Origin: Nitrospira sp.
GTDB taxonomy: Bacteria; Nitrospirota; Nitrospiria; Nitrospirales; Nitrospiraceae
Assembly: GCA_021323395.1 (NCBI GenBank)
Contig: JAJONL010000027.1
Span: forward strand, 1-47,969
Direction of reading: 5' to 3'
Length of the DNA stretch: 47,969 nucleotides
A program made the position numbers and the translations under genes. Within the stretch, counting starts at the first letter, position 1; the number at the start of each line of letters is the position of its first letter. Positions 1 through 47,969 of this stretch are shown piece after piece. A model generated the notes under the pieces. The model was given only the letters and a program-made list of their open reading frames with translations. It was not told the DNA's origin and searched no databases.

Positions 1-1745
1 TCCCGCGATCCCAACTTCTCATACAGCAATCCCAATTCATATCGCACGAGCTGGGCATTTCCTCCCCGACAGCGCGAATCCGCAATGAGTTTTTCAAGCA
101 ATTGAATGGCCTGGTCGGACTGCCCCTGCTCTTTTAAACAGAGTCCCATCATCAGGCAGGAGTCGACGAAGAACCCTGAGTCTTTCATCGAGAGGAGAAA
201 TTCTTCTTTTGCCTCCTCCAACAATCCCATGTCTTTGTAGGCCATCCCCAGCGCATAGCGAGTTTCCGCATCGGCAATGTCGGCAGGAGGCTCGGCGGCG
301 ACAGGCGGAGCCTGAACGGGAGCTACCTGCTGCGCGGGAGGTGGAACCGAAGCCGGTGCAGCCGCTGCATGGCTCGGCTCAACAATGGCAGCAGGTCGTG
401 CAATCGGAGCGCTAAGAGGAGCGGATGGATCCTGCAGCCTGAACGGCATCTCATCGGCCTGCTTCATACCGATCGGGGCTGAAACCGGCGCGGATGCGGC
501 AGACTCGGTCGGATCGATCATCGGCGTATCCACTGCCGGTTGAACCGCCACAGAGAGCGCCTTTACATTCGGGTCGAACGCGGGCGCCAGTTTGCGCGCG
601 ATGGCGCTCCCAGGGGCCAGTGCTTGGACCTTTTCAAAAAGTTCTGCCGGGAGCGTCGGCATGCCCGGTTCCGGATGTTCCAATAAGATCTCCACGGCCT
701 GGCCAAAATGCTGGGCCGCCGTAGCTGGATCTCCTTTCTCCTGGTACAACTCGCCCAGCAGCTCCAACATGGGCACTGACGCCGGCTCGACCTTCAGATA
801 CTCGCCGATGAGGGATTCGGCCATCGCATAGTCTTGCGCGCGAAGGGCTCCGCCGGCCAGAAAGCGATATTCCCCAAGGGCGACCTGAAGATTGCCCTGC
901 AGCAGATGCAGGCGCGCGAGGAGCTGGCAGATATCAGGATTTCCCGGCTCACGGCTGAGCAACTGCGTCAGCATGGCCTCGGCGCCCGCATATTGCCCTT
1001 CTTCGATCCGCCGGGTGGCTTCTGCCATCAAGTCGCTGCCCTCGCCTGCCTTGGCAGATGCCGTGGCCGGTTTGGCGGCACGGGCCACATTCACGGGCGC
1101 GTCCCCGCCCGCCTCAATCATCGCGATGATCTCTTTGGCTTCGGCGTTCTGCGGATCCAGGCGCAAGGCTGCCGAATAGGCCTCCTTGGCTTCGCCGTAC
1201 CGTTGAGAGGCCGACCGCTCGCGGCCCAGCTGGAGATAGACCCGGATAGCCTCATCCACCAGGTTTTCCTGAACACAGAGTTCGGCCACACGTTGCTGCG
1301 CATCCAGGTTGGAGGGATCCTGCGACACAATCTTTCGGTAGACTTCCAGGGCCTCCTTACTCCGCCCCTCCTTGAGAAAATGCTTGCCCAGGGTCAGATA
1401 ATCCTGAACGGCGCTGCTCAACAACCCCCGCTCGGCGTTCAAATCGCCGAGGTGGCGATAGATATCCATCCGCGTCGGGTCGACCTTGAGTATCTTTTTA
1501 TACGCGGCGATGGCCTTGAGGACGGACCCTTCGGCGCGAAAGGCGGTGGCGGCTTGAAGAAAGGCAGTGACGGCATCCCCCCCGGCGTTGCGCCGCAGGT
1601 GGAGATCCCCGATGGAGTTGAAAATGGTGCCGTCGGCTGGTGAGTCGGAAGTCAGCTTTCGCCACTCGACGATTGCAGCGTCGTACTGGCCCTTGGAGGC
1701 GAACAATTGCGCGTTCTGAAGAACTGTTCGGCGGTCGACAGCCAA
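1..1745 (-). CDS. TPR-repeat protein, C-terminus cut by window edge
   Basis: An open frame of at least 581 codons reads from a TTG at 1745 to the left edge without a stop. The TTG is preceded by GGTGAGGAG about 5 bases upstream, a better site than any internal ATG, so I chose it. The N-terminal two thirds are consecutive helix-turn-helix units with TPR spacing, for example around IAAYKKILKVDPTRMD and AYSAALRLDPQNAEAKE. A Pro/Ala-rich linker at roughly residues 385-485 separates them from a second TPR block (AETRYALGMAYKDMG...). There is no signal peptide, so it is probably a cytoplasmic scaffold. Family TPR proteins mediate protein-protein contacts; no partner can be named. It is transcribed away from the cold-shock gene. 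Confidence 0.85.
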   Translation of the reverse strand, partial: MAVDRRTVLQNAQLFASKGQYDAAIVEWRKLTSDSPADGTIFNSIGDLHLRRNAGGDAVTAFLQAATAFRAEGSVLKAIAAYKKILKVDPTRMDIYRHLGDLNAERGLLSSAVQDYLTLGKHFLKEGRSKEALEVYRKIVSQDPSNLDAQQRVAELCVQENLVDEAIRVYLQLGRERSASQRYGEAKEAYSAALRLDPQNAEAKEIIAMIEAGGDAPVNVARAAKPATASAKAGEGSDLMAEATRRIEEGQYAGAEAMLTQLLSREPGNPDICQLLARLHLLQGNLQVALGEYRFLAGGALRAQDYAMAESLIGEYLKVEPASVPMLELLGELYQEKGDPATAAQHFGQAVEILLEHPEPGMPTLPAELFEKVQALAPGSAIARKLAPAFDPNVKALSVAVQPAVDTPMIDPTESAASAPVSAPIGMKQADEMPFRLQDPSAPLSAPIARPAAIVEPSHAAAAPASVPPPAQQVAPVQAPPVAAEPPADIADAETRYALGMAYKDMGLLEEAKEEFLLSMKDSGFFVDSCLMMGLCLKEQGQSDQAIQLLEKLIADSRCRGGNAQLVRYELGLLYEKLGSR

Positions 1746-1864
1746 GAGGACTCCTCACCCCGGCGTTGAGAGTCAACGCTAACAGTCTGTCTTTTCTTTG
1801 TCAAACAAATGGAAGAAAGCCAGATACCGTAAACGCGGCATCCAGAGCGGGGTTCAGCGAGGAA

Positions 1865-1901
1865 AAGCCCGCGGCCCTTCTCTACGACAGAAGGGCCGCG
1901 G
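1865..1901 (-). terminator. Intrinsic terminator after the cold-shock gene
   Basis: A perfect 13-bp inverted repeat (1869-1881 with 1889-1901, CCGCGGCCCTTCT and complement, 7-base loop) lies 20 bases past the cold-shock stop codon. On the minus strand it is followed by GCTTTTCC, a short U tract. Stem strength and position support a factor-independent terminator for the minus-strand transcript. Confidence 0.8.
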
Positions 1902-1920
1902 ATGTGCTTATCCTGGCCGT

Positions 1921-2139
1921 TTATGAAGCCGGTGCAAGATCCTTCAAGACGTTCGCCGCTTGGGGGCCCTTGGCTCCCTGCACGATGTCGAACTCGACAT
2001 TCTCGCCCTCCTTGAGGGTCTTGAATCCGTCCCCCTGGAGAGCGGAGTAATGGACGAACACATCGTCCCCTCCATCGAGCCGAATAAATCCGAAACCCTT
2101 GCGATCATTGAACCATTTTACCGTTCCCTTAGTCTTCAC
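1921..2139 (-). CDS. Cold-shock protein, CspA family
   Basis: This 72-residue single OB-fold protein has both nucleic-acid-binding motifs: RNP1-like KGFGFI at about residues 14-19 and RNP2-like VFVHY at about 27-31. The opening [15 protein letters not shown] is typical of the family. It binds single-stranded RNA/DNA and acts as an RNA chaperone in the cytoplasm. The start is GTG, preceded by AAGGAGG at good spacing. The gene is monocistronic, with a strong terminator just downstream and about 165 bases of probable leader upstream. A long leader is common in cold-inducible csp mRNAs, but cold induction cannot be shown here. Confidence 0.95.
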
Positions 2140-2312
2140 ACGGTCCTCCTTTCCTTAACGCACAACGATATTGGGCGCGTCAGCTCGTCTGCTGAATCGC
2201 ATGGAATGATGACGATAAAAGGAGAAATAACGGCGCGAAACGCGGCGGCTTTTGCGGGGAGTTCAAACAATATTCAACCCGACCCATCATGACCTGCTGA
2301 AAAGTGCGGAGC

Positions 2313-2341
2313 GATGTACCATGGGGTGAACATCTTGTCAA
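2313..2341 (-). promoter_or_regulatory. Candidate promoter for the cold-shock gene
   Basis: The minus strand has a perfect TTGACA (2341-2336), a 17-base spacer and a poor -10 hexamer TACATC (2318-2313). It would give a leader of about 165 bases. The weak -10 keeps this tentative. The rest of 2140-2443 shows no gene. Confidence 0.4.
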
Positions 2342-2373
2342 GCGGATAGTTGGGGCAGCGACCACCTGAGCTG

Positions 2374-2402
2374 TTTACAAGGCCCGCCGACTCTTCTATA
2401 GT
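2374..2402 (+). promoter_or_regulatory. Sigma70-type promoter for lptF-lptG
   Basis: TTTACA (2374-2379) and TATAGT (2397-2402) are separated by exactly 17 bases. Transcription would start near 2409, about 35 bases before the GTG start of lptF. Both hexamers match the consensus at five of six positions. Confidence 0.7.
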
Positions 2403-2443
2403 GCGGGAACTGAAGGCTCCGATGTAGGATCTCGACCGCCCTC

Positions 2444-3529
2444 GTGCTGCATACCATCCTCGATCGTTATATTTTTCGTGAGCTCCTGTCGCCGTTCTGC
2501 ATCAGCTTGGCTGCGCTCTGTTTCGTGATGCTCACGAAAGAGCTGCTCCGGCTGGTGGAACTTCTGGTGACGAAGGGGATCGGTTTCCTCTCGGTCCTGA
2601 AAGTGTTCGCTCACTTGCTCCCCTCATTTCTGGTTCTCACCTTGCCCATCGCGGGGATCATCGCGTCCATTACTGCCTTCGGCCGCTTGTCCCTCGACAA
2701 GGAACTCGTGGCGATGCGCGCCGCCGGATTCAGTCTCTTGCGGCTCTCCCATTCCGTCTTTTTGTTTGCCGCGCTCGTCTGCGGCCTCACGCTCATGATG
2801 GCGCAGTGGGGGCAGCCCTGGAGCAATGTAAATCTCAAGAAGGTCGCGCTCAATCTTCTCCGCGACGAACTCGTGCTCGAACTCGATCGTGGCGTCTTCA
2901 ATGAGGCCATTCCCAAAATGGTGATCTATGTGCCGGATGCGCAACAGGGACAGGACACCAAGGGCATTTTCGTGGCCGACGAGCGCAATCCCGCCGACCC
3001 CCGCATCATTGTCGCGCAGCAATATCATGTCATGACCGACCCCGCCAGCAGCCAGGTCGCGCTGCGGCTCATGAACGGAGTCATCCACAGCCGGCCTCAA
3101 AACACCGAGCAGTATCAAAAGATCTCTTTTACCGCGTACGACCTCAAGCTCAACGTCAGCGCGAGCCTCTACGGCGCGGAGGAGCGCACGCCGATGGAGG
3201 TCATACGGGCCAAACTGGAAAGTTCCGGCTGGACGGATACCAATGCCCTGCGACGCTTGATGGAATATTACAAAGATCTGGCCTTCCCGGCAGCCTCCTT
3301 GGTGTTCTGCATCCTGGGCGTTCCCGTCGGCATCGTCTCGAAACGATCGGGCAGCATCGGCGGATTTGCGGTCGGGGTGATCGTGGTCATCGTGTATTAT
3401 GTGCTCAATGTAGCCTGCGAGTTTTTGGTCACCACCCTGTGGATTTCTCCCTTCGCCGGCGCCTGGTTGCCCAACGTGATGTTTGCGCTCGTCACCATCT
3501 TTTGGTTTTATCGCGTGAGCCGGCAGTAG
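2444..3529 (+). CDS. lptF: LPS export system permease LptF (YjgP/YjgQ family)
   Basis: The 361-residue protein has the LptF/LptG layout: two N-terminal membrane segments (about residues 15-35 and 55-80), a cytoplasmic coupling stretch RLSLDKELVAMRAAGFS, a third segment, a periplasmic beta domain at about 125-265, and three C-terminal segments. In the Lpt complex it pairs with LptG and the LptB ATPase to extract LPS from the inner membrane. The start is GTG with no clear Shine-Dalgarno sequence, 35 bases past a predicted transcription start. lptG follows 4 bases after the stop. The order and N-terminal sequence favour LptF, though LptF and LptG are similar enough to be swapped. Confidence 0.9.
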   Translation: MLHTILDRYIFRELLSPFCISLAALCFVMLTKELLRLVELLVTKGIGFLSVLKVFAHLLPSFLVLTLPIAGIIASITAFGRLSLDKELVAMRAAGFSLLRLSHSVFLFAALVCGLTLMMAQWGQPWSNVNLKKVALNLLRDELVLELDRGVFNEAIPKMVIYVPDAQQGQDTKGIFVADERNPADPRIIVAQQYHVMTDPASSQVALRLMNGVIHSRPQNTEQYQKISFTAYDLKLNVSASLYGAEERTPMEVIRAKLESSGWTDTNALRRLMEYYKDLAFPAASLVFCILGVPVGIVSKRSGSIGGFAVGVIVVIVYYVLNVACEFLVTTLWISPFAGAWLPNVMFALVTIFWFYRVSRQ

Positions 3530-3533
3530 CCCT

Positions 3534-4625
3534 ATGACCATTCTGTTTCGATACATGCTGCGCGAGTACGTGAAGATCTTCGGCATGTGCTTCTCGGGAC
3601 TCATGACGATCTATCTCGTCATCGACTTTTTTGAGAAGGTCCGCCGATTTCTCCGGTTCGACGCCCGTGTGCTCGATGTGCTGACCTACTTCGTGCTGAA
3701 GATGCCGGCCATTTCCTATCAAATCGCCCCGCTGGCGGTGTTGATGGCGACCCTGCTCACCATCGGCCTGTTGTCGCGCAGCCACGAAATCACCGCCATG
3801 CGCAGCTGCGGCATCAGTCTCTATTGGATCACCTCCCCGTTCTTGTTTTTTGGCACGGTGTTGGCCATGATCTTATTCCTCTTCAGCTCCACGGTCATTC
3901 CCCTCGCACTCGCGCGCGCGGAACAGATCAAGACCACACAGATCGAAAAACGAGCCGTCCCGGTCTCATTGAAAGCCGCGCAGCCCTGGGTGAGCCTCGG
4001 CGGCCAGACCCTGATGAACATCGACAGCATCGAACCGGGCGGCGCCGTGTTACGAAAAGTGCGTGTCTATCGCCTAAGCTCCACGTTTGAATTGCAGCAG
4101 ATCGCGGAAGCGCAGCGGGCCGTGTACTCCTCGCAAGGCTGGGTCTTGGAAGACGGCCTCAAGCGGTCTTTTCGACCCGATGGCGTCGTGTCGGTGAGCG
4201 CCTTTCAGTCGGAACCGTTGCCCCTTGCGCAAATACCGGATGACTTTACGACCTGGGCGGAGCTGGACTCGGAAACGATGACGCTGCGCGATATCCGCGC
4301 CTATGTCGACCGGCTCCAGTTGAATGGGACCCTCTTGCCACGCCTGCTGACGGATTATTATGGACGCATCGCGTTTCCTTGCGTGACCTTCATCATGGTG
4401 GTCGTCGGCATTGCGTTGAGTCTGCGCCGAACCGGGGTGCGCGGCAGCGGCATGGCGATGGGGATCGGCCAGGCGATGGCGGTGGGATTTTTCTACTGGT
4501 CCACCCATTCCGTCGCGATCGCCCTGGGACGCGGCGGCGCGCTCTCACCGATGCTGGCAGGATGGATGGCCAATTTGGTATTTCTGACCTTCGGCTGTTA
4601 CCTCTTGTTGAAGGTGCGCTACTGA
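3534..4625 (+). CDS. lptG: LPS export system permease LptG (YjgP/YjgQ family)
   Basis: This 363-residue paralogue of the preceding gene has the same topology: membrane helices at both ends and a periplasmic domain at about residues 125-270. The coupling segment SRSHEITAMRSCGIS corresponds to the region that contacts LptB in the family. The C-terminal segment GVRGSGMAMGIGQAMAVG begins a membrane hairpin. It forms the LptFG heterodimer that moves LPS to the periplasmic bridge. It starts 4 bases after lptF and is surely co-transcribed. No lptB, lptC or lptA lies in this window. Confidence 0.9.
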   Translation: MTILFRYMLREYVKIFGMCFSGLMTIYLVIDFFEKVRRFLRFDARVLDVLTYFVLKMPAISYQIAPLAVLMATLLTIGLLSRSHEITAMRSCGISLYWITSPFLFFGTVLAMILFLFSSTVIPLALARAEQIKTTQIEKRAVPVSLKAAQPWVSLGGQTLMNIDSIEPGGAVLRKVRVYRLSSTFELQQIAEAQRAVYSSQGWVLEDGLKRSFRPDGVVSVSAFQSEPLPLAQIPDDFTTWAELDSETMTLRDIRAYVDRLQLNGTLLPRLLTDYYGRIAFPCVTFIMVVVGIALSLRRTGVRGSGMAMGIGQAMAVGFFYWSTHSVAIALGRGGALSPMLAGWMANLVFLTFGCYLLLKVRY

Positions 4626-4673
4626 CCAAGAGGCTGAAAATGTCCGCCGGTAGCGTTCGCCTTGCCGACAATA

Positions 4674-4703
4674 TTCACTTCACCCTGTTCAATGTTCTAT
4701 TAA
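4674..4703 (+). promoter_or_regulatory. Weak candidate promoter upstream of fabF
   Basis: TTCACT (4674-4679) and TATTAA (4698-4703) are 18 bases apart in the 215-base gap between lptG and fabF. Both hexamers are only partial matches. No terminator is visible after lptG, so read-through is also possible. Confidence 0.3.
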
Positions 4704-4840
4704 GATGGAGATCTGAACACTCAACATTCCCACTGCGCGTCTGCACGTCTCGATCACATGAATGCTTCCATCATTGACTGTGGCGTCACCTTCCGGTAAG
4801 TAGACAGGCCGCGCGAGTAACAGAGGCAACAACAGTTCCT

Positions 4841-6097
4841 ATGCCGACTAGAGTCGTTATCACAGGTCTCGGAGTGGTTTCTCCCATCGGCATCGGTGTG
4901 CCGCAGTTCTGGAAGGCGGCGCTGGAAGGCCGGTCCGGCATCTCGGCGATTACGTCTTTCGATCCCTTTCCGTTGGAAGGCTATCGATCACGCGTCGCCG
5001 GAAGAATTGTGGACTTTGCGCCTGAACGATACCTGCCGGCCGGGCAAGGTGACCGTGTCGACCGTTACGCGCAATTCGCCCTCGTGGCCGCCAAGGAAGC
5101 CCTCGGGGACGCGCAGTTCCAGATGGAACGAGAGGAGCCACATCGCGTCGGCGTGATCGTCGGCGCCGGCATGGGCGGGATGGTCATGGGGGAGCGGGAA
5201 ATCACCCAGCTGTACGAGCAAAAACGACCGCATCGGGTACACCCGAATTTCATTCCCGTGATTACCTTGAATTCCGCCTCCGGAATTGTCGCGATGGCGT
5301 ACGGCGCCAAGGGCCCGAACGTCACCATTTCGACGGCCTGTTCTTCCAGCGCCCATGCCCTGGGCCAAGCCATGAATTGCATTCGCGCCGGCACGGCGGA
5401 TGCGGTAATCGTGGTTGGGGCAGACGCCAGTATTACGCCGTTGGTTTTCGCCGGATTTTGCTCGCTTCGCGCCCTCTCGACAAAGTATAACGATGCGCCG
5501 CAACGGGCGTCGCGTCCCTTTGACCGAGGGCGGGATGGGTTCGTCATGGGTGAAGGCGCCGGGGCCTTAATTCTTGAATCACTGGCTCACGCGAAAAAAC
5601 GCAAAGCCCGGATCTATGCGGAGGTGGCCGGTTACGCGGCGACCAGCGAGGCCTATCACATGGTGATTCCCCGGGAAGACGGGGTCGAAGTCGCCACGAC
5701 CATGCGTCTGGCCCTGAAGGATGCGGGGGTCACTCCCGCGCAGGTCGACTACATCAATGCGCATGCCACCTCGACGACGGTGGGCGATGCGGTGGAGGTC
5801 AAGGCAATTCGCCTGTTGTTCAAGTCGCGAGCGGACAACATCGCTGTGAATGCGACAAAGTCGCTCGTCGGACATACGCTAGGCGCCGCCGGATCTCTGG
5901 CGGGAATCGTATCGGCCTTGACTCTTGACAGCGGACAGGTCCATCCGACGCTCAACCTTGAGGATCCGGACCCACACTGCACCCTCGCGGGACTGTCCCG
6001 AGCCTCTCAGGCCAAAAAGGCCAAGGTCGCGCTGGTCAATGCCTTTGGATTCGGCAGCAACAATGCGGCGGTCGTCTTAAAAAAATTCTCGACCTGA
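4841..6097 (+). CDS. fabF: 3-oxoacyl-ACP synthase II (FabF)
   Basis: The 418-residue protein spans the full KAS II fold, opening with TRVVITGLGVVSPIG. The catalytic triad is visible: Cys167 in STACSSS, His308 in NAHATST and His345 in VGHTLGAAG. It condenses malonyl-ACP with acyl-ACP to elongate fatty acids in the cytoplasm. An acyl carrier protein gene follows 48 bases downstream, then lpxD, which uses hydroxyacyl-ACP, so the cluster links fatty acid and lipid A synthesis. The length is normal for FabF. A specialised KAS acting with the neighbouring ACP cannot be excluded. Confidence 0.93.
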   Translation: MPTRVVITGLGVVSPIGIGVPQFWKAALEGRSGISAITSFDPFPLEGYRSRVAGRIVDFAPERYLPAGQGDRVDRYAQFALVAAKEALGDAQFQMEREEPHRVGVIVGAGMGGMVMGEREITQLYEQKRPHRVHPNFIPVITLNSASGIVAMAYGAKGPNVTISTACSSSAHALGQAMNCIRAGTADAVIVVGADASITPLVFAGFCSLRALSTKYNDAPQRASRPFDRGRDGFVMGEGAGALILESLAHAKKRKARIYAEVAGYAATSEAYHMVIPREDGVEVATTMRLALKDAGVTPAQVDYINAHATSTTVGDAVEVKAIRLLFKSRADNIAVNATKSLVGHTLGAAGSLAGIVSALTLDSGQVHPTLNLEDPDPHCTLAGLSRASQAKKAKVALVNAFGFGSNNAAVVLKKFST

Positions 6098-6145
6098 CCC
6101 GCTTCAAGTGACCACGCGACCATGAAGAACCACGAAGGAACGGTT

Positions 6146-6445
6146 ATGGCCAAGACGACAGAGGTCTCCGACAAGATCATTCAGGCATTAGCGGACTACC
6201 TGAAACGAGATGCGGCCTCCATCCATACGAACCATCACCTGCGGGATGATCTCGGATTGGATTCGATGGCGGTCATTGAAATGTTGTATCGGATCGAAGA
6301 AGTCTTCAATCTCCAAATCCCGGACGAGGATTTGGTCGACCTGACCACGGTCGGACACGTGATTGCCTATGTTCAGGGTCGTGTCGCGCCGGCCGCTCAG
6401 AAGAAATCCGCCACCACACGCTCGGCCAAAGGGAAAAAGGCTTAA
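6146..6445 (+). CDS. Acyl carrier protein
   Basis: This 99-residue protein carries the phosphopantetheine attachment motif GLDSM with Ser40, in a four-helix ACP pattern ([21 protein letters not shown]). I start it at the ATG at 6146, preceded by GAAGGA at proper spacing; an in-frame ATG at 6122 lacks such a site. Beyond the ACP core there is a basic Ala/Lys tail at about residues 80-99, unusual for the acidic housekeeping ACP. This may be a dedicated carrier for lipid A acyl chains, in line with lpxD starting 4 bases downstream. That role is inference. Confidence 0.88.
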
Positions 6446-6449
6446 GACG

Positions 6450-7532
6450 ATGACGACTGCGCCCAGGCGGAACCCGCTGACACTTCGGCAACTCCACGAA
6501 TTTCTGGGGGGAGAGCTGATTGGGTCGCCGGACGCCACGGTTATCGGCATCGCGAGCCTGGAACAAGCCGGACCGGACGATCTCGCCTTTTTGGCCTCAG
6601 AGCGCAGCAAGAAAACCATTCAGAGCGCATCCATTGGTGTGCTGCTCGTTGGAAAACGTCTGGCCGATGTCGCCTTCCCCCAACTTGTCGTAGACAATCC
6701 TGCCTATGCCTTTGCACGCGCCGCTCAACAATTTTTTGTACGCCCCGCCCGCAAGCGCGGGATCGCCCCCGAGGTCATCCGCGGCAACGATGTCACCCTC
6801 GGACCTGATGTTTCTATTTGGCCTGGCGTGACACTTGGAGATCGTGTCTCGATCGGCGCGCGGGTCACGCTCTACCCAGGCGTGTTCATTGGTGAGGACA
6901 GCATCATCGGCGATGATGCTGTCCTCTACCCCAACGTGGTAGTACGTGAAGGCTGCCGCTTGGGTAATCGGGTGATCGTGCACAGCGGCACCGTCATCGG
7001 CAGCGACGGATTCGGCTACGTCCAACATCAAGGACGACACCACAAAATCCCTCAGCTCGGAGGCGTGGTCATCGAAGACGACGTCGAATTAGGCGCCAAT
7101 GTGGCGGTCGATCGGGCCACATTTGGAAATACCGTCATCAAGCGTGGCGCCAAGATCGACAATCTCGTACAGATCGCGCACAACGTTGTGGTCGGAGAAC
7201 ACACCATACTTGTGGCGCAGGTGGGCATCGCAGGGAGCACGACGTTGGGACGCTACGTGATGGTCGGCGGCCAAGCCGGTCTCGCCGACCATTTGCAAAT
7301 CGGCGATCAGGTAATGATTGCGGCAAAATCCGGCGTCACCAGAAGCCTTGAATCCAATCAGGTTGTCTCCGGAGCCCCGGTTATGCCGCATGCCACGTTT
7401 CTCAAAGTGCAGGCGGTTATTCCGCAATTACCCGCATTGCGCCAACGGATGCGCGAGTTAGAAGAACGGCTTGCGACCGTCGAACAGGCCAAGGAACGTC
7501 CCGCCAGATCTCGTAAAGGGCCTCGCAAATAA
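6450..7532 (+). CDS. lpxD: UDP-3-O-(hydroxyacyl)glucosamine N-acyltransferase LpxD
   Basis: The 360-residue protein has an N-terminal uridine-binding domain (about 1-100), then a left-handed beta helix of hexapeptide repeats (about 105-300) and a C-terminal helical tail. The family catalytic His is His244 in the QIAHNVVVG stretch. The signature [16 protein letters not shown] is also present. It N-acylates UDP-3-O-acyl-glucosamine in lipid A synthesis, using hydroxyacyl-ACP. I chose the ATG at 6450, 4 bases after the ACP stop, because the family N-terminus ([16 protein letters not shown]) begins there; an upstream in-frame start would overlap the ACP gene. Confidence 0.95.
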
Positions 7533-7547
7533 GCGGGGCGCAGGCCG

Positions 7548-8072
7548 TCAATTCTTGAGAACAGTCCGCCAGAAAAACAGCTTGGCCCAGAAAAATCCTG
7601 CCCACGGCAGGAAATAGGCCGCGACCGGATACACCGCTCCATACACCACGGCCATTGTTGAGCCAAACAAGAGCAACGCCAGACCGGCCATGTAGGCGAC
7701 GGGAGCCCAGGGGGACCCGCTGGGCGAGTCCTGGTTCGTCCCTGTGTCACGCTTAGGGCGCCCGCTCTTTTTGAGCATCGGCTGCCGCATGCGCGCGGCG
7801 AACACCTCGGGACGATAGCGAAGAATCCACCGATGATAGGTAGTCTGTACCCAACCCAGCACCCCTCCCAGCAGCAGCAACCCGGAACTTTGCAAAAAGG
7901 TCTCCCAGGTGTAGGTGTCGGTCGCAATAAGTTGGTATCCCAAGCCACCGACGCCCCCGGCCATGGAGATTAAGCCGAGAATACCGGCCGGGAATAACAT
8001 GTAGGCTTTCACATAGGCAGTCGCTTTTGCCTCCAGCCCTTCTTGCTGTTTGACTGTCACAAGTTTTGGCAT
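7548..8072 (-). CDS. Membrane protein of unknown function
   Basis: The 174-residue protein has four likely membrane segments, at about residues 24-45, 59-79, 122-143 and 146-166. A basic cytoplasmic loop at about 85-120 contains a Lys/Arg/Ser-rich stretch. I do not recognise a named family. It converges on lpxD with a 15-base gap and is followed upstream by about 330 bases without a gene, so it is probably transcribed alone. Codon use and GC content look like the neighbours, which supports it as a real gene. Confidence 0.7.
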   Translation of the reverse strand: MPKLVTVKQQEGLEAKATAYVKAYMLFPAGILGLISMAGGVGGLGYQLIATDTYTWETFLQSSGLLLLGGVLGWVQTTYHRWILRYRPEVFAARMRQPMLKKSGRPKRDTGTNQDSPSGSPWAPVAYMAGLALLLFGSTMAVVYGAVYPVAAYFLPWAGFFWAKLFFWRTVLKN

Positions 8073-8402
8073 GGCCGTGATGGTCGTACAATCCCCACCT
8101 CAACCGCAAGGGGAAATACATGGCATGCGATGAATACCCGTGAAGCGTGCTATCCGATATGTTCAACCACGCGTCCCTGAACAAATTCAGAATGCGACCT
8201 GTCCACAAGAACTGTGGACGGACTGTGCGCAACCATGTGGATAGAGAGCCGACGCAAAGTCTACGCGAGGAGGCACGCGATCTGCCCAAGGATTAGGCGG
8301 AACGATCGCGAGTGGTCAGGGGCCTGCGCAACTCAACACGATAGCCTGACGAAACATCGCGACAACACTGAAGGGGTATGTCTTCCATCGTATCCAAGCC
8401 TG
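8073..8402 (+). other. Intergenic stretch with a small inverted repeat
   Basis: No convincing gene is present. A perfect 7-bp inverted repeat GTCCACA/TGTGGAC (8201-8207 and 8213-8219, 5-base loop) stands alone without a T tract, so it could be an operator or chance. No intrinsic terminator is visible at the end of the chemosensory operon. Confidence 0.5.
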
Positions 8403-10484
8403 CTATGACAAAGGCAAGATGTCGAATATGGCCGCCCGTTCAACCCGGCCGACATCAACCCACTGTTGAGCCAATGGCACCAACGCGCTCACCCGTTCCT
8501 TCACCGCGTTCAAGCGTTCGCGCACGGCAGTCGGCTTCTGACGGATCGTAACACGGAGAAATGTGCGTAACCCGCTTAGAAACAGTGCGATGTTTGCGGC
8601 TGACACCCGCTCCGCCGAGTCAGACAGAATGTCGATCTCGTCAAAGATCGGCTCCAACGCCTGCGAAGGAAGAAGGGGTTCCCCGCCGGTGCGATCGATA
8701 TGGGCCAGCGTGGCCAGCACAGCTGGAACATGCGCCTGAATCTGAGCAAGAAATCGTTCATCCAGCTCGTCCAGGTCTTTCAGAATACGGCCGATGGTCC
8801 GAGCATCGACAACCTCTTCGCCATGGTCTATCTTGCGCTCACACCATTGAATGACCGTCTCCAGCACGTCACGCACAGGTTGAATCGACCGTCCGCGCGC
8901 CGCATGCAATTGTCGCAAGGCATCGAAAATAGCCGGGGAAGATAGTACTCGATGAGTCGCATGTTGTTCGGGTTGCTCCCTCTGGCCAGGTGGTTCGTCG
9001 GTCATCAACTGTAAAGCGCCTTCGCGCTGTGTGCATGTCGATGCGGCGTCGGCGTGGACCACGTCTCCCTGCGTCACCTCCTCAACCTGCTCCAGGTCCT
9101 GCACCGTCTTGGTGATCTGGAGCAGTCCTTCGCGAAGCGAAGCCACATGATGCGCCGCGACGGTTCGTTCATGTTTACCGGCCGCTTGAAGGATCGGCAG
9201 CAGGGTCGTGGCCATGTCCTCCACGGCTGTTAAGCCTACGGCCGCGGCGGAGCGGGCGAGATTGCTTACACTCTGCCACACAATCGTAGCCAATTTGACG
9301 CGACGAGGCTGCTCGCTCGTCGTGTCCAATCGTTCTAACGCCGTCTGAATCTGGTTGAGCCATTCACGAGCCTCCAACACGAACAGGCCGAGGATTTCCC
9401 GTCTCACGTGTATGGCCTGATCAGTATGATCCTGTGCCGACGGAGTCTGATCGGCGGAAGCAGAAGCCGGAGATTTCTCCACCGCAGCCTGAATCACGCC
9501 GGCAATCGCATCAAGGCTTTCGAGTAATGCGGCAAACTGATCCGAGGCGCTTGGAGAAGACGGCGCCGCTTCAATCGCTGGCGGGAAAGACGCGAAGGTG
9601 ATCCGCTCCGGGGTCGGCGGATCGACCGTCTCCGCGACGTACAGATGGGGCAACAGGCTCAGATCGAGATCACGCGGCACGGCGGTCGCAGCCTCCTCTC
9701 TCGTGACCCGGAGGACCGGGCGCGAAGGATAGAGGGGCGTGATACGGACGACCACTCCTTCCTCCCCGCTATTCAAACGAACTTTCGTTCCTAATGGATA
9801 CACCGAGAGCTGTTCGACCAAGGCTTTCATGATTTCACGCGGAAACGCCGTACGTTCGGTGTTGAGTAATTCGCGGATGGCTTCGTGAGGGAGGAGGCGC
9901 CGCCGGTAGGGACGCGGACTGATGAGTGCATCGAAAATGTCGATGAGGCCGATGATTTGGGCCAGTTCGTTGATCTCTCGCCCCTTCAAGCGATTGGGAT
10001 ATCCCTGCCCTTTGCCCCGCTCATGGGCCTGCAGCACCACGTCAGCTAGCCAGGCGTATTCCGATCCGAGTTGTTCAATGATTCCGCATCCCAGACGAGG
10101 ATGTTGTTCGACCAGGGCTCGCTCCTCCTGAGACAGGCGTCCGGTTTTGGTGAACAGGTCCTGCGGCACCGCGAAAATGCCGATATCGTGAACCAGTCCG
10201 GCCAATGCCAATCGCCGTAATTCCGTGCCATAGTAGCCGAGACCGATGCCCACCTTCGTGCCCAGAATGCTCACATTGATGAGATTCGTCATCAGGGGAG
10301 GGCCGGAGGGACTCGAGAGCGCCTCGACGACCAACTGATCGTTCTCTTGAATCGAATCGACGATGTTTCCGGCCCGCTGGATTAGCTCTGTAAGATCGAT
10401 CCGTTCCCCTCCTTGAACGGCGCTTACCACCCCCATGAGGGCCATTTCAGCCTGTCGATATCGATTCTGTCCCGTCTCCTCCAT
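8403..10484 (-). CDS. Degenerate HD-GYP protein with HPt-like and shared C-terminal domains
   Basis: I start this 693-residue protein at the ATG at 10484, preceded by AAAAGGA; a TTG at 10532 would add 16 residues. Residues about 60-210 match an HD-GYP domain (GLVHDIG, EQHPRLGCGII, HERGKGQGYP, DIFDAL). Key positions differ from active c-di-GMP phosphodiesterases: the first metal His is Asn67, HDIGK is HDIGI, HHER is AHER, and the Asp before GxGYP is Lys. After a linker comes an HPt-like helical domain (NLARSAAAVGL) without the phosphoacceptor His. A last domain (about 500-693) resembles the end of the next gene upstream. It is the final gene of the chemosensory operon. It may read rather than degrade c-di-GMP, which is inference. 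Confidence 0.82.
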   Translation of the reverse strand: MEETGQNRYRQAEMALMGVVSAVQGGERIDLTELIQRAGNIVDSIQENDQLVVEALSSPSGPPLMTNLINVSILGTKVGIGLGYYGTELRRLALAGLVHDIGIFAVPQDLFTKTGRLSQEERALVEQHPRLGCGIIEQLGSEYAWLADVVLQAHERGKGQGYPNRLKGREINELAQIIGLIDIFDALISPRPYRRRLLPHEAIRELLNTERTAFPREIMKALVEQLSVYPLGTKVRLNSGEEGVVVRITPLYPSRPVLRVTREEAATAVPRDLDLSLLPHLYVAETVDPPTPERITFASFPPAIEAAPSSPSASDQFAALLESLDAIAGVIQAAVEKSPASASADQTPSAQDHTDQAIHVRREILGLFVLEAREWLNQIQTALERLDTTSEQPRRVKLATIVWQSVSNLARSAAAVGLTAVEDMATTLLPILQAAGKHERTVAAHHVASLREGLLQITKTVQDLEQVEEVTQGDVVHADAASTCTQREGALQLMTDEPPGQREQPEQHATHRVLSSPAIFDALRQLHAARGRSIQPVRDVLETVIQWCERKIDHGEEVVDARTIGRILKDLDELDERFLAQIQAHVPAVLATLAHIDRTGGEPLLPSQALEPIFDEIDILSDSAERVSAANIALFLSGLRTFLRVTIRQKPTAVRERLNAVKERVSALVPLAQQWVDVGRVERAAIFDILPLS

Positions 10485-10678
10485 TTCAATCCTTTTCCTT
10501 CGACGCTGCCCCGTCGTCAGCTCAAAAGGCAAGCCTGTTTTATCCTCACCATGGCGTCTCTGCTATCTCGACTCGTCAGTCGATATCGTCGCTTCATGGA
10601 CGGCACAACGGATGCGACCTGAGGTTTCGACATCGGGACAAAGGGGCCGGCGCGAATACAGATGAGGTGTGAGTGTGG

Positions 10679-11626
10679 TCAAGCGACCGGCAGTAGTCTC
10701 CCCATCGCATCCCGTTCCTGTTCTCCGGCCGTGATCCATTCCTCGATGGTGACCAGTACGGCACGAATGCGTGTTTCCACCGCCTGTACACGCTGCGAAG
10801 AGATGACGATGCGATGTTGAACGATGAGCGACAAAAAACTTTGAAGTCCCGCCAGGAAGGTAACGAGTGGGGTGGCCTGCGCCTGCTTTGCAATACCTTG
10901 AAGATGTTCGATATTCAGCATGCATCTGTGCAGCATATGGCCAGGTTCCAGGGCCGTCAATCCCTCCGTGCGGAACTTGACGAGACTCTGAGCCACAACC
11001 GGCAATTGTTGTCGCAACGATTCCAGGCATTGCACATCAGCCACTTGAAGCTCCTGCAGCATCTGATGAAAGCTGACGGCCTGAATCTGATCGGCCCCTT
11101 GCCTGGCTTTATGTTCCAAACGCTGCATGACGTAAGGTATAAGGCTACGGGTCGACACTCCCTCCACCTTATAATCTTCCTGAAGAGTTCGCAGCGCATT
11201 CAGAAGGGTGAGAAGGTCCGCGGTCGGTGCTGCCTGCGTGGTCGGCTCTTGGGAAAACCCAAGATCAAGGGTAATGCCGGTAGCCGTCGTGACAGACGTT
11301 ATGACGATGCTGAACTGCTCACGGACCGTCGCGTAGTCTTGTCTCGTGGCAGTGGTCCGGTCTTTGAGGGTGTCGATAAACGGCAGCAGAGAGAAGGTGG
11401 CCCGTTCCACCTCGGAAAGATTCACCGTGGCGGCAGACCCGCCGAGACTGGTAATCCCTCGTACGACGGCATCCACGAGTTGCGTGTGGCGATCGAGGTC
11501 CGGCTGGTTCTCAAGTTCGATCAACGCCGAATGGATTTGAATGAGCCACTCGTGGGCTTCTTGGCCGAACAGTTCGACCAATTCCTTTTGAAAGTCGTCG
11601 TCGGTTTTTTCCGGTTCGGCTGACAC
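10679..11626 (-). CDS. HPt-like chemosensory accessory protein without the active His
   Basis: About 315 residues from the GTG at 11626, preceded by AGGA; an earlier GTG at 11653 has no ribosome site. The N-terminal part (DFQKELVELFGQEAHEWLI) looks like an HPt/CheA-P1 domain, but where HxLKGSA is expected it reads TSLGGSAATVN, so phosphorylatable His and the following Lys are missing. The C-terminal 100 residues (VTFLAGLQSFLSLIVQ to the end) align by eye with the C-terminus of the downstream HD-GYP-like protein. It sits between the receiver-coiled-coil gene and that protein in the chemosensory operon. It is likely a docking or scaffold element; no established family was recognised. Confidence 0.75.
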   Translation of the reverse strand: MSAEPEKTDDDFQKELVELFGQEAHEWLIQIHSALIELENQPDLDRHTQLVDAVVRGITSLGGSAATVNLSEVERATFSLLPFIDTLKDRTTATRQDYATVREQFSIVITSVTTATGITLDLGFSQEPTTQAAPTADLLTLLNALRTLQEDYKVEGVSTRSLIPYVMQRLEHKARQGADQIQAVSFHQMLQELQVADVQCLESLRQQLPVVAQSLVKFRTEGLTALEPGHMLHRCMLNIEHLQGIAKQAQATPLVTFLAGLQSFLSLIVQHRIVISSQRVQAVETRIRAVLVTIEEWITAGEQERDAMGRLLPVA

Positions 11627-11683
11627 GATGGCATCCTGCCTCGACCCGCGCACTCGCCCGAGAGGGGACCGGGTGAAGGTCTG

Positions 11684-13159
11684 CTAGCGTTTCCCGTTCC
11701 CAAGTTGAGACGCAAGTCCCGCAATCTCGCCGAGTTTTCGCGCCATGTCTTCGAATCGTCGGTTAGACTGCTCAGCCAGATGTTCGGCTTCCGTCGCACG
11801 CTTCGTCAATTGCGATGAACGCTCTCGCTCTTCGGCCAGGGCAAGATCGAGACCGTGTGCATGCTCCACGGCAATTTCCAATTGTTTGACCTGTGTCACG
11901 ACCACGGCTGCCGTTTCGCGCTCCGCCGCGAGAATGCCGTCAAGTTCCACAAGGCGTGCCCGCTCTTGCTCGAGAGCATGTTCGAGATCCGGGACCCGAG
12001 CAGCAAGAGTCTCGAATGCAGCGCTTTGCTTGCGGCAAGCCGCCGCCTGTTCCCGCTCATCTGCAAGCGTCGTTTCGAGTTCATGCGCCCGCCGTTCGAT
12101 ATGTTCGAGGGCGGTAATTTGCTGAACCAATTGAGCTGCCGCGCCACGTTCTGCCGCAAGATGCGACTCCAGATCAGCAATGCGAGACTCGTGGCGGGCA
12201 TTGTCAGCGACAAGTGGTAAGAGCTCCTCTATGCGCCGATGAGCCTCGGCCAGCTGAGGTTCTAACTGATCGACCTTGCGAGCACGATCTGAGATCTCGT
12301 CGAGCTGTTCGGCGAGACGCGCACGCTGTGCGCGTTCCTCTGCCACGGATTGATCAAGGGCTTCAGTGCGTGCGTCTAACTCCGCGATGCGCTCCGTTTG
12401 TTTTTCCAACGCATTCTGCAGCTGCTGTACCTGTTCCTGACCCTGCCGACGTTCCGAAGCGAGCTGGTCCTCAAGTTCCGCAATTCGAGTCTCGCGTTGC
12501 GCCAAAAGGTCCGCCTGACAGGCAGCTTCCTTTGAAAACGTCGGCTCAACGGTCATCTGCCGTGCGACCGGCGAGAGCGCCTCAGAGCCGCTCTCCTCGA
12601 CAGGCTTTACGTCCGGCTCTGAAAACGGCACGCTGCCACAGTCGCTCGATTCTTTGAGCTCACAGGCTGCCTCGATCGCCACTTCGGGCGCTGCCGCCAC
12701 CTGTGCCATCGACGCACCGGGTTCCCTAACGACCGACGGTGCATGGTGGCTTGCTGAGGAGAGTGGCTCCGGCATCAGCGCAGGTTTGGACTGCCGTTTC
12801 ATCAATAAATCGAGGACCCGATCTTTCAGCGAAGTACCCTGAAACGGCTTCTTCAATACGCCATCAGCTTTGCAGAAGTCCGCCTGCCGAGACACTTCGT
12901 CGTTCACTATTCCGCTGATCAACAGCACGGGAATGTCCGCAAGATTGGCCTGCGCGCGGATGAAGGCACACACCTCATACCCGCTCTTGTCCGGCATAAT
13001 CACATCGGACACGATTAAATCCGGACGATCCTTACTGACAAGCGCCAGCGCCTCCGACCCATTGGCAGCCAAGGTGACGCCCATTCCGGCCTCGGTCAGC
13101 AGACGCTCGGCCACCTTACGAACTGCAATACTGTCATCGGCAATCAAAATCTTGGGCAT
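11684..13159 (-). CDS. Response regulator receiver fused to a long coiled coil
   Basis: The 491-residue protein opens with a canonical receiver (about 1-120): acidic pocket Asp8/Asp9, phosphoacceptor Asp52 in LIVSDVIMPD, and the Lys of KKPF. After a variable linker (about 125-215) the rest is a long heptad-type coiled coil rich in Glu, Ala, Gln and Arg (about 220-490) with recurring AELE/AERE units. There is no DNA-binding or enzymatic output domain. I start it at the ATG at 13159 behind AAGAGGAA; an upstream start overlaps the CheW-like gene. The protein probably receives phosphate from the operon's CheA and acts through protein contacts or oligomerisation. Confidence 0.88.
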   Translation of the reverse strand: MPKILIADDSIAVRKVAERLLTEAGMGVTLAANGSEALALVSKDRPDLIVSDVIMPDKSGYEVCAFIRAQANLADIPVLLISGIVNDEVSRQADFCKADGVLKKPFQGTSLKDRVLDLLMKRQSKPALMPEPLSSASHHAPSVVREPGASMAQVAAAPEVAIEAACELKESSDCGSVPFSEPDVKPVEESGSEALSPVARQMTVEPTFSKEAACQADLLAQRETRIAELEDQLASERRQGQEQVQQLQNALEKQTERIAELDARTEALDQSVAEERAQRARLAEQLDEISDRARKVDQLEPQLAEAHRRIEELLPLVADNARHESRIADLESHLAAERGAAAQLVQQITALEHIERRAHELETTLADEREQAAACRKQSAAFETLAARVPDLEHALEQERARLVELDGILAAERETAAVVVTQVKQLEIAVEHAHGLDLALAEERERSSQLTKRATEAEHLAEQSNRRFEDMARKLGEIAGLASQLGNGKR

Positions 13160-13184
13160 GTCGTTCCTCTTGACGAGGCGGGGC

Positions 13185-13664
13185 TCATCGTGTCGACCGG
13201 ATCGATGAGACTCCAAGAGTCGTCAGGTTGATGATGGGAAGCTCTTCTTCGCCGGCCACGCACGATCCGGCGATGTCGGGATCGTTCTCGGCTCGGTAGC
13301 GTATCGATGTGCGCGCCACCATGTGAAGTGAAGGTACTTGTGAATCGATACAAATTGCCATCGGGCCATCAATGTGTTTGACGATCAAACACAAGGGATC
13401 AGAATCATGCATGGTTCGGTTTAACTTGGCTGCTAGATCAAACACGGGGAGACAATGCTTCTCATGGCGGACAAGCGCGGCCACGAACGGCGTGTCACTG
13501 GGAACAGTGGTCGCCCCAGGCCAGGGCATGACCCCACCAATTTCGTCGGTCCTGGCAGCCATGCGTTGACCTGCCACCGAAAATACGACCAGGCCCTGCA
13601 TCCGTGCTTCGGCGGTCTTTTTCGTGCTGGCTTGCGCCTGTCTTCGTAATTGAGCGCGTAACAA
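13185..13664 (-). CDS. CheW-like adaptor protein
   Basis: The 159-residue protein is a single CheW-type domain after a basic N-terminal tail: LVVFSVAGQRMAARTDEIGGVM, then LPVFDLAAKLN and LPIINLTTLG at the expected positions. The TTG start at 13664 is preceded by GAGGAGG. CheW proteins link receptors to CheA in chemosensory arrays. The domain is divergent and is the third CheW-like gene in the operon, next to another at 13681. It may pair with the receiver-coiled-coil protein or with an alternative receptor, which is inference. Confidence 0.8.
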   Translation of the reverse strand: MLRAQLRRQAQASTKKTAEARMQGLVVFSVAGQRMAARTDEIGGVMPWPGATTVPSDTPFVAALVRHEKHCLPVFDLAAKLNRTMHDSDPLCLIVKHIDGPMAICIDSQVPSLHMVARTSIRYRAENDPDIAGSCVAGEEELPIINLTTLGVSSIRSTR

Positions 13665-13680
13665 CCTTCCTCCTCGAATT

Positions 13681-14253
13681 TTATTTCAACAGAGACATCC
13701 GTGCCGGCGCGGCGCTCTCGATGGGGGGCAAGGGCAGGCGAAGCCCGCTCTCAACTGCTCCCGCATGGCGTTCAGGAGCATGAAGGGCAAAGGCATCGAG
13801 AACGTTATTACGAAGCGGTAGCTCAAGGACCCAGAAAGGGTTCGCAATGAGAGCGACCCACGTCACATTGACAAAGAGGCCCAGCAACCGATTGCATTCT
13901 CCTCCTCGAAATTGCGCCGGGAGCGCCTGTATCTGCGCTCGACCCACGTCCACAAGTCCCACAACCCTCTCGACCATGAACGATCGAGACCGTTGGTCAT
14001 TCCCGTACAGCACAACTCTAGTCTCCGCGGTAGGGATTTGGCCACCAATCGCGAAGCGGCCGGCGAGATCGGTCCGCTCATAGGTTGCATGGGCCCAGGT
14101 GACGAGCTCTTCACCTCCGGCCTCTGCAAGCGAGATGATACCGCGAACCCAATGGGCCGGAAAAGCGACGTGGGTAGGTCCGATGAGCACCACCAGAAAC
14201 CTCACCGTCTGGCTACCTGAGACGATTTCGGTCTTATGTCCTCGAAGGCCCAT
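13681..14253 (-). CDS. Divergent CheW-like protein
   Basis: A 190-residue protein with a recognisable but divergent CheW domain: RFLVVLIGPTHVAFPAHWVRGI resembles the first beta strands, followed by a RVVLY...MVERVVGLVDV section and LIANPFWVLEL. It lies between the CheA hybrid (46 bases away) and the next CheW-like gene, so it is part of the operon. The C-terminal 40 residues are Pro/Ala-rich and probably disordered. The assignment rests on pattern and context, and is less secure than for the other two CheW-like genes. Confidence 0.7.
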   Translation of the reverse strand: MGLRGHKTEIVSGSQTVRFLVVLIGPTHVAFPAHWVRGIISLAEAGGEELVTWAHATYERTDLAGRFAIGGQIPTAETRVVLYGNDQRSRSFMVERVVGLVDVGRAQIQALPAQFRGGECNRLLGLFVNVTWVALIANPFWVLELPLRNNVLDAFALHAPERHAGAVESGLRLPLPPIESAAPARMSLLK

Positions 14254-14299
14254 GGTTGACCCTCATTCTGCCATCCAAACAGAGAAAGAAGAGAAATTC

Positions 14300-17200
14300 C
14301 TAATGTCTGACTCCGGCTTCACGACCCGTCCAGTGCTGGACTTCTTGGATCAAGGCCCGCTCTTCCACTGGTTTGGCGATATACCCAGATGCGCCGACAC
14401 TAGCGGCCATCTGACGATGTTTTTCACCCGCCCGTGTGGTCATCACGAGAATGGGAGTCGCATGCGTCTGGGGTCTCGCACGCAGCGCCTGAATCACTTC
14501 GTATCCATTCAACTTGGGCATTTCAAGATCGGTGATGATCAGCTGATAAGAGTGCATCAGCGCTTTGCGGCAGCCTTCTTCTCCATCTGTTGCCGTATCC
14601 ACTGTATAACCTGCCGCCTCAAGCATTCGCCCCACAAATTTTCTGATGCTGAGGGAGTCGTCGATCAACAAGAGCCGCTGTCGTTTGTCCGAATTTTGTG
14701 CGGTGAGCTCCTGTGGCGGCCCGTCGAGCGAGGAAGACAGGAGATCGCCCTGCCCTATCGACGGTCCCTCATGATATTCACGCGTTGTGAGCCGGCTTAC
14801 ATCCAGCACCAACACAATGCGTCCCTCGGGATCGATGGTGGCGCCTCCGAATACCGACCGCTCGTATGGCTTGAAGGATCCCAAGGACTTGATGACGATT
14901 TCTTGGCGTCCCAGTAGCTCATCGACCGCACAGCCGAGTGCACCTGTCGAGGTTCGGACGACAACGACTGGCTTCGAACCATCAATAGCGCCGGCTTCCC
15001 GACGAATGAGGCGTCCGAGCGGAAAGACCTCGATAGCCTCGTCGCCGATTTGCATCACGGAGCGATCTCCCATCTGCTGGATCGTCGAGGCGGTCGACAT
15101 CGTGACCTCTCGGACACTGGGGAGCGGGATCGCGTAACGATCCTTTTCGACTCGGACGAGCAAAGCAGTCGCGATCAGGAGGGTGAGCGGCAAATGCATC
15201 GTGAACTTTGTGCCCTGCCCTCGCACCGATTCCACCTCGATGTGCCCGTTCATGGTCTCGATGACGCGTTTGACTACATCCATTCCGACACCGCGTCCGG
15301 CTTGATCACCGACCGTCTCCGCGGTAGAGAACCCGGGCAGGAAAATGAACTTGATCACTTCGGTCTCGGGTAATGATTCCGCCGCGTCCAGCCTCACTAA
15401 TCCCAGCTTCACGGCCTTGGCCTTGATCTTCGCGATATCCAAACCAGCGCCGTCGTCTTCCACTTCGATAAGGACGGAATTACCGCGATGGGCCGCGTGA
15501 AGGTAAATCGTGCCGACGGCTGGTTTGCCCTGGCTCAGGCGGGTCTCTGCGGGCTCGATCCCATGGTAGACGGCATTCCGAACCAAGTGAACAAGGGGAT
15601 CGACGAGACGCTCGACAACGCCGGTATCGATTTCGGTATGTTCACCCGACGTCACCAAATTGACTTCCTTGCCTGTGGCACGCGCCATTTCACGAGCGGC
15701 TCGCCGGAACCGCGTAAAGGGTGTCCCGATCGGGACCATCCGAGCACGGGCGATCTCATCGCGCATGCCCAACGTCAGCTGCTGCAACTGTCCCATATCG
15801 TCTTGGGCGCGATGGATCGAGCCTGTCAACTGCGACATGGATTCAGTAATGTCCGCCGTCACTTCGCTGATGCGCCGAGCCAAGATGTTGAAGTCGTCGT
15901 ACTTGTCGAACTCCAAGCTTCCGAAATCACTCACCCCGGCAAGAGATTGCAGAACCTCGTCGCCCTGTGTCGCAGGAGACGGCTGAAAAGAAAACGTGTG
16001 CTTGTCCTCGAACGTCCGGACCGCGTCGGTTAATCGGTTTTTATTGGCCACGACCTGTGAGGCCAGCTGATCCAATGTCCGTAACCGCTGCTCCAGGCGT
16101 CCTCGATCAATAACCAATTCACCCACCAGATTCAGCAGACGCTCCAAGCGCTCACGGCTGACTCGGATCACCTCCCGCTCTTCTCCGGTCTTCCCCTCCC
16201 CGCCTCTGGATGATTCGGTCTCGACGGCGTCGCTCTTCTCTTCAGCGGGTGTTACTTCTGAAGCCATTGGTATAGTCGTGGATATGACGTCGGATGTCGA
16301 TGGGTCTTTCCCCAGTTGCTTCAACTCCTGCAATGAAGCCGCAAAACGCTGGCGCGTCCGTCCTAGTATTGAGGAATCACGCCGCATGAGGGCACGAATC
16401 ACGTCGATCGCCCGCAGCAGCACATCGGTGTGACCAGGCAGCAACTGAAGGTGCCCCTCGCGGACGGCTCCCATGAAGTCTTCGATATGATGCGTGAGAT
16501 CACCGATCGCTTGAAAACCGACGGTATGCGCCGACCCCTTGAGGGTATGGGCGGTGCGAAATAATTGATGGATCGCTTCCGAATCGGGCACATTCTGATC
16601 GATCCGCAACAAATCGGCCTCGAGACTTTCCAAGTACTCCTGGGCTTCTGGCGCGAAATAGGACATTACTTCGGCGTCGAGACTGGGAATCAGATAATCT
16701 TCCGCAAGCACGCTCGAATCGTCCGCGTTCGGCGGTGGCGTGACAAGTCCAACGGGAGACGGGTCTGCCTGCCTGGTCTGGTGCACCGCTGTTCCCTCAT
16801 CATGATCCGTCTGCGATACGATGGCCGAAGGGTGGCCCGTCCCCTCCTCCAATTCTCGAAGGAGAGTCTTGATGAGAGGCACATCCTGCTGCAAACGCGG
16901 CACTGAATGCGGATCTCGCCCCATAAGGGAGCGGATTACTTGAACAGCCTGCCTCATCACCGGGATCCAATGGGGAGCAATATTCGCGTGACCTTCTCGA
17001 ACCGCGATCAGGCAGGCTTCGATCGGATGGGCGATATCTCCCACTACCTGAAACCCGACGGTATAGGCCGACCCTTTCAAAGTGTGAGCCACCCGGTAGA
17101 GCTGATGCGTCGTCTCAGGGTCCCGCAAATCGGCTTCCAACCTCTGAAGCAGCGTGTGAATGGTATTGAGATATTCGTCGGCTTCGGGAGAGAAGTACGA

Positions 17201-17683
17201 CAGCACTTCGTCGTCGAGGGTAGGAATGAGGTAGTCCTCCGGCGGAGCGGCCAAAGAATCGCCATGCGGTTCCGTGGCATCGACGGAATGAGCAGGAATC
17301 AAGTCGCGGCATCGCCGTACGAAGCTCTCGACCACGGATGAGTCCTCACCTCCGCCTCGTCCAATGTGTTCCACTTGAGTTCGAAAGGAGGCGACGATGT
17401 CCCGAATCACTTGAAGAACCGCTGGCCACCGTTCGACAGGAACCTCTCTCACCTGTTCCAAGGTCTCTTCGAGCAACCCTCCAAGTTGGCCAAGCCCGGC
17501 AAATCCATACAGCAGCGCCGCTCCCTTCAACTTGTGGCCCACCGCGTGAAACTCCGCTACTTCTCTCGGTTCAGGATGCGCTTTGCCATCCGGATGCAAG
17601 GCTGTCCAGAACCGTTTCATATCGTCACCGGCCTCGGCGACGAAAATGTCCAGCAACTGGTCGCGATCAAATTCAGGGCTCAT
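14300..17683 (-). CDS. CheA hybrid histidine kinase with three HPt domains and a receiver
   Basis: The 1127-residue protein has, in order: HPt1 (His50 in GHKLKGAA), HPt2 (His200 in AHTLKGSA), HPt3 (AHTLKGSA again, near residue 372), a linker, a dimerisation helix (RLERLLNLVGELVIDRG), a HATPase domain with N box HLVRNAVYHG and glycine boxes DDGAGLD and GRGVGMDVV, a CheW-like domain, and a C-terminal receiver (DDS..., TDLEMP, KPVE). HPt2 and HPt3 with their EDYLIP leaders are a tandem duplication. This matches ChpA/PilL-type kinases of Pil-Chp systems rather than flagellar CheA. It sits directly downstream of the receptor gene. It is the central kinase of the operon and can move phosphate to its own and separate receivers. 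Confidence 0.95.
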   Translation of the reverse strand: MSPEFDRDQLLDIFVAEAGDDMKRFWTALHPDGKAHPEPREVAEFHAVGHKLKGAALLYGFAGLGQLGGLLEETLEQVREVPVERWPAVLQVIRDIVASFRTQVEHIGRGGGEDSSVVESFVRRCRDLIPAHSVDATEPHGDSLAAPPEDYLIPTLDDEVLSYFSPEADEYLNTIHTLLQRLEADLRDPETTHQLYRVAHTLKGSAYTVGFQVVGDIAHPIEACLIAVREGHANIAPHWIPVMRQAVQVIRSLMGRDPHSVPRLQQDVPLIKTLLRELEEGTGHPSAIVSQTDHDEGTAVHQTRQADPSPVGLVTPPPNADDSSVLAEDYLIPSLDAEVMSYFAPEAQEYLESLEADLLRIDQNVPDSEAIHQLFRTAHTLKGSAHTVGFQAIGDLTHHIEDFMGAVREGHLQLLPGHTDVLLRAIDVIRALMRRDSSILGRTRQRFAASLQELKQLGKDPSTSDVISTTIPMASEVTPAEEKSDAVETESSRGGEGKTGEEREVIRVSRERLERLLNLVGELVIDRGRLEQRLRTLDQLASQVVANKNRLTDAVRTFEDKHTFSFQPSPATQGDEVLQSLAGVSDFGSLEFDKYDDFNILARRISEVTADITESMSQLTGSIHRAQDDMGQLQQLTLGMRDEIARARMVPIGTPFTRFRRAAREMARATGKEVNLVTSGEHTEIDTGVVERLVDPLVHLVRNAVYHGIEPAETRLSQGKPAVGTIYLHAAHRGNSVLIEVEDDGAGLDIAKIKAKAVKLGLVRLDAAESLPETEVIKFIFLPGFSTAETVGDQAGRGVGMDVVKRVIETMNGHIEVESVRGQGTKFTMHLPLTLLIATALLVRVEKDRYAIPLPSVREVTMSTASTIQQMGDRSVMQIGDEAIEVFPLGRLIRREAGAIDGSKPVVVVRTSTGALGCAVDELLGRQEIVIKSLGSFKPYERSVFGGATIDPEGRIVLVLDVSRLTTREYHEGPSIGQGDLLSSSLDGPPQELTAQNSDKRQRLLLIDDSLSIRKFVGRMLEAAGYTVDTATDGEEGCRKALMHSYQLIITDLEMPKLNGYEVIQALRARPQTHATPILVMTTRAGEKHRQMAASVGASGYIAKPVEERALIQEVQHWTGREAGVRH

Positions 17684-17736
17684 TGCTCACTCAACATCCG
17701 AGCGGACCACAGGGGTCTGCTCTTCAAGAGGTGCTC

Positions 17737-19611
17737 TCATGCAAGTTTGAACTGAGCGACCGATGAGTTGAGTCCCTCGGCCAATTTTGCCATGTCCTCG
17801 ATCGTGAGCCGCGTAGAGTCGGTTTGCTTTTGCGTCGCTACCGCGCCGCCGGTGAACTCTTTAATGGCCCGGCCGACTTTTTCTGTCGATGCCGTCTGCT
17901 CGGACGCGGCGCTGGCGATGTTCTGAGCCAATTCGGAGGACCGTTTGGCAATGTCTGAAATTTCAGCGAACACGTCACCGGTTCGAAGGGCCGAGGCGGA
18001 TCCCGCTTCCACGGCCTGGGTTTCATGTTCCATGGCGACGACCGCATCCTGCGTTTCGGTCTGAATCACTTTCACGAGATCGGCGATTTCGCGCGTGGCC
18101 TGCGTGGAGCTTTCCGCCAGTTTTCGAACCTGATCGGCGACGACGGCGAACCGCGCACCGGCCTCACCGGCACCGGCCGCCTCGATGGCGGCATTCAGGG
18201 CCAGCAAGTTCGTTTGATTAGCGATATCCCGAATCGTCGACACAATTTGAGAAATTTCGAGTGACCGATCGCCGAGTCCCTTAACCTGCTTGGACATGCG
18301 TTGTACGGCGGACCGAATACTCTGCATGTCGCGCACCGTTTCCTGCACCGCCACGTTGCCTCGTTCCGTCGCTGAGAGCACCTGTTTGGCTGAGTCCGAA
18401 GATGCGCCGGCGGTGGTCGCCACCTGTCGCATACCAGCGGCTAATTGTTCGACGGCGCCCAGCGTGCGCACGGACTCTTCGGCCTGTGTCCGAGCGGTGC
18501 CGGACATTTGGCCGGCTGAATCTCGAAGCGTACCCGCGGATTTATTGACGCGATCGGCTGCTTCACGCACCTGCTTCAGCAATTGTCCAAATCGCGCGAT
18601 CATGAGGTTGAAACCGTCCGCGAGGTTGCCGAACATGTCCGCCGTCACCTCACCTCGTTTCGTCAGGTCTCCTTTACCGACTTCCGACACGAGCACCAGA
18701 AACTGCATCAGCCGTTTCTGCATGATATCGCGTTCTTCCTCGGTAGACACAAGGGTTGTAATACGGTCGAGCATGGAATTGAACGCCGTGGCCATCTGGC
18801 CCAGCTCGTCATGCGACTGAATTTTCGCGCGAGCTTGCAGGTTTCCGCCGGCGGCCTGAGTAGCCACGTTGGCAATGTGCGTAATGCCACGCGACAGGAA
18901 CGTCGCCAGGACATAGCCGACGAAAATTCCGAGCGCCACGGCGACAAGACCGCCGACGACGAGGATGAATGTACCGGTGGACGCCAGGGTTTGCGCATCG
19001 TCGTTGAGATCCTTGGCGACCGCCTCGATGCTGGTGACCTGCTCATTGTGGCGCTTCACGGCAGTTTCGAAAGACGGCGTCAAGTTGACGGTCAGGGCTA
19101 ATACACCCAGAGCCCGCATTTGTTCGGCCTGTCCCGAGGACAGGCTGTTACGGTCGAAGCTGTCCGCCATGGCGCTCAAGGCACCCTCTGCGTCTTGGAA
19201 GTATTTCTTCAGGGCCGGTTCAAACAACGTCAGGTCTCTGGTTTCATCGCGGCCGGAACGCGATGCCCGCAGAGTCGTGCTCTTATAGTTATTCAACACC
19301 TTCTCAATCTCCGCCTTCAGGGGGGCGAGCTTGGTCACTTCCTGCGCGAAGTCGCCCTGCTTCGTAGCAGACGCGACATCCAGCAAAATTTGGTGATGCT
19401 TGGTCAGCGCCGTTCCCATCTGCGCAAATTCGGCCAGCGGCACCGTATAATCGACGTAGACGGTTTGCGACTGGCTGCTGAGTTGCCGCAACGTAAACAC
19501 ACCGACGCTGGCCATCATCATGATGATGACGCTCACCAAGCCGAAACTGACCAGCAGTTTCGACTGGGTTTTCATATCTTGGAATCGATTCTTGACGCCT
19601 TGCCCGATCAT
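17737..19611 (-). CDS. Methyl-accepting chemotaxis receptor, PilJ-like
   Basis: The 624-residue protein has a first membrane helix at about 20-42, a periplasmic helical sensor (about 45-205), a second helix at about 212-238, a HAMP domain (about 238-290), a second HAMP-like segment, and a cytoplasmic signalling hairpin (about 365-615). The hairpin tip ([21 protein letters not shown]) is the conserved CheA/CheW contact. The ATG at 19611 has AAGGAGG; an earlier frame start lacks one. There is no C-terminal NWETF-type CheR tether and no CheR/CheB gene nearby. It probably senses a periplasmic or membrane signal, possibly together with the heme protein encoded at the operon head. Confidence 0.93.
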
Positions 19612-19707
19612 GGTCCACTCCTCCTTGTTCGCTGCATCCCTCAACAGTCGGCGGCCCGTCGCAAAGCTCCGACGACGCTCGCCCGCCACGCTTCATATCA
19701 TTGCTGG

Positions 19708-20253
19708 TTATGCCGCCGACAATGTGACACTGCCTCCATCGATTTGGGCGAACACTTGCGGCACCTCCAAGACCCCTCCCAGATGCTCGTCCAGTCGAAG
19801 TACCGCCGATATGCAGGGGCGGGAACCGGCTGGTCCGGCTTGCATGGCAGGCAACAGGTGCTCGCGAGAAACGGTATGAATTTCAGGAACATGATCGACC
19901 AGCAATCCGATGTGTCTTGCGCCTTGGCGAATCACGACCGCGAAGGGTAAAGCGGCGTGATTGATCGTCAGGCCCAGCATTCCTCGCAGGTCAATCAAGG
20001 ACACGACGGTTCCTCGAAGATTCGTGACACCCGTCAATAAAGCGGGCATACCCGGAACAACGGTCACCGATTCCACCTCGAACACTTCGGTGACGTGGCG
20101 GAGATCAATGGCGAAGCGTTCCCCCCCCAGCGTCAACACGCACATGCGCAGGGTGCCTTCGGATACCGCAGAGGAGAATCTCGAGGAATGAGCCACTCCG
20201 TGAGCCGGGGTTGATTCGAGCGGTTGGAACTGAGTCGTCGGGACGTCACTCAT
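19708..20253 (-). CDS. CheW adaptor protein, PilI-like
   Basis: A 181-residue protein with a well-conserved CheW domain after a 30-residue tail: LTLGGERFAIDLRHVTEVFEVE, VTNLRGTVVSLIDLRGMLG and GLLVDHVPEIHTVS. It starts 3 bases after the stop of the PilG-like receiver, and the receptor gene follows. It is the main candidate for the adaptor coupling the receptor to the CheA hybrid. The assignment to PilI rests on gene order (receiver-CheW-receptor-CheA), as in Pil-Chp clusters. Confidence 0.93.
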   Translation of the reverse strand: MSDVPTTQFQPLESTPAHGVAHSSRFSSAVSEGTLRMCVLTLGGERFAIDLRHVTEVFEVESVTVVPGMPALLTGVTNLRGTVVSLIDLRGMLGLTINHAALPFAVVIRQGARHIGLLVDHVPEIHTVSREHLLPAMQAGPAGSRPCISAVLRLDEHLGGVLEVPQVFAQIDGGSVTLSAA

Positions 20254-20256
20254 GGG

Positions 20257-20619
20257 TTAATTCAGCGCCCGCTTTACGGCTGCGACCAAGTCTTCCGCCT
20301 TGAACGGTTTTACAACGTAGCCGTTCGCCCCCTGCTGCTGGCCCCAAAATTTGTCGCTTTCCTGCCCCTTGGAGGTGCAGAGCACGATAGGAATGCCCTT
20401 GAACCGGTCGTCACTCTTAAGGTCACGGCAAGTCTGAAAGCCGTTGCGCCCAGGCATGACGACATCCAAGACGATCAGGTCCGGCTTGTCGACCGCCAGT
20501 TTATCTTCGAGTTTATCCGTATTGGGATACGAGACTACGGTATGGTTGGCGGACTTCAAGTACCCTTCGATCAACTGCAATTCGGCATAGGAATCGTCGA
20601 CGACAACAATCTTGCTCAT
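20257..20619 (-). CDS. Stand-alone response regulator, PilG/PilH-like
   Basis: A single 120-residue receiver with Asp8/Asp9, phosphoacceptor Asp52 (DLIVLDVVMP), the Thr/Ser switch CTSKG and the conserved Lys in VVKPF. The motif PGRNGFQTCRDLKSD is typical of PilG/PilH-type receivers. The start has GGAGG 9 bases upstream. It is probably the output regulator phosphorylated by the CheA hybrid, acting by binding other proteins. It lies 62 bases downstream of the heme protein gene. Confidence 0.92.
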   Translation of the reverse strand: MSKIVVVDDSYAELQLIEGYLKSANHTVVSYPNTDKLEDKLAVDKPDLIVLDVVMPGRNGFQTCRDLKSDDRFKGIPIVLCTSKGQESDKFWGQQQGANGYVVKPFKAEDLVAAVKRALN

Positions 20620-20681
20620 GAATGCATCCTCCCCTTAACCCAGATAAATGTGCGAGTTTCAACTTGTCGGATGAGTGCCGG

Positions 20682-21416
20682 TTACCGCATGGGAATGACG
20701 ATACTGATCGCGCCCGCCAAGTCGCCCTCATGCCACCCTTCCTTCTTGGCGCCTGTGATGTCTCGTTCCCCTTTCGGGCTGCCATGGCAACCCAGGCAGG
20801 TGGGCGCAGCGTACTCAGGATCCATCATTCGAAGCACCGGCTTTCCGTCCAGCATCGTGGCTTTGCTATAGGGCTGGCCCTTGGGATGACGTGAGTCGGC
20901 AAATACACGGAGCACTTCCGACTCGAAATCGTCCGGCCGATTACCCGGAAAGCGATAGTCGGTGCCCGTCAGCTTGACGCGAATGCCGGTCTTGCGATAG
21001 AAGCGCTCTCCCGCCTTACGGGCAAAAACGGCCGGAATCATCCCCTTGAACCCGACGTCTTTCTTATTGATAACCGGCTGGGCTTCGTCGATGACTTCCT
21101 TCTCTGATTCGACCATCGCGAGAAACAGCGGAGCTTGTGGGGAGCTATTAGGACGGATCAGATCGATCTTTGTCGCCTTGCGAAACCGTTCTATGATTTG
21201 ATTGGCGACATAGTCGCCGGTAAAGCCTTTATCGCCTTTACTCGCATCGTTGATCGTCGCTTGATGTTCGGAGATGAGACCGCGGCCTACCTGCACGAGC
21301 TTAATCAATAACTCGGCGGTCTCGACCTCGGTATTGGCTAACGCGGGACCCGCTGCGCCAATACTGCTCACCATCAATGCGACCACCGCAGATGCTTTGA
21401 TGAAATTGTTCGCCAT
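20682..21416 (-). CDS. Periplasmic c-type heme protein, DUF3365/Tll0287-like
   Basis: The 244-residue protein has a Sec signal peptide (SAVVALMVSSIGAAGPALA, cleavage near 27). A DUF3365/Tll0287-like sensor fold follows, and one c-type heme motif CLGCH (Cys207, Cys210, His211) lies near the C-terminus. Related proteins are heme-binding PAS-like sensors or the input domains of histidine kinases and receptors. The start follows GGAGGAG. It heads the chemosensory operon, 62 bases before the receiver gene, which suggests a soluble periplasmic redox or gas sensor feeding the PilJ-like receptor. The link is inferred from position only. Confidence 0.85.
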   Translation of the reverse strand: MANNFIKASAVVALMVSSIGAAGPALANTEVETAELLIKLVQVGRGLISEHQATINDASKGDKGFTGDYVANQIIERFRKATKIDLIRPNSSPQAPLFLAMVESEKEVIDEAQPVINKKDVGFKGMIPAVFARKAGERFYRKTGIRVKLTGTDYRFPGNRPDDFESEVLRVFADSRHPKGQPYSKATMLDGKPVLRMMDPEYAAPTCLGCHGSPKGERDITGAKKEGWHEGDLAGAISIVIPMR

Positions 21417-21768
21417 GCCCCCTCCTCCTGCCTATTTCTGATCGTCCCGCAAGGACTTATGCCTCCGCAGATGACTCTCAGACAAAGATAGCGCAAAATT
21501 CCGCATTGACAATTTCGACGGCAGCGCTGAAGTCGTACCGGACGATGCTGACCCCGGCTAGCTGTGCAGGATCGGTGCCATACAAAATCAAATAGTTAGG
21601 ATAGAAGAGGACGGTGGGAAAGGAAGTGAGGAAGTCTGTGATTTCGTAGGTGAATATGTGTGAGCGATCAACTATATCCACTATGCTCGAGAAGAGCAGC
21701 GCCTGTCATGCTGTTGTTCAAGATTCCGGCAGAGGCGCCAAAGTTTGGTCGTTTAAGGAGGCCGGCTG
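21417..21768 (-). other. Intergenic stretch upstream of the chemosensory operon
   Basis: A 67-codon frame on the minus strand at 21478-21681 reads protein-like in places (SFPTVLFYPNYLILYG), but it has no ribosome site and matches nothing I know, so I do not call it a gene. A candidate promoter lies at 21485-21512. No clear terminator follows cobQ. Confidence 0.5.
21485..21512 (-). promoter_or_regulatory. Candidate promoter for the chemosensory operon
   Basis: On the minus strand TTGTCA (21512-21507), a 16-base spacer and TATCTT (21490-21485) precede the heme protein start by about 68 bases. TTGTCA matches the consensus at five of six positions and TATCTT at four. Confidence 0.45.
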
Positions 21769-23370
21769 TCAGAAATTGCTCCAGAATCCTGGCGGAAGAC
21801 CTTGCGAATGTGAAGACCTTTCTCGGTATTGTAACAACGCCATGAGCGGTCCGAGTTCGAGATGTTGCGCCACATGGTCTGCCCAGTGATCGAGCGCGTC
21901 CCGCCGCTGGTCGTTCACCAGCGCTGACACCATCTGAGCCAGCGCGGGACGCCCTTTGCGGGTTCGCAGCCTATTCAACCAAGCGCGGCGGAACGCAGGC
22001 TGATCGAACACCCCATGGATGTAGGTGCCCCACACCAGGCCGTCCGCACTCACCGCTCCATCTAGACCTCTTTCACCCTGTTCCGTGGCAACAGGGTGAA
22101 GCTCCTGCGCGTGAAATCGAAAACAAGGCCGATGGTCATGACGTTGCGTCCGTCCCACATGGATGAGATACCCGCGGACCGAAAATGCCGTGAGTTCACT
22201 CACATGCAGGGCCTGCGCCTGAACTTGTTCGGTAATCTTCTCTCGTTTTAAGACCGTCGTCACCTGCAAGAGGCCAAACCCCTCCCCCATTCCGCCTCCC
22301 TCGACGCCGTCAGGGTCGGCAATCTGTCGCCCCAACATTTGGTATCCTCCGCAAATGCCGACCACTTCTCCGCCTCGTTCAACATGACGATGCAACAACG
22401 GCTCAAACCCCTTATCGCGCAGATAGCCGAGATCCGCCAGCGTCGTCTTCGTGCCAGGGAGCAGAATCACATCGGCCCCTTCCGCGTCGCCTGGGTTCAC
22501 GGCATAGCGCAGCCGCACGTCTTCCTCTTCGGCTAATGCGTTGAAGTCGGTAAAGTTGCTCAGGTGCGGCACGAGGAGAACCGCAATATTAATATGGTCG
22601 GCGGAAAAATGGACCTGCCGGCCCCGTTCCACGTCGAGACTATCCTCCTGATCGAGCGTGAGGTCTCGCAGAAACGGCACGACGCCAAACACAGGGATCC
22701 CGGTTCGATCCGTGAGAAATCGCACGCCGTCGGCGAACAATGTGACATCGCCTCGAAACTTGTTGATCACAATCCCGCAGACCCGCGCACGTTCCTGTGG
22801 TGCGATGAGATCGAGCGTTCCGATGACTTGAGCAAACACGCCCCCGCGATCAATGTCCGCTACCAATACCACTCGGGCATCCGCCATTTCGACGACCGGC
22901 CAATTCACCAGATCACGATCACGCAGGTTCACCTCCGCCGCGCTCCCGGCCCCTTCGATGATGATCACTTCATACTGCGCCGCCAACCGCTCGTAGCTTT
23001 CTCGCACCGCGCGAGACAAGTCGGAATCGTGCGTACGCGCCAAATAGGTCTGAGCGTCCAGCGTGGCCCACACCCGCCCCTGCACAATGACTTGCGACCG
23101 GGAATTTGATTCCGGTTTGAGCAAAATGGGATTCATATCCACATGGGGGGGAATCCCGCAGGCTTCGGCTTGAAGGGCCTGGGCCCGCCCGATCTCACCG
23201 CCCTCGGGAGTGACGAAGGAGTTCAAGGACATGTTCTGAGCCTTGAACGGCGCGACTCGAAAGCCGGCTCGGCGCAAAAGCCGACAGACCGCAGCCGTGA
23301 TCAGGCTCTTTCCGACATCGGAAGCGGTCCCGAGAATCGCGATTGCAATGGCACGAACAGGATGCGGCAT
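21769..23370 (-). CDS. cobQ: Cobyric acid synthase CobQ/CbiP
   Basis: The 533-residue protein has the family layout: an N-terminal DTBS-like ATPase (GTASDVGKSLITAAVCRLL, KAQNMSLNS) and a C-terminal class I glutamine amidotransferase with nucleophile Cys in GICGGYQMLG and catalytic His in YIHGVFD. It amidates four side chains (b, d, e, g) of adenosylcobyrinic a,c-diamide using Gln and ATP, giving adenosylcobyric acid. It is the last gene of the B12 operon, 28 bases after cbiZ. Its product enters the CbiB step, where salvage through CbiZ also arrives. Confidence 0.95.
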   Translation of the reverse strand: MPHPVRAIAIAILGTASDVGKSLITAAVCRLLRRAGFRVAPFKAQNMSLNSFVTPEGGEIGRAQALQAEACGIPPHVDMNPILLKPESNSRSQVIVQGRVWATLDAQTYLARTHDSDLSRAVRESYERLAAQYEVIIIEGAGSAAEVNLRDRDLVNWPVVEMADARVVLVADIDRGGVFAQVIGTLDLIAPQERARVCGIVINKFRGDVTLFADGVRFLTDRTGIPVFGVVPFLRDLTLDQEDSLDVERGRQVHFSADHINIAVLLVPHLSNFTDFNALAEEEDVRLRYAVNPGDAEGADVILLPGTKTTLADLGYLRDKGFEPLLHRHVERGGEVVGICGGYQMLGRQIADPDGVEGGGMGEGFGLLQVTTVLKREKITEQVQAQALHVSELTAFSVRGYLIHVGRTQRHDHRPCFRFHAQELHPVATEQGERGLDGAVSADGLVWGTYIHGVFDQPAFRRAWLNRLRTRKGRPALAQMVSALVNDQRRDALDHWADHVAQHLELGPLMALLQYRERSSHSQGLPPGFWSNF

Positions 23371-23398
23371 GAAACTTTGCCGGACGATGAAAATGTTT

Positions 23399-24001
23399 TT
23401 ATGATTGAGATTGCAAGGCCCACTCGGCCGCGCGCGTCAAGCCTTGGCAGAGGCAGTCAGCGGTGACTCGTCCAATCAGGGAACCGATAATCGTGTGGGT
23501 CCCGGCATAGGGCTGCCAGACGGCGCCGACCAAGGCCGAAGCAGCCAGGCAGGCGTTGGTAATCAGAATGAGATTGATGGTCCCAGGCCTGCGATCAGCT
23601 CCCTGCTCCACGCTCTGAGGCAGCTCGCCGGCCCGCACGGCATTAGTCACCCCCACCGTTGCATAACACTCGACCCAGAGACCAGCTGCTGATTGACGAC
23701 TGGTTGCCAGCTGCTTCATGGGAACAGCCGTCATCAGACCCACGCAGTCACCGTCTGCTCCGACAGTCAGCGCGATTCGTCGGAGGTACCGAGCCGGATC
23801 ACTCCAACGTTGCTGCGAGACTTTCGCTTCCGAAGTCTGTAGCGGGACAGGATTGGGCAACACCTGATGATTCAGGATGTAGCGGGTCGTTCGGAACCCT
23901 CCCCCTTTCGGAGCCGAAGACAACACACGCATGCGAGTCCCAAGGTCGATGATGAGGGTCCCCTCGACGATACGATGCGAAGTTGAGAGACGAGCCTTCA
24001 T
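23399..24001 (-). CDS. cbiZ: Adenosylcobinamide amidohydrolase CbiZ
   Basis: The 200-residue protein carries CbiZ features: a VGLMTAVPM segment, YATVGVTNAVRAG, and GTINLILITNACLAASALVGA. CbiZ hydrolyses the amide bond between the corrin f-side chain and aminopropanol in adenosylcobinamide or pseudo-B12-type corrinoids, giving cobyric acid for reuse by CbiB. The start overlaps the preceding decarboxylase stop as ATGA. Its presence beside BtuFCD and CbiB indicates salvage and remodelling of imported corrinoids. Confidence 0.88.
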   Translation of the reverse strand: MKARLSTSHRIVEGTLIIDLGTRMRVLSSAPKGGGFRTTRYILNHQVLPNPVPLQTSEAKVSQQRWSDPARYLRRIALTVGADGDCVGLMTAVPMKQLATSRQSAAGLWVECYATVGVTNAVRAGELPQSVEQGADRRPGTINLILITNACLAASALVGAVWQPYAGTHTIIGSLIGRVTADCLCQGLTRAAEWALQSQS

Positions 24002-25107
24002 AATCCACTGCCGTGAAGGACCGCGGCGAGGGCGCCTAGCAGACGATTATTCTCGGCCTTGGTTCGTACGGCCACCCGCACCGAGCGCACATTCAATCCT
24101 GGCACCCGCGAGCAATCCCGAACCAGGAGACCCTGACGACGAAGGGCGGACACTACCAACCCCGCCTTCTGTCCTCCCGGTAATTCCATCAAGATGAAAT
24201 TGGCCTCAGAAGGAAAGACCGAACAACCGGGCAGCTGTTCAAGTCCCTTCCGCAACCGGGCTTTCTCCCGATCCATGAATCGGAGGCTTCGACCGGCATG
24301 CCGCACGTCGCGCAGCGCCGCCACAGCGGCTCGCTGGGCCAGCATGTTCACCGACCAGGGTGGCTGATGCGCCCCCATTTGTTCAATGATCGCCTTCCGT
24401 GCCACCGCATATCCCACGCGAAGTCCGGGCAACCCATAGAATTTGGTAAAGCTGCGCAGCACGATCGTTCGTGCAGGAAGCACGTGTGACAAAATCGACG
24501 AATCAGCACAATATTCGGCAAACGTTTCATCGACGATACACCAGATCCGGCGGCGAGTTGCCAGACGCGCCAGCCTCAAGACCGCCGCGGCAGTACAGGC
24601 ATAACCGGTCGGACTATTCGGATTGCACAGCAATACCGCATCGATTGCGCGTCGACCGGTGACTGTCCCTACGGTGCCGGACATAGCAGCCATCACCTGT
24701 TCAAGCGGCGGCCGATAGGCTTCAGCCCGCTCACCCATGACCATGGTTACTCGCCCGCCGGATCGCCGCATGGCGGTGGCATATTCTGAAAATGTCGGAC
24801 CGACCACCAGCAGGTGTCGAATCGGCAAGGCGTCCGGAAGCAGATGGATCAACTCAATTGAGCCGTTGCCGACAAGAAACTCTTCTGCCGGTCGCTGCCA
24901 ATGGTTGGCGAGCGCCTGACGCACACCCCAACAGGCCGGATCGGGGTAGTGCTGAAGCAACGGCGCCGCGTCGTCAATGGCTCGCAAGGCGGCCGGCGAA
25001 GGCCCCAAGGGATTGATGCTGGCGCTGAAATCCAGGAGGTGCGGAACGCCGCGCCCTAGCTCCCGAGCCGCAGCATACACATCGCCGCCATGACCGGTCC
25101 GCGTCAT
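23998..25107 (-). CDS. cobD: L-threonine-O-3-phosphate decarboxylase (CobD of Salmonella type)
   Basis: A PLP fold-type I aminotransferase-like protein of about 369 residues. Visible are the substrate-cradle opening (HGGDVYAAAREL, DFSASINPLGPSP), the LCNPNSPTG motif, DETFAEY and the PLP-binding Lys in RSFTKFYGLPGLRVGY. It makes (R)-1-amino-2-propanol phosphate, the linker used by CbiB just upstream. I start it at the ATG overlapping the cbiB stop (ATGA, 25107); a start at 25116 is also possible. A histidinol-phosphate aminotransferase is excluded by the CobD-type N-terminus and the location. No pduX-type threonine kinase is in the window. Confidence 0.9.
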   Translation of the reverse strand: MTRTGHGGDVYAAARELGRGVPHLLDFSASINPLGPSPAALRAIDDAAPLLQHYPDPACWGVRQALANHWQRPAEEFLVGNGSIELIHLLPDALPIRHLLVVGPTFSEYATAMRRSGGRVTMVMGERAEAYRPPLEQVMAAMSGTVGTVTGRRAIDAVLLCNPNSPTGYACTAAAVLRLARLATRRRIWCIVDETFAEYCADSSILSHVLPARTIVLRSFTKFYGLPGLRVGYAVARKAIIEQMGAHQPPWSVNMLAQRAAVAALRDVRHAGRSLRFMDREKARLRKGLEQLPGCSVFPSEANFILMELPGGQKAGLVVSALRRQGLLVRDCSRVPGLNVRSVRVAVRTKAENNRLLGALAAVLHGSGL

Positions 25108-26060
25108 GACTGCCATAGGGAGAACAAGGCAAAGATCAGTCCCAGAACACCGGTCACCACCATGATGCGCGTGGCCTGTGCGATATGATCAGGCGTCAGC
25201 GAAGTCGTGCCATCACCCATGAGCAAGCGGTCCTGAGGCACGCCGTCATAATAATTCCTGCCGCCGAGCTGAATGCCTAATGCGCCGGCCATCGCCGCTT
25301 CCGGTCTCCCACTGTTCGGGCTCGGATGTTTGTCTCCATCGCGATGCAGGATGTACCAGCTCTCTCGGACGCGATACCACAGGCCGGTCGTCACCCACGC
25401 CGCTAACGCGATGAAGCTGCCCGTCAGCCGGGCAGGAATCCAATTCAAGACATCATCGATCCGCGCGGAGGCCCAGCCGAAATATTCGTACCGAGCATCT
25501 CGGTGACCCACCATCGAATCGAGTGTGTTGACCGCCTTGTAGGCCAAGGCCAGGGGCGCACCACCCAACGTCAGGTACAGGAGCGGGGCAATAACGCCGT
25601 CTGATGTGCTCTCTGCAGTCGTCTCTACCGTGGCGCGCACAATCTCCGGCTCGGTTAGAGTGGCGCTGTCGCGGCCAACGATCATCGCAACTGCCTCACG
25701 AGCTTCCGAGAGATTGCCGGCGTTCAATTCTCGGCTGACCGCCTGAACATGGTCGAACAGATCACGCCCAGCGAGAGTCGTATAGGCCAGTCCGATTCCA
25801 ACCACTTGTCCGAGCAAAGGCGAGACAGAGTCCGCTTGGGCGATGACCAAGCTCGCAGCAGCATAGACTCCCGCCGGCAGCCCTAGGGCCAAGCAGATAC
25901 CGGCAATTCGCAAGGCCTGATCGGTACGGCAAAAGCGTCTGACCTGATCGTCGACCCAGGAGATGACCTTGCCCATTATCCTGACAGGATGGGGAAACCA
26001 GCGTGGATCTCCCAGTGCGGCATCAAGTGCCGCGGCAATCAATAGATCGTGCCCTGTCAT
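25104..26060 (-). CDS. cbiB: Adenosylcobinamide-phosphate synthase CbiB
   Basis: The 318-residue membrane protein has the family signature near its start (AALDAALGDPRWFPHPVRIMGK), the AESTSDGVIAPLLY motif and SPNSGRPEAAMAGALG. It joins cobyric acid to aminopropanol phosphate in the inner membrane. The ATG at 26060 overlaps the cobS stop (ATGA) and fits the usual length; the longer upstream frame runs over cobS and is not credible. The next gene makes its linker substrate. Confidence 0.95.
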   Translation of the reverse strand: MTGHDLLIAAALDAALGDPRWFPHPVRIMGKVISWVDDQVRRFCRTDQALRIAGICLALGLPAGVYAAASLVIAQADSVSPLLGQVVGIGLAYTTLAGRDLFDHVQAVSRELNAGNLSEAREAVAMIVGRDSATLTEPEIVRATVETTAESTSDGVIAPLLYLTLGGAPLALAYKAVNTLDSMVGHRDARYEYFGWASARIDDVLNWIPARLTGSFIALAAWVTTGLWYRVRESWYILHRDGDKHPSPNSGRPEAAMAGALGIQLGGRNYYDGVPQDRLLMGDGTTSLTPDHIAQATRIMVVTGVLGLIFALFSLWQS

Positions 26061-26773
26061 CGTCCGATCACCAAGACCGGCACCAGCAACAGGAAGAGAA
26101 TCTCGATCAATTCGTTCGTGGCGCCGAGGAGGTCTCCCGTCACCCCGCCGAACCATTTCCTGCAGCCGCTTCGCACCAGAACCACCAATCCCAATCCGGT
26201 TCCCATGGTCGCCAGCGCCGCGGGCGGACCCAACCCTGTTGCCAGCGCAGCGGCCAGCACGAGGCTCGACAGCAGCACATGGTGCAGGGACAGATGGGTG
26301 AGAAAAGACGCCGCCAGTCCACCCTCGCTCCTCGCAGAGGAAGAAGACCAAACGGGAAGTCGCAACGGCTGAGGAAGGGCGAGTAATCCGGCATAACGAA
26401 GCATGAGAGACAAAAACAATCCTGTGGCGCCGATCGCGCCCACCCGCGGATCCCGCATGATCGGCAACCGGTCCGCTGCGGTTCGACCGCCGGCCAATCC
26501 ATCCAGCGTGTCAGCCAAGCCGTCTTGGTGCAACCCGCGCGTCAGCATCACCAGGAGCACGATCAGCAGCACATTCACGACTTCAGCCGTCAGAAACCAA
26601 CGCAGGCCGATGTCGGCCAATGCGAGCAACCCGCCGATCATCAGGCCCACCGTGGAGTACCAGGCCATCGACGTGGCCAATTCGGCGGCCGTCGGTTCAT
26701 GATGGCTGCGGCTGATCGGGATGGCCGTCAAGAAGTGCCAGGCGAAGACAAAGGGTCTCGCCAGGGCCATCAT
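26057..26773 (-). CDS. cobS: Adenosylcobinamide-GDP ribazoletransferase CobS
   Basis: The 238-residue integral membrane protein has the CobS motif GLHQDGLADTLDGLAGGRTAADRL followed by IMRDPRVGAIGATGL, and about six hydrophobic segments. It transfers the alpha-ribazole moiety to adenosylcobinamide-GDP. The ATG at 26773 begins 1 base after the cobT stop and the AWHFLTAIPI start fits the family; the longer frame reads through cobT. It is coupled to cbiB downstream. Confidence 0.93.
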   Translation of the reverse strand: MMALARPFVFAWHFLTAIPISRSHHEPTAAELATSMAWYSTVGLMIGGLLALADIGLRWFLTAEVVNVLLIVLLVMLTRGLHQDGLADTLDGLAGGRTAADRLPIMRDPRVGAIGATGLFLSLMLRYAGLLALPQPLRLPVWSSSSARSEGGLAASFLTHLSLHHVLLSSLVLAAALATGLGPPAALATMGTGLGLVVLVRSGCRKWFGGVTGDLLGATNELIEILFLLLVPVLVIGR

Positions 26774-26774
26774 C

Positions 26775-27827
26775 TCAGTCACGCTGCGACACGCCCGCTT
26801 CATCGAAGGTGGCCATCTCGGTGAGGATTTTGATCGAGGCCTGCACGAGGCCCATACCGAGACAAGCTCCCGTCCCTTCACCGAGACGGAGATCGAGATC
26901 GAACAGCGGCTTGAGGCCAAGGTGATCCAGGATGGCCTGATGACCTCGTTCCACCGATCGATGCGAGGCGATCACATAGTCACGACATGGTGGCTGCAAT
27001 CCAACGGCGATCATTGCCGCGGCCCCGGCAATGAATCCATCCAACACCACCGGCAGGCGTGCGGCAGCAGCGCCGAGCATGAGCCCGGCGAGACCGCCGA
27101 TCTCCAAACCACCGACCTTGGCGAGCACATCGAGCGCATCGGCCTGATTCGGGCGATGCCGATCCAGCGCCTGTTGAATGACCGTGACCTTGTGCGCATG
27201 AACCACCTCATCGATGCCGGTTCCCCGCCCCGTCACCTCGGCCACTGGACGATTCGTCATTACCGCCGTGATCGCGGCGCTCGCGGTGGTGTTGCCGATG
27301 CCCATATCCCCCGTGCCGATCAAACCGATGCCTTCACGCGCGGCCTCGGTGGCCAAGTCGATCCCGACCTGCACGGCGTCCATGGCCTGCACCCGGCTCA
27401 TGGCCGGTTCGACCAACAGATTCTTCGTCCCCAACATGACCTTCTTTTGAATGAGGCCCGGTACCACTCCAAATTCATAGGCCACGCCAATATCCACGAC
27501 TCGCACCTCGACACCGACGTGACGCGCGAGCACATTCACGCCCGCCCCACCCCGAAGAAAATTCAGCACCATTTGCGGGGTGACCTCCCGCGGATAGGCG
27601 CTCACGCCTTCCGTCGCTACGCCATGATCGGCGGCAAAGGTAAACACGACTCCCCGCGGTACGTTGGGTTTCACCTCACCCGTGATCGTGGCATATCGGA
27701 CGGCGGTTTCTTCCAGCCGTCCCAGGCTGCCCAGAGGTTTGGTCAATCGGTCAAGCCGAGCCTGGGCCAACGTCGCGATCTCGCAGTCAACCGGCTGAAT
27801 ACGCGCCAGCACCTCGTCAAGCGTCAT
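26775..27827 (-). CDS. cobT: Nicotinate-nucleotide-dimethylbenzimidazole phosphoribosyltransferase CobT
   Basis: The 350-residue protein matches CobT throughout: TKPLGSLGRLEE, FAADHGVATEGVSAYP, GTGDMGIGNTTASAA, and the C-terminal RLGEGTGACLG with the catalytic Glu. It activates the lower-ligand base to alpha-ribazole phosphate. The start has a GGGGGA ribosome site. It is followed by cobS with a single base between. No bluB or other base-synthesis gene is in the window, so the base must be imported or made elsewhere. Confidence 0.96.
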   Translation of the reverse strand: MTLDEVLARIQPVDCEIATLAQARLDRLTKPLGSLGRLEETAVRYATITGEVKPNVPRGVVFTFAADHGVATEGVSAYPREVTPQMVLNFLRGGAGVNVLARHVGVEVRVVDIGVAYEFGVVPGLIQKKVMLGTKNLLVEPAMSRVQAMDAVQVGIDLATEAAREGIGLIGTGDMGIGNTTASAAITAVMTNRPVAEVTGRGTGIDEVVHAHKVTVIQQALDRHRPNQADALDVLAKVGGLEIGGLAGLMLGAAAARLPVVLDGFIAGAAAMIAVGLQPPCRDYVIASHRSVERGHQAILDHLGLKPLFDLDLRLGEGTGACLGMGLVQASIKILTEMATFDEAGVSQRD

Positions 27828-27842
27828 TAAGTTTCCCCCATT

Positions 27843-28382
27843 TCATTTCAGTCTGAGCGATTGCCCGCTGATGACCACATACACCTCGTCGGCCGCCTCG
27901 GCGATCTGCTGATTCACCAGCCCGGCGAGATCGCGGAAGGCGCGCGCGCTGCGGTTCACCGGCACCAGCCCGAATCCCAGTTCATTACTCACCAGCACCA
28001 CGTTGGCCGGAACGCTACGTATGGCTTCTAACAAATCACTCACCTCGCCGGTCACACCCGCCTTGGCGATACGACGCCCGCACAGATTGCTCAACCAGAG
28101 CGTGAGGCAATCGACGACGATCGTGCGATAGGCCTTGCCATTTGATCGAAACCAGGCCGCTAGCTCACGCGGCACTTCTGCCGTGTCCCAATCCTGAGAT
28201 CTCGTCGCGCGATGCCGCGCAATGCGCGCCGTCATCTCCGCGTCTAGCCCCTGGCCGGTTGCCACAAAGGCCTTTGGCCCGATCCGTCCTGCTTTTTCCA
28301 GCGCCGCCTGGCTTTTTCCCGATGCGGCTCCGCCCAGCACGAGGATCACACGCGATGGCCTGCTGCTGCGCTTGCGTCTCAT
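27843..28382 (-). CDS. cobU: Adenosylcobinamide kinase/guanylyltransferase CobU/CobP
   Basis: The 179-residue protein has the P-loop GGAASGKS at about residues 17-24, the His-bearing ARHRATRSQDWDTAE stretch (family GMP-accepting His) and VSNELGFGLVPVN. It phosphorylates adenosylcobinamide and attaches GMP to form adenosylcobinamide-GDP, the CobS substrate. The basic N-terminus of about 12 residues may be an overlong start. It is 15 bases from cobT and 5 from the pduO-type gene. Confidence 0.95.
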   Translation of the reverse strand: MRRKRSSRPSRVILVLGGAASGKSQAALEKAGRIGPKAFVATGQGLDAEMTARIARHRATRSQDWDTAEVPRELAAWFRSNGKAYRTIVVDCLTLWLSNLCGRRIAKAGVTGEVSDLLEAIRSVPANVVLVSNELGFGLVPVNRSARAFRDLAGLVNQQIAEAADEVYVVISGQSLRLK

Positions 28383-28387
28383 ACCCG

Positions 28388-28984
28388 TCAGTCAGCGGTC
28401 GCGCTCGATTCGCGTTCCCACAAAAACTCAGGTTCGCCTTGGGTCTTCGCGACCCAGCGAGCGAGCACGAACAGGGCATCACTCAGCCGGTTGAGATACT
28501 TGTTGAGTTCTGCCTCCACCGTTTCCTCACGCGTCAATCGAATGCAGATCCGTTCGGCGCGGCGACAAATCGTTCTTGCCTGGTGCAGTGTGGCTGAGAC
28601 TTTGCCTCCACCGGGCAGGATGAACTCTTTGAGCGGCGCAAGATCCTTCTGGCATCGATCGATCATACGCTCAAGCTTCGTGACATCCTTGGCCGTGACC
28701 GTCGGCATGTTGTTGAATGTTTGTCCCGGCGCCGTGGCGAGAATGCTGCCGACGTCGAACAGTTTGTTTTGCACCCAACGCAAGTCCTCTTCAAGTTGTG
28801 TCGAGGCAGAAGAGGTCGCGGCCGATTCGGCATTCATCGCTCGAACCAATCCGATCGACGCATTCAGTTCATCCACCGTTCCATAGGCCTCGACACGGAG
28901 ACAATCCTTCCAGACCTGTTGCCCACCGGCCAGCCTCGTTTGACCTGCGTCGCCGGTCCTCGTATAGACTTTGGTGATTCGCAT
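28388..28984 (-). CDS. Cob(I)alamin adenosyltransferase, PduO type
   Basis: The 198-residue protein begins MRITKVYTRTGDAGQTRL, the PduO signature, and has the DELNASIGLVRA and later RAERICIRLTREE motifs of this trimeric helical family. It adds the 5'-deoxyadenosyl group to Co(I) corrinoids. I use the ATG at 28984 because the family N-terminus starts there; the upstream extension is low-complexity and overlaps the Cys-rich gene. A second, unrelated CobA-type enzyme for the same reaction is encoded about 300 bases upstream. Confidence 0.94.
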   Translation of the reverse strand: MRITKVYTRTGDAGQTRLAGGQQVWKDCLRVEAYGTVDELNASIGLVRAMNAESAATSSASTQLEEDLRWVQNKLFDVGSILATAPGQTFNNMPTVTAKDVTKLERMIDRCQKDLAPLKEFILPGGGKVSATLHQARTICRRAERICIRLTREETVEAELNKYLNRLSDALFVLARWVAKTQGEPEFLWERESSATAD

Positions 28985-29055
28985 CTCCCGTTTTCTCTCC
29001 TTCGATGTTCGCGTCCTCGCCGGCGCCGGCCAGCAACCTCTGGTTGAGACGATCG

Positions 29056-29271
29056 TCATGCGTCCTCTGGATCCCGCGGCGAGACCACCGGACCGAGTTC
29101 CCCACTGGCGACTTGCTTCAGACAAGCAGGACAGAGGCAATCCTGAAAGCGCGCGGCAATCCAGTCCATTTGTTCTTCGGTGATGCCGACCGATCCGCAC
29201 CAGCATTGGTAGCCGCCGCAGCTGAATGCCAGTCCGCAGGCTTCGCAGGTTTTGGAAACCGGACCTCTCAT
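29056..29271 (-). CDS. Small cysteine-rich protein, CWC family
   Basis: The 71-residue protein has eight cysteines in the pattern CEACGLAFSC, CWC and CLCPAC, matching the Cys_rich_CWC family of unknown function. The spacing suggests one or two metal sites, probably zinc. It lies between two adenosyltransferase genes in the B12 operon and overlaps neither once their starts are corrected. A role in corrinoid or metal handling is possible but unproven; the family also occurs outside B12 operons. Confidence 0.78.
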   Translation of the reverse strand: MRGPVSKTCEACGLAFSCGGYQCWCGSVGITEEQMDWIAARFQDCLCPACLKQVASGELGPVVSPRDPEDA

Positions 29272-29287
29272 AATCGAAACAGGGGCT

Positions 29288-29887
29288 TCAAAATTCGACT
29301 CCCGGTTGGGCTTTGATCCCCTTGCGAAAGGGGTGTTTTATCTGTTTCATCTCGCTCACCAGGTCCGCGGCTTCGATCAACTCAGGCGGAGCGCCTCGAC
29401 CGGTGATGACGACATGCTGCATAGGGGGGCGCGCCTGTAACCAGGGCAGGATCTCGTTCACGTCGATATACCCCTGGTCGAGCGCAATATTGAACTCGTC
29501 CAGAATCACCATGCCATAGGAAGGGTCGCCGAGGAACTCACAGGCCTTTGCCCATGCCTGCTGCGCAAATCCTGTGTCGCGCTCACGATCTTGTGTCTCC
29601 CAGGTATAGCCTTCCCCCATGCGGAGAAATGAGACGCGGTCGCCGAAGGACTTGAGGACTCGTTCCTCCGCTGTATCGATGGCGCCCTTGATGAACTGCA
29701 CGACTGCGACCCGCATACCATGGCCGAGACAACGAAAGACCATGCCGAGCGCGGCAGTGGTTTTTCCCTTCCCCGCACCGGTATACACGATCAACAGGCC
29801 TTTTTCTTCCTGCGCCGCTTCGATTCGTCGATCCACCGACACTTTCAACCGCTGCATTTTTGCCTGGTGGTCGTCCCGATCCGTCAT
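29288..29887 (-). CDS. cobA: Cob(I)yrinic acid a,c-diamide adenosyltransferase, CobA/BtuR type
   Basis: The 199-residue protein has the P-loop TGAGKGKTTAALG at about residues 36-48 and the family motifs VVQFIKGA, LDEFNIALDQGYI and VVITGRGAPPELIEAADLVSEM. It adenosylates corrinoids during synthesis and salvage. The ATG at 29887 starts 1 base after the cbiA stop. It performs the same chemistry as the PduO-type protein but is unrelated in fold. Confidence 0.95.
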   Translation of the reverse strand: MTDRDDHQAKMQRLKVSVDRRIEAAQEEKGLLIVYTGAGKGKTTAALGMVFRCLGHGMRVAVVQFIKGAIDTAEERVLKSFGDRVSFLRMGEGYTWETQDRERDTGFAQQAWAKACEFLGDPSYGMVILDEFNIALDQGYIDVNEILPWLQARPPMQHVVITGRGAPPELIEAADLVSEMKQIKHPFRKGIKAQPGVEF

Positions 29888-29888
29888 G

Positions 29889-31280
29889 TCACGCCTTTCC
29901 AATAGAAGCGCCTCGCGTGCGCGACCCACGGGCTGCTTCGACCAGCCTCGCCGCCACCTCCGGCCGGCTCGCGAAGTGCAGGTGACTGTACAGTGCGAGG
30001 GCGTTGTCCACGATTAGTCCATCTTGACCGACCGGTTTGCCCTCTGCATCTGCCAGACTGCAGGCATAGTGCAGCGGACCCTTCGGGTCGATCATGGAGT
30101 AATGGAATTCATGCCCACGTAATGACATGCCAGGCACGCCGAGTGCACAAAGCCGAGTCACCTCAACCGATCGATACCCCAACGTCATGCCGGCTTTGCG
30201 CATGACTGTTTCTGCCGGGAATAACCCGACCATCTCGTGCCGCAATCCATCACCATCTCGGATCGCCTGCGTCAGATACATCAGCCCGCCGCATTCGGCA
30301 TAGATGGCGCCCTCTCGCTCAGCATACTGTCTGACAGCCGTGCGCATCGCCACGTTCCCAGCCAACGCTTCGCCATGGAGTTCCGGATAGCCTCCGCCAA
30401 AATAGAGCAGATCTACGACCGGCAGTTCGACATCGTGCAAGGGCGAAAACCTCACGATTTCCGCTCCCGCCGCTTCCAGCAAGTCCAGGTTGTCCTGATA
30501 ATAAAAGCAAAAGGCCGCATCGTAGGCCACGCCGATGCGGATCGACTGCACCGGCGCCACCGGCCCCGGTGGCGCACTCTCTGGAAATTCGCCCACAGAT
30601 CGGGCCAGGGCCTCTACCCGATCGAGATCAACCGTGTCTGAAGCGGACCGAGCCAGCCGCTCATACAGATCGCGCTGTCCCTGTTCGATGGCGGTCCTGA
30701 GGCCGAGGTGCCGGTCCGGGATCGTCACTGACGCATCGGGCCGCAGATAGCCGACGACCATGAGGTCCGTCTCCGCCTCCACGGCATCGCGCAGCAGTCG
30801 ATAATGCCCTTCACTGGACACTCGGTTGAAGACCACGGCGCGAACTTGTACGGCAGGGTCAAACGTCGCATAACCCGACGCCATGGCCGCAGCCGAGCGA
30901 GCCATCTCGCTGCCGTCGATGACCAGGAGTACAGGTGCATTCAGCTGCTTCGCCAGTTCAGCCGTGCTCCCCTTTTCATGCACCGGTGAACTGCCGTCGA
31001 ACAGCCCCATCATCCCTTCGATGATGGACAGGTCCGCGTCGGCTGACGCGCGTGAAAAGATGGTGCAGTTGACGGCCTCTCCCAGCATCCAGCCGTCCAG
31101 GTTGCGCGAGGGCCGCCCGGTTACAACCTGATGGTGTCCGGGATCGATAAAGTCCGGTCCGGCTTTGAAGGCTTGAACGAGCAGCCCCCTGGCCTTCAAG
31201 GCCGCCATCAGCGCCAACGTGACGGTCGTTTTTCCGGCGCCGCTATGGGTGCCGGCGATGACCAAACGAGGGCGTTGCAT
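29889..31280 (-). CDS. cbiA: Cobyrinic acid a,c-diamide synthase CbiA/CobB
   Basis: The 463-residue protein has an N-terminal ATPase half (GTHSGAGKTTVTLALMAAL, KAGPDFIDPGHH) and a C-terminal glutamine amidotransferase half with nucleophile Cys in YAECGGLMYL and late His in HEFHYS. It amidates the a and c side chains of cobyrinic acid or its Co-free precursor. GDP-type corrin-ring genes are absent, so ring synthesis, if present, is elsewhere. It starts 24 bases after the btuB stop and heads the biosynthetic part of the operon. Confidence 0.95.
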   Translation of the reverse strand: MQRPRLVIAGTHSGAGKTTVTLALMAALKARGLLVQAFKAGPDFIDPGHHQVVTGRPSRNLDGWMLGEAVNCTIFSRASADADLSIIEGMMGLFDGSSPVHEKGSTAELAKQLNAPVLLVIDGSEMARSAAAMASGYATFDPAVQVRAVVFNRVSSEGHYRLLRDAVEAETDLMVVGYLRPDASVTIPDRHLGLRTAIEQGQRDLYERLARSASDTVDLDRVEALARSVGEFPESAPPGPVAPVQSIRIGVAYDAAFCFYYQDNLDLLEAAGAEIVRFSPLHDVELPVVDLLYFGGGYPELHGEALAGNVAMRTAVRQYAEREGAIYAECGGLMYLTQAIRDGDGLRHEMVGLFPAETVMRKAGMTLGYRSVEVTRLCALGVPGMSLRGHEFHYSMIDPKGPLHYACSLADAEGKPVGQDGLIVDNALALYSHLHFASRPEVAARLVEAARGSRTRGASIGKA

Positions 31281-31304
31281 TAGGTTGCCGCTTTCATATC
31301 CGTC

Positions 31305-33287
31305 TCATGACTTCCCACCGAAGGTGACCCGCAGGCCGCCGAAAATAGAACGGATCGGCGTGCCGGCGCTGGCGACTTCTTCGTATTTCTCGTTGAACAA
31401 ATTCTCGGCCCGGAGATAGGCCTGTAGCTGCTTGGTCACATCATAGGTCACGGCGAGTGACCAGACATCGAACGCAGGCAGGTTTTGCCGGTCGCCGGTG
31501 GTGTTGAAGCGCGACCCGACGTAACGGCCGGTCACGGTGATCCACAAGGGATCGATGGGCTGGTAGCTGACAATGACGCTCCATTGATCGGTCGGCCAGC
31601 GAGGAAGACGGCTTTGGGTCTCCAAATCGCGCGTGAGCGTATTGGTATATTGGGCTTGCAGAATCACGCTCTTCAAGAACGGCCTGTCGCTTGAATAGGT
31701 ATAGGACAGGCCGGCCTCCCATCCCTTCGTGGAGGCATCCCCAAGCTGCTGCGGGCAGAACCCGAACGTGCTGAATGGCGCGCAAAACACGGGATCAAAC
31801 GTGGTGACGATCAAGTTTCGATAGCGGTTCCAGAAAAATCCACCGGTCAATTTCAACTTTTTGGAGAAGAAATATTGATCGACCCCCATATCCATACTTT
31901 GGTTCTTTTCCGGCCCCAGATTGGGATTGCCGAAATTGGGAAAGAACAATTCGTTCATGCTGGGCGCCCGGAATCCGGTGGAGTAACCGGCCCGCAGTTT
32001 CGTGTCGGTCTCCTTATGGTAGTATCCGCCGGTGAATCGATAGGTGGTGGCATCACCGAACACGTTGTAACTGTCCTGTCGAATGCCCGCGGTCGCGAAA
32101 ACCCGATCCCAGAGATTGAATTGCGCCTGCGCGAACCCGGCATTGGAACTCAGAATACTATTGACGAGCCCGCTGTCGTTCTCCCCCTGCTGTTCACGAA
32201 ATTGATACCCGGCGCTGAGCAATAGGAGCTTGGTAACTTGGAAATTATGTTGCCACTCCAATCGATTGGACAGGACGCGAGTTTCGTTCGGAGACCCGAA
32301 CGGCGTGCTGAAGGCACCGGTGACAAGATTGCGCTGGAGGGTCCCCGGCAGGAAAAGCGAATTTTCCTGCGAGCGCGCGAGCGTGAGCTTCTGAGACCAC
32401 CAGCCAGTGATCGGCTGCTCGTAACTGCCGCTGAACACGTATTCTTGACTTCGAAGCTTCGACCCGTACACATCGCTCGGTGCGATCGCCGACAGATTGT
32501 CGAGCTGCTTATCCGAATTCATCCAGCGCATGTTGAAGTCCAGTCGCCCGTCATGCGGAAGGTCAACGCCGATCCGGCCTGATCCTTGCCAATTGCGATA
32601 GGAGTCGCGCTCAGTGGCGCCGCGCCGGTAATTGACCGCCGAAAAACTGGAGGTGTCCCAGCGGGAGAGCGAGAGACTGTAGTCGACGGCGCCCTGCTTT
32701 CCCGAGACCGTGCCCCCTTCGCGAAGGGAGGCGAAGGACCCATATTCGACGAACCCGCCGGCGGCAAACGGCCCCTGCCCTCGCTTCGTCACGATGTTGA
32801 TGACACCTCCCATGGCGTCGGAGCCCCACAACATGCTCTGCGCGCCGCGAAGAATCTCGACCCGGTCGATATTGTCGGTGGTCAAATTGGCGAAGTTATA
32901 ACTGCCCAAGGTCCCGCTGTTGACGATGGCGCCGTCGATGAGCACCAGCGTCTGACTGGAGCTGCCCCCGCGGATTCTGGCGTTGGCTTCCGTGCCTGGC
33001 CCTCCGTTCGAGAAGATCACCACGCCCTGGGCCAACTGAAGGGCTTCGACCACGGTCCTGATGTTTTGTTTTTTCATGTCCTCCGCAGTAATGACTTCGA
33101 CAGCACTGGTCACCTGACTCGCCGGCACCGGGGTCTTGGTGGCCGATACCACGACTTCTTCGGCCTGCACGACCGGGTCCGGTTCAACCGGTTCTTCGGC
33201 CGAAGCCGCCACCATCCAGACTGACGGCGCACAGGTCACACACAAGAGGACCACAAGGACGGACCGCTCCCTGACAATAGACAACAT
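31305..33287 (-). CDS. btuB: TonB-dependent outer membrane receptor, BtuB-like
   Basis: The 660-residue protein has a signal peptide (about 1-30), a TonB-box-like EEVVVSATKT, a plug domain (about 60-165, TLVLIDGAIVNS, VEILRGAQSMLWGSDAMGGVINI) and a beta-barrel ending in an aromatic-poor GLRVTFGGKS. The opening matches BtuB-type receptors. It probably imports corrinoids across the outer membrane, since it lies between btuFCD and the B12 operon and behind a cobalamin riboswitch. Substrate assignment rests on this context. Confidence 0.92.
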   Translation of the reverse strand: MLSIVRERSVLVVLLCVTCAPSVWMVAASAEEPVEPDPVVQAEEVVVSATKTPVPASQVTSAVEVITAEDMKKQNIRTVVEALQLAQGVVIFSNGGPGTEANARIRGGSSSQTLVLIDGAIVNSGTLGSYNFANLTTDNIDRVEILRGAQSMLWGSDAMGGVINIVTKRGQGPFAAGGFVEYGSFASLREGGTVSGKQGAVDYSLSLSRWDTSSFSAVNYRRGATERDSYRNWQGSGRIGVDLPHDGRLDFNMRWMNSDKQLDNLSAIAPSDVYGSKLRSQEYVFSGSYEQPITGWWSQKLTLARSQENSLFLPGTLQRNLVTGAFSTPFGSPNETRVLSNRLEWQHNFQVTKLLLLSAGYQFREQQGENDSGLVNSILSSNAGFAQAQFNLWDRVFATAGIRQDSYNVFGDATTYRFTGGYYHKETDTKLRAGYSTGFRAPSMNELFFPNFGNPNLGPEKNQSMDMGVDQYFFSKKLKLTGGFFWNRYRNLIVTTFDPVFCAPFSTFGFCPQQLGDASTKGWEAGLSYTYSSDRPFLKSVILQAQYTNTLTRDLETQSRLPRWPTDQWSVIVSYQPIDPLWITVTGRYVGSRFNTTGDRQNLPAFDVWSLAVTYDVTKQLQAYLRAENLFNEKYEEVASAGTPIRSIFGGLRVTFGGKS

Positions 33288-33295
33288 GCTGACGC

Positions 33296-33314
33296 TCCCT
33301 TTCGCTCGAAGGGA
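33296..33314 (-). promoter_or_regulatory. Hairpin covering the btuB ribosome-binding site
   Basis: TCCCTT (33296-33301) and AAGGGA (33309-33314) form a 6-bp stem with a 7-base loop. It includes the GGGAG Shine-Dalgarno site 7 bases before the btuB ATG. Between the aptamer and the gene, this is a plausible expression platform that blocks translation when B12 is bound. Confidence 0.55.
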
Positions 33315-33327
33315 TCAGTTGAAACAA

Positions 33328-33553
33328 CCGTCAGTTGGGTCTCCTGACTTGCGGCTCATGGCTTCCCTGCGCCTTCCCAACTGGAGCGTCAAACGTATCT
33401 CGTGAAACGTATCTCGCAAGCCCTCATGGTCCTGCGATTCACGTTTCACGAACGACGCTTCACGAACCGAGTCAGTGGCTCAATGCAGAGTGACTCCCCG
33501 CTTACAGTGGCGGCACCGTGATGGTTTTGCACCATCTTCCCCGACGCTGACGG
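33328..33553 (-). promoter_or_regulatory. Cobalamin riboswitch upstream of btuB
   Basis: The minus strand shows the conserved B12 aptamer blocks in order: GGGGAAGATGGTGCAAAACC, CGGTGCCGCCACTGTAA, GAGCCACTGACTC, GGGAAGGCGC and AAGTCAGGAGACC. The ends pair through a perfect 7-bp stem, CCGTCAG with CTGACGG (33547-33553 and 33328-33334). The section between GAGCCACTG and GGGAAGG is enlarged by a long hairpin (33385-33459). No intrinsic terminator lies between aptamer and btuB. Regulation is therefore probably translational. Confidence 0.93.
33385..33459 (-). repeat. REP-like inverted repeat inside the riboswitch
   Basis: An imperfect palindrome: AGCGTC/GACGCT (33385-33390, 33454-33459), CGTGAAACGT/ACGTTTCACG (33401-33410, 33441-33450) and CGCA/TGCG (33415-33418, 33433-33436), separated by small internal loops, with a 14-base terminal loop. 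On the left arm ACGTATCTCG occurs twice in tandem. The pattern looks like a dispersed extragenic repeat, but no second copy is in this window. Confidence 0.65.
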
Positions 33554-33644
33554 CGTCTTCCTGACACTTCTCTCTCCAGTGATTGCGTGCCCTTTCTTTA
33601 CACGGGTGGGCTGGGCACAAACCCCTCCCGCAACATCCCATTCC

Positions 33645-34541
33645 TCAGCGATGACACGGCGCGTCCTGTCTCGGCAGTGTGATCCGCGGGAGCCCTGACT
33701 CCGGATGGGCGTCGATCAACACGTCGCAGCCATAGACCTCGCGCAGCCTCTCGACCGACATCACTTCCGACGGGGTTCCCAAAGCTGAAACCCTGCCCTC
33801 CTTCAACATCACGACTCGATCGCAATACTGGCTGGCCAAATTCAGATCGTGCGAGACGATCACCACCGTCAAGCCTCGTTCGTCGCACAACCGGCGCAGC
33901 ACCGAACAAATGTCGATCTGGTGCTGAAGATCGAGAAAGGCCGTCGGTTCATCCAGTAACATCACGCGTGGCGTTTGAGCCAGGGCGCGAGCGATTACAG
34001 TCCGCTGGCGTTCGCCGCCGGAGAGGTCGGTGATGGCGCGCGAAGCGAGATGCCCGATGTCCATGATGGCCATGGCCTGCGCCGCTGCCGCGCAATCTTC
34101 TCGATCCTCCCATCCGAATCCTAAATTCCAACCTGTCCGCCGGCGATGGGGAAATCGCCCCATCAACACCGTCTCCGCCACCGTGAAGGGAAACATCTGC
34201 GCGCTTTCCTGAGGAACGAAGGCCACGGTTTTCGCCATTTCCTCTTGCGAGAGACGGGCGAGGCTGGTACCGAATAACGCGATCCCCCCCCGCTGAGGCA
34301 CAGCCAGCTTGGCCAGGAGTTTCAGCAGTGATGTTTTCCCTGATCCGTTGGGGCCAACGATGCCGAGGATTCCACCTGGTTCGACATCGAGCGTGACATC
34401 TCGAAGAACCCAATTGAGCCCCTCTGTACGAGGTCTGCCGTAACAGAAGTGCAATCCCTGCACTTCGTAGGCATGGGCGGAGTTCCTGCCGGATGATAAT
34501 GCTGCGTCCACGCTGGAGGCCGGCCCGCTGAGTCTGCTCAT
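33645..34541 (-). CDS. btuD: Corrinoid ABC transporter ATPase, BtuD-like
   Basis: The 298-residue protein has Walker A GPNGSGKTSLLKLL, a Q-loop (FVPQES), the signature LSGGERQRTVIARAL, Walker B RVMLLDEPTAFLD and the switch His in VIVSHDLN. It is of the FecE/BtuD/FhuC type that energises FecCD permeases. It overlaps the permease gene by 4 bases (ATGA). The N-terminal 25 residues are extra to the family core. Cobalamin specificity is inferred from the neighbouring riboswitch elements and B12 genes. Confidence 0.93.
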   Translation of the reverse strand: MSRLSGPASSVDAALSSGRNSAHAYEVQGLHFCYGRPRTEGLNWVLRDVTLDVEPGGILGIVGPNGSGKTSLLKLLAKLAVPQRGGIALFGTSLARLSQEEMAKTVAFVPQESAQMFPFTVAETVLMGRFPHRRRTGWNLGFGWEDREDCAAAAQAMAIMDIGHLASRAITDLSGGERQRTVIARALAQTPRVMLLDEPTAFLDLQHQIDICSVLRRLCDERGLTVVIVSHDLNLASQYCDRVVMLKEGRVSALGTPSEVMSVERLREVYGCDVLIDAHPESGLPRITLPRQDAPCHR

Positions 34542-35686
34542 GCCAACCGATCCTTCCGCCAGACGAGGATGTAGACAAAAAACGGACCACCGGCCAGAGC
34601 CGTAATAACCCCCACCGGAACTTCCGAAGGCACAAACGCCGTTCTGGCGATCGTGTCCGCCACCATCAAGAACATTCCCCCGACCAAAGCCGAGGCAGGG
34701 AGGAGCAGTCGATGGTCCGCACCCACCACCAGACGCACGGCATGCGGAATGATCATGCCGATAAACCCGATCATGCCGCTGAACGACACCACCGCGCCGG
34801 TCACCAGCGCCGACAAGAGAAAGATGAACCGCTTGGTCCGTTCGGTGTCGATCCCCAACGACCGCGCCGGTTCTTCACCCAGGGCCAAAATATTCAACAG
34901 TCGGACCTGTTTAAAGAGCAGGACGACGCCGACGAACAAGTAGGCCGACAGCGCGGCCAGCACCGGATAGGCCGGCGCCGTGAGAGAACCCATCAGCCAG
35001 GCCATCATGCCGAACGAGCGATTCGGCTCCATGATGGAGGTGATGAACATAATGAGGGCGGAAAAGATCGCATTGAGGATAACACCGGCCAGCAGCACCG
35101 AATGAATCGGCAGTCGATCATAGGTTGCCGCCATGCGGTAAATGACGAACAGAGCCAGGAGGCCGCCCACGAACCCACAGACGGGCAACACCGACAGGGC
35201 GAGCACGGTGGTTCCGATTCCAAACAACACGGCCAATGCCACGCCCAGCGCCGCCCCGCTCGATACGCCAAGCACATAGGGATCCGCCAGCGGATTTCTA
35301 AGCATAGCTTGCAAGGCCACTCCGACCGACGCCAGGCAGCTCCCCACCAAGAACCCCAAGAAGACGCGTGGCAGTCGTACCTGTAGCAAAATAACGCTGG
35401 TCGTGGCATCCGCCTCTGTGCCACCCGCTGGAGAAGACAGCGCGGATGCGAACACCCGAACAATCTGGCCCAGCCCGATATATTGGGTCCCGAGTTGTAG
35501 ACAGATAAGGACAAGCAGGAAGGCCGCGATCGACAGGCCGCTCATGAGAAGCCACCAGCGTGACGCGGTCAGGATCGCGCCGTGAAAGGACTGGTCATGA
35601 CCGGCGATGTGACCAGATGATGCGGACAACGGTGGCGAGGCCAGAGTGGGAGCAGGCGACGGAGGATGGCCGGCAGAGGGCATCAT
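34538..35686 (-). CDS. btuC: Corrinoid ABC transporter permease, BtuC-like
   Basis: The 382-residue protein is a FecCD-family permease with about ten membrane segments. Conserved signatures include RLPRVFLGFLVGSCLASVG, LRNPLADPYVLGVSSGAALG and the coupling stretch GMIGFIGMIIPHAVRL. An extra Pro/Ser-rich N-terminal extension of about 45 residues precedes the first membrane helix. It starts as ATGA within the stop of btuF and overlaps btuD. Iron-siderophore transport is excluded mainly by context. Confidence 0.93.
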   Translation of the reverse strand: MMPSAGHPPSPAPTLASPPLSASSGHIAGHDQSFHGAILTASRWWLLMSGLSIAAFLLVLICLQLGTQYIGLGQIVRVFASALSSPAGGTEADATTSVILLQVRLPRVFLGFLVGSCLASVGVALQAMLRNPLADPYVLGVSSGAALGVALAVLFGIGTTVLALSVLPVCGFVGGLLALFVIYRMAATYDRLPIHSVLLAGVILNAIFSALIMFITSIMEPNRSFGMMAWLMGSLTAPAYPVLAALSAYLFVGVVLLFKQVRLLNILALGEEPARSLGIDTERTKRFIFLLSALVTGAVVSFSGMIGFIGMIIPHAVRLVVGADHRLLLPASALVGGMFLMVADTIARTAFVPSEVPVGVITALAGGPFFVYILVWRKDRLA

Positions 35687-36705
35687 GGTCGTACGGGAGC
35701 CACATTGGAAGAGAAGGCTTCAGGATGGATCACCTTGGCGAGTTCTTCCAATCCCTCCATGACACGCGGACCGGGACGATTCAGCGCATCGGCTGAGACT
35801 TCGCGCAGGCGATTCTGCTGCACGGCGGTCAGGGTGGTCCAGCGCCGCCATTCCAGCTGTTCGCTCCGGGGCACCGTTTCAACCGATCCTCTTGGAAAGA
35901 TCAGGATTTCAGGATTTTCCTTCAACACGGTTTCCATCGTCAGGCGCGGATAGGCGGCCGAGGCTCCGGACGCGATATTGATCCCGCCGACGAGGCCGAT
36001 CATCTGGTGGATGTAACTGCCGGGACCGACGGTGATCAACGGCTGGCTGTTGATGACATAGAGCACGCGCGTACGCGGCAGGTGTTCGGCGCGGCTGCTG
36101 ATCTCGGCCATCCGTTGTCGCATGGCCTGGGTCATGGCATGAGCAGTCGTTGAGCGATCGAAAATCCGTCCGAGTTGATGAATGTGCGAAAAGATATTTT
36201 CCAACGAACTCGCCTCAAGCAAGAAAACCGGAATCTTCAGCTCGTCCAGCTTGGCGAGGACATTGGCGCGGTGAAACTCGCGCGGCGCCACGATCATATC
36301 GGGACGGAGGGCAATGAGAGATTCCAGGTTGGGGTTGGCATAGCCGATTTTTGGTTTGACCGACGCTGCCGCCGGAAAATCACAAAACTCCGTCACGCCG
36401 ACGATCTGTTCATCCAACCCAAGCGCAAACAACATTTCCGTGATGCTCGGCGCCAGCGACACCACACGCGCGGGAGCTTTGGCGATATAAAGTTTTCTTC
36501 CGGCATCGTCCACGAAGGTGCGCGGGGTGATGTTCGCCATGAACGGCATGCCCGTAAGGATGCCCTGTTGACGACGTTTCATCACGGTTTGATCTCCCGG
36601 AGAATCCTCGAGCGCAACGGCAAGGCAGGCCAGCAGGACATAGCAGACGATTCCCGTCAATCCGGCGATCAACCGGCGTAAGCCGGCGGTTCGATGGGCG
36701 CGCAA
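35683..36705 (-). CDS. btuF: Periplasmic corrinoid-binding protein, BtuF-like
   Basis: A class III substrate-binding protein of about 340 residues. RVVSLAPSITEMLFALGLDEQIVGVTEFCDFP is the BtuF-type opening; PNLESLIALRPDMIVA and GGINIAS follow. A hydrophobic signal segment (LIAGLTGIVCYVLLACLAVA) lies near the N-terminus. I choose the TTG at 36705, directly in the U tract of the leader terminator and upstream of the signal segment; later TTG codons are possible. The first gene of btuFCD, it lies downstream of a B12 element and terminator. Only the start position is uncertain. Confidence 0.9.
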   Translation of the reverse strand: MRAHRTAGLRRLIAGLTGIVCYVLLACLAVALEDSPGDQTVMKRRQQGILTGMPFMANITPRTFVDDAGRKLYIAKAPARVVSLAPSITEMLFALGLDEQIVGVTEFCDFPAAASVKPKIGYANPNLESLIALRPDMIVAPREFHRANVLAKLDELKIPVFLLEASSLENIFSHIHQLGRIFDRSTTAHAMTQAMRQRMAEISSRAEHLPRTRVLYVINSQPLITVGPGSYIHQMIGLVGGINIASGASAAYPRLTMETVLKENPEILIFPRGSVETVPRSEQLEWRRWTTLTAVQQNRLREVSADALNRPGPRVMEGLEELAKVIHPEAFSSNVAPVRP

Positions 36706-36745
36706 ATAAAAAAATCCCCAGGGCCTAATTGGAACCCTGAGGATT
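36704..36745 (-). terminator. Intrinsic terminator in the btuF leader
   Basis: On the minus strand AATCCTCAGGG (36745-36735) and CCCTGGGGATT (36723-36713) form an 11-bp stem with one G-U pair and an 11-base loop. A T-rich run (TTTTTATTT) follows. It lies between the truncated B12 element and the btuF coding region, so it is likely a regulated attenuator. Confidence 0.8.
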
Positions 36746-36807
36746 GCACCCGCAATATCATCCTCGCCTATTCCCCAGCCCACGAGGGAATAAAGGGTCT
36801 CTCCTTG

Positions 36808-36860
36808 GGCAGGTCTTCTGGCTTATGGTTCGTCCTACTCCCCGCGCCTTCCCGTTCCCA
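36808..36860 (-). promoter_or_regulatory. Truncated cobalamin riboswitch (3' third only)
   Basis: The minus strand carries GGGAAGGCGCGGGGAGTAGG and AAGCCAGAAGACCTGCC (36824-36808), which match the last section of the B12 aptamer, including the B12 box. The earlier conserved blocks, such as GCCACTG, are absent upstream. A good promoter 20-50 bases upstream means the transcript begins after the place where they should be. Whether the fragment still binds a ligand is unknown. Confidence 0.75.
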
Positions 36861-36880
36861 AGGCCTATGTGAACGACGGA

Positions 36881-36910
36881 ACTCTAGGAGAGCATGGCGG
36901 ATCTTGTCAA
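36881..36910 (-). promoter_or_regulatory. Sigma70-type promoter for btuFCD
   Basis: Perfect TTGACA (36910-36905), an 18-base spacer and TAGAGT (36886-36881) on the minus strand. Transcription would begin near 36874, just before the truncated B12 element. Confidence 0.65.
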
Positions 36911-36976
36911 GTTGAAACTTGGCTCACCGAGATAGAGCCGCGCGGGATCGACCGATCCGGACCGCCACCGTACGCG

Positions 36977-37234
36977 CTACGGTCGGTATTGCACCTTCAA
37001 AATGAGAATTGCCAGGGTCAGTACCAAGGTAATGAGATTGGCAAGAATGATCGGAAGAGCGCCGAGCAGCAGCCCATAGATCAACCAGAGGAAGACTCCG
37101 ACCGTGAAGGTCAGTAACATCCCCAGCGACACGTCCTTGGCTGAACGGGTACGCCAGGTCTGCTGAAGCTGCGGGATGAAGGCGATCGTGGTGAGGGTGC
37201 CCGCGAGCAATCCAATGAACGTCACGTGATCCAT
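36977..37234 (-). CDS. SemiSWEET-type small sugar transporter
   Basis: The 85-residue protein is a three-helix MtN3/PQ-loop half transporter: GLLAGTLTTIAFIPQLQQTW, then KDVSLGMLLTFTVGVFLWLIYG and a third helix at about 60-80. The PQ motif at residues 21-22 is conserved. SemiSWEETs work as homodimers and move sugars or similar small solutes across the inner membrane. It lies divergent from rpmB with 158 bases between. The substrate is unknown. Confidence 0.9.
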   Translation of the reverse strand: MDHVTFIGLLAGTLTTIAFIPQLQQTWRTRSAKDVSLGMLLTFTVGVFLWLIYGLLLGALPIILANLITLVLTLAILILKVQYRP

Positions 37235-37307
37235 GTGCGAGACCTCGATGGGTTTGACGGCGGAGCCGGCGAGCGCTCCTCATGTCCTGAGAATTCAGCG
37301 CCGCGGC

Positions 37308-37337
37308 TTGTCATGACCTGCGACGCTATGGTAGCAT
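37308..37337 (+). promoter_or_regulatory. Candidate promoter for rpmB
   Basis: TTGTCA (37308-37313), an 18-base spacer and TAGCAT (37332-37337) would start transcription near 37344, about 50 bases before the rpmB GTG. The -10 is a moderate match. Confidence 0.4.
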
Positions 37338-37392
37338 CCCTTCGCATTCACGCACTAGTCGTTGAAAGACGCCGCAACAAAGGAGTAGGGCC

Positions 37393-37584
37393 GTGGCATT
37401 TGCCTGTGATCTCTGTGGGAAAAAGCATCAGACCGGAAACAACGTCAGCCACGCCAACAACAAGACGAAGCGCGTCTTCAATCCCAACCTGCAACGGGTG
37501 AAAGCACTCGTAAACGGGTCCGCCTTGCGCATCCGCGTCTGCACCCGTTGTCTGCGGTCCGGGTTGGTCAAGAAGGCCGTCTAA
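37393..37584 (+). CDS. rpmB: 50S ribosomal protein L28
   Basis: The 63-residue protein has the L28 pattern: [23 protein letters not shown], then FNPNLQRV and a C-terminal [12 protein letters not shown]. The two CxxC pairs make it a zinc-binding (C+) form. The start is GTG with an AAAGGAG site 9 bases upstream. It stands alone rather than with rpmG. It is a standard component of the large ribosomal subunit. Confidence 0.96.
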
Positions 37585-37849
37585 TCTTCCCTCCTTCCCC
37601 CAGGTATCAATCGTGTGTCGTCACGCCTGACACTTGGGGTGTGTCTTCTTCAATCACCATCTTGCCGTGACGTTCTCCCGGCCTCTCAGGACGGATCCTC
37701 GTCCCAGGCTTCCCGTTGAACTCCATTTCTGCTTCCTTGGTCTCCCCTCGGTCGATGGCACATTCTCCCAGAGACCTATCGGCGCCGGCGGTGTACAATG
37801 CCGGGACAGACGCTCAGGGAACGCGGAAGTCACCGTCATCGGAGGGAGC

Positions 37850-38227
37850 ATGATGAAGATCACATGGTCCGTCAGCATGTTGGTCGTCTCCATCCTGGCC
37901 ACAGCCTGCAGCCATTTCCAAACCAAAGAAGCCGCCTTTCTGGACTCGGTCAAGGGACGAGGCACCGAGGCCGAAGTCCGGAAGGAGCTCGGAGCTCCCA
38001 AGGCTGTACGACAAGTGGAAGGTGGACAAACCGTATGGGTCTATGAACTGATGGACCAGCAGGCCGGGAATAGATTCACGGCCCCAGGGGTTTGGTGCGA
38101 GCAATATCTCCTCACCTTCGACGACAAAGCAGTCTTCCAGCGCTGGAGACAGTTCTCGCACTTTCACGCCGGCGAACTCATGCCGACGGAATGTATTCCG
38201 GGTTCGGAGAAGGTGAAATCGTCGTGA
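37850..38227 (+). CDS. Small lipoprotein with SmpA/OmlA-like domain
   Basis: The 125-residue protein has a lipoprotein signal (SMLVVSILATACSH) with the lipobox Cys near residue 21. A compact domain follows with GTEAEVRKELGAPKAVRQVEGG and VWVYEL, resembling the BamE/SmpA/OmlA pattern in which small outer-membrane lipoproteins bind partner proteins. The ATG follows GGAGGGAG; a second ATG 3 bases later is also possible. It is transcribed from the plus strand after rpmB, with no shared operon evident. Its precise function is unknown. Confidence 0.8.
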   Translation: MMKITWSVSMLVVSILATACSHFQTKEAAFLDSVKGRGTEAEVRKELGAPKAVRQVEGGQTVWVYELMDQQAGNRFTAPGVWCEQYLLTFDDKAVFQRWRQFSHFHAGELMPTECIPGSEKVKSS

Positions 38228-38615
38228 CAAGACGAAGCCACGAGATGAGAGTGCTCACCTCCTTCATGGCTCGATGTCCGAGGAAGGCAGAAGAGGAATC
38301 GGATGAAATGGAGGGAAGGTGGCGGAGAGGCTTGCGGAGGAGGAATTTCTGCGGGAGCTGGCGAGTGATGGAAGATGTTTATAACAGAACTCGCATCAGA
38401 GACCATGGCCTTCACAGGAAGCTACGGATGACTCTGACGAATTGACTGGTGGCCTGGGATCCGATTCAAAACACCAACCTGTGGGCGACGCACACCTTCG
38501 GCTCAGATTCTGCGTGCACGCCACCGACCACTGAGAGGAGTCATCACGACGAGACAGACCTGAGTCCTCAGGCTCATACCGATGGACCGTGAGGAAACAC
38601 ACTCCGACGCGCTGA
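38228..38615 (+). other. Intergenic stretch without a recognisable gene
   Basis: Short open frames on both strands show no family pattern, ribosome site or codon bias of a real gene. No OrfB fragment of the neighbouring IS3-like gene is visible here, where one would be expected downstream of it. No clear terminator was found. Confidence 0.5.
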
Positions 38616-38894
38616 TTAACATTCAGCCTTGGCCTGGGTTATCAGGGCTGTTCTGAGCGCATTGTAATCCATCGACAGTTCGGCCACCTTGCGCTTCAAT
38701 TGACGATTTTCATTCTCCAGGCGCTGCAGCCGTTCAAGAGAACCAGTACCTTGAACTCTAAGCCTGCTCCGCCAGCGATAGACCGTCTGCGGCGAAACGT
38801 GGTGTCGTCGACAGACAGCCTTCACCGACGCGCCGGCGTCAAGCTCTTTAAGAATGCTCATCAGGATGGTCACAGTCACACGGGACAACGGCAT
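38616..38894 (-). CDS. IS3-family OrfA-like transposase, orphan
   Basis: The 92-residue protein has a helix-turn-helix (VKAVCRRHHVSPQTVYRWRSRL) followed by a leucine-zipper-like tail (LQRLENENRQLKRKVAELSMD), the standard OrfA layout of IS3-type elements. OrfA binds the IS ends and is fused to OrfB by frameshifting. The OrfB integrase is missing on both sides and no terminal repeats are seen, so this is a remnant or a domesticated regulator. The ATG has a GAGGAG site 5 bases upstream, so it can still be translated. Confidence 0.8.
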   Translation of the reverse strand: MPLSRVTVTILMSILKELDAGASVKAVCRRHHVSPQTVYRWRSRLRVQGTGSLERLQRLENENRQLKRKVAELSMDYNALRTALITQAKAEC

Positions 38895-39107
38895 GGCAAC
38901 TCCTCACTCACCCGATCCTCCAATACGCACCGCCGGTCATGCGAACCAACGCCTTTACCCTGCATCCTCCGCTGGAGACGAGCCCAGTGAATCAACCCGA
39001 TGGGTGGCCAAGCCCATCACAGACTCCAAGGGCTTGGAGACTTTCCGGAGGGTACGGAGGTCAGTTTGGCGTCATGTTTCGCCATGGCCCAGAGACGCGC
39101 GGAATGC

Positions 39108-39380
39108 TCACGGCCACAAGTCCATTGCCATCGTATGAGCCAACTCCCCCTTGGAAGACTCTAGAGAGCTGAGATTTAGCTCCCGGTGGTCAGCACCAAG
39201 CCTGATGTCTTCATGTTGGAGCTGGAATCGTTCCCAGGGGATCCGCACGATTTTCCCCGTGTCGACAATGACCACATCTGCATGCCTGATTTGCCTCGTG
39301 ACCGAGTCCATGATCAAACGTTTGATGAAACCCCACTCCTCGCCTTCCAAGGTTCTGACGACCCAATTGTCGATACTCAT
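39108..39380 (-). CDS. PRC-barrel domain protein
   Basis: The 90-residue protein resembles a PRC-barrel: VRTLEGEEWGFIKRLIMDSVTRQIRHADVVIVD followed by VRIPWERFQL, the usual strand pattern with an IPW core. Such domains bind partners in the photosynthetic reaction centre H subunit, RimM and stress-related proteins. The ATG has a perfect AAGGAGG 8 bases upstream. It is monocistronic in appearance, between the orphan IS gene and the polysaccharide cluster. Its function is not known. Confidence 0.8.
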   Translation of the reverse strand: MSIDNWVVRTLEGEEWGFIKRLIMDSVTRQIRHADVVIVDTGKIVRIPWERFQLQHEDIRLGADHRELNLSSLESSKGELAHTMAMDLWP

Positions 39381-39642
39381 GAATAACCTCCTTGCTACAT
39401 ATCGCTGCGGCTCGTGGACTCAGGCGCGCGATTCCCTTCGATTTCCTCCGTCAGCTGTCGCGGGATACCCATCGCGGGAATCAACCAGCCCCCTTGTCGT
39501 CTGTTTCATAACCAGAGGGCAGGTGAACGGCGCCACACGTGATGACTTGAACCTTCGGTTCTCAACGAAGAAGCCGCCGGGGTGGCGTCCGGTGAGGCCG
39601 AGCTCAGTCACACTCTCGGGACAGAACGGACGGGCCACTCTT

Positions 39643-39925
39643 TTACGAGGACGTGACTTTTCCCTGTGTATACGAATAGTCGTAGACATACGGCGGCAAG
39701 GCATCGCTTCCCACCCGATTGAGCAGGACGTGAAAGGGCGCTTCCGTGCGGAGCGATTTGACGGCGCGCCTCACCGTCTGATGGGGTGTTGAGTTGGCAC
39801 CCACAACGAGCACAATGTGATCGACATGATTCGCGAGCACATTCATGGTTGCCAGAGGGAAAATAGGAGGCGTGTTGATGAGGACGATATCGAAGTGCTC
39901 AGCAAGGCACCTCGCCGAACCCGGC
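39643..39925 (-). pseudogene. Out-of-frame C-terminal part of the tyrosine autokinase
   Basis: In a different frame from the main kinase gene, this segment reads LAEHFDIVLINTPPIFPL (Walker B), then a normal BY-kinase C-terminal domain ending in a Tyr-rich cluster, PPYVYDYSYTQGK. It has no start or ribosome site of its own. The join with the upstream part falls near 39899-39930. About 20-25 residues usually found between Walker A' and Walker B, including the LPAG region, are missing, which suggests an out-of-frame deletion. Confidence 0.75.
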
Positions 39926-41863
39926 CAGGCAATTGCCCCACGGGACATCACTGGTGAGGCAATTCGCAAATCCCCATTCCGGAGCCGTATCGACATAGCG
40001 GTGCAGCATCGGCACGGTAAAATCACAATCCAGCAGCAGCGTCCTCTTGCCGAGGTCTCGAGCCATGGTATACCCGAGATTGATAACGGTCGTGGTCTTG
40101 CCTTCACCCTTGACGGCGCTGGTGACCGCCACGACCGTGCCGGAGCCATCGGCAGCGAACAGCGCCATTCTCGTCGCTCCTACGCGGTACTGTTCGGCGA
40201 CGAACGAATGCGGAATCCATTTCACGATGAAATTGTCGTTCAACCACCCCGCGTCCGCGATAGGCTTCTGCTGAGCCTTGAACAGCGACCGTTGCCTGCT
40301 GGTGCTCGGCCCGCCGCCCGGCACCAACGCTACGACCGCATTGGCTGCCAAGCGCTTCTGCCGTCGCCATCGAAGATATTCGAGCCTGAAGTCCGGAATG
40401 ATCGCGAGGAGATGGTATCCCAGTACCTGTTCGACATCTTCGGGGGATCGGAACTGCGGGCTGCGGTATTCCTTCAGGAGCGCCATCCCGACACCGACCG
40501 CACAGCCGAACAGGAATCCGAAAATCATGACGCGCGGTTGATTCGGCTTCTCCGGCCTGCGCGGGAAATTTGGGGTGTCGAGAATCCTGAATTGTGCGCC
40601 CTTTTGTCGTTTTTCCAGATTTTCAGACACCCTCGCGTTCAAACGCTTCTCGAGAAGGGCGCGGTAATTTTCCTTCATGTTCGCGTAGTCACGCTCGAGA
40701 ATCAGCAAATCCTGTTCGACCTGCGGGGCCTTCTCCACTCGTTTTACATAATCTTTCTTCTCCGCATGAACCGCGAGTTGGCGCTGCTTGAGCAGCTCCA
40801 GCTCACTGTTGAGTTCGCTGCGCTGTCGTTTCAAATCCCGCAGATAGGGGTCGACCAGTTTCTCTCCCGGCTTGAAAATGTCCGGGCCGTACAGTTCCAT
40901 CAATTTCGCTTCGACCTCGCGCATTTCATCACGGGTCAACGTGACTTCGGGATACGTGTCCCAGAATTCCGACTTCAGCTTGATGAGCTTCTCGCGCAGT
41001 TCCTTCAGCCGCCGGAACAACGGGTCCGGCTCTGACCCGCCCGGCACCAGGGTGGGATTCGCCAATCCGGTGCGCTGGTACTCTTGAATGGCCTTATCCA
41101 CCAATGCCAGGCGATCGGAGGTACGGCGAATACCGTCGCTCCCCACGTTCAGTTCGCTTTGCAACCGATCCAAGGCGCGCAGGTTCGGCTCGATCTGCTG
41201 CGGGAGCTTGCCCATATAGATCGACTTGAACTGACTGATTTCATCTTCTTTGCGTTCCAATTCAGCTTTCGCGCGCACGACTTCCTCGTCGAAGAACTCG
41301 GTCGTCCCCTCGGCCGTCTCCTCGCGCATACGCAAGTTCTGCTCGATGAATTTTTCGGCGACCCGCGCGGTCACCTGCATCGCGATGGTCGGATCGTCAT
41401 AGACGAAGGAGACGGTAAAGGCATCGAGACTCGTGCGTCCCACGAAATTGCCTTTGGGGCCCTTGCCCAGCATTTCGACCATGATGTTGCCGGCCAAGGA
41501 TGCAATCGCCGACTCGATGCCCTCCGACTCCGTGACGTCCGGGTACAGATGAAATTCCTTGACGATCCCCGTCAGGATCGTTCGGCTCCGCACCTGTTTT
41601 TGAATCAGAAAGATACGTTGTTCCAAATGGCCTTCATCCACCCCCTTTACGAAATTTTCGGGAATCTTCTGATCTTCCACCAGGATCATCACCTCGGACC
41701 GGTATTGCTTCGGCGCGACGACGCAATAGATCGCTGCGACCGTCACGGACAGGGCGATGCAGGCTATGATCATCCACTTATGCTGCCGCGCGACCTTCAG
41801 GATATCCGTGGGAATGGCGGCTGCGCTTTGTATCGCGTGCGATTCAATGTCGAACGTACTCAT
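39899..41863 (-). CDS. Wzc-like polysaccharide co-polymerase/tyrosine autokinase, truncated
   Basis: The 654-residue frame has a first membrane helix (about 33-52), a Wzz-type periplasmic domain with long coiled coils (about 55-430), a second helix (about 448-466), then the start of a BY-kinase: Walker A SAVKGEGKTTT and Walker A' LLLDCDF. It then runs into a stop at 39899, before Walker B and the Tyr cluster, which follow in another frame. The start has GGGAG 7 bases upstream. Intact family members control chain length and export of polysaccharide with Wza-type channels. As read, the kinase cannot be complete; either the gene is broken or the assembly has an error. Confidence 0.85.
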   Translation of the reverse strand: MSTFDIESHAIQSAAAIPTDILKVARQHKWMIIACIALSVTVAAIYCVVAPKQYRSEVMILVEDQKIPENFVKGVDEGHLEQRIFLIQKQVRSRTILTGIVKEFHLYPDVTESEGIESAIASLAGNIMVEMLGKGPKGNFVGRTSLDAFTVSFVYDDPTIAMQVTARVAEKFIEQNLRMREETAEGTTEFFDEEVVRAKAELERKEDEISQFKSIYMGKLPQQIEPNLRALDRLQSELNVGSDGIRRTSDRLALVDKAIQEYQRTGLANPTLVPGGSEPDPLFRRLKELREKLIKLKSEFWDTYPEVTLTRDEMREVEAKLMELYGPDIFKPGEKLVDPYLRDLKRQRSELNSELELLKQRQLAVHAEKKDYVKRVEKAPQVEQDLLILERDYANMKENYRALLEKRLNARVSENLEKRQKGAQFRILDTPNFPRRPEKPNQPRVMIFGFLFGCAVGVGMALLKEYRSPQFRSPEDVEQVLGYHLLAIIPDFRLEYLRWRRQKRLAANAVVALVPGGGPSTSRQRSLFKAQQKPIADAGWLNDNFIVKWIPHSFVAEQYRVGATRMALFAADGSGTVVAVTSAVKGEGKTTTVINLGYTMARDLGKRTLLLDCDFTVPMLHRYVDTAPEWGFANCLTSDVPWGNCLAGFGEVPC

Positions 41864-41985
41864 CCAATACTCCCACCAATGAAGGGACCCGCCGGCCGGC
41901 CTGCACAGGGGTGCATGATCGGAACAGCATGATTACTGTCGACATGGCCGGCCCTGACAGGACGATCACAGCCATGCGCTTACCA

Positions 41986-44538
41986 TCAACTGGCCACCCG
42001 CTCGTCGACGGTCGACAACGGAGCGGAGACCCTCAAGTCCGGAATCAGACAGGGTGACTGAAACTCTGGGATGAGTTCTCTCAACCGTTCGAGAGCCCAA
42101 TCCGTCCTGTTCAAATGGGCCGCTGCCTCCAAGGCCATGAGATTGTCGTGCAGGACCGATAAATCGACCGGCACGACGGGCCGAATCCGCAAGATCTTGT
42201 CTATGGAGGAAGGCTCCGCGATTTCACCCTCACCCACGAGTTCCTCCTCGAGTTTTTCTCCCGGCCGCAAGCCGACAAACCGGATCTGGATCTCTTTGTC
42301 GGGAACGAATCCCGAGAGCCTGATCAAATGCCGAGCCAAGTCCAGCACGGGGATTTGTTCTCCCATATCCAAGATATAGGTGGCGCCCTGTTCCCCCAGC
42401 GAGGCCGCCTGCAGGACCAGGTGTACGGCTTCCGGAATCAGCATGAAATAGCGGCGCACACCCGGATGAGTGACCGTGACAGGACCGCCTGCCTGTATCT
42501 GCTCCTGAAACCTCAGCAGAACACTGCCGTTACTGCCCAGGACATTCCCGAACCGAACCGTAATAAAGCGCGTCTGGCTTCGCCTCGCAATGCTTTGGAC
42601 GATCAATTCAGCCACCCGCTTCGTGGCTCCCATCACACTCGATGGGTTGACGGCCTTGTCGGTCGAAATCAACACGAAGCGCTCCACACCGAGGTTGTGG
42701 GCGACTTCCGCCGCGATGCGTGTGCCCAGACAGTTGTTTTTTAACGCCTCCGCCGGATTCAGCTCCACCATCGGGACATGTTTATGGGCCGCGGCATGGA
42801 AGAAAATGTTCGGCCGATACGCGCTCACTGTGGACGTCAGCCGCTGCACGTCGGTGACATCACCAAGGACCGGCACGGCACCGGAGGATGCGCGCTGATC
42901 TTCAAGTTCCTTAGCGATGGTGTAGAGGCTGTTCTCGTGACGCTCATACAGGATCAGCCGTTCAGGATTCAACGCGGCAACTTGTCGCACCAATTCCGAC
43001 CCGATCGAGCCGCCGGCACCGGTAATCAGCACCCGCTTGCCGGTGATCATCTGCCGCATTCCATGGGCTTGTAGATTGATGGGGGCGCGCGACAACAGAT
43101 CCGTCAAGGCCACGTTCCGCATTTGGCTGACGGCACTGCGGTCGTTGAGGAGTTCCTGCATGCCCGGCAAGGTCTTGATGGACACCTTGAATGGCTCAAG
43201 TGATGAGATGATTTCTCTCAGCAGCGCCGGCCGGGCATTGGACAGAGCCAGAATGACCTCTTCAGCCCGGCGCTCAGCGAGGACCTTCGGCAAGTCGCGC
43301 CGTGTGCCGCACACCTTGACGCCGTGGATTCGTTTGTTGAGCAGCGTCACTTCATCATCAATGAAGCCGACCGGTTCATAGGCCGACGACCGGTTCGTTT
43401 TCATTTCGCGCACGATGCGCTCGCCGCTGTCGCCGGCGCCGATAATCAGCACCTTCCTCTTCTGCCGATACATCACTCCTTCTCTCAGCAACCGGAACGG
43501 CAGGCGGATACCGGTGACAAAGCCGATCAACAGCAGCGCATCGATCATGAACACCGACCGTGGATATTGTGTCAGCCCCATCATCCCAGCGACCAAGCCG
43601 TAGAACGCCAACGAGCTCAGCAGGACGCCGCTGATAATGTTCTTCAGGTCCCAGATGCTGGTGTATCTCCACAAGCCCTCGTTCAGATTGAATAGCATGA
43701 AGGCCACGGCTCGAATCGCCACTAACCAGGGAAGGAGCATGACGAAAAGCCGGTATTCCTCGTCCGGGATGTTTCCGTCGAATCGAAGCCAAAAAGCCAG
43801 GAAATTCGCAAGGACGATCATGACGATGTCCAGCGCGACGACAATGAGTCGCCGCCATCGCAAGAGCCACGGAGGAATGCTGAACGCCCAATTCCATCCG
43901 CTCGAGCGGGTCGAACCCGACTCCGGCACTTCGCATAACAGGACCGGCAGACCGACTAGTCGCAATAACGTTTGGGACATAATAGCGAGATCAAAGCCGA
44001 ATGATGCGTGGCGCAAGTACAGCCGCGCCAAACGGATTTTTTCGGGAAGCACCGTGCGCAGGTACGCCTCCTCCGCATCACCGGCCTGGGCAAGCACCTC
44101 GGCTTCGTCGATATATTGAATCGACGCCAGATCCGTCAGCCCCGGTCTTACTGAAAGAATTTCGGCATAGTCCGTTCGAAACTCATCCACATAGCGCTCG
44201 ACTTCGGGCCGGGGTCCGACGAAGCTCATGTCGCCCTTCACGATGTTGAGCAGCTGAGGCCATTCATCGAGCTTGTATCGACGCAGAATGCGCCCCGCCC
44301 TCGTCACTCGCACGTCTTGGCCGACGGTCAACGGACCTCCCTTCGAGGGCGCGTCCCGGACCATGGTTCGGAACTTGTAAATGGCGAACGGGCGAAGCCC
44401 TCTGCCCACTCGCACCTGCGTGAAAATAACCGGCCCCGGGGAATCCAAACGGATCCACAGGCCGATGAGCAGGCCCAGCGGGAAAGCAAGGAGCAGCGCC
44501 AGCGACGCGAGAGACAGATCGAAGAGACGCTTGATCAT
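41986..44538 (-). CDS. Fused phosphoglycosyl transferase and nucleotide-sugar 4,6-dehydratase
   Basis: The 850-residue protein joins two enzymes. Residues about 1-200 are a monotopic phosphoglycosyl transferase (PglC/WcaJ core): KRLFDLSLASLALLL re-entrant helix, YKFRTMV, the Asp-Glu dyad in YKLDEWPQLLN and KGDMSFVGPRPE. Residues about 235-840 are FlaA1/WbpM/PglF-like: four membrane helices, a Rossmann regulatory domain (IIGAGDSGERI) and an extended SDR (TGAGGSIGSE) with the SMK catalytic pattern in STDKAVNPSSVMGATK. It would convert UDP-GlcNAc to its 4-keto-6-deoxy form and, with the aminotransferase encoded just upstream (ATGA overlap), supply a sugar-phosphate to the lipid carrier. The domain order is seen directly; the sugar identity is inferred. 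Confidence 0.92.
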   Translation of the reverse strand: MIKRLFDLSLASLALLLAFPLGLLIGLWIRLDSPGPVIFTQVRVGRGLRPFAIYKFRTMVRDAPSKGGPLTVGQDVRVTRAGRILRRYKLDEWPQLLNIVKGDMSFVGPRPEVERYVDEFRTDYAEILSVRPGLTDLASIQYIDEAEVLAQAGDAEEAYLRTVLPEKIRLARLYLRHASFGFDLAIMSQTLLRLVGLPVLLCEVPESGSTRSSGWNWAFSIPPWLLRWRRLIVVALDIVMIVLANFLAFWLRFDGNIPDEEYRLFVMLLPWLVAIRAVAFMLFNLNEGLWRYTSIWDLKNIISGVLLSSLAFYGLVAGMMGLTQYPRSVFMIDALLLIGFVTGIRLPFRLLREGVMYRQKRKVLIIGAGDSGERIVREMKTNRSSAYEPVGFIDDEVTLLNKRIHGVKVCGTRRDLPKVLAERRAEEVILALSNARPALLREIISSLEPFKVSIKTLPGMQELLNDRSAVSQMRNVALTDLLSRAPINLQAHGMRQMITGKRVLITGAGGSIGSELVRQVAALNPERLILYERHENSLYTIAKELEDQRASSGAVPVLGDVTDVQRLTSTVSAYRPNIFFHAAAHKHVPMVELNPAEALKNNCLGTRIAAEVAHNLGVERFVLISTDKAVNPSSVMGATKRVAELIVQSIARRSQTRFITVRFGNVLGSNGSVLLRFQEQIQAGGPVTVTHPGVRRYFMLIPEAVHLVLQAASLGEQGATYILDMGEQIPVLDLARHLIRLSGFVPDKEIQIRFVGLRPGEKLEEELVGEGEIAEPSSIDKILRIRPVVPVDLSVLHDNLMALEAAAHLNRTDWALERLRELIPEFQSPCLIPDLRVSAPLSTVDERVAS

Positions 44539-45692
44539 CGGCGATACCGTTGAATGAGGTCGCGGACGACGGAGATGACGCGCTGCACATCGGATTCAGT
44601 CATTTTCGGATACAAGGGCAACGACACGATCGTTTCGTACATGGCCCCTGCCACCGGAAACTGCGACGGCACGTAGCCCCACGTCTCGCGATAATAGGGA
44701 TGGAGATGCAGCGGAATGAAATGGACGCTGCACCCGATGTCATGCTGCTGAAGCTGCTCGATGAACTCGTTCCGCCCAATACGGAGCCGGTCCAGATCAA
44801 GCTGAATGACGTACAGATGCCAGGCATGTTGCACATGCGATTCGACCCTCGGCCTCATGAGCTCCTGGATGTCGGCAAATCCGGCATCATAGAGACCGGC
44901 ATACCGCTCGCGCACTTTCCAAAACCGCTCCGATTTTTGCAGTTGCGAAATACCCAAGGCGGCCGCGATATCGGTCAAATTGTATTTGAACCCGGGCGAC
45001 ACGATTTCGTAATACCAGGAACCTTCCGCGGTATAACGTTTCCAGGCATCACGACTGAGCCCATGGAGGGCCATCATCCGCATCCGGGAGGCCCATTCCG
45101 GGTTGTCGGTGGTGATCATGCCCCCTTCGCCGGTCGTGATCGTTTTGGTGGCGTAGAAGCTAAAGCAGGTGATGTCCGCGATGGTACCCACCATCTTGCC
45201 TCGATATCGCGCCGGCAGGGCATGCGCCGCGTCATCGATGACCCGTAAATCATGCCGACGGGCCAGGTCCATGATCCGATCCATTTCGCAGGGATGTCCG
45301 GCGAAATGCACGGGGATGACCGCCTTGGTCCTGGCAGTGATGGCCCGCTCAATCCCGGCCGGGTCGATATTGAAGGTTCCCGGCATGCAATCCACCAACA
45401 CCGGTGTCGCCTTGAAGTAAGTCACCACCTCCGCCGTCGCGGTGAAGGTCATCGTGGGGACGATGACCTCATCGCCTTCCCGCAGCCCGATGGCTTCCAG
45501 CGCCAAATGCAGCGCCGCAGTGCAGGAATTCACGGCGATCGCGTGCTGTGCCCCGACCATGGCGGCGAAGTCCTGTTCGAACTGCTTCGCTTTGGAACCC
45601 GTGGTCAGCCATCCCGAACGCAGGACCGACACGACGGCCTCGATTTCGTCTTCTCCAATTTCCGGGACGTGAAAGGGCAAGAATGTCGACAT
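44535..45692 (-). CDS. DegT/DnrJ/EryC1-type PLP sugar aminotransferase
   Basis: The 385-residue protein has VNSCTAALHLALEAIGL, DDAAHALPARY and the PLP-binding Lys in CFSFYATKTITTGEGGM, the family hallmarks. Such enzymes aminate 4-keto-6-deoxy nucleotide sugars (PglE, WecE, ArnB). The stop overlaps the start of the fused dehydratase gene (ATGA), so the two act in one pathway: 4,6-dehydration, then amination, then phosphosugar transfer. No acetyltransferase is in the window. The start context and length fit the family. Confidence 0.93.
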   Translation of the reverse strand: MSTFLPFHVPEIGEDEIEAVVSVLRSGWLTTGSKAKQFEQDFAAMVGAQHAIAVNSCTAALHLALEAIGLREGDEVIVPTMTFTATAEVVTYFKATPVLVDCMPGTFNIDPAGIERAITARTKAVIPVHFAGHPCEMDRIMDLARRHDLRVIDDAAHALPARYRGKMVGTIADITCFSFYATKTITTGEGGMITTDNPEWASRMRMMALHGLSRDAWKRYTAEGSWYYEIVSPGFKYNLTDIAAALGISQLQKSERFWKVRERYAGLYDAGFADIQELMRPRVESHVQHAWHLYVIQLDLDRLRIGRNEFIEQLQQHDIGCSVHFIPLHLHPYYRETWGYVPSQFPVAGAMYETIVSLPLYPKMTESDVQRVISVVRDLIQRYRR

Positions 45693-45773
45693 GGTCAGCT
45701 GCCTCTCAGGTGATGAAGCTACATTCCGCTCGCGACCGGATGAGGATGCCCCGTCGGCGCCGGTGCGGACGGA

Positions 45774-47318
45774 CTAAGATGTGCGAAGGGAGACAAGGGA
45801 AGTGAACGGTGCGAACAGAGCGGACGCCGCGAGGCTCGCTACGAGCACCGTCCCGACCGACACGGCAATCAGTGCGCCTTCTGCGGGAGCATTCAAAATC
45901 AGGACTCGCGCCGCTTCCAGGACTCCCACTCCGGTCATGGCCGCGACAAGGGCTCTCCACATGGGTCGACCGTGGCTAAACGAGAGATAGCTGAGGACAC
46001 CGAACGGAAAGAGCAGGGCCGACCGCACCCCCATCATGTAATCGGGACCGATCCCATCGACGACGGCGTCGAACAACCCCGGCTTTCTGTGCAACACCAA
46101 GCGAGCCTGTTCGATACCGTCGACGTACATCGCTGCGATCCGTGACGCATAGGTGATGACCAGGTGTTGGAGCGCTCCCGTCAGCGGCTGATGGAGGGTG
46201 CGTAGTTCCTCTTTTCTTCCATTCAGCCCGGTCAGGGGTGTGCGCAGCCACCACACCAGGTTGCCGGCATCCTGAGCTAAGGTGAAGTTGCGCAAGTCGA
46301 CCCGGTTCGAGGAGGACAGAAACGGATTGGGCCCCGGTTGTCTCGCATCGGCCGGAACCAGCCACACCTCCAGGGACAGTGCACCTGCCGCAGAGAGTCG
46401 CTCCTGCAGGAGACCGGCCGAATCCAATACCGAGGCGATGGAGGTCGATCCCAGAATCGCCAATCCCTGCGGCCTGAGCCATCGAACGAGGAAAGGATCT
46501 TCAATGCGGAGGTCTACTGGATGGCTGGATCCAACCCGATCGTGGATGGTGATTCCAACACCTTCGGAGAAATCATACCGCGCCACGAGTCCTTCAGTGA
46601 CCGGCGGGGTTCGCATCACGGCCGGAGGGCCGGCGAACAAATTGGCGCGTACCTCATCGCGGGATAACGCGCGTTCGTACAGGGCCACCCCGTGAAACTC
46701 TCCCTGCCACGGCCGGCTCAAAGTGGTTTCATTGCCCAGATTCAGACGAAGCGCCGTATCCCAGTTGCTGAAATCAGCGACGCGAGGCAGCGGAACGCAA
46801 AAGAGCAGGCAGAGCCCGGTCCAATAGACGAACAGAACCAGATGGCGAGAGCGGTTCTTCATGAGACGCGCCGGACCATCCACCCAGAGAGTCTTCCATG
46901 CGGGACGGATTTCGATGCCCAGGACGGCGCCGAAGATGGCTCCCAGGAGGTTGCAGGCGACATCGGCAATGGATGGCTGTCGAGGCAGGAGCGTCTGCGT
47001 CACCTCGATACCGATGCTCAGAAGTGCAGCAGTGCCCGCGACGAGGAGCATTTGCCTCATGGAACGCATGGATGCCACAGACGGCAGTAAGACCGCGAGC
47101 AACCCGAGCGGCATGAAGAAGAGGACATTGGTCCAGATGTCCCACGCTGTGAGGCGCCTCAGGCTGGACAGACCCTCCAACCTCAAATTGATCAGTTCCG
47201 AAAATGACAATGCGTCGTCGCGATGAAAAGTGAACGGCGCCAGGGCGAAGAACAACAGATAGGGCAGGTAGATCCCGAGGAGAATCAGAGTCGTCCTAAG
47301 TCCAAAGCGCATGCACAT
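45774..47318 (-). CDS. VanZ-family membrane protein with a LamG-like domain
   Basis: A protein of about 514 residues. The N-terminal part (about 1-170) is VanZ-like: LGIYLPYLLFFALAPFTF, then helices with WTNVLFFMPLGLLAVLLP and EVTQTLLPRQPSIADVACNLLGAIFG. The middle (about 220-430) looks like a LamG/concanavalin-type fold (GEFHGVALYERALSRDEV, LVARYDFSEG, ITYASRIAAMYVDGIEQARLV). The C-terminus has two or three membrane segments. LamG domains bind glycans, so a surface or periplasmic sugar-binding membrane protein fits this cluster. The ATG at 47318 is uncertain; 47312 is equally possible. Confidence 0.78.
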   Translation of the reverse strand: MCMRFGLRTTLILLGIYLPYLLFFALAPFTFHRDDALSFSELINLRLEGLSSLRRLTAWDIWTNVLFFMPLGLLAVLLPSVASMRSMRQMLLVAGTAALLSIGIEVTQTLLPRQPSIADVACNLLGAIFGAVLGIEIRPAWKTLWVDGPARLMKNRSRHLVLFVYWTGLCLLFCVPLPRVADFSNWDTALRLNLGNETTLSRPWQGEFHGVALYERALSRDEVRANLFAGPPAVMRTPPVTEGLVARYDFSEGVGITIHDRVGSSHPVDLRIEDPFLVRWLRPQGLAILGSTSIASVLDSAGLLQERLSAAGALSLEVWLVPADARQPGPNPFLSSSNRVDLRNFTLAQDAGNLVWWLRTPLTGLNGRKEELRTLHQPLTGALQHLVITYASRIAAMYVDGIEQARLVLHRKPGLFDAVVDGIGPDYMMGVRSALLFPFGVLSYLSFSHGRPMWRALVAAMTGVGVLEAARVLILNAPAEGALIAVSVGTVLVASLAASALFAPFTSLVSLRTS

Positions 47319-47430
47319 CCGGGAATTACTCGCCCCGCCGCCCGCCACGCCGCCTGGACGACTGTGACGGCGTACCCGGAATAGCTGAAACCGCTGTGTT
47401 CAGTATCATTGACGAGGCCGATAGGATCGC

Positions 47431-47969
47431 TTATCCCGCAGTGCGTCCCCTGGAGAGAGTGACCATGGATTTATGCGGTCGTTGACGAAGGAGCACGAAG
47501 TCCCAGATGCCTCGCAGAAACCCAAGACCGTACCCGAAGTGGTAGATGGCGAAGACCAGGGGAAGCAACGGCAGCAACCGCCAGCCGGTATTGCGCGCCG
47601 TTACTATCGACGCTCCGAGGTTACATGCCAGATAGAGGGTGACCAGGCCGATCCATCCCCACAAGGCCGGAAACCACCAGAGGGATACGAGCGGAAGTAT
47701 AATCAGCGCGAGCAGGAACCCTCCCGGTACGAGGTGACGCAAGGAGGCGGGTACCTTATGCTTTTGGATCACCCGAACCTTCCAATACCCGTACTGGCGG
47801 TACTGTCGGAACAGACTTGGCAAGTGTCCTCTCGTGTGGTACCAACTTTTGATGCGCGGAGATTGCCAGATTTTTCCACCGGCCCTCGTGAGCCGCAAAT
47901 TGAACTCATCGTCTTGATTCCGGACCAATTCCTCGTCGAACAGGCCGATGCGGTCGAAGACCTCTCGCG
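47431..47969 (-). CDS. GT2 glycosyltransferase, C-terminal part cut by window edge
   Basis: At least 179 residues read from the right edge. The segment IGLFDEELVRNQDDEFNLRLTRAGG is the ED-type acceptor region of family 2 glycosyltransferases, followed by a QYRQYGYWK stretch (the family Q/R-W-like motif) and three or four membrane helices (about 70-150). This resembles ExoA-type polysaccharide glycosyltransferases. The catalytic N-terminal half lies outside the window. It is the upstream-most gene seen of the glycan cluster. Confidence 0.88.
   Translation of the reverse strand, partial: REVFDRIGLFDEELVRNQDDEFNLRLTRAGGKIWQSPRIKSWYHTRGHLPSLFRQYRQYGYWKVRVIQKHKVPASLRHLVPGGFLLALIILPLVSLWWFPALWGWIGLVTLYLACNLGASIVTARNTGWRLLPLLPLVFAIYHFGYGLGFLRGIWDFVLLRQRPHKSMVTLSRGRTAG

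Follow-up and report, generated by a model that had tools for sequence, protein, structure and literature searches.

Bacteria of the genus Nitrospira, which inhabit biofilms and flocs, are major nitrite oxidizers and comammox organisms. In the Nitrospira genome studied here (3.5 Mb), a chemosensory cluster on the minus strand of a 48 kb contig, which is the whole stretch of DNA analysed and which we refer to as the window, ends in two genes whose products, P0002 and P0001, look like HPt proteins that have lost their phosphoacceptor. The question raised by this locus is what two such proteins do at the end of an operon that also encodes a CheA with His-bearing HPts of its own. A sequence-only reading of the window had described them as neighboring, diverged paralogs of CheA P1-type domains that lost phosphotransfer, kept the fold, and share a new C-terminal domain.

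The Chemosensory Cluster

Based on open reading frames and Pfam matches, the cluster is transcribed from a Tll0287-like gene through a single receiver, a CheW, and a chemoreceptor (4HB-HAMP-MCP), which together span 17737–21416 on the minus strand and whose gene order is kept across Nitrospirales. These are followed on the same strand by a hybrid CheA with three His-bearing HPts and a receiver (14300–17683), two CheW-like genes that match Pfam CheW (13185–14253, with the individual genes at 13185–13664 and 13681–14253), a receiver plus coiled-coil protein (11684–13216; Response_reg) that is the operon neighbor of the two study proteins, and finally P0002 and P0001. The order of the operon is conserved across Nitrospirales with P0001 and P0002 at its end. 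The receivers of the cluster retain the acidic pair, the Asp, the Thr/Ser, and the Lys, and the phosphorylation residues of the receiver plus coiled-coil protein are intact in 101 relatives.

A receiver, a CheW, a chemoreceptor, and a multi-HPt hybrid CheA in one cluster, together with type IV pili in the genome, correspond to a Pil-Chp-type make-up, and judging from this gene content the cluster is a Pil-Chp-like (pilus-type) chemosensory operon. There are no pilus genes next to the cluster within the window; PilT/PilU-like genes are encoded in the genome, and a pilus output is therefore possible. The cluster may control type IV pili.

Several other features of the locus vary among genomes. 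The receiver plus coiled-coil protein is present in nearly every chemosensory locus examined and ranges from ~230 to 570 aa depending on the lineage. The Tll0287-like gene (20682–21416, minus strand) heads the cluster in many, not all, loci and could encode a separate periplasmic sensor of the array. Just past the cluster, 7548–8072 on the minus strand encodes a short predicted membrane protein of ~174 aa without NCBIfam annotation; in most loci its gene lies between the cluster and an lpxD encoded on the opposite strand.

Both Proteins Contain a CheA P1-Type HPt Bundle

The two proteins correspond to real, adjacent open reading frames on the minus strand. P0002 is a standalone pseudo-HPt protein encoded at 10679–11626 (likely start GTG at 11626; longest frame 10679–11653), and a homolog was found in every chemosensory locus fetched. 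P0001, encoded at 8403–10484 (likely start ATG at 10484; longest frame 8403–10532), is a fusion of an HD-GYP domain, a pseudo-HPt, and a C-terminal domain, and has 54 distinct fusion relatives. The description of the pair as HPt-like therefore holds for both proteins and is incomplete for P0001, in which the HD-GYP domain, itself degenerate, had gone unmentioned.

The HPt-like four-helix bundle comprises residues 19–125 of P0002 (11279–11599, minus strand), as delimited by a CheA P1 profile match and the structural model, and residues 377–480 of P0001 (9093–9404, minus strand), which were located by BLASTP to P0002. Single sequences match the Pfam Hpt model weakly and below the cut-off, with e values of 0.56 for P0001 and 0.0066 for P0002; among standalone family members, 21 of 21 match it, the best with an e value of 9.6e-14. 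A profile of the family matches the P1 domain of Thermotoga maritima CheA (1tqg, e value 2e-7; 2ld6, e value 4e-8), and in this match the His-containing stretch of CheA P1 lines up with TNLGGSAAT. Profile–profile comparison, which the sequence-only reading had named among the ways to check its proposal, finds the CheA HPts of the same operons at 90–97% probability, with a p value of 5e-11 to the third of them (HPt3).

Structures were predicted for single chains of P0002 and P0001, and the resulting models have a mean pLDDT of 90 and 75, respectively, with disordered linkers in P0001. The P0002 bundle superimposes on 1tqg with a Z score of 13.3 (rmsd 2.3 over 104 residues), and the P0001 bundle does so with a Z score of 15.7 (rmsd 2.1 over 103 residues). 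These values exceed most of those for unrelated helical proteins; because helical bundles score high in general, and many matches with Z scores of 10–14 are to BRIL or unrelated bundles, we trusted helical Z scores for CheA P1 and HD-GYP only, and it is the sequence evidence that carries weight for the HPt identity. We conclude that P0001 and P0002 each contain a CheA P1-type HPt four-helix bundle, in agreement with the proposed descent from such domains with retention of the fold.

The Phosphoacceptor Has Been Lost and the Domain Maintained

Where CheA P1 reads H-T-L-K-G-x-A, P0001 reads S-N-L-A-R-S-A and P0002 reads T-S-L-G-G-S-A, as had been noticed from the two sequences, and both the His and the Lys are missing. 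The degenerate motif of P0002, TSLGGSAATV, is encoded at 11423–11452 (minus strand) and has Thr68 in place of the His and Gly71 in place of the Lys; that of P0001, SNLARSAAAV, is encoded at 9237–9266 (minus strand) and has Ser423 and Ala426 at these positions. Relatives from Nitrospirales extend this pattern, with no His at the acceptor site in any of 160 sequences. The His position is occupied by Thr (98), Ala (7), or Asn (1) in 106 distinct standalone relatives and by Thr (32), Ser (10), Asn (8), or Gly (4) in 54 fusion tails. Three residues farther on, the Lys is replaced by Gly, Met, Ala, or Val in 105 of 106 standalone proteins and by Ala or Gly in all 54 fusions. The Leu after the His position and the following S-A do not vary in either set, nor does GSAAT among the standalone proteins. 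In the CheA proteins encoded at these loci (~100 sequences), all three HPts have the His wherever the alignment column is filled.

The loss of the acceptor in the family is ancestral and fixed. The dN/dS ratio of P0002 is ~0.10–0.12 against close relatives; for both genes it is 0.10–0.17 overall and reaches 0.05 in the pseudo-HPt of P0001. Pseudogene decay of P0001 and P0002 was considered and is rejected by these ratios (0.05–0.17), which show purifying selection on both genes; the domain is a maintained, non-phosphorylatable one.

The Similarity Spans the Whole Common Region

The initial comparison had aligned the last ~100 residues of the two proteins by eye. This similarity is real: in an alignment of the last 100 residues the score is 118, and shuffled sequences give a mean of 26 (SD 4.9) with none of 1,000 shuffles as high. 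It is not confined to the C-termini, however. The HPt parts score 126 versus 29 for shuffled sequences and the middle parts 61 versus 27, again with none of 1,000 shuffles reaching the observed score, and BLASTP aligns residues 377–709 of P0001 with residues 22–324 of P0002 (e value 6e-25, 27% identity, 333 aligned columns). The shuffle tests and the BLASTP alignment therefore show that the likeness covers the entire region. Both points on which the sequence-only reading could have failed, the four-helix bundle and the likeness of the two C-termini, thus held up.

The C-terminal part of this region was proposed to be a new domain. In P0002 it consists of residues 147–320 (10694–11215, minus strand), which form six helices predicted with high confidence, and its counterpart in P0001 lies at 8415–8936 (minus strand). 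No family was found for it in searches of Pfam, NCBIfam, or PDB sequences; no Pfam family besides Hpt matches more than 1 of the 21 standalone members; and a Foldseek search returned no full-length structural relative with an e value under 0.001. Designed four-helix bundles match the domain weakly (6fes, e value 8e-5; 2lch, e value 0.004), which speaks for compatibility of fold at most. A comparison of the C-terminal profile with that of the HPt part aligns 93 columns almost without gaps at a weak p value of 0.003, and, in a comparable register, a comparison with CheA HPt3 aligns 79 columns (p value 0.08); control comparisons gave short spurious matches, one of which, to CheA HPt2, had a similar p value over 26 columns. 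The domain is common to both proteins, as proposed, and may be not a new one but a further HPt-like bundle that has diverged more than the first, an assignment for which these profile alignments are suggestive only.

The HD-GYP Domain of P0001 Has an Incomplete Metal Site

Residues 101–227 of P0001 match the HD domain of HD-GYP proteins (PF13487, HD_5; e value 4e-26), and the domain is encoded at 9843–10280 on the minus strand. It has the same fold as the HD-GYP proteins Bd1817 (3tmd, Z score 22) and PmGH (4mcw, Z score 16). PmGH has all eight metal ligands, and P0001 lacks three of these. In an alignment to PmGH, P0001 has Asn at H189 (Asn83; codon at 10284–10286, minus strand), Ala at H276 (Ala169; codon at 10026–10028, minus strand), so that the motif reads AHER instead of HHER, Pro at E185, and Ile at K225. 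The position of H189 is Asn in 89 of 89 relatives and that of H276 is Ala in 83 and Val in 6, and the full set of metal ligands (seven are common to both HD-GYP groups) is consequently absent throughout; E185 is replaced by Pro or Ser and K225 by Leu, Ile, or Val. The HD residues (H221 and D222), H250, H277, D305, D308, and the GYP positions are kept in these relatives, as are the positions of R314 and K317, the latter being Arg in the P0001 family.

In PmGH, activity is abolished by H189A and by H276A, and it is lost or much reduced when any of H189, H276, and K225 is replaced by Ala (PMC4159591). RpfG lacks the ligands equivalent to PmGH H189 and E185 and is still active (PMC4159591). Three other alignable HD-GYP proteins of the same genome read HHER, and one of these also lacks the Lys at K225. 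Because RpfG is active and because K225 is replaced in an HHE-bearing HD-GYP protein, the case for an inactive domain rests mainly on H276. From its residues, then, the HD-GYP domain of P0001 is degenerate, with key active-site residues lost. Since metal ligands for hydrolysis are among them, its most likely role is to bind c-di-GMP or another partner; for c-di-GMP, binding without cleavage is probable, and DvhD is a precedent.

Origin and Distribution of the Fusion

Three states of the operon occur at the same position, namely no HD-GYP gene (in outer lineages), an HD-GYP gene alone, and an HD-GYP gene with the pseudo-HPt tail. A maximum-likelihood tree built from 68 tails places 21 of the 22 fusion tails in a single clade (support 100/99) and the standalone copies from HD-GYP-bearing lineages in another (98/97). 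P0001 arose by duplication of the standalone gene, the copy of which was fused to the neighboring HD-GYP protein. Within the standalone clade, several lineages that have the HD-GYP gene alone are neighbors of lineages with the fusion, suggesting that the tail has probably also been lost, and the presence of HD-GYP proteins without a tail in some lineages indicates that the fusion is not indispensable.

In the loci L052 (5410–9245) and L055 (9260–13502), the fusion tail is nearest to the neighboring standalone copy. This is shown for L052, the tail of which groups with its own standalone copy in the maximum-likelihood tree, suggesting a second fusion or gene conversion. The number of HPts in CheA and the presence of HD-GYP also seem to vary in step, with three HPts and ~1127 aa in the hybrid CheA of the window (14300–17683) and ~950 aa in outer lineages without the HD-GYP gene.

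Matches from 12 genomes outside Nitrospirales were considered as family members and rejected, given that they cover the HPt part only, within frames of 591–897 aa; in the 10 of these 12 genomes with a recognizable motif, all read H-x-LKG and are ordinary CheA-like HPts. A scan of contigs across genomes for TNLGGSAAT found the pattern almost only in Nitrospirota, although a pattern this narrow says nothing on absence elsewhere. One copy on a contig labeled Omnitrophota (L103) groups inside the Nitrospira sequences, and this contig is probably mis-binned.

What the Two Proteins May Do

With the residues for both relay and enzymatic activity lost, P0001 and P0002 are probably docking or sensing parts, not enzymes; the sequence-only reading had likewise suggested docking partners. 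The explanation that we favor, and to which we give an even chance, is that P0002 is a FimL-like pseudo-HPt scaffold and that P0001 is a duplicated copy fused to a pseudo-HD-GYP domain that likely binds c-di-GMP and signals to the array. In a chemosensory system of the type IV pilus kind (Pil-Chp-like), P0002 would serve as a scaffold with an HPt fold that cannot be phosphorylated. Its pseudo-HPt would keep the receiver-docking surface without being able to carry a phosphoryl group, and P0002 could then retain a receiver near the array, or compete for one, with no relay of phosphate; the candidates are the single receiver, the coiled-coil receiver, and the receiver of CheA. Such docking of receivers is what we infer by analogy with FimL for both pseudo-HPts. 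The HD-GYP domain of P0001 would bind c-di-GMP or another partner instead of hydrolyzing it, and its ligand state might be passed via the pseudo-HPt tail to the array. A stronger version, which we regard as possible and on balance doubtful, holds that P0001 is doubly dead and that the state of its c-di-GMP-binding pseudo-HD-GYP is relayed to a pseudo-HPt docked on receivers or CheA, so that c-di-GMP directly gates the phosphorelay without catalysis, in an operon found throughout this lineage of nitrifying Nitrospira.

Other explanations were weighed against this one. The tails could be decoys or inhibitors of CheA that stand in for the genuine P1 domains at the P4 domain of the kinase or at its dimer surface; they have the same fold, and their closest profile relationship is precisely to the HPts of the same-operon CheA, HPt3 in particular. 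The P1–P4 contact in CheA, however, is weak and centered on the His, and we consider a decoy decidedly unlikely. That P0001 is a phosphodiesterase active on c-di-GMP, with a binuclear site of an unusual kind and its tail targeting the activity to the array or allowing receivers to regulate it there, is an unlikely reading with more in its favor, as Asn can ligate metal and the HD, H250, H277, D305, D308, and GYP positions are invariant in the 89 relatives. The activity of RpfG without two PmGH ligands agrees with it; the loss of PmGH activity in either H189A or H276A (PMC4159591) opposes it, as does the Ala or Val at the H276 position in 89 of 89 relatives, when the three other aligned HD-GYP proteins of the genome have HHE.

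The residues at the acceptor site also bear on whether the pseudo-HPts might transfer phosphate through Thr/Ser, as proposed for the Tpt/Spt domains of ChpA. Thr is found there in 98 of 106 standalone proteins and Thr or Ser in 42 of 54 fusions; but the site is also Ala (7) or Asn (1) in the former and Asn (8) or Gly (4) in the latter, the Lys has been lost as well, and in ChpA only five Xpt domains, all with His, show phosphotransfer (PMC12632253), making such a role highly improbable. If the preferred explanation, a pseudo-HPt scaffold with a duplicated, c-di-GMP-sensing copy, is true, then two enzyme folds, both without catalysis, form one protein that couples c-di-GMP to a pilus-type phosphorelay. 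The signature is strict (T-N-L-G-G-S-A-A-T in the HPt, and N and A-H-E in HD-GYP), and both halves are easy to test.

Comparison with Known Systems

No description of a pseudo-HPt and pseudo-HD-GYP architecture, nor of a Nitrospira chemosensory array meeting c-di-GMP, was found in the literature searched, which included few subscription papers. A case of an HD-GYP protein in contact with a chemosensory system is the RpfG–WspR coupling in Lysobacter (PMC9758175); these are, unlike P0001, two separate proteins from separate systems without a pseudo-HPt.

In function, the closest precedent is FimL of Pseudomonas aeruginosa, which has two HPt-like domains with Gln at both acceptor sites (PMC3019171); it interacts with PilG and FimV, and together with ChpA it recruits the receiver PilG to the poles (PMC10519157). 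Like P0002, FimL is not a kinase and stands as a protein of its own, has HPt-like domains that lack the acceptor His, and is tied to a Pil-Chp system (PMC3019171; PMC10519157). It differs from P0001 and P0002 in being homologous to the N-terminus of ChpA, in having Gln at the site, and in lacking a fusion to HD-GYP, and the likeness is one of description and HPt fold. In ChpA, the non-phosphorylated Xpt domains have been proposed to be scaffolds (PMC12632253). These silent domains resemble P0001 and P0002 in having the HPt fold with Ser/Thr or no phosphotransfer (PMC12632253); they sit inside the kinase, whereas the pseudo-HPts described here are separate proteins outside CheA. If our explanation is true, it would also favor the idea, still an open one, that such silent domains of ChpA serve as scaffolds for binding. 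The P1 domain of T. maritima CheA (1tqg) shares its fold (Z scores 13–16) and profile (e value 2e-7) with the bundles of P0001 and P0002, in which its His45 and the following Lys are replaced. For the other half of P0001, DvhD of Desulfovibrio vulgaris is an inactive HD-GYP protein that binds c-di-GMP without cleaving it (PMC13090378). DvhD (9rbz) is like P0001 an HD-GYP protein without a complete metal site (Z score 15.6); unlike P0001, which keeps the HD motif and is fused to a pseudo-HPt, it no longer has that motif and is a membrane receptor that carries PAS and dCache domains. Each half of P0001 has precedents, in FimL and the silent Xpt domains of ChpA on one side and in DvhD on the other.
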